A stretch of DNA of 32,335 bases from a virus: IMG/VR virus record IMGVR_UViG_3300030090_005878, positions 1-32,335 of that record; one strand, 5' to 3'. The notes under the pieces are model-generated. The model had not been told where the DNA came from. It saw only the letters and a program-made list of their open reading frames with translations, and ran no database searches. Below, one piece after another: positions 1 through 32,335 of this stretch. Every line of letters begins with the position of its first letter. The stretch's first letter is position 1. Position numbers and translations under genes: made by a program.

Positions 1-6
1 TCTATA

Positions 7-513
7 ATGAGTTATAGTCAAGACCTTTGTACTGTTGGTCGTTCTGGCGCGTTTCAAGGACAGGTTTTTGGTTTATCTGCTGGTCGTACTGTAAGAGATG
101 AAAATTGCGAAAGGCTTAAATTATCTAAGTATCTATATGATACAGGCATGAAAGTCGCTGCAGTTGGAATATTATGCCAAGACCCTAGAGTTTTTAAAGC
201 AATGCAAATGGCAGGAACTCCTTGTCCTTACGAGGGCAAGATAGGTTCTGAGGCTCAAGCATCTTGGATAGCTAATCCACACCATAGACCAGACGCAAAA
301 GAATATAAAGCAAGACTTAAAGCCGATGCAAAGATTGCAAAGAAAAATAAAAAGGCGGAAGCAAAAAGAGTTAAGAAGCTAGCCTCAGAAGAATACTGGA
401 CATTTATTAAAGCTTGTAAGAAAACAAGGAATGATGAAGGTCTTAGAAAAGGATTGGGAACTTGTAGCAAGGAGTGGAATGACTTGAATGAGGAATCTAC
501 TATTAATCCTTAG
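7..513 (+). CDS. Conserved phage hypothetical protein, Lys-rich C-terminus
   Basis: A 168-residue soluble protein with no signal peptide or membrane segment. Residues about 30-80 form a compact conserved-looking block with cysteines at 8, 34, 57 and 73 (motifs ENCERLKLSKYLYD and MAGTPCPYEGKIG). I recall this block from uncharacterised proteins next to structural genes in marine phages. Residues about 95-125 are a Lys/Ala-rich helix. The reading frame is open upstream of the ATG at 7, so the true start may lie outside the window. The stop lies 26 bases inside the next gene, so translation is probably coupled. Function unknown; a virion-associated role is inferred only from position. Confidence 0.75.
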   Translation: MSYSQDLCTVGRSGAFQGQVFGLSAGRTVRDENCERLKLSKYLYDTGMKVAAVGILCQDPRVFKAMQMAGTPCPYEGKIGSEAQASWIANPHHRPDAKEYKARLKADAKIAKKNKKAEAKRVKKLASEEYWTFIKACKKTRNDEGLRKGLGTCSKEWNDLNEESTINP

Positions 514-2812
514 TTTATTATTTGTACCAATAGTTAATGCAACTTATGTGTACGAAGCAAACCAAAGCCTTTTTAATCTAGCAAATGAGCAAAACACTAC
601 TAATATGGGTGTTGGTGACGACCAAGTATCTTCAGCCTTTACACTAGATTTTACGTTTACTTTTTATGGCGAAGATTTTACTACTGCACGAATGGCTACT
701 AATGGGTGCCTACATTTTGGGTCGTCAGGAGGCTATTGTAATGACTACACACCTGATCCTTTACCTGAAATTACATATACCCTCTATCCTTTCTGGACTG
801 ATCTAATACGAGACAACGGATCAAAGGTTTTAGCCAAGAACTTCACCGATAAAAGTGTTTTTGGTTGGTACAACTTACGAGAATACAATCGAAGCAACAC
901 AGACAATAGTTTTGAAGTTGTGTTGTGGAAAGCCGATGACAGTTTTGAGTTTAGGTACGGTGGTTTAAACATTATTAACCACGATGTATTGATTGGAGAA
1001 CAAGGTGCAGCAGACGAACTATACACTTACTTGTTCCATGACGAATGTAGCACTGGCACAACGAATGTAGCAGGCACTTGTGTCAACACCAATTGGAACG
1101 CCACGGCATCAAACACTTTATTGGAAAACGGCGGTTCTTTATATGGCCTAGGCTCTGGGAACGCTCTTGATTGCAGCAATCCTTTAAATAACACCGCTTG
1201 TGCCGGATATGCTGCTGCGTACTTGACACAGCAATGTGATTTAGATGGATTGTATTCTACTCAGTGCCCTAATTATTGGGACGATTTATTTGATTATGAA
1301 TGTACTTTGGACTCACAACACTCCCCCGCGTGTCCAGGGTATGTGGTAGAGTATGAAATTTACAACGCATACGAGGACATGTATGGATATGAAGACGACT
1401 ATGACCAATATGGTTATGAAGATGAAAGCACCTATTTTGCAGACGGTTCGTACTATGAAGATGCGTTTTTCCAAGAGGATTACTACTATGAAGGAGTGGA
1501 TAGTTTTCTTGATGAGCCATGGGAAGTAGAGACTTATTTTGAAGAAGAGGAATATTTCGAGCCTTTTTTTGAGGAGGAATATTTCGAGCCATTTTTTGAA
1601 GAACCGGTGTTTGTGGAAGAATTGGAGGCTTTCCTTGAAGAGGAGGCTCTTGTCTTCGACTACGTTGAAGAGGTGTTTATTTTTGAAGAGTTTTATGAGG
1701 AAGACCTTTTGTTCGTGGACTACGATCTTCCAGAAATAGACACCGTTTTATTGGACCACTTTGAACACGAAGAGCTTATAGAAGAGTTTTTTGAAGAGGA
1801 AGCCGTTGAGTTTTTAGAGTTTGAAACCATAGAAGAATTGGAGGAATGGGTTGAGCAAGAGGAAGCTGAAAATATTGCTGCTTTATCTGAGGATGAAGAT
1901 GGAGAATTGGAGGATACGGAGGCAGTTGAAGAAGAGAGCGAGGACAGAGAAGAAGCTGTCGAAATTGCTGTCGCAGAGAATGAAACCAAGAAGGACAACA
2001 AAAAAGCCGAACAATTAAATGTTGTTGCTAATACCATTAGGGCAGCGACAAACAGTGTAAGCGGTACCACTTCTGGGACTTCTGCACAGGCAACGGGAAC
2101 CTCAGCCTCGTCTGGGGGCTCTTATGGCGGCTCTACGAGCGTTTCTAGTTCCCAAGCTACTGCTGTGGTGTCTTCGGTATCCGGTGGCTCTATAAGCACA
2201 AATAACTCACCAAGTATTTCTGCTCAGGTTGCGAGTTCGGCTGCGCAAACACAACAAATTTTGTCTATGAGCGCTGCTGATGCAGGGAGCTCCTCGTTCA
2301 GTGGTTCGGGGACCATGGACACAGAAACAACAACCACGGACCAAGGACCGGGGACCACGGACACCATGACCTCTACTGCCGATGCTTCTGTTTCCGTAGA
2401 CCTTATGCCAACGGTGGGGGGCACACAAACAACAGGCACCGATGCACAAGTACAAGACATGCAGGGTCAAATTGATACGGCGGTCTCAGGAGGCATGACA
2501 GCAAGTGAAGCAGACCAGATTGCCGATCAAATTGTGGCCCAAAACATACAGAACCAACAAGAAGAATTAGAGCAAGAGCAGCAGGAAACAGGGGAATACG
2601 GTGATTCCAGCCAACTTGTTGCCTATATGGGCTATGTACCTGGCTTTAGTGCGTACAGGCAAGTAACTCTAGCGGACGCGTCCGAGTGGTATGAACCAAA
2701 AGCAATTTATGGTAATGTATCCATACCGGATAATACTTCGGCATTTGTTGGTTTATATGGCGAAAGTTTAACTGGAATGAAAAATTTAATGGATATGCAG
2801 CCTAAGCTATGA
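488..2812 (+). CDS. Secreted modular virion or surface protein: NIDO-like domain, Cys repeats, acidic-aromatic tract, Ser/Thr/Gly linker
   Basis: 774 residues. The N-terminus is a classical signal peptide (Leu-rich core, cleavage expected near VNA-TYVYEA, residue 18-19). Residues about 35-190 resemble a nidogen-type (NIDO) beta domain (FTFTFYGEDF, MATNGCLHFG, FWTDLI, FGWYN, FEVVLW). Residues about 228-290 hold three roughly 22-residue cysteine repeats of the form C-x8-C-x-[GN]-Y. Residues about 288-505 are extremely rich in Glu, Asp, Tyr and Phe and include a tandem duplication. Residues about 505-690 are Ser/Thr/Gly-rich, followed by a Gln/Glu-rich stretch and a short folded-looking C-terminus. 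The ATG at 488 has an AAGGAG upstream. This could be a fibre-like or cell-surface protein; a signal peptide on a phage structural protein is unusual. Domain calls are by eye. Confidence 0.75.
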   Translation: MRNLLLILSLLFVPIVNATYVYEANQSLFNLANEQNTTNMGVGDDQVSSAFTLDFTFTFYGEDFTTARMATNGCLHFGSSGGYCNDYTPDPLPEITYTLYPFWTDLIRDNGSKVLAKNFTDKSVFGWYNLREYNRSNTDNSFEVVLWKADDSFEFRYGGLNIINHDVLIGEQGAADELYTYLFHDECSTGTTNVAGTCVNTNWNATASNTLLENGGSLYGLGSGNALDCSNPLNNTACAGYAAAYLTQQCDLDGLYSTQCPNYWDDLFDYECTLDSQHSPACPGYVVEYEIYNAYEDMYGYEDDYDQYGYEDESTYFADGSYYEDAFFQEDYYYEGVDSFLDEPWEVETYFEEEEYFEPFFEEEYFEPFFEEPVFVEELEAFLEEEALVFDYVEEVFIFEEFYEEDLLFVDYDLPEIDTVLLDHFEHEELIEEFFEEEAVEFLEFETIEELEEWVEQEEAENIAALSEDEDGELEDTEAVEEESEDREEAVEIAVAENETKKDNKKAEQLNVVANTIRAATNSVSGTTSGTSAQATGTSASSGGSYGGSTSVSSSQATAVVSSVSGGSISTNNSPSISAQVASSAAQTQQILSMSAADAGSSSFSGSGTMDTETTTTDQGPGTTDTMTSTADASVSVDLMPTVGGTQTTGTDAQVQDMQGQIDTAVSGGMTASEADQIADQIVAQNIQNQQEELEQEQQETGEYGDSSQLVAYMGYVPGFSAYRQVTLADASEWYEPKAIYGNVSIPDNTSAFVGLYGESLTGMKNLMDMQPKL
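1547..1600 (+). repeat. 27-bp tandem duplication in the acidic tract
   Basis: Two adjacent 27-bp units (1547-1573 and 1574-1600) differ at two bases and encode consecutive EEYFEPFFE segments. This is in-frame slippage or duplication that lengthens the acidic-aromatic tract. Confidence 0.9.
2307..2362 (+). repeat. GGACCNN heptamer mini-repeat cluster
   Basis: CGGGGACCATGGAC (2307-2320) is followed by a run of heptamers (GGACCAA, GGACCGG, GGACCAC) ending at 2362. They lie inside the Ser/Thr/Gly linker of the 774-aa gene and encode Thr/Gly-rich residues. The 14-mer at 2349-2362 recurs exactly at 21723-21736 inside an unrelated minus-strand gene. Confidence 0.7.
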
Positions 2813-2943
2813 AAGTAAAGTCAGTTAAATCGGGAAAGAAAACGCCCCGTGGAGGAAAGGCTAAAAGCCCAATAAAATCGGGCATTGCAAAGGGTTGTGG
2901 TGCGGTAATGAACGACAGAAGAAAAGTAACAAAATATTATTAG
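2809..2943 (+). CDS. Tiny basic marine-phage protein ending GCGAVMNDRRKVTKYY
   Basis: A 44-residue Lys/Gly-rich protein (start MKVKSVKSGKKTPRGG). Its ATG overlaps the previous stop as ATGA, and its TAG sits within the AGGAGGA ribosome-binding site of the next gene. The C-terminal motif G-C-G-x-V-M-x-[DN]-R-R-K-x-T-K-Y recurs in tiny proteins of many marine phages as far as I recall. The pI must be very high, which suggests nucleic-acid or membrane-surface binding, but no function is known. Supported by coupling at both ends and the recognisable C-terminus. Confidence 0.75.
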   Translation: MKVKSVKSGKKTPRGGKAKSPIKSGIAKGCGAVMNDRRKVTKYY

Positions 2944-2951
2944 GAGGAAAC

Positions 2952-3320
2952 ATGGACTGGTTTCAATCAAAAACAACACAATTAATTGCCTTGGCAGGTA
3001 TCGTCAGCACACTCGCTGGCTTCGGGTACCAGGGTGCTACATACATTAACAGAATAGAGAACTTAGAAAACAAGATAGCGACTCTAGGCGCAACAGAAGA
3101 TGCGCAAAACGCTATCGAAGAACGTTTTGCCTCAATAGAAACTTCGGTTAATTTCATCAATAAGACAATAGACGGAAGTATAGTTCCAGATGTTAAAGAT
3201 AATGGCGAAATGATACAGGTTATAGAGGTCGATCTTTCAACCATGGAAACAAGGATACAGTCTCTTGGAAACCAGGTAGAAAGACTTGAGAATAAAAACG
3301 AAAACCCTTTAGCTAACTGA
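2952..3320 (+). CDS. Small single-pass membrane protein with coiled coil
   Basis: 122 residues from ATG 2952, chosen because AGGAGGA lies just upstream; an in-frame start at 2895 would give 19 unlikely extra residues. Residues about 8-30 (LIALAGIVSTLAGFGYQGA) form one hydrophobic segment near the N-terminus. The rest is predicted helical and coiled-coil (IENLENKIATLG, METRIQSLGNQVERLENK). It is the first of a run of small membrane or lipoprotein genes that look like a lysis cassette. It could be a holin, an antiholin or a virion membrane-interacting protein; the sequence does not decide between these. Confidence 0.7.
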   Translation: MDWFQSKTTQLIALAGIVSTLAGFGYQGATYINRIENLENKIATLGATEDAQNAIEERFASIETSVNFINKTIDGSIVPDVKDNGEMIQVIEVDLSTMETRIQSLGNQVERLENKNENPLAN

Positions 3321-3328
3321 GGCGAGAT

Positions 3329-3721
3329 ATGAATGACGGATACCCAAGCGGCAGATTTGCGGGCGACATGGACAGAAATGAAGTCGAAATGGACCTCAAT
3401 AAGTTTATGGCGATGGTCGAAGAGATTGGTGCTTTAAAAGATAAAATAAGAGATTTAGAAGACACAAAGAACAATAACCCCCATCAGAGATGGATCTTTT
3501 TAGCGCAAGCTGTGGACTCCTGGCGTATTTTTCCAAGAGCCTTTTTAACGGTCTACATCTTTTTACTTTATTACACCGTAATGTGGTTTATGGGCTTGGA
3601 GAACCCAACCTTTGAACAGTCTGGACTTATATCTATTATTGTAGGTGCGGGTGCAGCTTGGTTTGGGCTCTATGCAGGAACGTCTGGCTCTTCTAAGAGC
3701 TTTAAAGGCGATAAAGAATGA
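3329..3721 (+). CDS. Holin-like protein, two transmembrane segments
   Basis: 130 residues. The N-terminal half is hydrophilic and helical (about 15-50), followed by an amphipathic WRIFPRAF segment. Two strongly hydrophobic segments lie at about 72-90 (FLTVYIFLLYYTVMWFMGL) and 100-117 (LISIIVGAGAAWFGLYAG). The tail is short and charged. Related two-helix proteins occur in many marine phages and are often labelled putative holins. The gene is flanked by other small membrane proteins and overlaps the next as ATGA. A role in permeabilising the inner membrane is inferred from topology and context; no endolysin gene was seen nearby. Confidence 0.6.
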   Translation: MNDGYPSGRFAGDMDRNEVEMDLNKFMAMVEEIGALKDKIRDLEDTKNNNPHQRWIFLAQAVDSWRIFPRAFLTVYIFLLYYTVMWFMGLENPTFEQSGLISIIVGAGAAWFGLYAGTSGSSKSFKGDKE

Positions 3722-4137
3722 AGCTAGTATTGTTTTTGTGTGCGCTGTTGTTGGTGTCTATATCTGTTAATGTGATTGTTTTCACTAAACTGGATAAGGC
3801 AAAGATAGAACTACAAACCGCAATAAACAATCAAGCGGTTTTGGAAAGAACCATAGCCGAACAAAACGATCAGATTAAAAAAGCGGTAGAGACGGCTAAG
3901 AAAACGCAACAGCAAATACAGTCGCTTAATAATCAATACACAGAGTCGCAAGCGCAAGTAACAAAGCTAAGAAGCAAGTTTGCAAACTTTAATTTAGAGG
4001 GAATGGCTTTAACGGAGCCCGCTGTTTTAGAAGGTAAGGTCAATAGAGCTACAGCTAGGGTTGGCGATGATTTAGAAAGAATAACAAGTCCAGAGCAATT
4101 TGATGAAAAAACTACTGATACTGCTACCCTTAATTAG
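3718..4137 (+). CDS. Rz-like inner-membrane spanin candidate (i-spanin)
   Basis: 139 residues with an N-terminal membrane anchor (residues 3-22, LVLFLCALLLVSISVNVIVF). A long Gln/Lys-rich coiled coil follows (about 25-90), then a short C-terminal region. This is the expected architecture of an i-spanin, which links inner to outer membrane and completes lysis of a Gram-negative host. The 3' end overlaps, in another frame, a lipoprotein gene, which matches the Rz/Rz1 arrangement. It starts with an ATGA overlap to the holin-like gene. Spanins diverge strongly, so the call rests on topology and gene arrangement. A virion-associated coiled-coil protein is the alternative. Confidence 0.55.
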   Translation: MKLVLFLCALLLVSISVNVIVFTKLDKAKIELQTAINNQAVLERTIAEQNDQIKKAVETAKKTQQQIQSLNNQYTESQAQVTKLRSKFANFNLEGMALTEPAVLEGKVNRATARVGDDLERITSPEQFDEKTTDTATLN

Positions 4138-4486
4138 TGGGTGTTCTACCTACTCTTTGTTTGAGGGACTAACTGACAACCAACCGGAAACAAAACCGGT
4201 TGAAATCGTGCGTGTTGCACAATCCGCCCCTATTTACCATCCACCGCTGCCAGAGCCTATTAAAGCATCGCCAGTGGAGTGGCGTATATTGTCCCCTGAT
4301 GTGATGCAAGAATATTTAGATAATGTCGAGTCTGGGGAAGAGCCGAGAGTTGCTTATTACGGACTAACAAGCCAAGGCTACGAAAACCTGTCTATGAACA
4401 TGGGTGAAATTAAACGATACTTGGAGCAAATCCTTCATATTGTAGGATATTATAGGGAGATAGACGAAGAAGAGGAAAAAGAATAA
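4103..4486 (+). CDS. Lipoprotein, Rz1-like outer-membrane spanin candidate (o-spanin)
   Basis: 127 residues from ATG 4103; the TTG immediately upstream is less likely. MKKLLILLPLISGC is a signal-peptidase II leader with lipobox LISGC, the lipidated cysteine being residue 14. The next region is proline-rich (SAPIYHPPLPEPIKASPVEW), typical of Rz1-type proteins, but the protein is longer than classical Rz1. The second half (WRILSPDVM, YYGLTSQGYENLSMNMGEIKRYLEQ) matches a conserved phage block that I know without a function. It begins inside the i-spanin-like gene in a different frame. O-spanin is the best guess; a structural lipoprotein is possible. Confidence 0.6.
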   Translation: MKKLLILLPLISGCSTYSLFEGLTDNQPETKPVEIVRVAQSAPIYHPPLPEPIKASPVEWRILSPDVMQEYLDNVESGEEPRVAYYGLTSQGYENLSMNMGEIKRYLEQILHIVGYYREIDEEEEKE

Positions 4487-6378
4487 TGCCTTACGCTAAG
4501 TTTGAAATGGTCCCAGGAATAAACCGAGAAGGAACCGCCTTTTCCGCTCAGGGAGGCTGGTTTGACAGCAATCTTGTGCGGTTTAAAAAAGGGTTTCCTC
4601 AAAAAATAGGGGGCTGGGTTAAAGAGCAAACCGATACTTATTTGGGAACGGGACGTGCTCTCCATGCTTGGGTGTCTTTAGGCGGCACCAAATATCTGGG
4701 GCTTGGAACCACTTTAAAGTATTACGTCAAAGACGGAACCAGTTTCTACGATATAACGCCTATAAGAGCCACGACTTCGGCGGGGGATGTAACGTTTTCA
4801 GCGAGCAACGGGGACGCTACGATCACCGTAGCGGACACGGCCCATGGCGCAAGCCAGAATGATTTTGTCACCTTTAGCGGTGCCGCTACTTTAGGGGGAC
4901 TTATCACCGCTGCTGTTTTAAACCAAGAATATCAGGTCGCAACCATTGTTAATGCTAACAGCTACACCATTGAAGCCAAAGACACTGACGGGGACACCGT
5001 AACAGCTAACAGCAGTGACAGCGGTAATGGTGGATCAAGCACGGTAGGTGCTTATCAGATTAATGTAGGACTAGATGAATATGTTTCTGGTTCAGGTTGG
5101 GGAGCTAGTACATGGGGCGACGGAACTTTTGGTTCGGCTTCCGCACTGGCGTTTAACAACCAGTTAAGGTTATGGACACACGATAATTTTGGAGAAGACC
5201 TTATTATGAATCCAAGAGCAGGGGACATTTTTTATTGGACCGAGGACAACGGAACGAGCGTCAGGGCCAAGAGCCTAAGCGATTCGTCTATCGGCGCCAA
5301 CTTGCCGCCAACACTGGCACTGCAAACCTTGGTAAGTGATATTGACCGACACGTTATTTGTTTGGGCGCAGACCCTTTAAATGCTGGTGGAACAGCTAGA
5401 ACAAGTGTTATTGACCCCATGTTTATTTGTTGGTGTGACCAAGAAGACATTACTCAGTGGGAACCTAAGCTTACAAACACCGCCGGCTCACTAAGGCTCT
5501 CGGCGGGAACTCAAATTGTCGGCGGTCTTCGCTCACGGCAAGAAATACTGATTTGGACAGATGATGCACTTTACAGTATGCAGTTTATTGGTCCTCCTTA
5601 CACTTTTGGAGTTAATCTAATTAATCAAGGGGTCGGCATGGTTTCGCCTAAAGCTGCGGTCAACGCGCCTCCGGGTGTTTTTTGGATGGATCGTTCGGGC
5701 TTTTACAGATATAGCGGAACGGTCGAAAGACTTCCTTGTAGTGTGCACAGCTATGTGTTTAATGACTTTAACCAAAACCAGTCTTTCAAAACGTTTGGCT
5801 ATTTAAACAGACAGTTCAACGAGGTCGGATGGTTTTATCCTTCGGGAAGCTCCGATGAAATAGATCGCTATGTGGTCTATAACTACCAAGAACAGGTTTG
5901 GTATTATGGAGAACTTGTCCGTTATGCGTGGTTGGATGAAGGGGTACAGCCTTATCCGAGAGCAACCGGAGTAGACACAAACAATTATGTCTATAAACAC
6001 GAAACCGGAAACGATGCGGACGGCTCCCCCATGGACAATGTTTATATTGAATCGGCTGATTTTGCGCTGGATGCCATAGGCAATAGCTATACCCAAATAC
6101 AAAACGCCATACCCGATGTTCGGTTTTTAGGGGACGGAGGCTCAGATCAAGCGGTGAATTTTGTGTTAAAAACAAGAAACTTTCCTAACGAAACACTAAC
6201 CACTAAGAGCACCAACCAAGTAACGGCGAGCACGACTAAGGTTGATTTAAGAGGACGAGCACGACAAGCCGTGGTTCGCTTAGAATCAGACGATGACGCG
6301 TCAACCGGGGTAAGGCTTGGCGTGGGCTGGCGGCTCGGGGCCATGCGACTCAACACTCGACCAGACGGGAGAAGATAA
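4486..6378 (+). CDS. Phage virion structural protein, P22 gp10-like stabilisation type (tentative)
   Basis: 630 residues, starting at a TAATG overlap. The N-terminus (MPYAKFEMVPGINREGTAFS, then GGWFDSNLVRFKKGFPQKIGGW) is characteristic of large phage structural proteins often annotated as packaged-DNA stabilisation or tail proteins. A region at about residues 95-190 (DTAHGASQNDFVTFSGA, LNQEYQVATI) looks like an inserted beta domain common in marine phages. Repeated aromatic beta strands (WTDDALYSMQFIG, VFWMDRSGFYRY, WYYGELVRYAW) fit a propeller-like fold. It is probably part of the neck or tail hub; the exact position in the virion is not shown by sequence. Confidence 0.65.
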   Translation: MPYAKFEMVPGINREGTAFSAQGGWFDSNLVRFKKGFPQKIGGWVKEQTDTYLGTGRALHAWVSLGGTKYLGLGTTLKYYVKDGTSFYDITPIRATTSAGDVTFSASNGDATITVADTAHGASQNDFVTFSGAATLGGLITAAVLNQEYQVATIVNANSYTIEAKDTDGDTVTANSSDSGNGGSSTVGAYQINVGLDEYVSGSGWGASTWGDGTFGSASALAFNNQLRLWTHDNFGEDLIMNPRAGDIFYWTEDNGTSVRAKSLSDSSIGANLPPTLALQTLVSDIDRHVICLGADPLNAGGTARTSVIDPMFICWCDQEDITQWEPKLTNTAGSLRLSAGTQIVGGLRSRQEILIWTDDALYSMQFIGPPYTFGVNLINQGVGMVSPKAAVNAPPGVFWMDRSGFYRYSGTVERLPCSVHSYVFNDFNQNQSFKTFGYLNRQFNEVGWFYPSGSSDEIDRYVVYNYQEQVWYYGELVRYAWLDEGVQPYPRATGVDTNNYVYKHETGNDADGSPMDNVYIESADFALDAIGNSYTQIQNAIPDVRFLGDGGSDQAVNFVLKTRNFPNETLTTKSTNQVTASTTKVDLRGRARQAVVRLESDDDASTGVRLGVGWRLGAMRLNTRPDGRR

Positions 6379-6704
6379 TGGCAAGACTATTAGACACACG
6401 TTTACCCACCGCTTTAGGAGAGGTGGACTCAGATTTATTTAACAGATTGGTAAGAATCCTAGAATTAAACCTACAAGGCTTTGATCCCACGGCAACTTAT
6501 CAGTATACTAATACAACCCGCGATCAAAACTTATTTAGTCGCGGAGACGTCATTTGGAACCTGACAGAAGACAGTCTGCAAGTTTTTGATGGCAAGAAGT
6601 GGCAAACATTATACTCGCCCAGTGGAAAAGGCGTGCAAGCCACGGGACAACTTGGCGATTTAACCGTATCAACAAACGGTGCAACCACGGTCCCAATACT
6701 ATAA
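6378..6704 (+). CDS. Small structural-operon protein
   Basis: 108 residues, joined to both neighbours by one-base TAATG overlaps, so expression is coupled to structural genes. It begins MARLLDTRLPTALGEVDSDL, has a central helix (LFNRLVRILELNLQGFDP) and ends in short beta-like repeats (GDLTVSTNGATTVPIL) resembling tail-fibre or decoration-protein ends. No membrane segment. I recall similar small proteins after the stabilisation-type gene in marine phages, without assigned function. Confidence 0.65.
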   Translation: MARLLDTRLPTALGEVDSDLFNRLVRILELNLQGFDPTATYQYTNTTRDQNLFSRGDVIWNLTEDSLQVFDGKKWQTLYSPSGKGVQATGQLGDLTVSTNGATTVPIL

Positions 6705-7618
6705 TGCCCATAACAAAAGTAAGCGGCGGCTATAAGTGGGGTAAGTCCGGAAAGACTTATCCGACAAGAGCCGGAGCAGCAAGACAAGCCCGGGCAGCCT
6801 ACGCGTCCGGATATAAAGGATACAAAAACGGAGGACCGGTGCCAGGACAACAAGGAAGAATGGGTGGTATAGGCAATTTTTTTAGCACTATGGCAGGCAT
6901 GATGCCTGGATTTCCTGTAAACATAGGAAACGCAACAATTAAAGTAGGCGGTATTCCAGGAGCCATGCTCAACAAAATGCTTAATACTCAGGGAAACACA
7001 AGTGCCACAGCAGCACAGAAATTTAGGGCCGCAGGGACCGGACCCTCAGCAATGATGAACCTACTAAGAATGCACTCGGGTGTTGGCAAATTCCCCGGTG
7101 GAAAAGGTGGTGGCAAAGGCGCAGGTGGCAGCTACGGTCAAATGCAAAGAGCTAGAAGCAAAGAAACCCGAGGGATGAGAAGGATGATGAGACAAGTGGC
7201 TAAAATGATTGATCCACAAACTTACATAGATCAAGGGTTTTCAGAAGAAGACGCACAAGAAATTGCAAATTCGCACAGTGAAATATATGGAACCCCTAAC
7301 AAAGTAAGAGAGTTTTTCTTTTCACAAAACAAAGGACCATCTAGTGTTTATGGAACAATGGACGAGTTAAGAGCAGCCGGAGTGGATGCAAGACCCAGCA
7401 TGGCTACAAGCTTTGGTATGCCTAAAAATTGGGAAGAAATTTATAAGTATTTTGAAGAACACGGTACTTTTGAAGGCGCACCGCCTCCTCGAGCTGTGTA
7501 TGATGAATCAACTTTATCTCCTTTAGGAATAAGGTCTTTGCCGCCACAAATTACACAAAACACTAAACCTTATTGGTGGCCAGACAGCTTGCCTTGGCCA
7601 GGGGACGGAGACGGATAA
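6704..7618 (+). CDS. Gly/Lys-rich structural-operon protein with a KSGKTYPTRA motif
   Basis: 304 residues from ATG 6704, chosen because it forms a TAATG overlap with the previous stop; an in-frame upstream ATG at 6599 lies deep in the other gene. The N-terminal 35 residues (VSGGYKWGKSGKTYPTRAGA, then ARQARAAYASGYK) form a basic motif found at protein termini in several phage virion or maturation proteins. A Gly/Met-rich middle (MAGMMPGFPVNIG, GKFPGGKGGGKGAGG) and a helical stretch follow (MRRMMRQVAKMIDPQTYIDQ). The C-terminus is Trp/Pro-rich (YWWPDSLPWPGDGDG). Probably an internal or ejection-associated virion protein; no enzymatic motif seen. Confidence 0.6.
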   Translation: MPITKVSGGYKWGKSGKTYPTRAGAARQARAAYASGYKGYKNGGPVPGQQGRMGGIGNFFSTMAGMMPGFPVNIGNATIKVGGIPGAMLNKMLNTQGNTSATAAQKFRAAGTGPSAMMNLLRMHSGVGKFPGGKGGGKGAGGSYGQMQRARSKETRGMRRMMRQVAKMIDPQTYIDQGFSEEDAQEIANSHSEIYGTPNKVREFFFSQNKGPSSVYGTMDELRAAGVDARPSMATSFGMPKNWEEIYKYFEEHGTFEGAPPPRAVYDESTLSPLGIRSLPPQITQNTKPYWWPDSLPWPGDGDG

Positions 7619-7619
7619 T

Positions 7620-8768
7620 ATGATGCAGACAGGAATAATGCGTTTATCAGAGGGCGGCACACCTACCGGAATGACACCACAAATGGCGGCTGATTTTATT
7701 AGTTGGTTTAAAGGTAGGTTTGGAAACGAGCGACTGGGGCCTAATTCTTGGAACACTACCAAAATGCTGTGGCTAAAAGATTCGGGTTATAAAACTTATG
7801 GCAATTCTTTGAAAGAGTATTTTCAGAGTGCAGATGTTCCATGGGAGGCTTATGTAAACTGGGTAACTGGCGGGGGCGCAAACGACACAGACACAGACAC
7901 AGACACAGACACAGACGGACCACAGACAGTTTTCCCAGCGGGGAGCGATGTTCCTTCTATTATGGATTACGAAAACGGTGATATTATAACGGTCGGAGAC
8001 ATTAAGTATATTCTTACAAACAACATTTGGAAGGAGTATGAAGAACCCGGCAGCACAGACACAAATGGTGATTACGGGACAGATGCTTCTGGAAAACCTC
8101 TTCCTAACCCAAATGACCCTAAGTACGGCGAAGGCGCCGTGTACGGTGTAGGAGATGATCTTTATATAGTTATAAACGGAAAATGGGAAAAAGTAGGTGG
8201 ACAATCAAGCGGCGGCAGCAATCAGGGCGGTCTTTTTGGATTAGGCATCGGACCGTGGCTCAAGAACTTCTTTGGAGCGACCGGTGTTGGCGGCGATATT
8301 TTATCCGGTATTTTCGGAGAAGGCGGCAATATAGCCGACTTACTAAAGCTTTTTCTTCAAGGTAAAGCGTACAAAGAAGCGTGGGATGCGGCTACATACG
8401 AGGTGCCCACCGGACAAGGGGCAGCGATGAGTGATTTTGAAAAAGACAACCCGTTTACAGGCAACATGACCCTTGCTGGGATGGGTCCAAACTATTTGCA
8501 AGGACAGGACTACGGCATCCCGGTCGGGCAACAAGGTCTTCCGGCAGCCACACATAAAATCGGAAAGCCTTTTGTTGAAGAAGTGCAAGGCGGTCAAAGT
8601 GGTGGTATTATGAATGCAAAAGGTCACGGCGACGTGGTTCCGGCACTTTTAGAACCGGATGAGTTTGTTTTTACGCGAAAAGCGGTTCAAAACATGGGCG
8701 GCGGTGACGTTAGACAGGGCGCAAAACAAATGTATCAAATAATGAAGAATTTAGAGAGGATGGGCTAG
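7620..8768 (+). CDS. Virion-associated protein with Asp-Thr repeat and C-terminal DEFV motif
   Basis: 382 residues, starting one base after the previous TAA. A folded N-terminal region (WFKGRFGNERLG, WLKDSGYKTYGNSLKEYFQ) is followed by a (Asp-Thr)5 linker at about residues 89-99. Two strand-rich repeats come next (ITVGDIKYILTNNIWKEYE and VYGVGDDLYIVINGKWEKV), which look like a duplicated small beta unit. The end, GHGDVVPALLEPDEFVFTRK, belongs to the widespread phage motif D-x-V-P-A-x-L-x-P-x-E-F-V found in tail and internal virion proteins. No peptidase residues recognised. Probably an assembled virion component. Confidence 0.6.
   Translation: MMQTGIMRLSEGGTPTGMTPQMAADFISWFKGRFGNERLGPNSWNTTKMLWLKDSGYKTYGNSLKEYFQSADVPWEAYVNWVTGGGANDTDTDTDTDTDGPQTVFPAGSDVPSIMDYENGDIITVGDIKYILTNNIWKEYEEPGSTDTNGDYGTDASGKPLPNPNDPKYGEGAVYGVGDDLYIVINGKWEKVGGQSSGGSNQGGLFGLGIGPWLKNFFGATGVGGDILSGIFGEGGNIADLLKLFLQGKAYKEAWDAATYEVPTGQGAAMSDFEKDNPFTGNMTLAGMGPNYLQGQDYGIPVGQQGLPAATHKIGKPFVEEVQGGQSGGIMNAKGHGDVVPALLEPDEFVFTRKAVQNMGGGDVRQGAKQMYQIMKNLERMG
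7884..7916 (+). repeat. GACACA hexanucleotide tandem repeat (5.5 copies)
   Basis: Five perfect GACACA units plus GAC encode alternating Asp-Thr. It is an in-frame microsatellite within the linker of the 382-aa protein and likely varies in copy number. Confidence 0.95.
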
Positions 8769-9727
8769 TGATAGATAAGCTTTTAAGACTACAAGACGGA
8801 ACAAATACGTCTACTGAAGGACCGGGTTCAACTGTTTCTTTTGAGCCGCCTTGGGTTGAACAAATGCGACGAGGTTTCCTCGACAACGCCTGGAAATGGG
8901 CAGGACAACCCACGCCCATTCCAACACAACAGTTTGCCGGACTAGATCCTTATGAAATGCAGGCCAGAAACCTAGCCTCTGGGTTGGGCGGTTTTCAGCC
9001 TTACCTACAACAAGGAGCCGGGGCTTATGGACAAGGGCTCGGGCACCTGGGACAAGGACTGCAAGCGGGGTACATGGGAGCACAGGCGTATGACCCGAAC
9101 ATGGGCAAAGCTTTTTACAACCCCTACGAAGACATGGCGGTGCAAAAAGCGCTTGATGACGTGTATGAGAACTGGGCACAACAAGACATGGGAAGTAGGG
9201 CACAAGCCGTGGATTCCGGTGCGTTTGGTGGCGGTCGTGGACGACTCATGGCACAAGAACGTTTTAAACAATTAGGTAGAGGCATGTCGGGCACAGCCGG
9301 AAAAATGCGAGCACAAGGATACACTCAAGCACAACAGCAAGCACAACAGGCTTTTCAGGAGCAACAACGAAGAATGCAGCAAGCGGGGGAGATGGGTTTG
9401 CGAGGAGCCAATATGTACGGGAACCTTGGAGCGGGAATCGCGGGCCTAGGACAGATGGGCCAAGGCATGTTGTCCGATCAAATTAGTCTGATGAACATAT
9501 TGGGCGGACAGTCCCGAAACATTGCCGATCAAAGACTCGGTGCCCAGTTCCAAACAGCGCAAGGATTGGCAGGAGAGCCGTTGGCTCGGTTAGGCGCTTT
9601 GGCCAACCTAATTATAGGTATGTTGCCTAAGACCATGGGCACAGGCATCACTACTAACTACGGCAATGTTAGCGATCAAGGCACTCTCCTTAAAAACTTG
9701 CTTGATGACATCTTTGGAGGAAGCTAA
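8768..9727 (+). CDS. Gly/Gln-rich internal virion protein candidate, GTG start
   Basis: 319 residues, starting with GTG in a TAGTG overlap. Residues about 25-60 (FEPPWVEQMRRGFLDNAWKW) are followed by a repeated Gly/Gln/Leu pattern (GAGAYGQGLGHLGQGLQAGY). The best-conserved part is about 117-170 (NPYEDMAVQKALDDVYENWA, then SRAQAVDSGAFGGGRGRLM), a signature I associate with internal or DNA-ejection proteins of marine phages. A Gln-rich helix (about 185-215) and Gly/Met-rich repeats follow. No catalytic motif. It probably works with the next two genes during genome delivery; inferred from order and composition. Confidence 0.65.
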   Translation: MIDKLLRLQDGTNTSTEGPGSTVSFEPPWVEQMRRGFLDNAWKWAGQPTPIPTQQFAGLDPYEMQARNLASGLGGFQPYLQQGAGAYGQGLGHLGQGLQAGYMGAQAYDPNMGKAFYNPYEDMAVQKALDDVYENWAQQDMGSRAQAVDSGAFGGGRGRLMAQERFKQLGRGMSGTAGKMRAQGYTQAQQQAQQAFQEQQRRMQQAGEMGLRGANMYGNLGAGIAGLGQMGQGMLSDQISLMNILGGQSRNIADQRLGAQFQTAQGLAGEPLARLGALANLIIGMLPKTMGTGITTNYGNVSDQGTLLKNLLDDIFGGS

Positions 9728-9729
9728 AC

Positions 9730-11802
9730 GTGTCCTGGAACAAACGACCCATGTTTAGAAATGCGGTGAACATGCACGGAGGCGGCATGGTGCCAATGCC
9801 TCGTATGCAACAAGGCAGCGATCCCACTGATTTTTCACAAAGAGCAGGTAGTAGGATAGCCGAAGCAATAGACAACACTGCGATTAGCCCCTATCTGAGT
9901 GAAGTCGGGTTTTTTGAAGACCCTTCTTTTGAAAAATATGTGGCTGGAGCAAGGCTGTATAATGAAAATGCTAAGACCGCTGTTGCGTTGGGCTTTGGTT
10001 CAGTGGCACCTTTCGTTGCGGACTCAATAGGCGCACTACGAGACGGTTATCAAGAAATGATGCGAAGCTTTAAACAAAGGCGAGGAGAAGATTTAGGAGG
10101 AGAAGATTTAGAACAGGTAGAACAGGCCATGAGAAGCGGTGCAGTGGGCACCGCAATCGTGCCAATGCCTCGTATGCAACAAGGCAGCGGTCCTATGGGC
10201 ATTGCTTCGGTTTCACCGGATCTTTTTAGTCCGGCGGAATTTATGGGTGAGCCGCTTAACCAGATGGCAGAAACCGGTGCAGGTATTGCCGGCGCAGGAT
10301 TTTTCCCTGAAGGAAACTTTGGAGCCCCTGCGGTGACAGATGCCGGTATTGTGGCAGGACTGGACGAAGAAATGGCCACAGAACCGGAAGTCAAAGAAAA
10401 CAAACTTGAGTTGGCAAAACAACAAGCCATGTCAATCTTTGACCAAAAATTTGATGAAGCCATGTCTGTTATGCAGGCGCAGATGGCAACGGGTGGAATG
10501 CCGATGCAAGACATGGAAATGATTTTGTCCGATGAAATTGAAGTAATGGAAGGACAAGCCGAAGCAACAGTGAAAGAAGCTATGAATCTTCCCGAAGAAA
10601 TAGACCTTATTCCCGCAGAAGTAGCACAAAGTTACTTAGAAAAAGCGCGTATGATAGTCGGCGCTCCGCCGGTACAAGAACAGCCTATGGACATGCCTAT
10701 GGACATGCCTATGGATATGGGCGATCAAGCGGTGCAGAAGATGTTTGCTGGCAGCGGTGTGGGTGGTGTACAGCCGGAGGAAGACGATGATCCATTGTCC
10801 ATTATCAAAGAAATGGAAAGACAATCCATAGTGTCTGAAGAAGAGATGAGAAAAAGAGAAGCCGCAGCGGCTAAAAAAAGACGAGACGAACTTGATGATA
10901 AAATAAGGGCCGGTGATTTCAGCAAAGGTTTTATGACTGATTGGACAGACCTAGAAAAGTTAGCGGCTGAAGTCAGAGACGTTGCGAAAAGAAAAGCTAT
11001 GCGCACACCTTCTTATTCTCCCGCGGTTTCCACCATGGGAGGCAAGTGGCTAGACGCTCTTTCTACAAGACCAAAAATGGCAGAGCTCGCCGGAGACGAA
11101 GCCGCGCTTGAATACGATAAGGAAATTAAAAAACTAAAACAAGCCGAACAGCAAGCATTGCTTCAAGGCGATGCCGACATGTTGCGAGCAGTTTATCAGC
11201 AAGGGCAAAAGATAGAAGACCAACTGTCCAATACATTGATGCAAAACATTGGCGACATCAGAACACGAACTATTGGAGAAGCTGGAGACATTCTGACTAA
11301 ACAGATTGGAGACGAAGGCTTTACGGACACATGGCGCACGGACCAATATTGGAGGGACGTATTAAAAGATCCAAACTCTGATGACATAGACAAAAGAATC
11401 GCAGAACAAGCGCTAGGCATTGGTTCTGGAAAAGGCGACATAGCTACGCGAGTTTCTAAGTTTGTAGATCTAGCGGATGCTGCTTGGAAAGGTTATAAAA
11501 GCGCTGGCGGTGGCACGATGCCTTATGACAGGAAAGTAAAGAGGTTTGAGCAAGAGTTTGCGCCTATAATCAAGTTTCATGGGTCAACCATTCTTCCATC
11601 AGACCCTAATTTCTCGAATGTCGTAAGAGACTATATGATGTCACAAGACAGCGGTGCCCAAGCAACGCCCTCTGCACCTAAAACCTGGGATCTTGATGCA
11701 ATGGGTATCACCAAAGACCAAGTTAATGCCATGATTGAAGCAGGGTTGTTTAACTCCGGAGACACTTTAAAAATAGGCGACAAAGAAACGCTGGTTCCGT
11801 AA
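9730..11802 (+). CDS. Large Met/Glu-rich internal virion protein candidate, GTG start
   Basis: 690 residues from GTG 9730. GGAGG ends at 9720, giving good spacing, whereas ATG 9751 would be too distant. The motif VPMPRMQQGS occurs twice (residues about 21-30 and 144-153), reflecting an exact 31-bp DNA repeat. A long acidic Met/Gln-rich helical region (about 215-330) carries three PMDM units. A charged coiled-coil region (about 355-520) and a more globular C-terminal part (WDLDAMGITKDQVNAMIEAG) follow. No membrane segment or enzyme motif. Position between two putative ejection proteins suggests an internal core protein; this is inference. Confidence 0.6.
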   Translation: MSWNKRPMFRNAVNMHGGGMVPMPRMQQGSDPTDFSQRAGSRIAEAIDNTAISPYLSEVGFFEDPSFEKYVAGARLYNENAKTAVALGFGSVAPFVADSIGALRDGYQEMMRSFKQRRGEDLGGEDLEQVEQAMRSGAVGTAIVPMPRMQQGSGPMGIASVSPDLFSPAEFMGEPLNQMAETGAGIAGAGFFPEGNFGAPAVTDAGIVAGLDEEMATEPEVKENKLELAKQQAMSIFDQKFDEAMSVMQAQMATGGMPMQDMEMILSDEIEVMEGQAEATVKEAMNLPEEIDLIPAEVAQSYLEKARMIVGAPPVQEQPMDMPMDMPMDMGDQAVQKMFAGSGVGGVQPEEDDDPLSIIKEMERQSIVSEEEMRKREAAAAKKRRDELDDKIRAGDFSKGFMTDWTDLEKLAAEVRDVAKRKAMRTPSYSPAVSTMGGKWLDALSTRPKMAELAGDEAALEYDKEIKKLKQAEQQALLQGDADMLRAVYQQGQKIEDQLSNTLMQNIGDIRTRTIGEAGDILTKQIGDEGFTDTWRTDQYWRDVLKDPNSDDIDKRIAEQALGIGSGKGDIATRVSKFVDLADAAWKGYKSAGGGTMPYDRKVKRFEQEFAPIIKFHGSTILPSDPNFSNVVRDYMMSQDSGAQATPSAPKTWDLDAMGITKDQVNAMIEAGLFNSGDTLKIGDKETLVP
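9790..10189 (+). repeat. Exact 31-bp direct repeat, copies at 9790-9820 and 10159-10189
   Basis: The two copies are identical over 31 bp, including third codon positions, and both encode VPMPRMQQGS in the same frame of one gene. Flanking bases differ. Perfect identity suggests recent copying or selection on the DNA itself rather than on protein sequence alone. Confidence 0.95.
10684..10719 (+). repeat. 12-bp tandem repeat, three copies
   Basis: Three CCTATGGA(C/T)ATG units encode PMDM-PMDM-PMDM inside the Met-rich region of the 690-aa protein. Only one base differs among the units. Confidence 0.9.
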
Positions 11803-11803
11803 C

Positions 11804-14800
11804 ATGGCTTCTTTAACGCAGGCCCAACTTGACGAGCTTTTTTCTCCGAAAGGCACTGAAACACAGCCTCCTCCCCCACCCGAAGAAGATATACCCGATG
11901 TCCGCGGACAACGGAAACAATCTTGGAGAGAGATGGTTGGACAAGCCTCTTTAATCAAACAAGAAATGGCACTAGACGCTTCAGAGGAAGTTGCAGAAAC
12001 CTTTGAAGGCATTGGCCCTCAAATCGGACAAGTGTTTAAAAATGCCAAAGATGCTTTAGAGCTAAGTGCTCTGGAAGGTTCACGTTACGGCTTTGCCCAA
12101 GCCCCTGGTGCCTATGCAGGAATCCCTAGAACTATCGAAGAACGAGAGTTATTAAACCAGCAAATTGACGAAGCTGCCGTGGAGCTAATTGAACAAATCA
12201 AGAAAGGTATTAAGCGAGTCGAAGACCTCAACCCTGAAGAGTTAAGCAACCTACAACAAGGGATCAGAAGCGGCGTGATAAGTTTTACCATGATGACACC
12301 GTTATTGGTGGCAAGCATTTTTCAAAAAAGTCCGACAGCATTGATTACTGGTATGTCTTTGTTGACCGCGGGCGACAGTTATACAAGTGGAAGAGCCGAG
12401 GGATTATCTCACAAAGACGCATTTATTTATGGTGGAATAGACGGATTTATTGAAGGCGCGACCGAAATACTTCCTGCTAAAACACTTTTGAAACTCTTCC
12501 CCGGCGCCAAAGACGCGGCTGGGAGTTTTTCTAAAAACGCGCTCAAGTTTCTTTTCCAAGACATTGCAGGAGAGCAGGCGGCCACGATTCTACAAAACCT
12601 AAACGCTTATCAGTACGATTTGGACAAGGAAAGGTTGGCCATTGAAAACGATCCAAACATAGACGGCGTGGAAAAAGAACAACTTTTAGGTGAACTGGCT
12701 AAAAAACGTGCTGTAATAACCTTCTTTGCAACAATCACAGCCGGGGGTATGCAGGTTACTACTGCCAAGATGATTGACTACGGTTTGTCGGACAAAGAGA
12801 TAAAAGAAATGATTACGCCTAAAACAACGGGTTATCAAATGTTGACTCCGGAAGAGCAAAACAGGATACAGCAAGAATATCTTGACTGGCAGGAAAAAAT
12901 TGCTACTGAAACAACGGACCAAGAAAAAGTTGCTTTGGGTTTGGCGCAAACAGGTACTGCGCAATCGGAAGCCGTTCAAATATTAAATGATCTTGAGAAA
13001 GAAAAACAAAATGTTTTAAAAGATCCCGACTTAAAAGACACTAAAAAACTAAAGGCCGCTGTTGAAAAAATAGATGAAGCTATTCTTAAGCAAGAAGAAA
13101 AAGTTGCTCGTATTGAGCAAACTCGACTAGAGTTTGAAAAGGTTGATGAACGGCTAAAACGTTTAAGAGAAATCGAAGAAGAACTTAGGTACAGCGAAGA
13201 CGCACAAATCACCGAGGAACTCAACCAAGAAAAGACAGCTCTCTTATCGGAAATCAAAATGGAAGGACCGGGGACCGGGGTTCAACGACTAGAGTCTGTC
13301 GAGTACACTCCTTTTGAGATTGAAGAAGGGGTGGTTGGCCTGGAGAATACTCCGGAAGCACAAAAAATGAAGGGCAAGACAGGGTTCTTTAATCCAACTG
13401 TGCAGAGACTTTATGACGAGCTCATAGAACCGGGGACCGCGGACCGGATTGTTACTGCTTACAATACAGTAGCTCAGAAGATGGCGGATCTTGGGTTTAC
13501 TTCTCAAGGCACCGTGGACAAAAAGGCTCCTTTGGTCATCAAAGAAATGCAAAAAGACCTTCGACGTTTGATAACACAATCAAAAAATCTTTTAAATAAA
13601 CGGTTGGCGAAACGTCGTTTAGACAACAAACGTGCGGAAGGTGCCATAGAAGAAACAGAATACAATCAAAAAGTGTTAAAAAATAATCAGTCGATTGCTG
13701 AAATTGAGGCAAAAATCGACCGGATTATTGAGCGCTCCCAAGAACCTGTGCTGCAACTCCCCGATCTCCCTGAAAACCTAGAAAACCCCTATGGGGTCAA
13801 CAGCCGTTTCTTTGTGCCCGGTGTGTTCAGAGAGTTTATAAGCAAGTGGGTGCGTGCCAATAAATTTAACAACGTTATTGTGTACAAACCCACAGCGGAA
13901 AAAGAAGGTGTGCTTCAAGACCAGGTTCCCGAAGAACTACAAGAAGACATAAACCCGATGCCTGCCGTTCCTTTTAAAAGCGTACCGTTTGATTCGACAA
14001 TACGGTTGTACTTTTATGACATGGCTAGAACGGGTGATTTTAGTGAAAGAGCGCTTAGAGACCCGTTGACCGGGGAAGTTTTTTATGCGGAATACGATGC
14101 TATAGAATTTGTTGATCCGCTTTCAGGAACGCTGGAGCTTAATGAGAACCTGTTGCCCTCTATTGAAATGGACGGTAAAACCTACCAGGCGTTGTGGGCA
14201 CCGGAAACCCAATCAAGGGCTTTAGTTAAAATGATGGGAGATCCAGCAATGCACCCTGAAAACCTGGGGTGGATTCCCGCACGGGGAACAAGCACGAGTG
14301 ATTGGGCGGCTTGGTGGTATGACCGTTTTAAAAGTTTGTTCCGTCCCAGAGGCGTGCGTCCGACAATCATGGAAGAACTACAAACGGGTCCCGAAGGCCC
14401 GATAGCCAAGGGCAGGCTGTCTGAAAGACAACTTAACCGGATTTTTAGAGACATTGCAAAAATTCAAAAAGCCTTAGAAAAAAGCATTGAAAGGGGTTTG
14501 ATAAAAATAAGGGCCACTAGAGAGGATGAAGGCGCAGTCTACGTATCAGGGGACTTTTATCTTGACCCAATAACAACCATGGATCGTTTTAAAGAGTTAA
14601 TCGCCAAATCGTTTAGAGGCAATGAAGATGCACAAAAAGAATTAAGGCGATTGGGTCAGGGAGAACTGGTCGATGCAATTGTAAAAGGAAGAAAAAGAAT
14701 AAGCAAAAACTCAAGACGGCTCATTGATTTGGTCAAAAAAATTGATCCGGACTACACCGTTTATAGCAAAGAAAGAATAGCGCTGCTTGAAGATGCGATT

Positions 14801-17587
14801 GAGCGCTACATGGGCAGAATTTTTGGCGCGTACGTGTTTCCTGATTGGCGTCCTCCCAACAGACGAACCGCTACAAAAAGAGAAAAAGATCAGCACAACG
14901 CTGCGGTCGAGCAGTTGGCAGCAATCTATCACAATAGAACAGGTGTCCCTATAGAAGAAGCCACAGCGCAAGCTGAAAAAGATTTAGATATTTTATACAG
15001 CGGCACAGGACAGCAGCGAGCCGAGCTTTTTGTGTCTATGTTTGAGTTTACCCCACCTTATCTGACAGCGGAGACAGGAGGAGAAACCTTGTTGTTGCCG
15101 CAACTTAAGCAAAAAAGAGCGGACATTCCGAGCGAGGTAAGAAAAGCTTTGGGCGAAGTCACCGAGTCTTGGGCTCAAGCACAGATGACTGCAATGAAAC
15201 AAGAACAGTTTATTGCTGTGACCGAATATTTATTAGAGTTGGCAGAGATTGGTAACGCTCCTGCAACGCGTTTTCTTTCTTTGGAGGAAACACCCATGTA
15301 CAACACACAAATCACCATCCCTGGTGACGTGTTAAACCCGCTTAACGGGTACTACACAACGCCTGCCATGGCGCAAGCGATTATGAAAACCATGGGTTAC
15401 GGTCCGTTGCGCCGTTATTTAAACGACATGCCCGCACTCCTTAATCCTCTTAAACAACCGTATTTAAGCGCACAGGGGGCCATGGGGTATATCTCTCTTG
15501 CTTATTTAAACCTTTCCATAAAAACACAAAGCAGAAACCTACAAAGCGCGATGTTCTTTCCTCAAATGTCGGGCAATTGGCAGGCGTATAAAAACCCGCG
15601 TGCGGCAGCGCAGTATATTAAAGAACAGTTTGGAGACATGTCTTCAGCGGAACTGGATTATATTGTAGGAGAAGGAATCATTGGTTCAAGTGTAATGCTT
15701 GGAGAACGAAAAGCAATGCTGGACAGAATGCAGGGCATGGCCACATGGCAAGAGTTTACTGATTATTTAGAAGAAAGCGCTGTTAGCAGGGCTGAAAAAG
15801 GTAAAAAAGCGCTTCAAAGGTCGTTGCGCACAGCAGAAGAACTGTATCAACTGGCCGACGACATACCTAAAATAATGAATTATCTTGGAGAAAGAGAGTC
15901 CGGTTTTGGTATCTTTGCCCCTAACGGTGTGCAGAATCTATCAGAGCAGCAAATGGAAAACCTCTTTGACATGATCTCTGAGTTGATTGTTGAGCAAGGC
16001 GGTCGAAAAGTAACGCGTTCGGAAAGCACACCGGCCGAGAACCTACAAAAAGCCATTCATGCCAGGGCTTCGTTTCTTACTCGAAGAAACATTCCAAACT
16101 ACAATCGGTTGCCGAACATTCTCGATGCTTTAAGAATGAGCTTGGTTGCCAATTTTCCTGGCTTTAATACTGCGGTAATAACAAGCCAAGCAAACGTTGT
16201 GAAGACCGCGTTGCTGGAGCACCAGTTGGCACACTCGGGCGATCCCGCAGTTGATGCCGGGCTAAAGTCTCGCTTGCAAAAAAGAGCCGCCTTGCGTGGA
16301 GTGGCTAATGGTGCTTGGATGGTCGGACCAGGAACGTTTATGGCAGCCGCTTCTGCACTACGCTTCGCAGGGAAAACGGCCAAAGTAGCGGGAATCAGTG
16401 TTGGAGCAACAGCACTGCTCGCTCCTCAAGCCTTGTCTCGTTTTGTTGCGGAGTGGTCGGTCAACAACAATCTTATTTTTGTATCAGATGCCGACGAAGA
16501 CGGCACGCTTGAAGTGTATGATTTTTCACACACGGATGGTTTTACGTTAATCTCTGAGCCGTCCAGGCTGCTCTTAAAGTATCTTGCCACCGATGCGTAT
16601 TTGGGAGAAGAGGCTTCAGATAAAATTTGGGACACATTTATGCAGTCTTTAAAAAACGTGCGATCAAGCTACACCGACGAAAAAATTATGAAAAGGGCGG
16701 TGTTGGAGTTTACCAGCGGAGAAGATCGAGAAACAGGCAGGCCCTACACAGATCCAAATGCGCCTTGGTGGAAACAACTAAAAGACAGAAGTACGCGTTT
16801 TATTAGCACTGTGTCGCCAAAAATTTTCCATGAGTCCCTTGATGTAGGAAAGGCTCTGGTGCTTACAGGAGAAGAAGCGCTGGATAAAAGAAGCAGAGAA
16901 AGAAATCTTTTGCGTTCTCTGGCCTATACTATGGGGTTTAAAACCGATCAAATTACTCCCAAAGAAATCATCAATGACTATAAAATTTCTGCTTTTAACA
17001 ACGCATTGAGTACCAGCGAATCGTGGGCCAAAGGTATTTTCTATAGAGCCGAGGGCCGCGAACTGGGTTACGACGACATGCCGGCGATGATCGCAGCTTA
17101 CGATGAGTTGCAACGACAACATTTTGAACAGGTGAGAGATTTGCGTTTAGATATTCATTGGATGGCACCCATTCTCGGTACTTCTCCTGCTGAAACATTT
17201 AACTTTCTTGCAGAAAAAGATCGGCTCAAATCTTTAAGAACAGCGGACAGAGCAAACATCATACCGGATCGCAACGACAATCCGTTGTATGTGCCCACCA
17301 GTATTTCCAGTTTTGTAAAGGCTTATGATACCGAGCTTAGGAACGTGCAATCAAAAAATCCGGATCTTTTGTCTGACCAAGAAATAAGCGAACGGGTCAG
17401 CACTTTGGCGGAAAGAATAGAAAGATTGTCTTATAACAAGTGGGCGCAAAAACCGGTTGCGTGGACATGGCAGGGGGTTGTTCAAAAATCAGTAGAGTTT
17501 GAAGAAAACAAAAAGAACCAAGACATTACAAGCCCAACAACGCTTTCTGACGAAGAGTTAAATGCTCTTTTTACTACAGAAGACTAA
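11804..17587 (+). CDS. Giant internal virion/ejection protein, LPD38-like C-terminal region (tentative)
   Basis: 1927 residues, the largest gene here, one base after the previous TAA. Hydrophobic segments lie at about 165-190 (ISFTMMTPLLVASIF) and 1505-1545 (FMAAASALRF, VGATALLAPQAL). Coiled coils lie at about 393-485 and 570-645. The block SYTSGRAEGLSHKDAFIYGG, followed by EGATEILPAKTLLK, recurs in giant phage core proteins. The region from ARASFLTRRNIPNYNRLPNI through NFPGFNTAVI to RFVAEWSVNNNLIF resembles the LPD38 domain of polyvalent phage proteins. I saw no transglycosylase, protease or polymerase motif. Similar short motifs occur at both ends (LTQAQLDELF and LSDEELNALF). Probably ejected with the genome into the host envelope. 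Its last 14 bases overlap the convergent nuclease gene. Confidence 0.7.
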   Translation: MASLTQAQLDELFSPKGTETQPPPPPEEDIPDVRGQRKQSWREMVGQASLIKQEMALDASEEVAETFEGIGPQIGQVFKNAKDALELSALEGSRYGFAQAPGAYAGIPRTIEERELLNQQIDEAAVELIEQIKKGIKRVEDLNPEELSNLQQGIRSGVISFTMMTPLLVASIFQKSPTALITGMSLLTAGDSYTSGRAEGLSHKDAFIYGGIDGFIEGATEILPAKTLLKLFPGAKDAAGSFSKNALKFLFQDIAGEQAATILQNLNAYQYDLDKERLAIENDPNIDGVEKEQLLGELAKKRAVITFFATITAGGMQVTTAKMIDYGLSDKEIKEMITPKTTGYQMLTPEEQNRIQQEYLDWQEKIATETTDQEKVALGLAQTGTAQSEAVQILNDLEKEKQNVLKDPDLKDTKKLKAAVEKIDEAILKQEEKVARIEQTRLEFEKVDERLKRLREIEEELRYSEDAQITEELNQEKTALLSEIKMEGPGTGVQRLESVEYTPFEIEEGVVGLENTPEAQKMKGKTGFFNPTVQRLYDELIEPGTADRIVTAYNTVAQKMADLGFTSQGTVDKKAPLVIKEMQKDLRRLITQSKNLLNKRLAKRRLDNKRAEGAIEETEYNQKVLKNNQSIAEIEAKIDRIIERSQEPVLQLPDLPENLENPYGVNSRFFVPGVFREFISKWVRANKFNNVIVYKPTAEKEGVLQDQVPEELQEDINPMPAVPFKSVPFDSTIRLYFYDMARTGDFSERALRDPLTGEVFYAEYDAIEFVDPLSGTLELNENLLPSIEMDGKTYQALWAPETQSRALVKMMGDPAMHPENLGWIPARGTSTSDWAAWWYDRFKSLFRPRGVRPTIMEELQTGPEGPIAKGRLSERQLNRIFRDIAKIQKALEKSIERGLIKIRATREDEGAVYVSGDFYLDPITTMDRFKELIAKSFRGNEDAQKELRRLGQGELVDAIVKGRKRISKNSRRLIDLVKKIDPDYTVYSKERIALLEDAIERYMGRIFGAYVFPDWRPPNRRTATKREKDQHNAAVEQLAAIYHNRTGVPIEEATAQAEKDLDILYSGTGQQRAELFVSMFEFTPPYLTAETGGETLLLPQLKQKRADIPSEVRKALGEVTESWAQAQMTAMKQEQFIAVTEYLLELAEIGNAPATRFLSLEETPMYNTQITIPGDVLNPLNGYYTTPAMAQAIMKTMGYGPLRRYLNDMPALLNPLKQPYLSAQGAMGYISLAYLNLSIKTQSRNLQSAMFFPQMSGNWQAYKNPRAAAQYIKEQFGDMSSAELDYIVGEGIIGSSVMLGERKAMLDRMQGMATWQEFTDYLEESAVSRAEKGKKALQRSLRTAEELYQLADDIPKIMNYLGERESGFGIFAPNGVQNLSEQQMENLFDMISELIVEQGGRKVTRSESTPAENLQKAIHARASFLTRRNIPNYNRLPNILDALRMSLVANFPGFNTAVITSQANVVKTALLEHQLAHSGDPAVDAGLKSRLQKRAALRGVANGAWMVGPGTFMAAASALRFAGKTAKVAGISVGATALLAPQALSRFVAEWSVNNNLIFVSDADEDGTLEVYDFSHTDGFTLISEPSRLLLKYLATDAYLGEEASDKIWDTFMQSLKNVRSSYTDEKIMKRAVLEFTSGEDRETGRPYTDPNAPWWKQLKDRSTRFISTVSPKIFHESLDVGKALVLTGEEALDKRSRERNLLRSLAYTMGFKTDQITPKEIINDYKISAFNNALSTSESWAKGIFYRAEGRELGYDDMPAMIAAYDELQRQHFEQVRDLRLDIHWMAPILGTSPAETFNFLAEKDRLKSLRTADRANIIPDRNDNPLYVPTSISSFVKAYDTELRNVQSKNPDLLSDQEISERVSTLAERIERLSYNKWAQKPVAWTWQGVVQKSVEFEENKKNQDITSPTTLSDEELNALFTTED
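13265..13280 (+). repeat. GGACCGG heptamer pair
   Basis: GGACCGG is repeated in tandem, giving CGGGGACCGGGG at 13269-13280, inside the giant virion gene. The same 12-mer recurs at 28938-28949 in the DUF3310 gene. Confidence 0.6.
13431..13445 (+). repeat. GGACCNN heptamer pair
   Basis: CGGGGACCGCGGACC, another member of the dispersed CGGGGACCRYGGAC family, lies within the giant virion gene. Confidence 0.6.
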
Positions 17588-18260
17588 ACCTTTCTACTCT
17601 ATCGTTCCAAGCCTCAACAGCACGATCAAATTCACGGTTTTCCAGAACAAACTCTTGATAAAAGCCGTCCACTGAGCACATCATAATGACGCCTTTTTTA
17701 ATTTTGGTGCCGTGTAATTCATTGTGCGCTGTCGCATAAGCCGCAAGTTGTTGAAAATAGTCCCAAACGTAACGTCTGCTCTTCTTAGGTATATTGGTTT
17801 GTTTAAAATCCATGATGGCTTCTTCGCCCAAGTGTCTCCCGATCACATCAGCGGTGCCGGCGTATTTCCCTGGATAATATAAAGGCACCTCACAACCGTA
17901 CACTTGGTCAATGGACGGAAACCCTTGGTCCATGATGGTACAAGCCATTTTATACGCTTTTTTCTTTTCAGGGGTGTCGGGGTAGTAGTCCCAAATGTCT
18001 CCTTGTGTTATTTGTTTTTCAAGAATCGCGTGCATTTCGGTACCGCGAGCCGCGGCTTCACTGCGTATTCGGTCGGCTTCTTGTTGACCAACTTTCTCAA
18101 CCCATTTTTTTAAACTGTCGCCGTCTTTGGTCCCGGATAAAATGGTGGTAACGGAGGGGAGCCGTTCTTCCCCATAGACATAAAGACGTCTTCCGTCTTC
18201 GGTTTCTTGAGTCAGTTCCGCGTATTCATAGGGGGACTCAAATAAAATATCGTGTTTCAT
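17574..18260 (-). CDS. PD-(D/E)XK exonuclease (RecB/Cas4-type fold)
   Basis: 228 residues from ATG 18260, chosen because it overlaps the peroxiredoxin stop as ATGA; nine upstream in-frame residues lie inside that gene. The family makes phosphodiester cuts with a metal site. Visible are RLPSVTTIL (about 35), the helix AAARGTEMHAILE (about 77-90), the catalytic Asp138 in YAGTADVIG, and Asp151-Phe-Lys153 in IMDFKQT, giving the D-x12-DxK core. YFQQLAAYATA matches the following conserved helix (QxxxY). Phages use such enzymes in recombination, end processing or host DNA breakdown. It is last in the minus-strand replication operon, and its end overlaps the convergent virion gene by 14 bp. Confidence 0.85.
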   Translation of the reverse strand: MKHDILFESPYEYAELTQETEDGRRLYVYGEERLPSVTTILSGTKDGDSLKKWVEKVGQQEADRIRSEAAARGTEMHAILEKQITQGDIWDYYPDTPEKKKAYKMACTIMDQGFPSIDQVYGCEVPLYYPGKYAGTADVIGRHLGEEAIMDFKQTNIPKKSRRYVWDYFQQLAAYATAHNELHGTKIKKGVIMMCSVDGFYQEFVLENREFDRAVEAWNDRVERFSLL

Positions 18261-18769
18261 GCAACAAAATCGTCGCCGGGCTCCCAAGCACAGCCTGTAA
18301 GACCCCCTGCTTGAAGAGCTTTTAGGGTTCTTATAATTTCATCTACATTTCTACCGGTGTCCAGAGCGTTTACCGACACATGTTGAATAACGCCTTCAGG
18401 ATCAACTATGAAGGTCGCCCTTAAACAAACCCCCTCCTTGATGTCTAGGACACCTAATTCGTCTGCTAAGAACAAGCCGCAGTCCGCAGCAAGGGTGTGC
18501 TTAATGTCTCCGATGAGTGTGTTGGACTCTTTCCAATTAAGTTTACAAAACTCATTGTCTCCGCTAATGCCCAAAACCTCTGCGCCTTCGTCCACCAACC
18601 TGTCCATTTCCGCTATCTCGGTTGGGCAAATAAAAGTAAAGTCTTTGGGGTAAAAATAAATGACGGACCATTGATCCTCTAAACAACAACGGCTTATGTT
18701 TACAAGCTCATTGTTTTCGTCGACTCCCGACAAGAAAAAATCGGGGAAGTTTTGTCCTACACAAAACAT
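18257..18769 (-). CDS. 2-Cys peroxiredoxin (AhpC/TSA family)
   Basis: 170 residues from ATG 18769. An in-frame start further upstream would run through the preceding small gene; AAGGGGA precedes 18769. The family reduces H2O2, organic peroxides or peroxynitrite using a peroxidatic cysteine. Seen are VGQNFPDF, the active site YPKDFTFICPTE (Pro41, Thr45, Cys48), the conserved arginine in LRATFIVDPEG, and HVSVNALDTGRNVDEIIRTL. A resolving-type Cys160 lies in GCAWEPGDDFVA. All key residues are present, so it is probably active. The C-terminal arm is shorter than in typical AhpC (about 187 residues). It lies between a small DNA-binding-type gene and a nuclease in a phage replication operon, so it is probably an auxiliary metabolic gene against host oxidative stress; the role is inferred. 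Confidence 0.9.
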   Translation of the reverse strand: MFCVGQNFPDFFLSGVDENNELVNISRCCLEDQWSVIYFYPKDFTFICPTEIAEMDRLVDEGAEVLGISGDNEFCKLNWKESNTLIGDIKHTLAADCGLFLADELGVLDIKEGVCLRATFIVDPEGVIQHVSVNALDTGRNVDEIIRTLKALQAGGLTGCAWEPGDDFVA

Positions 18770-18779
18770 ACCGTTCCCC

Positions 18780-18938
18780 TTATTTAATCTTTTCTCTTTG
18801 CGCCATTTCTTTAATAGCTTGCGCAAAAACATTACTGGTTGGTCGTTCTGTTGCTTCCCCGATTCTTCGAGCAAGTTCGACGATTTCTATTCGTATAGCT
18901 ACGCTTTTCCATTTTTTGGTGTTCACTGCTTTCTCCAT
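18780..18938 (-). CDS. Small ribbon-helix-helix-like DNA-binding protein (candidate regulator)
   Basis: 52 residues if started at ATG 18938. GTG 18926 is better placed after a GGAG and would give 48 residues. The pattern KKWKSVAIRIEIVELARRIG, then RPTSNVFAQAIKEMAQR, fits a MetJ/Arc/CopG fold: one short strand with alternating residues followed by two helices. Such proteins bind operators as dimers. It ends ten bases before the peroxiredoxin start and sits about a dozen bases below a perfect TATAAT. It may control its own transcript and that of the peroxiredoxin and nuclease. Fold assignment is by eye. Confidence 0.65.
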   Translation of the reverse strand: MEKAVNTKKWKSVAIRIEIVELARRIGEATERPTSNVFAQAIKEMAQREKIK

Positions 18939-18956
18939 TTAAGCTTTGTCTGATAG

Positions 18957-18986
18957 ATTATAGTACAAGTCCCCTAATATATACAA
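18957..18986 (-). promoter_or_regulatory. Predicted sigma70-type promoter for the RHH-peroxiredoxin-nuclease genes
   Basis: On the minus strand, TTGTAT (18986-18981) is followed 18 bases later by a perfect TATAAT (18962-18957). It sits in the 54-bp gap after the polymerase stop and fires toward the RHH-like gene. The -35 is weak (3 of 6). A start near 18950 would leave a very short leader. Confidence 0.5.
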
Positions 18987-18992
18987 CATATT

Positions 18993-20852
18993 TTATGACA
19001 TTGAGTCGCCCCAGTTTTTTCCTATTTCCGCGTCCACTTTGTTCGGCACTTCAAGAAGCACGGCTCGTTCCATTATCTCTACGATCGCTTTAACCTCCTC
19101 TTTACTGGACACCGAAAACACAAGCTCGTCGTGTACCTGCAATAAAGGCGCGTAGGACGCATTAAAACAGTCTAGCATCGCTTTTTTAGTCATGTCCGCG
19201 GCTGACCCCTGGATGAGTTTGTTCAACGCCTTATAAACGAAAGCGCGTTTGATTTCACCGTTGTATTCGTGCATGGCTTCCTTGTACTTCAAGGGCCTTC
19301 CCGTGCCGTATTGGCGCGGTTCCCACATGTCAAAATGACAGCGCCGTCCAAGCAGGGTTTTAATGTATCCTCGGGTGCTGGCGCTGCGCGTCACTGTGTC
19401 TGCCATTTGCCGAACAAAGGGCGCATAAGTGTTAAACCGCATCAGAACATCGCTCGCTTCTTCCACGTCCACGCCGAGTTGGTCAGCAAGTTTCCCTTTG
19501 CCCATGCCGTACATAATACCAAGCCCTATCGTCTTAGCTGTTTTACGATCAATGCCTACTAAGTCTGCGACCTCTTGGTGAAAATCAGCTTCCCCATTAA
19601 CATAGGCTTCTGCCACCGTGTCTGCCCCTTCGTATTTGGAACGATAGGCGAAATGAGTCAGTATTCTAGGCTCTTGTTGTGAAAAATCCGCCGAACACCA
19701 CTTCTGTCCTTCTTCCGGTAAGAACAAAGAACGAATAAGCGGACCCAGTTCTTTGTCTCTAGCGGGGACTTGCTGTAGGTTCGGGTTGCTCATCGACAAT
19801 CGTCCGGTAACGGTGCCTCCGGTCTCTCCTTTTAATTGTCGAACGTCCGCGTGAATCCTTTCGTTGTGGGCATGTTTAACAATCGTATCGATAAACGTTT
19901 TGTGCGCTTTGTTCAGTTCTCTCACACGCATAATTTTTTGCGCCACGGGATGCTTTTGATTGGCTAAAAACGCTTTAGTAAAACTGGGGTTGCCTTTAGC
20001 GGTGTGGTTATAAGGGATCTTACAGACATCAAAGACTTGGGCCACAGAGCTTGCCGCCCAGACTCTAACTTCTTTAATCCCTGATTCCTTTTCCACCTCT
20101 TTCAACGTCTTCTTTTCTTCCCGTACCAGTTGTTTCTTTAACTGCTCTGCTCTGTCGAGGTCGACGCGTACTCCCGTCATTTTCATGTTGAATAACACAG
20201 GAAATAAGTCTGTTTCCAAATTAAAAATGTTCCATAGGTTCTGCTCTTCCAGATGAATCTTAAAATGGTTCCAAAGCTTCAGAGTCAGTGCCGCATCCTG
20301 TGTAGCGTACGTCCCAACATACGATGAGGGCAGTCTCCACATCTCTGCTTTAGGATCAATGCCCCATTCCTCTGCCGCTTGTCTGAGTTCTGCCTCTGAC
20401 TTACCTTCTTGCAAGTATTCCATGCCCAAAGCGTTTAGCGTATACCAGTACATGTTTTCGTTAATTAAAGGAGCGACAACCATGGTGTCTATAACGCGTC
20501 CCTTAACATCAATGCCTTCGTTCTTTAGCCAACCCACATCATACATAGCGTTATGAAATATTTTGTCGCTGTTACCAGACACAATGTCTTTAGTAAACTC
20601 CAGTATTCTTTTCTTGGGAAAATTAAACCCTGTTTCATGGGCAAAGGGAAAATAGTCCGCATAACCGTCGCAAGCAACGGAGATGCCGACGACCTCGCCG
20701 TCGCCTCTGATATAACCAGGACCTTTGTCCTTAAGATTAGGGTCTCGGGTTTCAAGGTCGATCGCAATTTCGTCTGCGTCTTTAAGTTGTTCGGTAGGAA
20801 AAATGTCCGGTGGGTTCCACTCTGTAGGTGGCTGAAAGGTTTTAAAGGCCAT
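18993..20852 (-). CDS. polA: DNA polymerase, family A, with 3'-5' exonuclease domain
   Basis: 619 residues. The exonuclease domain is intact: ExoI Asp32-x-Glu34 (IAIDLET), ExoII Asn101/Asp105 (FHNAMYD) and ExoIII Tyr182/Asp186 (YATQD). There is no 5'-3' exonuclease domain, so it is of the phage replicative type. Polymerase motif A is ADFSQQEPR with Asp389. The O-helix is RKTAKTIGLGIMYG, with Leu444 at the position of E. coli Phe762. Motif C is QVHDELVF with Asp575. It copies the phage genome with the neighbouring helicase, primase and SSB. Its start overlaps the helicase end by 11 bp. All catalytic residues are present, so activity is expected. Confidence 0.97.
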   Translation of the reverse strand: MAFKTFQPPTEWNPPDIFPTEQLKDADEIAIDLETRDPNLKDKGPGYIRGDGEVVGISVACDGYADYFPFAHETGFNFPKKRILEFTKDIVSGNSDKIFHNAMYDVGWLKNEGIDVKGRVIDTMVVAPLINENMYWYTLNALGMEYLQEGKSEAELRQAAEEWGIDPKAEMWRLPSSYVGTYATQDAALTLKLWNHFKIHLEEQNLWNIFNLETDLFPVLFNMKMTGVRVDLDRAEQLKKQLVREEKKTLKEVEKESGIKEVRVWAASSVAQVFDVCKIPYNHTAKGNPSFTKAFLANQKHPVAQKIMRVRELNKAHKTFIDTIVKHAHNERIHADVRQLKGETGGTVTGRLSMSNPNLQQVPARDKELGPLIRSLFLPEEGQKWCSADFSQQEPRILTHFAYRSKYEGADTVAEAYVNGEADFHQEVADLVGIDRKTAKTIGLGIMYGMGKGKLADQLGVDVEEASDVLMRFNTYAPFVRQMADTVTRSASTRGYIKTLLGRRCHFDMWEPRQYGTGRPLKYKEAMHEYNGEIKRAFVYKALNKLIQGSAADMTKKAMLDCFNASYAPLLQVHDELVFSVSSKEEVKAIVEIMERAVLLEVPNKVDAEIGKNWGDSMS

Positions 20853-22380
20853 ATTTTAAACTCTCGTTTTTTGCGTTAATAAGGAAAAGATTTTCTTTAG
20901 CGCGAGTTACAGCGACATAGAATTGTCGGTGCAAACTGTCGGCATTAAGAACAGCATTGAGTTTTTGTGCGGGAGACAAGTCCAACAACACTGCTACGTT
21001 ATCTGCTTCGCCGCCTTTGGCTTTGTGTATTGTGGACAGAGCCACTCGCGGCTCGCTGTTTAAATCTTCGTTGTTGCTAAGTGCTTTTTTAATAAATGCT
21101 CTTCGTTCTTCGTTAATTCTTCGTGTAAATATTTCTTCCCAAGTTCGCCCCAGACAATCTTCATTAAGCCCAAAAGCGCTAACGACTGCCTTTTTAGAAA
21201 GTTTTCTTTGTTTGTCCTCCTCTTTTGCCGGTGCGGATAAAAACCCTCTTCGCACCTCGTTTTTGGTTAAGTATCTGTAAACCGATTCCAGTTCCCCCAC
21301 CGTTATGTTGGTGCGTTTCTTGTTTAGTTTTTTCCACCCCTCTATGGCTCTGACCATGGACAAAGGGATATAGCGAAAAGTGTTGTGAGAAAACGGAATA
21401 CCTTGGTCAATCAAGTGCTTACGGTTTCTGTCCAACATGTAGTCGCAAGACGCCAAGATCAACCACTGCCCCTCGTCCAAGGGTAAAAATTTCGCTGAAT
21501 GCAAGTGCTCCAGGCTGCCTTCTTCGCTTCGGGGAAGGTAGGTCTTCTCTTGCCGGCGCTGTATGCGTCGAGCGATTTGTTCGGCTTGTTGGTGAATTTG
21601 CCGCGGTACTCGGTAAGACTGATCGAGGACCACGGTTTCCCCTTTCATGCCAATAAACCGGTCGGGCCTTGCTCCGTTCCACTCGTAAATGGCTTGGTCA
21701 TCGTCGCCCGCGATGTAAGAAACGGGGACCACGGACATGAGCTTTTCTATCAGGCGCCAATTCAATTCCGCTAAATCCTGAGCCTCGTCCACCACCAAAA
21801 CTTCAAGCGGCGGCACTTTGCCCTTTTCAAGAAACTCGATAATCATGTCGGCAAAAGAATAGATTTTATTTTCTTCTCGGTACTGTGCCCACGCGCGATC
21901 AATCGTTTCTAGCATGGGAGGCACGATTTTTTGTCGTTGTTTTAAGTCTGTTTTAAGTCTTTCCACACCAACGCTGTTGCAGTTGGCTTTAGCGCTCTCG
22001 ATGATCTGAAAGTAGGGGTCTTCCAACATGGCTTCTAAAGATTTACGGGTGTTCCCGTGATAGTGTTGGGTCAAAGGAAAACTGTACGCTTCCAAAAACT
22101 CTTTAATATCAGTCCCTTCCAACACACGAGTAATTCCCATAACGCGTTTGCAAAAAGCGTGGCTCGTGCAAAAGTAGGCCAGTTCGTCTTTGTCTAAGCC
22201 AAGACGTGCTCGCGCCCGTGCTTTCCCCTCTTCTGCGGCCTTCACCGAAAAAGAAATAAATGCAATTTGATCGGGAGCAATTCCTTCGTCTAGGTGTTGC
22301 TCTACGTGTCGAAGTAGTGTAGTGGTTTTGCCGGTTCCTGGGGGCCCAAAGTATTTGGTTACACGAAACTCCCTACTCAT
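20842..22380 (-). CDS. UvrD/Rep-like superfamily 1 DNA helicase
   Basis: 512 residues from ATG 22380, chosen because it makes an eight-base ATGAGTAG overlap with the primase stop. Motifs appear in SF1A order: I GPPGTGKTT (Lys18), II VVDEAQD (Asp198-Glu199), III AGDDDQAIYEWNGA, IV LDQSYRVP, V STIHKAKGGEADNV and VI FYVAVTRAKENL. These give ATP-driven 3'-5' unwinding in the family. At about 510 residues it is shorter than UvrD (about 720), with reduced accessory domains. With no DnaB-type or T7-type helicase in the window, this is the likely replicative or recombination helicase of the operon. Confidence 0.93.
   Translation of the reverse strand: MSREFRVTKYFGPPGTGKTTTLLRHVEQHLDEGIAPDQIAFISFSVKAAEEGKARARARLGLDKDELAYFCTSHAFCKRVMGITRVLEGTDIKEFLEAYSFPLTQHYHGNTRKSLEAMLEDPYFQIIESAKANCNSVGVERLKTDLKQRQKIVPPMLETIDRAWAQYREENKIYSFADMIIEFLEKGKVPPLEVLVVDEAQDLAELNWRLIEKLMSVVPVSYIAGDDDQAIYEWNGARPDRFIGMKGETVVLDQSYRVPRQIHQQAEQIARRIQRRQEKTYLPRSEEGSLEHLHSAKFLPLDEGQWLILASCDYMLDRNRKHLIDQGIPFSHNTFRYIPLSMVRAIEGWKKLNKKRTNITVGELESVYRYLTKNEVRRGFLSAPAKEEDKQRKLSKKAVVSAFGLNEDCLGRTWEEIFTRRINEERRAFIKKALSNNEDLNSEPRVALSTIHKAKGGEADNVAVLLDLSPAQKLNAVLNADSLHRQFYVAVTRAKENLFLINAKNESLKYGL
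21723..21736 (+). repeat. Exact 14-mer shared with 2349-2362
   Basis: CGGGGACCACGGAC lies on the plus strand, inside a minus-strand helicase gene. It is identical to the copy in the plus-strand 774-aa gene, so shared protein coding cannot explain the match. Confidence 0.7.
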
Positions 22381-23971
22381 CTTCCCAATCCTTTTTGGGT
22401 CTATTGAGCTTGAAGTCTTTAGCACTGACATTTAAAGCAGACTGTTCAGGTGTCTCAAGAATCCAGATGGAAGTAGCGCCAGCCCCTTTGTCTATGTATT
22501 TTGTCGCTGTGTGGGCTCCCAGTTCTTTCAACTCGTTAAAAATCTCAGCGTCTCTTATGGTCTTCATATTTTTAAAGTCCTTAATATACTTTACCAAATC
22601 TCGGCCACGAAACCACCATTCATGTGGCTTCGTTTCCTCGTTCCTATAGACTGCCCCGGCAACAATGGCCACTCGCGCAGTTGACTCGGTGTTTTTGCAG
22701 AACTCTAGGACTGCATCCTGTAAAAGTCCCGCTTTGGTCATGTCTGGTGGCACTTCGATTTCCTGGACCTCTTGCAAAAGAGCATTGAGTCTTAGCACCC
22801 AATCTTTTTTCTTAATGTCCGGGGGACAAACATTTAGCACTTCCATACATCTTTGTTGGTACAAAGAAAAGTTGTGTAGTTGTCGAGTCTCAAGAACCAG
22901 AGTTTGTCCTTCTATATCCAAGTGCCATAAGGGAGGGTCCGTTAGATACTTTCTAAGTCCGGTCAGTTTTACCTCTTTTTCAGAGGCATCAATACCGTAC
23001 CTTCTAGTAACACAAACACCAGCTTGGCAATGGTTTACCAAGGGCGGTGTGGTACACTTGTAACGATAGTCCGATTTATCAAGACTATTCATTAAGGCGT
23101 TCAATTCAGTGTGTGACAGGGGCTTGTGACACGCTGTTTTGTTCACCTCCTGAAGTTTGTCGCGCCATTCATCGCTTTCCGGGTGCAGTTTTTTAAACAG
23201 CACGCCGTAAGAGAAAAGAGCGTCGTTGCGGGTGCCTTCAGGTATCCCGTTTAGCTTCATGTGTACCAAACACGGTGGTGCTTGTTCCCAGAAGGATTCT
23301 TTCAAACCCTCCCCGTTAGCCTTGCGGCTTTTCTTAATTGGTTTAAGGTTGTCAAGTTGTTCCTCTGTGACAGCGGTTCTCTTGACTGCTTTGATAAATT
23401 CATCGGGGGAGAGAGCATCGCCTTTTCTGTTGATTGCGTACCGCGTTGTGTCTGTTCCCCCGAAATAGGGCATGTTTAACCAGTTGCCCGTTTGTTTTTC
23501 CTTCGGTAGCTGCTTGGCCCATTGATATTGTTTAGGAAAGATTTCGTCTCCCGTGCGGCCCATAGCTGCGGCAAGGTCTTCCAATTTGTTTTTAAGTTTA
23601 AGTGCGGGCACTTGTTTTTTGGTAAAGAGAAACAAGTGCACCCCGCCGGATTTGGTCATACAGGGGACCAAGGGCAGTTGCATGTCTTTAATGAGTTTTT
23701 GTAGGTGGTCTATGTCAACCGGATATTCGTCAACGTCTATGCAACCCCACTGACAGGTCTCGTCGTCAGTAATGGGGATAACGCCAATAGATGTTGTGCC
23801 TTCTAAGTGCTGTTGCCAGTGGACCAGGGACAGTGGTTCTTGCAATGTTCGGCCTTTGCCTTGTTTCTTTGTGCCTTTTGCTGTCTGCTTTGTGCCCTGT
23901 ATTTCGTAAACACCATAGGCTCTGTCCAGTCCGGCAAATATTTCCATAAAATCTAGTGCTGTTTTTTCCAT
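22373..23971 (-). CDS. Archaeo-eukaryotic-type primase (AEP/PrimPol, TOTE-like)
   Basis: 532 residues. The N-terminal 230 residues carry the AEP core: a catalytic Asp79-x-Asp81 in WGCIDVDEY, then KSGGVHLFLF with His112 (the sGG-x-H motif), then GNWLNMPYFGG and a closing RYAIN segment. This resembles the primase of TOTE elements. A cysteine cluster at about residues 300-335 (YKCTTPPLVNHCQAGVC) looks like a small zinc-binding module. The C-terminal part lacks a Walker A motif, so there is no fused helicase. It should make primers, or act as a primase-polymerase, for the family A polymerase. AAGGGG precedes the start, and a long hairpin lies just upstream. Confidence 0.85.
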   Translation of the reverse strand: MEKTALDFMEIFAGLDRAYGVYEIQGTKQTAKGTKKQGKGRTLQEPLSLVHWQQHLEGTTSIGVIPITDDETCQWGCIDVDEYPVDIDHLQKLIKDMQLPLVPCMTKSGGVHLFLFTKKQVPALKLKNKLEDLAAAMGRTGDEIFPKQYQWAKQLPKEKQTGNWLNMPYFGGTDTTRYAINRKGDALSPDEFIKAVKRTAVTEEQLDNLKPIKKSRKANGEGLKESFWEQAPPCLVHMKLNGIPEGTRNDALFSYGVLFKKLHPESDEWRDKLQEVNKTACHKPLSHTELNALMNSLDKSDYRYKCTTPPLVNHCQAGVCVTRRYGIDASEKEVKLTGLRKYLTDPPLWHLDIEGQTLVLETRQLHNFSLYQQRCMEVLNVCPPDIKKKDWVLRLNALLQEVQEIEVPPDMTKAGLLQDAVLEFCKNTESTARVAIVAGAVYRNEETKPHEWWFRGRDLVKYIKDFKNMKTIRDAEIFNELKELGAHTATKYIDKGAGATSIWILETPEQSALNVSAKDFKLNRPKKDWEDE

Positions 23972-23982
23972 AGCGCCCCTTT

Positions 23983-24050
23983 GCTAACAAGAGGCTCTGG
24001 GAGAATAGGGCTGAATTAAACCCAGATAAACAGAGCCTCTTGCCGTTAGC
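23983..24050 (-). promoter_or_regulatory. Long inverted repeat between SSB-like and primase genes
   Basis: Arms GCTAACAAGAGGCTCTG (23983-23999) and CAGAGCCTCTTGCCGTTAGC (24031-24050) pair over 17 positions, with a three-base CCG bulge. The loop is 31 nt. Within it, CCCAG can alternatively pair with CTGGG on the left arm. There is no U-tract, so it is not a standard terminator. It fills most of the 85-bp gap and ends 11 bases before the primase ATG, next to its AAGGGG. It could act as an attenuator, an RNA-processing or protection site, or a DNA element such as an origin. Confidence 0.8.
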
Positions 24051-24056
24051 AGTCCT

Positions 24057-24833
24057 CTACCAGTCCGTCGACTGATCTTCTACTGCTTGAGTGCTTTCTG
24101 AAGCTTTAGGCAGTACGGGTTGCATCCCGCCTTTCTGAGCAAAACTTGAGAACTCCTGCGCTTCGCCAAAGAGTTCTGTCTCTTTGTTGTTTAACGAACG
24201 CTCCTGTGTCACAGCAAAGTTGTAGTAGTTGCCTTTGTCGCCATTTATTTCTACCACCCTAATAAGGTACCAGTGCGAATAAGACGGAGGCGTGAACTCT
24301 CCTTTGGCTCCGTTCATACGGGTACCGTTTATCAAACCAAGCCATGCTCTCGAGACTTTAAGCTGTGATCGTGACATATTAATCACGCAACGCTGTAATT
24401 CTCCGTTAATTTCTGCAAAACCGTAGTGATTCGCTGTGTTTTGCAAAATAGTGCGCGAACCGTCGGGCTTTGTTAAAACGTCGTTATAGCTTTGGTCTCT
24501 CGTGGTTTGCGCCATCAAAGGTGTGTCCAGAGGATGCACGGCGACAAAGCCTTGGCGTCCTTCCTTCCACTCAACGTAGTTTCGATCGTAGTAAACAGGT
24601 AGAAAGCGTATGCCTTCATCGCCGTCCACGAACGTGTTGGTTGCGGTAAACATCAGATCGCCTACTTTGGCGTCCGGCGAATACTTCGCATGGGTTTTCT
24701 TAATTTGCGGACTCCCGGGTTGTATTATAGTGATACGCGGGGTTCCCAAATCATCCGCTGTGATTTCGCCGATACCGGCGCCTGCGTTATCCTCGAATAG
24801 TGACATCATATTGTCTTGCTTTTTCGTTGCCAT
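24057..24833 (-). CDS. Single-stranded DNA-binding protein, marine-phage family
   Basis: 258 residues; AAGGAA precedes the ATG. The central region has patterns I recognise from phage SSB-type proteins: ITADDLGTPRITIIQPGSPQ, SPDAKVGDLMFT, FLPVYYDRNYVEWKEGRQG, YGFAEINGELQRCVINMSRS, and PPSYSHWYLIRVV. The C-terminal tail is disordered and acidic with a terminal aromatic (AVEDQSTDW), as in SSBs that recruit replication partners through the tail. It should coat single-stranded DNA during replication. It is followed by the hairpin and the primase in the same transcript direction. Confidence 0.75.
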   Translation of the reverse strand: MATKKQDNMMSLFEDNAGAGIGEITADDLGTPRITIIQPGSPQIKKTHAKYSPDAKVGDLMFTATNTFVDGDEGIRFLPVYYDRNYVEWKEGRQGFVAVHPLDTPLMAQTTRDQSYNDVLTKPDGSRTILQNTANHYGFAEINGELQRCVINMSRSQLKVSRAWLGLINGTRMNGAKGEFTPPSYSHWYLIRVVEINGDKGNYYNFAVTQERSLNNKETELFGEAQEFSSFAQKGGMQPVLPKASESTQAVEDQSTDW

Positions 24834-24852
24834 TGTTTTTCCTTTTCTTTAT

Positions 24853-25428
24853 TTATTTAGTGATTTTCGTCCGTTTCCCTTGATACAAAGAAAAGTTCTT
24901 TTGTATCGCCTGATTGAACGCGTTATCGCCACTTTCAATTCGTTCTTTTACGAACGCCTTGAGGGTGGATGGGTGGACCGCTTCGCGTTGCTTGGGTGTG
25001 TGCCCTTGCTGTTGCAAAAGATCCATTGTCTCTAATGCTGTTTCATCTTCGCCTTTGCCGAAGGAAACGCTTATTTCGTTCTTAATAATGTCACCGTGGC
25101 CGTTTTCTCGTAGCCAGGCGTGCGCTGTTTCTTTATTCTTCTCGGTGATCCGCGCAGAATAAAAGTCTTCTATAGTAATTTTGGAGCCGTCCTCAAGCCG
25201 TAACTCTTTCATGCCGATGGAGGCAAGTTTGGCAGGGAGGTCTTCTTCCGATAATTGACGGTATTGGTCCCTTAGTTTGCGCAATTTTTCTTCGGCATTG
25301 CCGATTTCGCCGCCAATGCGCAACATTTTATCTATACTTTCGCTGAGGGTGTTTAATTGGGTGTCGTCTAGTTTGGTAACTTTGCGTTCGGTCGCTTGTT
25401 CAAACATGTCTACAATATTATTCTTCAT
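24853..25428 (-). CDS. Conserved coiled-coil protein of the replication operon
   Basis: 191 residues from ATG 25428, which follows AAAGGAAAG; an upstream in-frame start at 25461 lacks this spacing. Residues about 25-75 form a charged coiled coil (SESIDKMLRIGGEIGNAEEK, then LRKLRDQYRQLSEEDLP). The rest is a small alpha/beta region with SKITIEDFYSARI, AHAWLRENGHGDIIKNEISV, FGKGED and HPSTLKAFVKERIESGD. I recall the same arrangement next to SSB-like genes in marine phages, without an experimental role. As the promoter-proximal gene of the minus operon, it probably has a replication or early accessory function. Confidence 0.7.
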   Translation of the reverse strand: MKNNIVDMFEQATERKVTKLDDTQLNTLSESIDKMLRIGGEIGNAEEKLRKLRDQYRQLSEEDLPAKLASIGMKELRLEDGSKITIEDFYSARITEKNKETAHAWLRENGHGDIIKNEISVSFGKGEDETALETMDLLQQQGHTPKQREAVHPSTLKAFVKERIESGDNAFNQAIQKNFSLYQGKRTKITK

Positions 25429-25685
25429 TTTCTTTCCTTTGTTCTGTCGCAACCGGAGCACCGTGATTATGAAACGTTTTACTCAACTAAAAGTAAGAGG
25501 GGTTAAGGTCCTCCGGTCACTTTGTTTATACGGTTTCTATATAACCGTTACTGTGATTTGTAGAACGATGGTAAACGAAAAATAAAACAAAAGCAAATTT
25601 ATTTTTTAGCCTATAAAACACTTGACCTATATCTTTAAAAGAGATACACTTCCCATACAAACCATTTAATAGAGAGAGTATAATT
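25429..25685. promoter_or_regulatory. Divergent control region between replication and early operons
   Basis: 257 bp without a convincing gene separates the leftward replication operon from the rightward small-gene operon. It contains an ACGGTT-N7-AACCGT inverted repeat (25530-25548) that could be an operator, an AT-rich stretch (25570-25620) and a rightward promoter. A leftward promoter must also lie here, but no good -35/-10 pair was found on the minus strand. Confidence 0.6.
25622..25650 (+). promoter_or_regulatory. Predicted sigma70-type promoter for the early operon
   Basis: TTGACC (25622-25627, 5 of 6) and TACACT (25645-25650, 4 of 6) are separated by 17 bases, 35 bases before the first ATG of the operon. 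AT-rich DNA lies upstream. Confidence 0.6.
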
Positions 25686-26003
25686 ATGGAAAATAACGAA
25701 ATAAGGGCGACCGACCTAAACGACTTGGTAAACCAACTAAGTAATGAGCAAATTGTTTATCTTTTGAGCATTATTTTTAATAACCGGCCCACCGAAATCT
25801 TTGTGGGGAGGTTCCCTAAAGACATGCAACGCTGTTTAGACCTAGACAGCGACCTTCCTGTGAATCTAAACGGAAACATGCTTCAAATCAACACCGAGTT
25901 TTCTTTTGTTGACGAAGAAATACCTTGGGTCGAAGAAGAAAACGAAAAACGCGCCGCGTTGAAAACAAATGTCACGGACATTCGCGCGGGGGAGTGGGAA
26001 TAA
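25686..26003 (+). CDS. Early-operon hypothetical protein
   Basis: 105 residues, first gene after the predicted promoter. It is acidic, with helical segments (LNDLVNQLSNEQIVYLLSII) and an Asp/Glu-rich C-terminal half (FSFVDEEIPWVEEENEKRAA). No membrane segment and no recognised domain. Its TAA overlaps the next ATG as TAATG. Acidic small early proteins can be DNA mimics or host-enzyme inhibitors, but nothing specific is visible here. Confidence 0.65.
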   Translation: MENNEIRATDLNDLVNQLSNEQIVYLLSIIFNNRPTEIFVGRFPKDMQRCLDLDSDLPVNLNGNMLQINTEFSFVDEEIPWVEEENEKRAALKTNVTDIRAGEWE

Positions 26004-26266
26004 TGAGCAAAACAAGCGACTTACACATAAATAACGAGCAACAAGTCTTTGCAGGGGGCGAGTATTTTAGTGCCGCGCACAAGGCTTTGGACGAGTTTCT
26101 TATTGAGTGCGAGAACCGCCCTTTCACAAGAGACGACTTAGCGAAAATACACCGACTGCAAATGATGCCGGGAGCCTACCACGAGAGGTACGGAAAAAGG
26201 CTTTCCGCTCAAGAAGAATCCTGGTTAAAGCAGTTTGATGCAATACATCCTTTGGAGATGGTCTGA
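26003..26266 (+). CDS. Early-operon hypothetical protein
   Basis: 87 residues from ATG 26003, chosen for the TAATG overlap and the GGGGGAG upstream; a start at 25925 would be inside the previous gene. Mostly helical and charged (EYFSAAHKALDEFLIECENR, FTRDDLAKIHRLQMMPGAYH, SAQEESWLKQFDAI). I do not recognise a family. Coupled to the next gene through TGATG. Confidence 0.6.
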   Translation: MSKTSDLHINNEQQVFAGGEYFSAAHKALDEFLIECENRPFTRDDLAKIHRLQMMPGAYHERYGKRLSAQEESWLKQFDAIHPLEMV

Positions 26267-26454
26267 TGAGTAACGACTACTACGATTACGTCATGGAACT
26301 GATCTATCAAGACATAGACGATGAAGACGAGAAAGGTTTATTGGACGAGAAAATAAATACCTTGGCCAAGGAACATAGCCTTCATGCAGACGATGACCGA
26401 GACGATATTAAAGTAAAGATCGCCGAGGAGCGTGTTCAGGAGAGTTTTCAATGA
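26266..26454 (+). CDS. Small acidic early protein
   Basis: 62 residues, strongly acidic (about one third Asp/Glu; YDYVMELIYQDIDDEDEKG, HADDDRDDIKVKIAEE), predicted helical, no membrane segment. It starts at a TGATG overlap and ends overlapping the next ATG. No recognised family. The charge pattern would be compatible with a nucleic-acid mimic or a binding partner of a basic protein, as speculation. Confidence 0.55.
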   Translation: MSNDYYDYVMELIYQDIDDEDEKGLLDEKINTLAKEHSLHADDDRDDIKVKIAEERVQESFQ

Positions 26455-26633
26455 TGAGAGTAAGAAACAAAGAACACCAGTCCCTTGGACTTAAAGAACT
26501 TAAAGCGTTGGCCTACGATTACCCCAATGACGCTAAACTGGGGAAAAAAGTTAGGAAACTTATCCAGGAGGTCGAGAAAAATTCTTATCAGCGCCCCGAG
26601 AACACCTACCCAACCCCAACGACGGGAGGGTAG
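26451..26633 (+). CDS. Small basic early protein
   Basis: 60 residues (59 if the second ATG at 26454 is used). Basic and helical (GLKELKALAYDYPNDAKLGK, KVRKLIQEVEK), with a Pro/Thr-rich tail. It follows the acidic 62-residue protein with a short overlap, so the two could form a charge-complementary pair. No family recognised. Confidence 0.5.
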   Translation: MMRVRNKEHQSLGLKELKALAYDYPNDAKLGKKVRKLIQEVEKNSYQRPENTYPTPTTGG

Positions 26634-26634
26634 T

Positions 26635-26910
26635 GTGTACGGTAAAACGCGATTAAAGGACTGGACCCGCTACCTTGAGGAAACGGACCAATCCGCGCTT
26701 TTAGCGGACGGCTTTGAAGAGGCTTTTATAGGTATGTCTTTGGAGTGGGGACCACCGAGGGCGGTCTATAGTTATGACAAGTGCATTGAGATACTGGAAA
26801 GAGACATGGAATGCAATTACGAGGACGCCGTGGAGTATATGGAATTTAATGTGACCGGGGCCTATGTGGGCGAACAAACCCCGGTGTTTACGAGAGAGGA
26901 AACAAAGTGA
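26635..26910 (+). CDS. Conserved phage protein (DGFEEAFIG ... YVGEQTPVF family), GTG start
   Basis: 91 residues from GTG 26635, one base after the previous stop and four bases after GGGAGGG. An in-frame ATG at 26485 lies inside the previous gene and is rejected. The core DGFEEAFIGMSLEWGPPRAV, YDKCIEILERD, CNYEDAVEYMEFNVTGAYVG and TPVFTRE belongs to a small phage family that I recognise by pattern, with no known function. It occurs widely in early regions of unrelated phages, suggesting a generally useful role. Confidence 0.7.
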   Translation: MYGKTRLKDWTRYLEETDQSALLADGFEEAFIGMSLEWGPPRAVYSYDKCIEILERDMECNYEDAVEYMEFNVTGAYVGEQTPVFTREETK

Positions 26911-27188
26911 CAATGGAAGAAAGAATAATAGGGCTTAGGAAAAGGGCCCGACAACAAAAACAGGCGTCGAAGACCGTGCCTCAAGCGATAAAGGACTTGG
27001 AAGAACTTGGGTTTTCCGAAGAAGCCGCCATAAAAGCGTTGTCTAAAATTATAGGGGTAAGAAAAGAGTGCGTCTCTAATTTTTTAAATCGATCAAGTTT
27101 GCCAAGAGGCAACTACAAAAAAACATTGGAAAAACTACAGGAGTTTTCTACGGTTTATGTTAAAACCGGGGGTTTCTTTGATGATTAA
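26907..27188 (+). CDS. HTH-like small protein, candidate regulator
   Basis: 93 residues from GTG 26907, which forms a GTGA overlap and sits about eight bases after GAGAGGA; ATG 26913 is the alternative. The first third is basic (RIIGLRKRARQQKQASK). Residues about 33-80 (LGFSEEAAIKALSKIIGVRK, then ECVSNFLNRSSLPRGNYKKT) read like a Cro/Xre-type helix-turn-helix, with an IGV turn and a recognition helix ending in FLN. It could regulate the early operon or the divergent region. Assignment is by eye and moderate at best. Confidence 0.55.
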   Translation: MTMEERIIGLRKRARQQKQASKTVPQAIKDLEELGFSEEAAIKALSKIIGVRKECVSNFLNRSSLPRGNYKKTLEKLQEFSTVYVKTGGFFDD

Positions 27189-27393
27189 GATAAAAAACTG
27201 GCAACGCATGAACCCAACCCGACCTTTTGTTGAGGGGGTGCATATCAAACGCTACGACCCGGAGTTTATAAAATGGTTTGACGAACACCAAGGCGATTTT
27301 GCCGATTGGTTTGTTAATAAGGTCAAAAGAGGCGATACGCACTGCACCGCCGTTGCGGTCGGGGAATGGGAAAAGGCCGGAGGTGGTCAATGA
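27181..27393 (+). CDS. Early-operon hypothetical protein
   Basis: 70 residues from ATG 27181, which makes an eight-base ATGATTAA overlap with the previous stop; an in-frame start at 27157 is less likely. Aromatic and charged (NWQRMNPTRPFVEGVHIKRY, PEFIKWFDEHQGDFADWFVN), with one cysteine. No recognised family. It overlaps the helicase start by four bases (ATGA), so it may be a helicase partner; that is position-based inference. Confidence 0.55.
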   Translation: MIKIKNWQRMNPTRPFVEGVHIKRYDPEFIKWFDEHQGDFADWFVNKVKRGDTHCTAVAVGEWEKAGGGQ

Positions 27394-28847
27394 ATATCGC
27401 AGAATATCCTTTTAAAACAACACCTTACGAGCACCAACTGAAAAGCTTACAGCGGTCTTTGCACCGCCAGGAGTATGCGTACTTTCTGGAAATGGGTTTG
27501 GGCAAGTCCAAAGTGTTGTTGGACAATGCGGCGATTTTGTTTGATGAAGGCAAGATCGATGCGTTGGTGGTGGTCACGCCGAAGGGGAATTTGAGGAACT
27601 GGGATAAGTTGGAGATCCCGAGGCACTTGCCGGAGCATATTGAACGCAAAGTGTTGGTGTGGCAACCCAATCACACGAGAGCATGGCGCGAGGCTTATGA
27701 TGAGATGGTCAAGGACGATTCGCACGGACGACTGAACATTTTGACGATTAATGTGGAAGCGTTTTCCACGAAGAAAGGTTGTGTGTTCGTGGAAAATTTT
27801 CTCAATGTGCACCATTGTATGATGGCGGTCGATGAATCGACACTGATTAAGAATCCCAAAGCACAGCGGACCAAGAACTTGTTGAAACTCTCTACTCTGC
27901 CGCGCTATAAGCGGATTCTGACCGGCTTTCCGGTGACGAAAGCGCCGTTGGATTTGTTTTCACAGTGCGCTTTTCTGAGTCCCAATCTTTTAGGGTTCTC
28001 TAGTTATTACGCGTTTCGCGCCAGGTATGCTGTGATTAAACAGCGACAACTGGGACGCGGACGAAGTTTTCAGGAAATCGTGGATTTTCAACGCCTGGAC
28101 GAGTTGCAGGGTGCGCTGAGTGATTTTTCCGTGCGCTACACCAAGGACGAGTGTCTGGATTTACCGGAAAAAGTTTATATGCGCCGAGAAATCGAGATGA
28201 CGCAAGAGCAAAAAGACGCCTATCACACCATGAAAAAGGAAGCCTTGATGATTATCGAGGACAATTTGTTCAGTACGCAAAGTGTGCTAACGCAGTTGAT
28301 GAGACTGCAACAAGTGGTGGCAGGGAGTTTACGGGACGGTGACGGCAATACGGTGGTTCTGAAGAACAATCGGGTGAAAGAAGTGCTCTCTTTATTGGAG
28401 GAAACGCGGGGCAAGGTGATTATCTTTGCGGTGTTTCAGACCGATATTGAGGAACTGGAACAGGCGATTGGCGAGAAGTACGGGGTGGAGAGTGTGGCCT
28501 CGTTTTACGGACTGACTTCGGTGAGTCGGCGTGAGAAGGTGTTGGACGATTTTCAAGACGAGGACAGCGAACTGCGGTTCTTTGTGTCCAATCCGCACAC
28601 CGGGGGCCGTGGACTTACATTGACCGCGGCGGATACGATGATCTTTTACTCCAACAGCTATGATTTGGAATTGAGGTTACAAGCCGAGGACCGTATTCAC
28701 CGGATCGGACAGGCCAACCGCTGTACTTATGTGGATTTAGTGGTGCCAGGGACCGTGGACGAGAAGATATTGGAGTCATTGCGCAAGAAAGTGAAGATCA
28801 GTAATGAGGTTTTAGGCGAGGTCAAGGAGTGGTTGCACGATGACTAA
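27390..28847 (+). CDS. SNF2-like superfamily 2 helicase/translocase
   Basis: 485 residues from ATG 27390, with GGAGG upstream and an ATGA overlap. SF2 motifs in order: a Q-type start PYEHQ (Gln16), I MGLGKSK (Lys39), II VDES (Asp148-Glu149-Ser150, instead of DEAH), III LTGFPVTKAP, V HTGGRGLTL and VI QAEDRIHRIGQ (431-441). SNF2-type proteins translocate on double-stranded DNA and remodel protein-DNA complexes rather than unwinding. Phage members are linked to replication start, recombination or displacement of bound host proteins. From about 27450 onward the gene is visibly richer in G/C-ending codons (TTG, GTG, GCG) than its neighbours, suggesting separate ancestry. Confidence 0.9.
   Translation: MNIAEYPFKTTPYEHQLKSLQRSLHRQEYAYFLEMGLGKSKVLLDNAAILFDEGKIDALVVVTPKGNLRNWDKLEIPRHLPEHIERKVLVWQPNHTRAWREAYDEMVKDDSHGRLNILTINVEAFSTKKGCVFVENFLNVHHCMMAVDESTLIKNPKAQRTKNLLKLSTLPRYKRILTGFPVTKAPLDLFSQCAFLSPNLLGFSSYYAFRARYAVIKQRQLGRGRSFQEIVDFQRLDELQGALSDFSVRYTKDECLDLPEKVYMRREIEMTQEQKDAYHTMKKEALMIIEDNLFSTQSVLTQLMRLQQVVAGSLRDGDGNTVVLKNNRVKEVLSLLEETRGKVIIFAVFQTDIEELEQAIGEKYGVESVASFYGLTSVSRREKVLDDFQDEDSELRFFVSNPHTGGRGLTLTAADTMIFYSNSYDLELRLQAEDRIHRIGQANRCTYVDLVVPGTVDEKILESLRKKVKISNEVLGEVKEWLHDD
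28747..28760 (+). repeat. Diverged copy of the CGGGGACCRYGGAC repeat
   Basis: CAGGGACCGTGGAC matches the consensus at 13 of 14 positions, inside the SNF2-like gene. Confidence 0.45.
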
Positions 28848-29094
28848 GAAGGATATGGTCAACCACCCACCGCACTATAAGCAAGGTGGAATGGAAGTGA
28901 TCGATGTTATTGAGATAGCGACCAGTGGAGAGCGAACCGGGGACCGGGGCTTTATCGGCTACTTGCTCGGGAACATCTTGAAGTATCTTTTGAGATTCAG
29001 GCATAAGGGAAAACCAATCGAGGACTTAAAAAAGGCTCGGTGGTACTTGGATAAACTGATAGTCGTTGTTTCAGAGAAGAAAACAAACAAATGA
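28840..29094 (+). CDS. DUF3310 family protein
   Basis: 84 residues, starting with an eight-base ATGACTAA overlap with the helicase stop. The family signature is clear: VNHPPHYKQGGMEVIDVIE at the start, then GYLLGNILKYLLRFRHKGKP and EDLKKARWYLDKLI. DUF3310 proteins are small and common in phages, and are often labelled nucleotide-kinase-like, but I know of no firm biochemical role. The segment ERTGDRG at about residues 31-37 is encoded by a GGACCGG mini-repeat and looks like a small insertion in the usual spacing. Confidence 0.88.
   Translation: MTKKDMVNHPPHYKQGGMEVIDVIEIATSGERTGDRGFIGYLLGNILKYLLRFRHKGKPIEDLKKARWYLDKLIVVVSEKKTNK
28938..28949 (+). repeat. GGACCGG heptamer pair in the DUF3310 gene
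   Basis: CGGGGACCGGGG is identical to 13269-13280 in the giant virion gene. Here it encodes residues that appear to lengthen a loop of DUF3310. Confidence 0.6.
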
Positions 29095-29165
29095 GCCGAG
29101 AAGAGATGTTTGCGCGTTTAGGAACGGCTCAGGTTGAACCGGGGGAGGGGGCTTCCCCGGTTTAA
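29091..29165 (+). CDS. Possible 24-residue peptide at the operon end
   Basis: ATG 29091 overlaps the DUF3310 stop as ATGA and opens a frame encoding MSREEMFARLGTAQVEPGEG plus four residues. No clear ribosome-binding site was seen, and its last codons lie within the terminator-like hairpin. It may be a chance frame; the coupling overlap is the only support. Confidence 0.25.
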   Translation: MSREEMFARLGTAQVEPGEGASPV

Positions 29166-29168
29166 TTG
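29137..29168 (+). terminator. GC-rich terminator-like hairpin at the end of the early operon
   Basis: Arms AACCGGGG (29137-29144) and CCCCGGTT (29155-29162) form a perfect 8-bp stem with a 10-nt loop, followed by TTTAATT. The U-tract is short, so termination may be weak or need a factor. Position right after the last operon gene supports the call. Confidence 0.6.
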
Positions 29169-29174
29169 GCAAAA

Positions 29175-29486
29175 ATGTTAGATGAAGACGAGTCCGTCTA
29201 ACTAACATATAATATAATACTCAAAACCCTATATACCCTGCTTTTCATCAAAACATTATATCTTAGATGGATTTTTGAGTTTTTCAGAGAAAAAGACTAT
29301 CAGGCGCACTCAGTATTTTTCGTCTAACACGAAGTATTTTGCCCCAAATATAGCCCCTATAAGGGTTTCAATGTTATATGGGCCGTCTAATGTTCATCTA
29401 ATAATCTAAGGAAAATAGGGTGTTTTTGCGCATTTGCCACAGTAAAAACAAAGGATTTTTATGGGACAGGTTTTATGGTCTAACAT
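29175..29486. repeat. Iteron-like repeats, consensus [CG][AG]TCTAA[CT]A
   Basis: Copies: CATCTAACAT (29184-29175, minus), CGTCTAACTA (29195-29204), CCATCTAAGA (29270-29261, minus), CGTCTAACAC (29321-29330), CGTCTAATGT (29384-29393), CATCTAATAA (29395-29404), AATCTAAGGA (29403-29412) and GGTCTAACAT (29477-29486). Chance would give one or two TCTAA pentamers in 400 bp of this composition. The first two copies form an inverted pair around a small GACG-AGTC-CGTC hairpin. Confidence 0.65.
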
Positions 29487-29548
29487 TTTTCCCCTTGTTT
29501 TATAAGGGTTTCAGCGTATAAGACTGCTCTTATGGGGTTTACTGTGGC
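29436..29548. repeat. 11-bp inverted repeat flanking the terminase leader
   Basis: GCCACAGTAAA (29436-29446) and TTTACTGTGGC (29538-29548) are perfect inverted copies, 91 bp apart. The right arm ends 24 bp before ATG 29573. The spacer holds an iteron copy, a TATAAGGGTTTCA copy and the possible terminase promoter. Confidence 0.75.
29495..29522 (+). promoter_or_regulatory. Possible promoter for terminase small subunit
   Basis: TTGTTT (29495-29500) and TATAAG (29517-29522) are 16 bases apart, upstream of the terminase start. The -10 is good (5 of 6) and the -35 weak. Some promoter is expected because the upstream operon appears terminated at 29165. Confidence 0.3.
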
Positions 29549-29572
29549 TATTTTTTCCGTAAAATCGTGTCT

Positions 29573-30076
29573 ATGAATGCAGTTTCTGGCAACCCTACAG
29601 GGAACAACAAAAAGCACCTCACGGACAAGCAAAAAAGGTTTGCGAGGGCCTTGGTTTATAATGACGGCACAAAAACAAAGACGGAATGCGCTATCGAGGC
29701 GGGGTATGGTAAATCAAGCGCACATGTTCGAGCTTCGGAGCTAACCAACCCTAGAAAATTCCCTTTAGTTGTTAGGTATATACAAGAGCTCGAGTCCGAA
29801 CTACAACAAAAGTTCGATGTCACCTTTAACAGACACATAAGGAAACTAGCAGAAATCAGAGACCAGGCTATCGATAAAGGCAACCTAACCGCCGCCGTTT
29901 CTGCTGAGGTGCAACGAGGCCGTGCTGCCGGACTCTATGTGGAGAGAAAAGAAATAAGAACAGGAACGCTTGAGTCCTTGTCTGAAAAAGAGATTAAACA
30001 GAAGATTGACGCACTACTCGCTGACTATCAGCCTTTGCTTGAGGCCGAGGACGCTGTGTTTGAGGAAATAGAATGA
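29573..30076 (+). CDS. terS: Terminase small subunit
   Basis: 167 residues from ATG 29573; GTG 29567 is an equally coupled alternative two codons upstream, and neither has a strong ribosome-binding site. The N-terminal third is the Terminase_2-type DNA-recognition region: LTDKQKRFARALVYNDGTKT, KTECAIEAGYGKSSAHVRAS, and ELTNPRKFPLVVRYIQELES. A helical oligomerisation region follows (FNRHIRKLAEIRDQAIDKGN, TAAVSAEVQRGRAAGLYVER), then an acidic C-terminus (LLEAEDAVFEEIE) that could contact the large subunit. It selects phage DNA for packaging. The large subunit does not follow it; the next larger genes run the other way. Confidence 0.88.
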   Translation: MNAVSGNPTGNNKKHLTDKQKRFARALVYNDGTKTKTECAIEAGYGKSSAHVRASELTNPRKFPLVVRYIQELESELQQKFDVTFNRHIRKLAEIRDQAIDKGNLTAAVSAEVQRGRAAGLYVERKEIRTGTLESLSEKEIKQKIDALLADYQPLLEAEDAVFEEIE

Positions 30077-30234
30077 TTCTTTATACAGAAGAACAATTAC
30101 AGGACTGTTATAAAATATACTGTAGTCACCAAAGCCAACAGGACTTACCTTTTATGAAACTTGCTGATTTTAGAAGAATGTTTGAGACTATTATGGAAAA
30201 TCTGTACGAGTACAAGCAACTGAAAGAAAACTAA
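30073..30234 (+). CDS. 53-residue conserved small protein coupled to terS
   Basis: 53 residues, starting with an ATGA overlap to the terminase stop. Pattern ILYTEEQLQDCYKIYCSHQS, then LPFMKLADFRRMFETIMENL, is helical and matches small proteins I recall near marine-phage terminase or structural genes. Two cysteines at 12 and 17. The stop codon overlaps the convergent gene's stop by three bases. Function unknown; a packaging accessory is possible from position. Confidence 0.65.
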   Translation: MILYTEEQLQDCYKIYCSHQSQQDLPFMKLADFRRMFETIMENLYEYKQLKEN

Positions 30235-30434
30235 AGCCCTGGTACTCGCCATTCCCACTCCTCTTCCTCTGTTTTTCTCCAACCTCTGTTAATAAGCTCG
30301 TTGGAAACCCTTAAAACTTCGTTCATATCTTCGGGGGGATTCTTTTTTAGCTGCTCGTAAGCTCTGAGAAGTTCGACATCGGTTAGTTCTATTAATTCAA
30401 CATGAGGATATAAGATCTCGTTTAGACTGTTCAT
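30231..30434 (-). CDS. Small hypothetical protein, last gene of the right-hand minus cluster
   Basis: 67 residues, helical and acidic (VELIELTDVELLRAYEQLKK, MNEVLRVSNELINRGWRKTE), ending Trp-rich (EEEWEWRVPGL). The EL-x-x-RAYEQL and ELI-x-RGW pattern looks like a small two-helix phage protein. It starts by a one-base TAATG overlap with the preceding gene. No family recognised. Convergent with the terS operon with no visible terminator between. Confidence 0.6.
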   Translation of the reverse strand: MNSLNEILYPHVELIELTDVELLRAYEQLKKNPPEDMNEVLRVSNELINRGWRKTEEEEWEWRVPGL

Positions 30435-30742
30435 TAGTTTTTGACGCCCATAACTTCTTGAGCATACTTCTTAAACTCAGGAGTCATGCCTGTAGCTTCT
30501 TCAACAACCTTTTTTTCATCGTATTCCTCCCAAGTGAACGATAGGCCCAAAGAATCTTGTATCTTGTTCACTATTCTTGGGTGGCTGTCTGCGGGACAAT
30601 CAATACACAAACGGTAGCTTTTCTTTGCGCCTTTGATACCTATTCTTAAAAAAGGTAGTAGGTCGTGTAGTTGGTTTTGGTTTATGGCGGTCATTAGGTC
30701 TTTCGCCTGGTCTAGTTCCAAATGGGTTCTGTACCTAATCAT
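30434..30742 (-). CDS. Hypothetical protein of the right-hand minus cluster
   Basis: 102 residues, soluble. N-terminal region MIRYRTHLELDQAKDLMTAI, then a beta-like segment (SYRLCIDCPADSHPRIVNKI) and a basic-to-acidic tail (EEYDEKKVVEEATGMTPEFK). Cysteines at about 46 and 49 form a lone CxxC, insufficient for a zinc site on their own. Start overlaps the previous stop as ATGA. No known family recognised. Confidence 0.6.
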   Translation of the reverse strand: MIRYRTHLELDQAKDLMTAINQNQLHDLLPFLRIGIKGAKKSYRLCIDCPADSHPRIVNKIQDSLGLSFTWEEYDEKKVVEEATGMTPEFKKYAQEVMGVKN

Positions 30743-30924
30743 CTCGTTTTTTCCATTTTCCTTATAGCCGCCCCTGCTCGTTTCTTTGCTTGCTTAAGGT
30801 CGTTTGTCCCTAACTTGACTCCATGCCCTTTTGAGTCAATCGCTACCCACTCGTTTTTTCTACCTTCTTGCCTTAATCGGTAGGTGCCTCTCACTTTGAA
30901 GTCTTTTTCTTTGCCACTAACCAT
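30739..30924 (-). CDS. Small basic protein with beta-rich core
   Basis: 61 residues from ATG 30924, chosen because GGAGGA lies just upstream and it gives the eight-base ATGGTTAG overlap with the previous stop. A longer in-frame start at 30951 exists. Sequence KDFKVRGTYRLRQEGRKNEW, VAIDSKGHGVKLGTNDLKQA is strand-rich, then a basic helix (KKRAGAAIRKMEKTR) ends it. The strong positive charge suggests nucleic-acid binding. No family recognised. Confidence 0.6.
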   Translation of the reverse strand: MVSGKEKDFKVRGTYRLRQEGRKNEWVAIDSKGHGVKLGTNDLKQAKKRAGAAIRKMEKTR

Positions 30925-31156
30925 TACTTTCCTCCTTCCGTGTTTTCTCAAATTTATCGACTACAAACTGGTGGTTTTTTCTGAAGTAGGAAAAAATGTT
31001 TTTGTATTCTTTTTGCCCGTGTTCCCTTCTCTCTTTACAGTTTGCGTCATACATATCCCTTACAAACATTTTGAAACTAGGGTCATTATATTGTGTGGGC
31101 CTTTTAGGGAATAGTTCTCGTTGTTCCCATTCTTGCTTTCGCCATATTTTAGTCAT
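30917..31156 (-). CDS. Small basic, aromatic hypothetical protein
   Basis: 79 residues from ATG 31156, with GGAGAGAG upstream and an eight-base ATGACTAA overlap; an upstream in-frame ATG at 31237 lies inside the previous gene. Rich in Lys/Arg and aromatics (TKIWRKQEWEQRELFPKRPT, FKMFVRDMYDANCKERREHG, YKNIFSYFRKNHQFVVDKFE). No membrane segment or recognised motif. Confidence 0.6.
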   Translation of the reverse strand: MTKIWRKQEWEQRELFPKRPTQYNDPSFKMFVRDMYDANCKERREHGQKEYKNIFSYFRKNHQFVVDKFEKTRKEESNG

Positions 31157-31352
31157 TGCTCTCTCCGTTAATAAAAATCTCATTAAATGATTGCTCAAAC
31201 TTCTCCGTTTGTCCAGTAAATCGTTGTTTTGAATCACTTTCTTTTGCGTATAAGCCGTCTATGTCTCCCGCATACCCGTCACACAAATAAAGACTGTTTT
31301 CCTCTTCGTTCGGACAGTTTCCTCCACAATACCTACAAACTATGTTCTTCAT
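31149..31352 (-). CDS. Small Cys-cluster protein, possible zinc binder
   Basis: 67 residues. The N-terminus carries four cysteines (Cys6, Cys9, Cys13, Cys24; CRYCGGNCPNEEENSLYLCD), which could form one zinc site or a treble-clef-like knuckle. The rest is acidic and polar with no clear fold (YAGDIDGLYAKESDSKQRFT). It starts with an ATGA overlap. Zinc binding is inferred from spacing; no specific family is recognised. Confidence 0.6.
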   Translation of the reverse strand: MKNIVCRYCGGNCPNEEENSLYLCDGYAGDIDGLYAKESDSKQRFTGQTEKFEQSFNEIFINGESND

Positions 31353-31552
31353 CGTTCATCGTACTCCTTATCTGTTCGTTCATCTGCCAAGAAACCTTCA
31401 GATAAAGTTCCAACAATGTCGCTTTTGTCCCACGGAATTTCGCACCATTCTCCATTTCTGCAAACATGTATAGTAGTGTTTTCAATCTCATCTTCTTCAA
31501 CACATATCCCCGTTATATCTAACAGATAGGTTTTTCCTTCAGCACTATTCAT
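31349..31552 (-). CDS. Small acidic hypothetical protein
   Basis: 67 residues from ATG 31552, chosen for GAGGTGGGTG upstream and the eight-base ATGAATAG overlap. Acidic with probable beta strands (KTYLLDITGICVEEDEIENT, TIHVCRNGEWCEIPWDKSDI), ending in a charged tail. Three cysteines, no motif. No family recognised. Confidence 0.6.
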   Translation of the reverse strand: MNSAEGKTYLLDITGICVEEDEIENTTIHVCRNGEWCEIPWDKSDIVGTLSEGFLADERTDKEYDER

Positions 31553-31727
31553 CACCCACCTCCGCTTTTAACCATATAATTAAATGACTAATGTAGGCAA
31601 TTTCCCCAATCAACTGATCTCGTTCCTCTTGATTGGCCAGTCCGTTCCCTATAAGTCTCTTTAGTGACTTGTTCTCGTCCTCTCTTAGTTTTTCAAGGAG
31701 TTTGTGTTCGTCTATACTTCTACTCAT
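31545..31727 (-). CDS. Small helical hypothetical protein
   Basis: 60 residues, almost wholly helical (SIDEHKLLEKLREDENKSLK, RLIGNGLANQEERDQLIGEI, AYISHLIIWLKAEV), with a mildly hydrophobic second helix. It begins with ATGAGTAG, the recurrent eight-base overlap, after a GAGGAGGTGTCTG leader. It could dimerise through a helical hairpin. No family recognised. Confidence 0.6.
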   Translation of the reverse strand: MSRSIDEHKLLEKLREDENKSLKRLIGNGLANQEERDQLIGEIAYISHLIIWLKAEVGDE

Positions 31728-31929
31728 CAGACACCTCCTCTAAATCTTCAATATCTAATCCTTCTGCCAGTTCCCTGTTTGTGTGCTGCCCTAAGTATGA
31801 AGTACCATAATTTTCTACTCTATATGTGATTACTTTTCCGTCATCATCTTCAAGTGGGTTTCCGTCATCATCTAGCCTATAGAAAGTTAAATCCCATACC
31901 GCTATATTATCGTAATTATTTTTACTCAT
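31720..31929 (-). CDS. Small acidic hypothetical protein
   Basis: 69 residues from ATG 31929 (ATGAGTAA overlap); GTG 31938 is an alternative. N-terminal strands (NNYDNIAVWDLTFYRLDDDG) lead into a Asp-rich turn (NPLEDDDGKVITYRVENYGT) and an acidic helical tail ending EVSDE. The very acidic composition could mimic nucleic acid, which is speculative. Its ending EVSDE resembles the GVSDE ending of the preceding gene because the junction DNA is the same. Confidence 0.6.
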   Translation of the reverse strand: MSKNNYDNIAVWDLTFYRLDDDGNPLEDDDGKVITYRVENYGTSYLGQHTNRELAEGLDIEDLEEVSDE

Positions 31930-32149
31930 CAGACACACCCTCTAATTCCTTTCTCAGTAATCTGATTTCTTCTCTATAATCTCTCTGGCCTATCTCACAA
32001 ATTTCCTTGAATGTTTTTGCATTAGCTAAACACTCAAGGTCGGCCAAACAATCTTCCACGCAACCATGTTGAAACGAATCAAAAACATGTTGTTCGATTA
32101 ATACATACCACCTATCTTCAACTGCTTTTCTCATTGTTGGTTCACTCAT
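31922..32149 (-). CDS. Small helical Cys-containing hypothetical protein
   Basis: 75 residues, helical, with four cysteines spread over 30-50 (FDSFQHGCVEDCLADLECLA, KTFKEICEIGQRDYREEIRL) and a Leu/Arg/Glu coiled-coil-like end. The spacing does not match a classical zinc finger. Starts by TGATG with the partial gene upstream. No family recognised. Confidence 0.6.
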   Translation of the reverse strand: MSEPTMRKAVEDRWYVLIEQHVFDSFQHGCVEDCLADLECLANAKTFKEICEIGQRDYREEIRLLRKELEGVSDE

Positions 32150-32334
32150 CAGACAGCCTCCTCTTCGTCAAACATATCTCCATATAAGTTCATGTATATC
32201 TCTCTAACCTCGTTATCGTCTATATCTTTAAAGTTTCTAAAAGAATTGACGTACATAAAATCAAAAAGCTCTTGATGTCTGTCTTTAAAAACCAGTTCTT
32301 TTATATAGTCCACTTCGTTATTGACTAATTGCTC
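32149..32334 (-). CDS. Partial small protein, cut by the right window edge
   Basis: The last 61 residues of a minus-strand gene whose start lies beyond the window. Acidic and aromatic (NNEVDYIKELVFKDRHQELF, DFMYVNSFRNFKDIDDNEVR, EIYMNLYGDMFDEEEAV). Its TGA shares one base with the next ATG in the same GTCTGATGAGT junction string found at two later junctions. No family recognised. Confidence 0.6.
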   Translation of the reverse strand, partial: EQLVNNEVDYIKELVFKDRHQELFDFMYVNSFRNFKDIDDNEVREIYMNLYGDMFDEEEAV

Positions 32335-32335
32335 T

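Follow-up and report, generated by a model that had tools for sequence, protein, structure and literature searches.

SAR11 and related ocean bacteria are infected by extremely abundant phages, the genes of which are for the most part unnamed. Among the described systems that come closest to the one presented here are the type VIII secretion (curli) operons of pelagiphages, by which marine SAR11 phages likewise encode exported proteins directed at the envelope, and for which the idea of "sibling capture" has been proposed; in the excerpted text of the two reports (PMC7029224, PMC9599517), these operons comprise CsgG, CsgF, CsgA/B, FecR, a kinase and a cyclase, a gene content that differs from that of the three genes introduced below. 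A second point of comparison is RemA, the gliding adhesin of Flavobacterium johnsoniae (PDB ID:8gl6, chain D), which is termed a mobile cell-surface lectin in the title of a reference in the excerpted text of PMC10994853. Lastly, pelagiphage proteins of the type represented by HTVC033P gp45 and by MedDCM-OCT-S28-C10, with the name "putative carbohydrate binding domain containing protein", combine a leader with an acidic tract, as does the protein analysed here, and are located in the same slot, between the gene that we refer to as "GRT" and a small downstream gene.

Here, we have analysed a virus record of 32,335 bases (hereafter, the window), in which the gene at positions 488–2812 (plus strand), delimited by its open reading frame (ORF), homologue searches and alignment, encodes an apparently exported, modular protein of 774 residues that we refer to as "X". 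The first-pass annotation had described this ORF as a lone mosaic protein: the ORF is present with the parts described, but its comparison across loci shows it to belong, as one variant, to a modular family whose neighbours are fixed, with GRT on the 5′ side and "TMcc" on the 3′ side, the three names being coined in this analysis. GRT, represented in the window by its 3′ part (positions 7–513, plus strand; the record starts inside the gene, and a complete copy is found in locus L002), encodes a Cys-rich, leader-bearing and thus presumably exported protein, and its 3′ end shares 26 bases with the start of X. TMcc (positions 2952–3320, plus strand) encodes a coiled-coil protein with a single, N-terminal hydrophobic segment, of the kind that ends in NPL, the window copy ending in NENPLAN. 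Searches of the open-licence literature have found no account of the GRT-X-TMcc set.

The gene order is conserved: in 102 of 138 loci of the window family (a number that includes contigs fetched twice), X lies between an upstream GRT and a downstream TMcc gene on the same strand, and the other 36 we attribute to truncation at contig ends or, in seven loci, to a TMcc homologue that directly follows X on the opposite strand. X usually starts 22–28 bases before the end of the GRT stop codon, with three loci where it starts 372–375 bases after it. A small ORF ending in NPL is located just 3′ of X in 112 of 120 family loci, in 61 of 61 pelagiphage-type loci and in 39 of 63 other GRT-anchored loci (either strand), compared with 248 of 6,585 small ORFs in the control, which includes the TMcc genes.

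The part of X that is common to the wider set is the conserved C-terminal region (residues 671–774, positions 2498–2809, plus strand), the last ~57 residues of which are found in other X proteins by hmmsearch and hhalign. An HMM of 53 C-termini of GRT-anchored X proteins, none of them from the window family, has been run on 13,674 ORFs, giving 149 matches at E≤10 (128 from the window family, 11 of the pelagiphage type, 10 others). Within the family, the E-value is 1.8e-7 at best and 4.5e-5 for the X of the window, and 70 of the 130 ORFs that are 3′-complete (out of 141 in the family) score below 1e-3, while the best E-value of a reversed-sequence null is 1.6. Aligned by hhalign, the GRT-anchored C-termini match the window family at 97% (E 8.1e-11). 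The window holds all the elements of the set together, i.e. GRT, TMcc, the leader at residues 1–18 and the C-terminal region; since the neighbours are fixed and the C-terminus is found by an HMM trained without the window family, X is one variant of a modular, putatively exported GRT-X-TMcc set. The conserved C-terminal domain was absent from the first-pass description of the protein.

The set extends well beyond the window family. A GRT-anchored scan of viral contigs has returned at least 594 relatives out of at least 600 stretches, from which 80 loci have been kept, 77 of them with a sizeable ORF after GRT. The N-terminal regions of 203 X proteins (duplicates included) fall into eight blastp clusters, one of which is the window family. 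Among deposited records, GRT has tblastn matches in 11, i.e. six Pelagibacter phages, two Roseobacter phages and three environmental records; X has been examined in ten of these, MW202675 being left out, with stops in the translated stretch after GRT. The X of HTVC115P matches the C-terminal HMM at 2.6e-32. For the X proteins of HTVC202P, HTVC023P, HTVC033P, Baldr and Mosig, a C-terminal link to the window family is suggestive only: with the pelagiphage C-terminus, hhalign gives E 0.84 on untrimmed and 21% (E 0.001) on trimmed alignments, and in a search of the same 13,674 ORFs with the HMM of the window family, pelagiphage X proteins account for 50 of the 58 non-family matches, each at E>0.06. 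The N-terminal domain of the pelagiphage type is only weakly similar to CBM_4_9 (HTVC202P gp25, E 0.02) and differs from that of the window X.

Leaders, spanins and SPase I are understood here in their usual roles. The signal-peptide-like leader of X (residues 1–18, positions 488–541, plus strand) reads MRNLLLILSLLFVPIVNA, followed by TYVYE, with a crude, home-made rule, based on charge, a hydrophobic core and small residues at −3 and −1, placing the cleavage after A18. This rule is passed by 44 of 46 proteins of the window family, 69 of 77 GRT-anchored X proteins and 162 of 173 GRT proteins, against 35 of 319 other ORFs of at least 200 residues; nine of the ten X proteins of the deposited records also pass at some in-frame start. 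The limits of the rule are seen in the eight X proteins that fail it and in the X of HTVC202P, the leader of which has no positive charge. Of 69 homologous loci, the 52 where the ORF extends that far all have the leader; left out of this count are 15 loci truncated at the end of a contig, including L061 with its start at the mature N-terminus, and two with a broken reading frame, L026 and L055, where the tblastn matches begin at residues 7 and 3. Leaderless homologues, named by the first-pass annotation as evidence against its reading, have been looked for, and there are none among the 52. X thus appears to be exported out of the bacterial cytoplasm, and in this respect the earlier proposal is supported at the level of sequence.

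The leader is followed by a β-rich domain related to NIDO and RemA (residues 20–184, positions 545–1039, plus strand). An AlphaFold2 (AF2) model of residues 20–289, made with 55 homologues (pLDDT 88.6, pTM 0.74), places strands up to about residue 184 and helices in the Cys region that follows. The NIDO-like character attributed to the domain holds in part: NIDO (Pfam PF06119), to which the β-rich model is a likeness, matches 42 of the 55 homologues (best E 3.4e-5), but the window segment (E 6.2e-4, 20.3 bits) stays below the gathering score of 25 bits, and full-length X has no NIDO match at E≤1. In a six-frame search, NIDO matches none of 15 records, yet none of 14 controls either. The domain is likely to be a remote relative of NIDO, for which we do not claim membership of the family. 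The domain is also related to RemA: residues 21–144 of the domain profile align with RemA residues 49–176 over 124 profile positions in a search of PDB sequences (E 3.1e-8), pointing to homologous N-terminal domains; by this alignment, X carries a domain related to bacterial surface adhesins. The two proteins differ at their C-termini, since RemA is exported by the type IX secretion system (T9SS) via its C-terminal domain, whereas X ends in the phage-type domain, and a search for a T9SS sorting domain on X has given no NCBIfam match at E≤0.1 and only a chance Pfam match at E≤1. A PDB fold search with the N-terminal domain has returned 251 matches at E≤10, none of them at E≤0.001, with a best VIA-align Z of 4.2, in the range of common arrangements; a fold match to the N-terminal part of RemA is not to be expected, since, according to the excerpted text of PMC10994853, the trapped substrate is well resolved in its C-terminal domain only. 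BFVD contains four viral proteins that match at E≤0.001, of which A0A6J5P7T5 is the best (E 3e-10) and only one is named.

The X protein finds 69 relatives out of 71 stretches of viral contigs, and the X alignment at least 583 out of at least 600. Among 50,697 deposited phage records, X has no match at E≤1e-3, in a BLAST search where low-complexity masking makes part of the protein unsearchable; at E≤10, its N-terminal part matches five records (best E 0.1) and its C-terminal part one (E 3). An origin of X as a host-derived surface protein has been considered and rejected: in 84,980 bacterial and archaeal genomes, the N-domain profile matches just six stretches and finds no convincing bacterial relative, the only stretch that passes as a relative (locus L231) covering 25 residues at E 2e-4, which we treat as chance. 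X has no match in PHROGs or NCBIfam at E≤0.1 and none above the cut-off in Pfam, and the window has no Rfam match and no tRNA. A defence system has also been rejected, with no PADLOC match for X or GRT at E≤0.1 and with weak matches of the coiled-coil type for TMcc.

Three Cys repeats (residues 229–285, positions 1172–1342, plus strand), seen in the sequence and the alignment, lie between the N-terminal domain and the acidic tract. They had been given as three C-x8-C-x-[GN]-Y units; all three are present, at ~21 residues each, but the spacing is x8 once and x9 twice (C229-x8-C238-x-G-Y, C250-x9-C260-x-N-Y and C272-x9-C282-x-G-Y). X has ten Cys residues, all of them invariant in the alignment of 36 sequences and eight also in that of 55 sequences, consistent with an oxidising compartment. 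For the Cys region, matches to cathepsin (best E 0.054) and to CPW_WPC (40 of 55 members, best E 0.018) have been set aside as weak.

The tract reported earlier, of about 220 residues dominated by Glu, Asp, Tyr and Phe, spans 218 residues (288–505, positions 1349–2002, plus strand), with 41.3% D/E, 20.6% F/Y/W and 1.8% K/R; its best stretch of 200 residues has 42.5% D/E, compared with at most 23.5% in any other window ORF of at least 200 residues. The composition is kept in 36 homologues (D/E 37–42%, F/Y/W 14–21%), with lengths from 160 to 286. Further afield, 59 of 68 complete GRT-anchored X proteins have at least 30 D/E within some 100 residues, and seven of the ten X proteins from deposited records at least 35, the exceptions being CRP-207, CRP-810 and ctXG6705. 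The tract is followed by a Ser/Thr/Gly/Ala linker with two conserved islands in the alignment (residues 506–670, positions 2003–2497, plus strand), corresponding to the Ser/Thr/Gly linker described before. Full-length AF2 of X (mean pLDDT 40.9) exceeds 50–70 only in part of the N-terminal domain and part of a helix at residues 651–701, and with such low values it informs little about the tract.

In the alignment of 36 homologues, the commonest residue has a mean share of 0.88 in the N-terminal domain; in the tract, the share is 0.54 in one part and 0.72 in the other, in the linker it drops to 0.41 in the weakest part, and the C-terminal region has 0.79 and 0.71. The dN/dS values of eight pairs of X are 0.06–0.10 in the N-terminal domain, 0.07–0.28 in the tract, 0.11–0.43 in the linker and 0–0.15 in the C-terminus; three cells are saturated, and every measurable region is under purifying selection, so X is a selected gene and a chance ORF is excluded. 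The composition of the tract, despite its drifting letters and length, is therefore maintained by selection.

Downstream of X, the window contains, in this order, a basic ORF of 44 residues, TMcc, a membrane protein of phrog_10198, a family of unknown function (positions 3329–3721), an Rz-like inner-membrane spanin (positions 3718–4137; phrog_739, E 5.4e-6), an Rz1-like outer-membrane spanin with the lipobox LISGC (positions 4100–4486; phrog_812, E 7.7e-12), these three on the plus strand, and a virion structural gene. The outline of TMcc, an N-terminal transmembrane segment with a coiled coil, resembles that of an i-spanin; the window, however, has separate Rz and Rz1 genes and X has no lipobox. 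X is itself a poor candidate for a spanin: PHROGs returns nothing for it at E≤0.1, and neither the leader nor the residues that directly follow it contain a Cys. Of 21 distinct GRT loci with enough flank, 18 have at least one of our seed genes nearby, namely the phrog_10198 membrane protein in 18, lysozyme in eight, Rz in five and Rz1 in five; the three loci without any are L122, L044 and L135.

From these results, we tentatively favour, as a reading with a good though not an even chance of being right, that X is the Sec-exported, variable member of GRT-X-TMcc and, bound to the envelope, acts as a binding protein by which receptors are masked or other phages excluded. Export, modularity, the leaders of X and GRT, the hydrophobic segment and coiled coil of TMcc, the gene order, the C-terminal domain and the variation of N-terminal domains between phages are supported at the sequence level, and from them we infer the function. 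The three genes would be co-expressed, probably late, with X being exported by Sec during infection; the complex would be anchored in the inner membrane by TMcc, with X docking on TMcc or GRT through its C-terminal domain; the acidic, presumably disordered tract would act as an extended spacer, and the N-terminal domain, with its relation in this phage to a bacterial surface adhesin, would bind an envelope or surface glycan or a receptor. The likeliest outcome would be an altered envelope of the infected cell, such that other phages are excluded or the progeny is spared loss on the receptors of dying cells and debris. Swappable N-terminal domains on a common dock suggest a binding function with a target that varies between phages, and for this reason we prefer masking or exclusion; the strong conservation of the N-terminal domain within the family counts against a running arms race. 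The periplasmic or surface role that had been proposed for X fits its Cys conservation, its adhesin-type N-terminal domain and its envelope and spanin neighbours; exposure at the surface stays putative, with no outer-membrane targeting signal identified. The X proteins that lack the acidic tract (CRP-207, CRP-810 and ctXG6705) and the weak pelagiphage C-terminal link stand against the preferred reading.

The spanin neighbours suit a role in lysis equally well and, together with the lysozyme genes, keep it close as the main rival. Periplasmic antiholins time lysis, and GRT, X and TMcc may similarly act with holin, endolysin and spanins, timing lysis or disrupting the envelope at its end. This role, which we consider rather unlikely, agrees with the run of TMcc, membrane protein, Rz and Rz1 after X in the window, with a lysozyme gene that directly precedes GRT in L072 and directly follows X in CRP-207 and in CRP-810, with the peptidase M15 after the set in HTVC023P, and with the seed genes near 18 of the 21 GRT loci; as the function of phrog_10198 is unknown, however, only lysozyme (8 of 21) and the spanins (5 of 21) are firm counts. 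Three phages have the set at a distance from obvious lysis genes, namely Mosig, where it adjoins primase and ribonucleotide reductase, and HTVC202P and Baldr, where it precedes the terminase; moreover, the window already has a two-part spanin, and variable lectin-like or adhesin-like domains are unnecessary for lysis.

The adhesin-type N-terminal domain could instead serve the virion, either through exported X that lysis sets free and that adheres to virions or debris, or through a virion protein with a leader-like N-terminus, and a gene of a virion structural family (STAB, phrog_3287) is located ~1.7 kb downstream; we hold this to be improbable, given the leaders on X and GRT, the conserved Cys residues and the position of X among membrane and spanin genes, away from the tail genes. 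A tail fibre has been rejected, since the gene place and the leader argue against it and X has no PHROGs match at E≤0.1. Least probable in our view is a surface adhesin that clumps infected cells, a "sibling capture" as for phage curli: the RemA-like domain would suit such an adhesin, but no outer-membrane route is known and CsgG is found in none of 15 records, window included (several being fragmentary), compared with 4 of 14 control genomes. With CsgG absent, the set differs from the known phage curli operon, and a curli (T8SS) operon has been rejected.

Beyond the masking or exclusion by X that we favour, GRT-X-TMcc might constitute, although we regard this as unlikely in its full form, an envelope cartridge of many of the commonest marine phages, i.e. 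a constant exported, membrane-anchored platform with an interchangeable binding protein, where N-terminal domains (NIDO/RemA-like, CBM-like and others) are swapped on a conserved C-terminal dock, giving each infected cell a phage-specific binding surface that would decide which other phages or cells may interact with it. The set is present in the cultured pelagiphages HTVC202P, HTVC023P, HTVC033P, HTVC115P and Mosig, and the present analysis provides a name and a search profile for proteins that have no PHROGs or NCBIfam family here. The occurrence of the three genes in many ocean phages suggests that the host envelope is altered in an unstudied way; if true, this would be a large, unstudied means by which phages alter the envelopes of their hosts, with a bearing on superinfection and on the loss of marine viruses.

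The TMcc gene, which encodes the one-TM coiled-coil protein of the GRT-X-TMcc trio, is located directly after X, the gene of the exported-type protein, but on the opposite strand, in seven loci of viral contigs: L096 (8115-8492), L100 (4724-5104) and L119 (3091-3489), and likewise L103, L105, L106 and L108; three of the seven were translated, and all three are clear TMcc homologues. The spanin genes Rz and Rz1 are also found on the opposite strand, adjoining the trio, in L021 (5966-6773) and L055 (7384-7912), and therefore, the spanin block can invert. In the window, HTVC202P, Mosig, HTVC033P and HTVC023P, TMcc has at its end an NPL whose next residue is A or G, possibly a C-terminal tag or binding motif.

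Upstream of X, a gap of roughly 350 bases separates the listed ORFs of X and GRT, the Cys-rich leader-bearing protein, in L005, L007, L027 and L046; three GRT-to-X distances measured 372-375 bases. L002 (3821-4993, + strand) encodes a complete GRT protein, whose Cys-rich domain matches phrog_20531 and which also has a leader and a long Asn/Thr/Ser repeat. In L072, GRT and a lysozyme are located downstream of a fibre-like protein (218-2575, + strand) that is built from many NTAVG-type repeats.

In the window, the stop codon of X overlaps, as ATGA, the start codon of a basic 44-residue ORF (2809-2943, + strand), and similar ORFs also occur near X in some relatives. Further along, a 1,927-aa protein (11804-17587, + strand), for which PHROGs gave no match below E 0.03, follows a DNA-ejection-like protein and is perhaps an ejected internal virion protein.

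Synonymous divergence between X of the window and X of L010 jumps from 0.43 in the N-domain (residues 20-288) to 0.74 in the acidic-aromatic tract (residues 289-505), as if the two parts of X had recombined separately.
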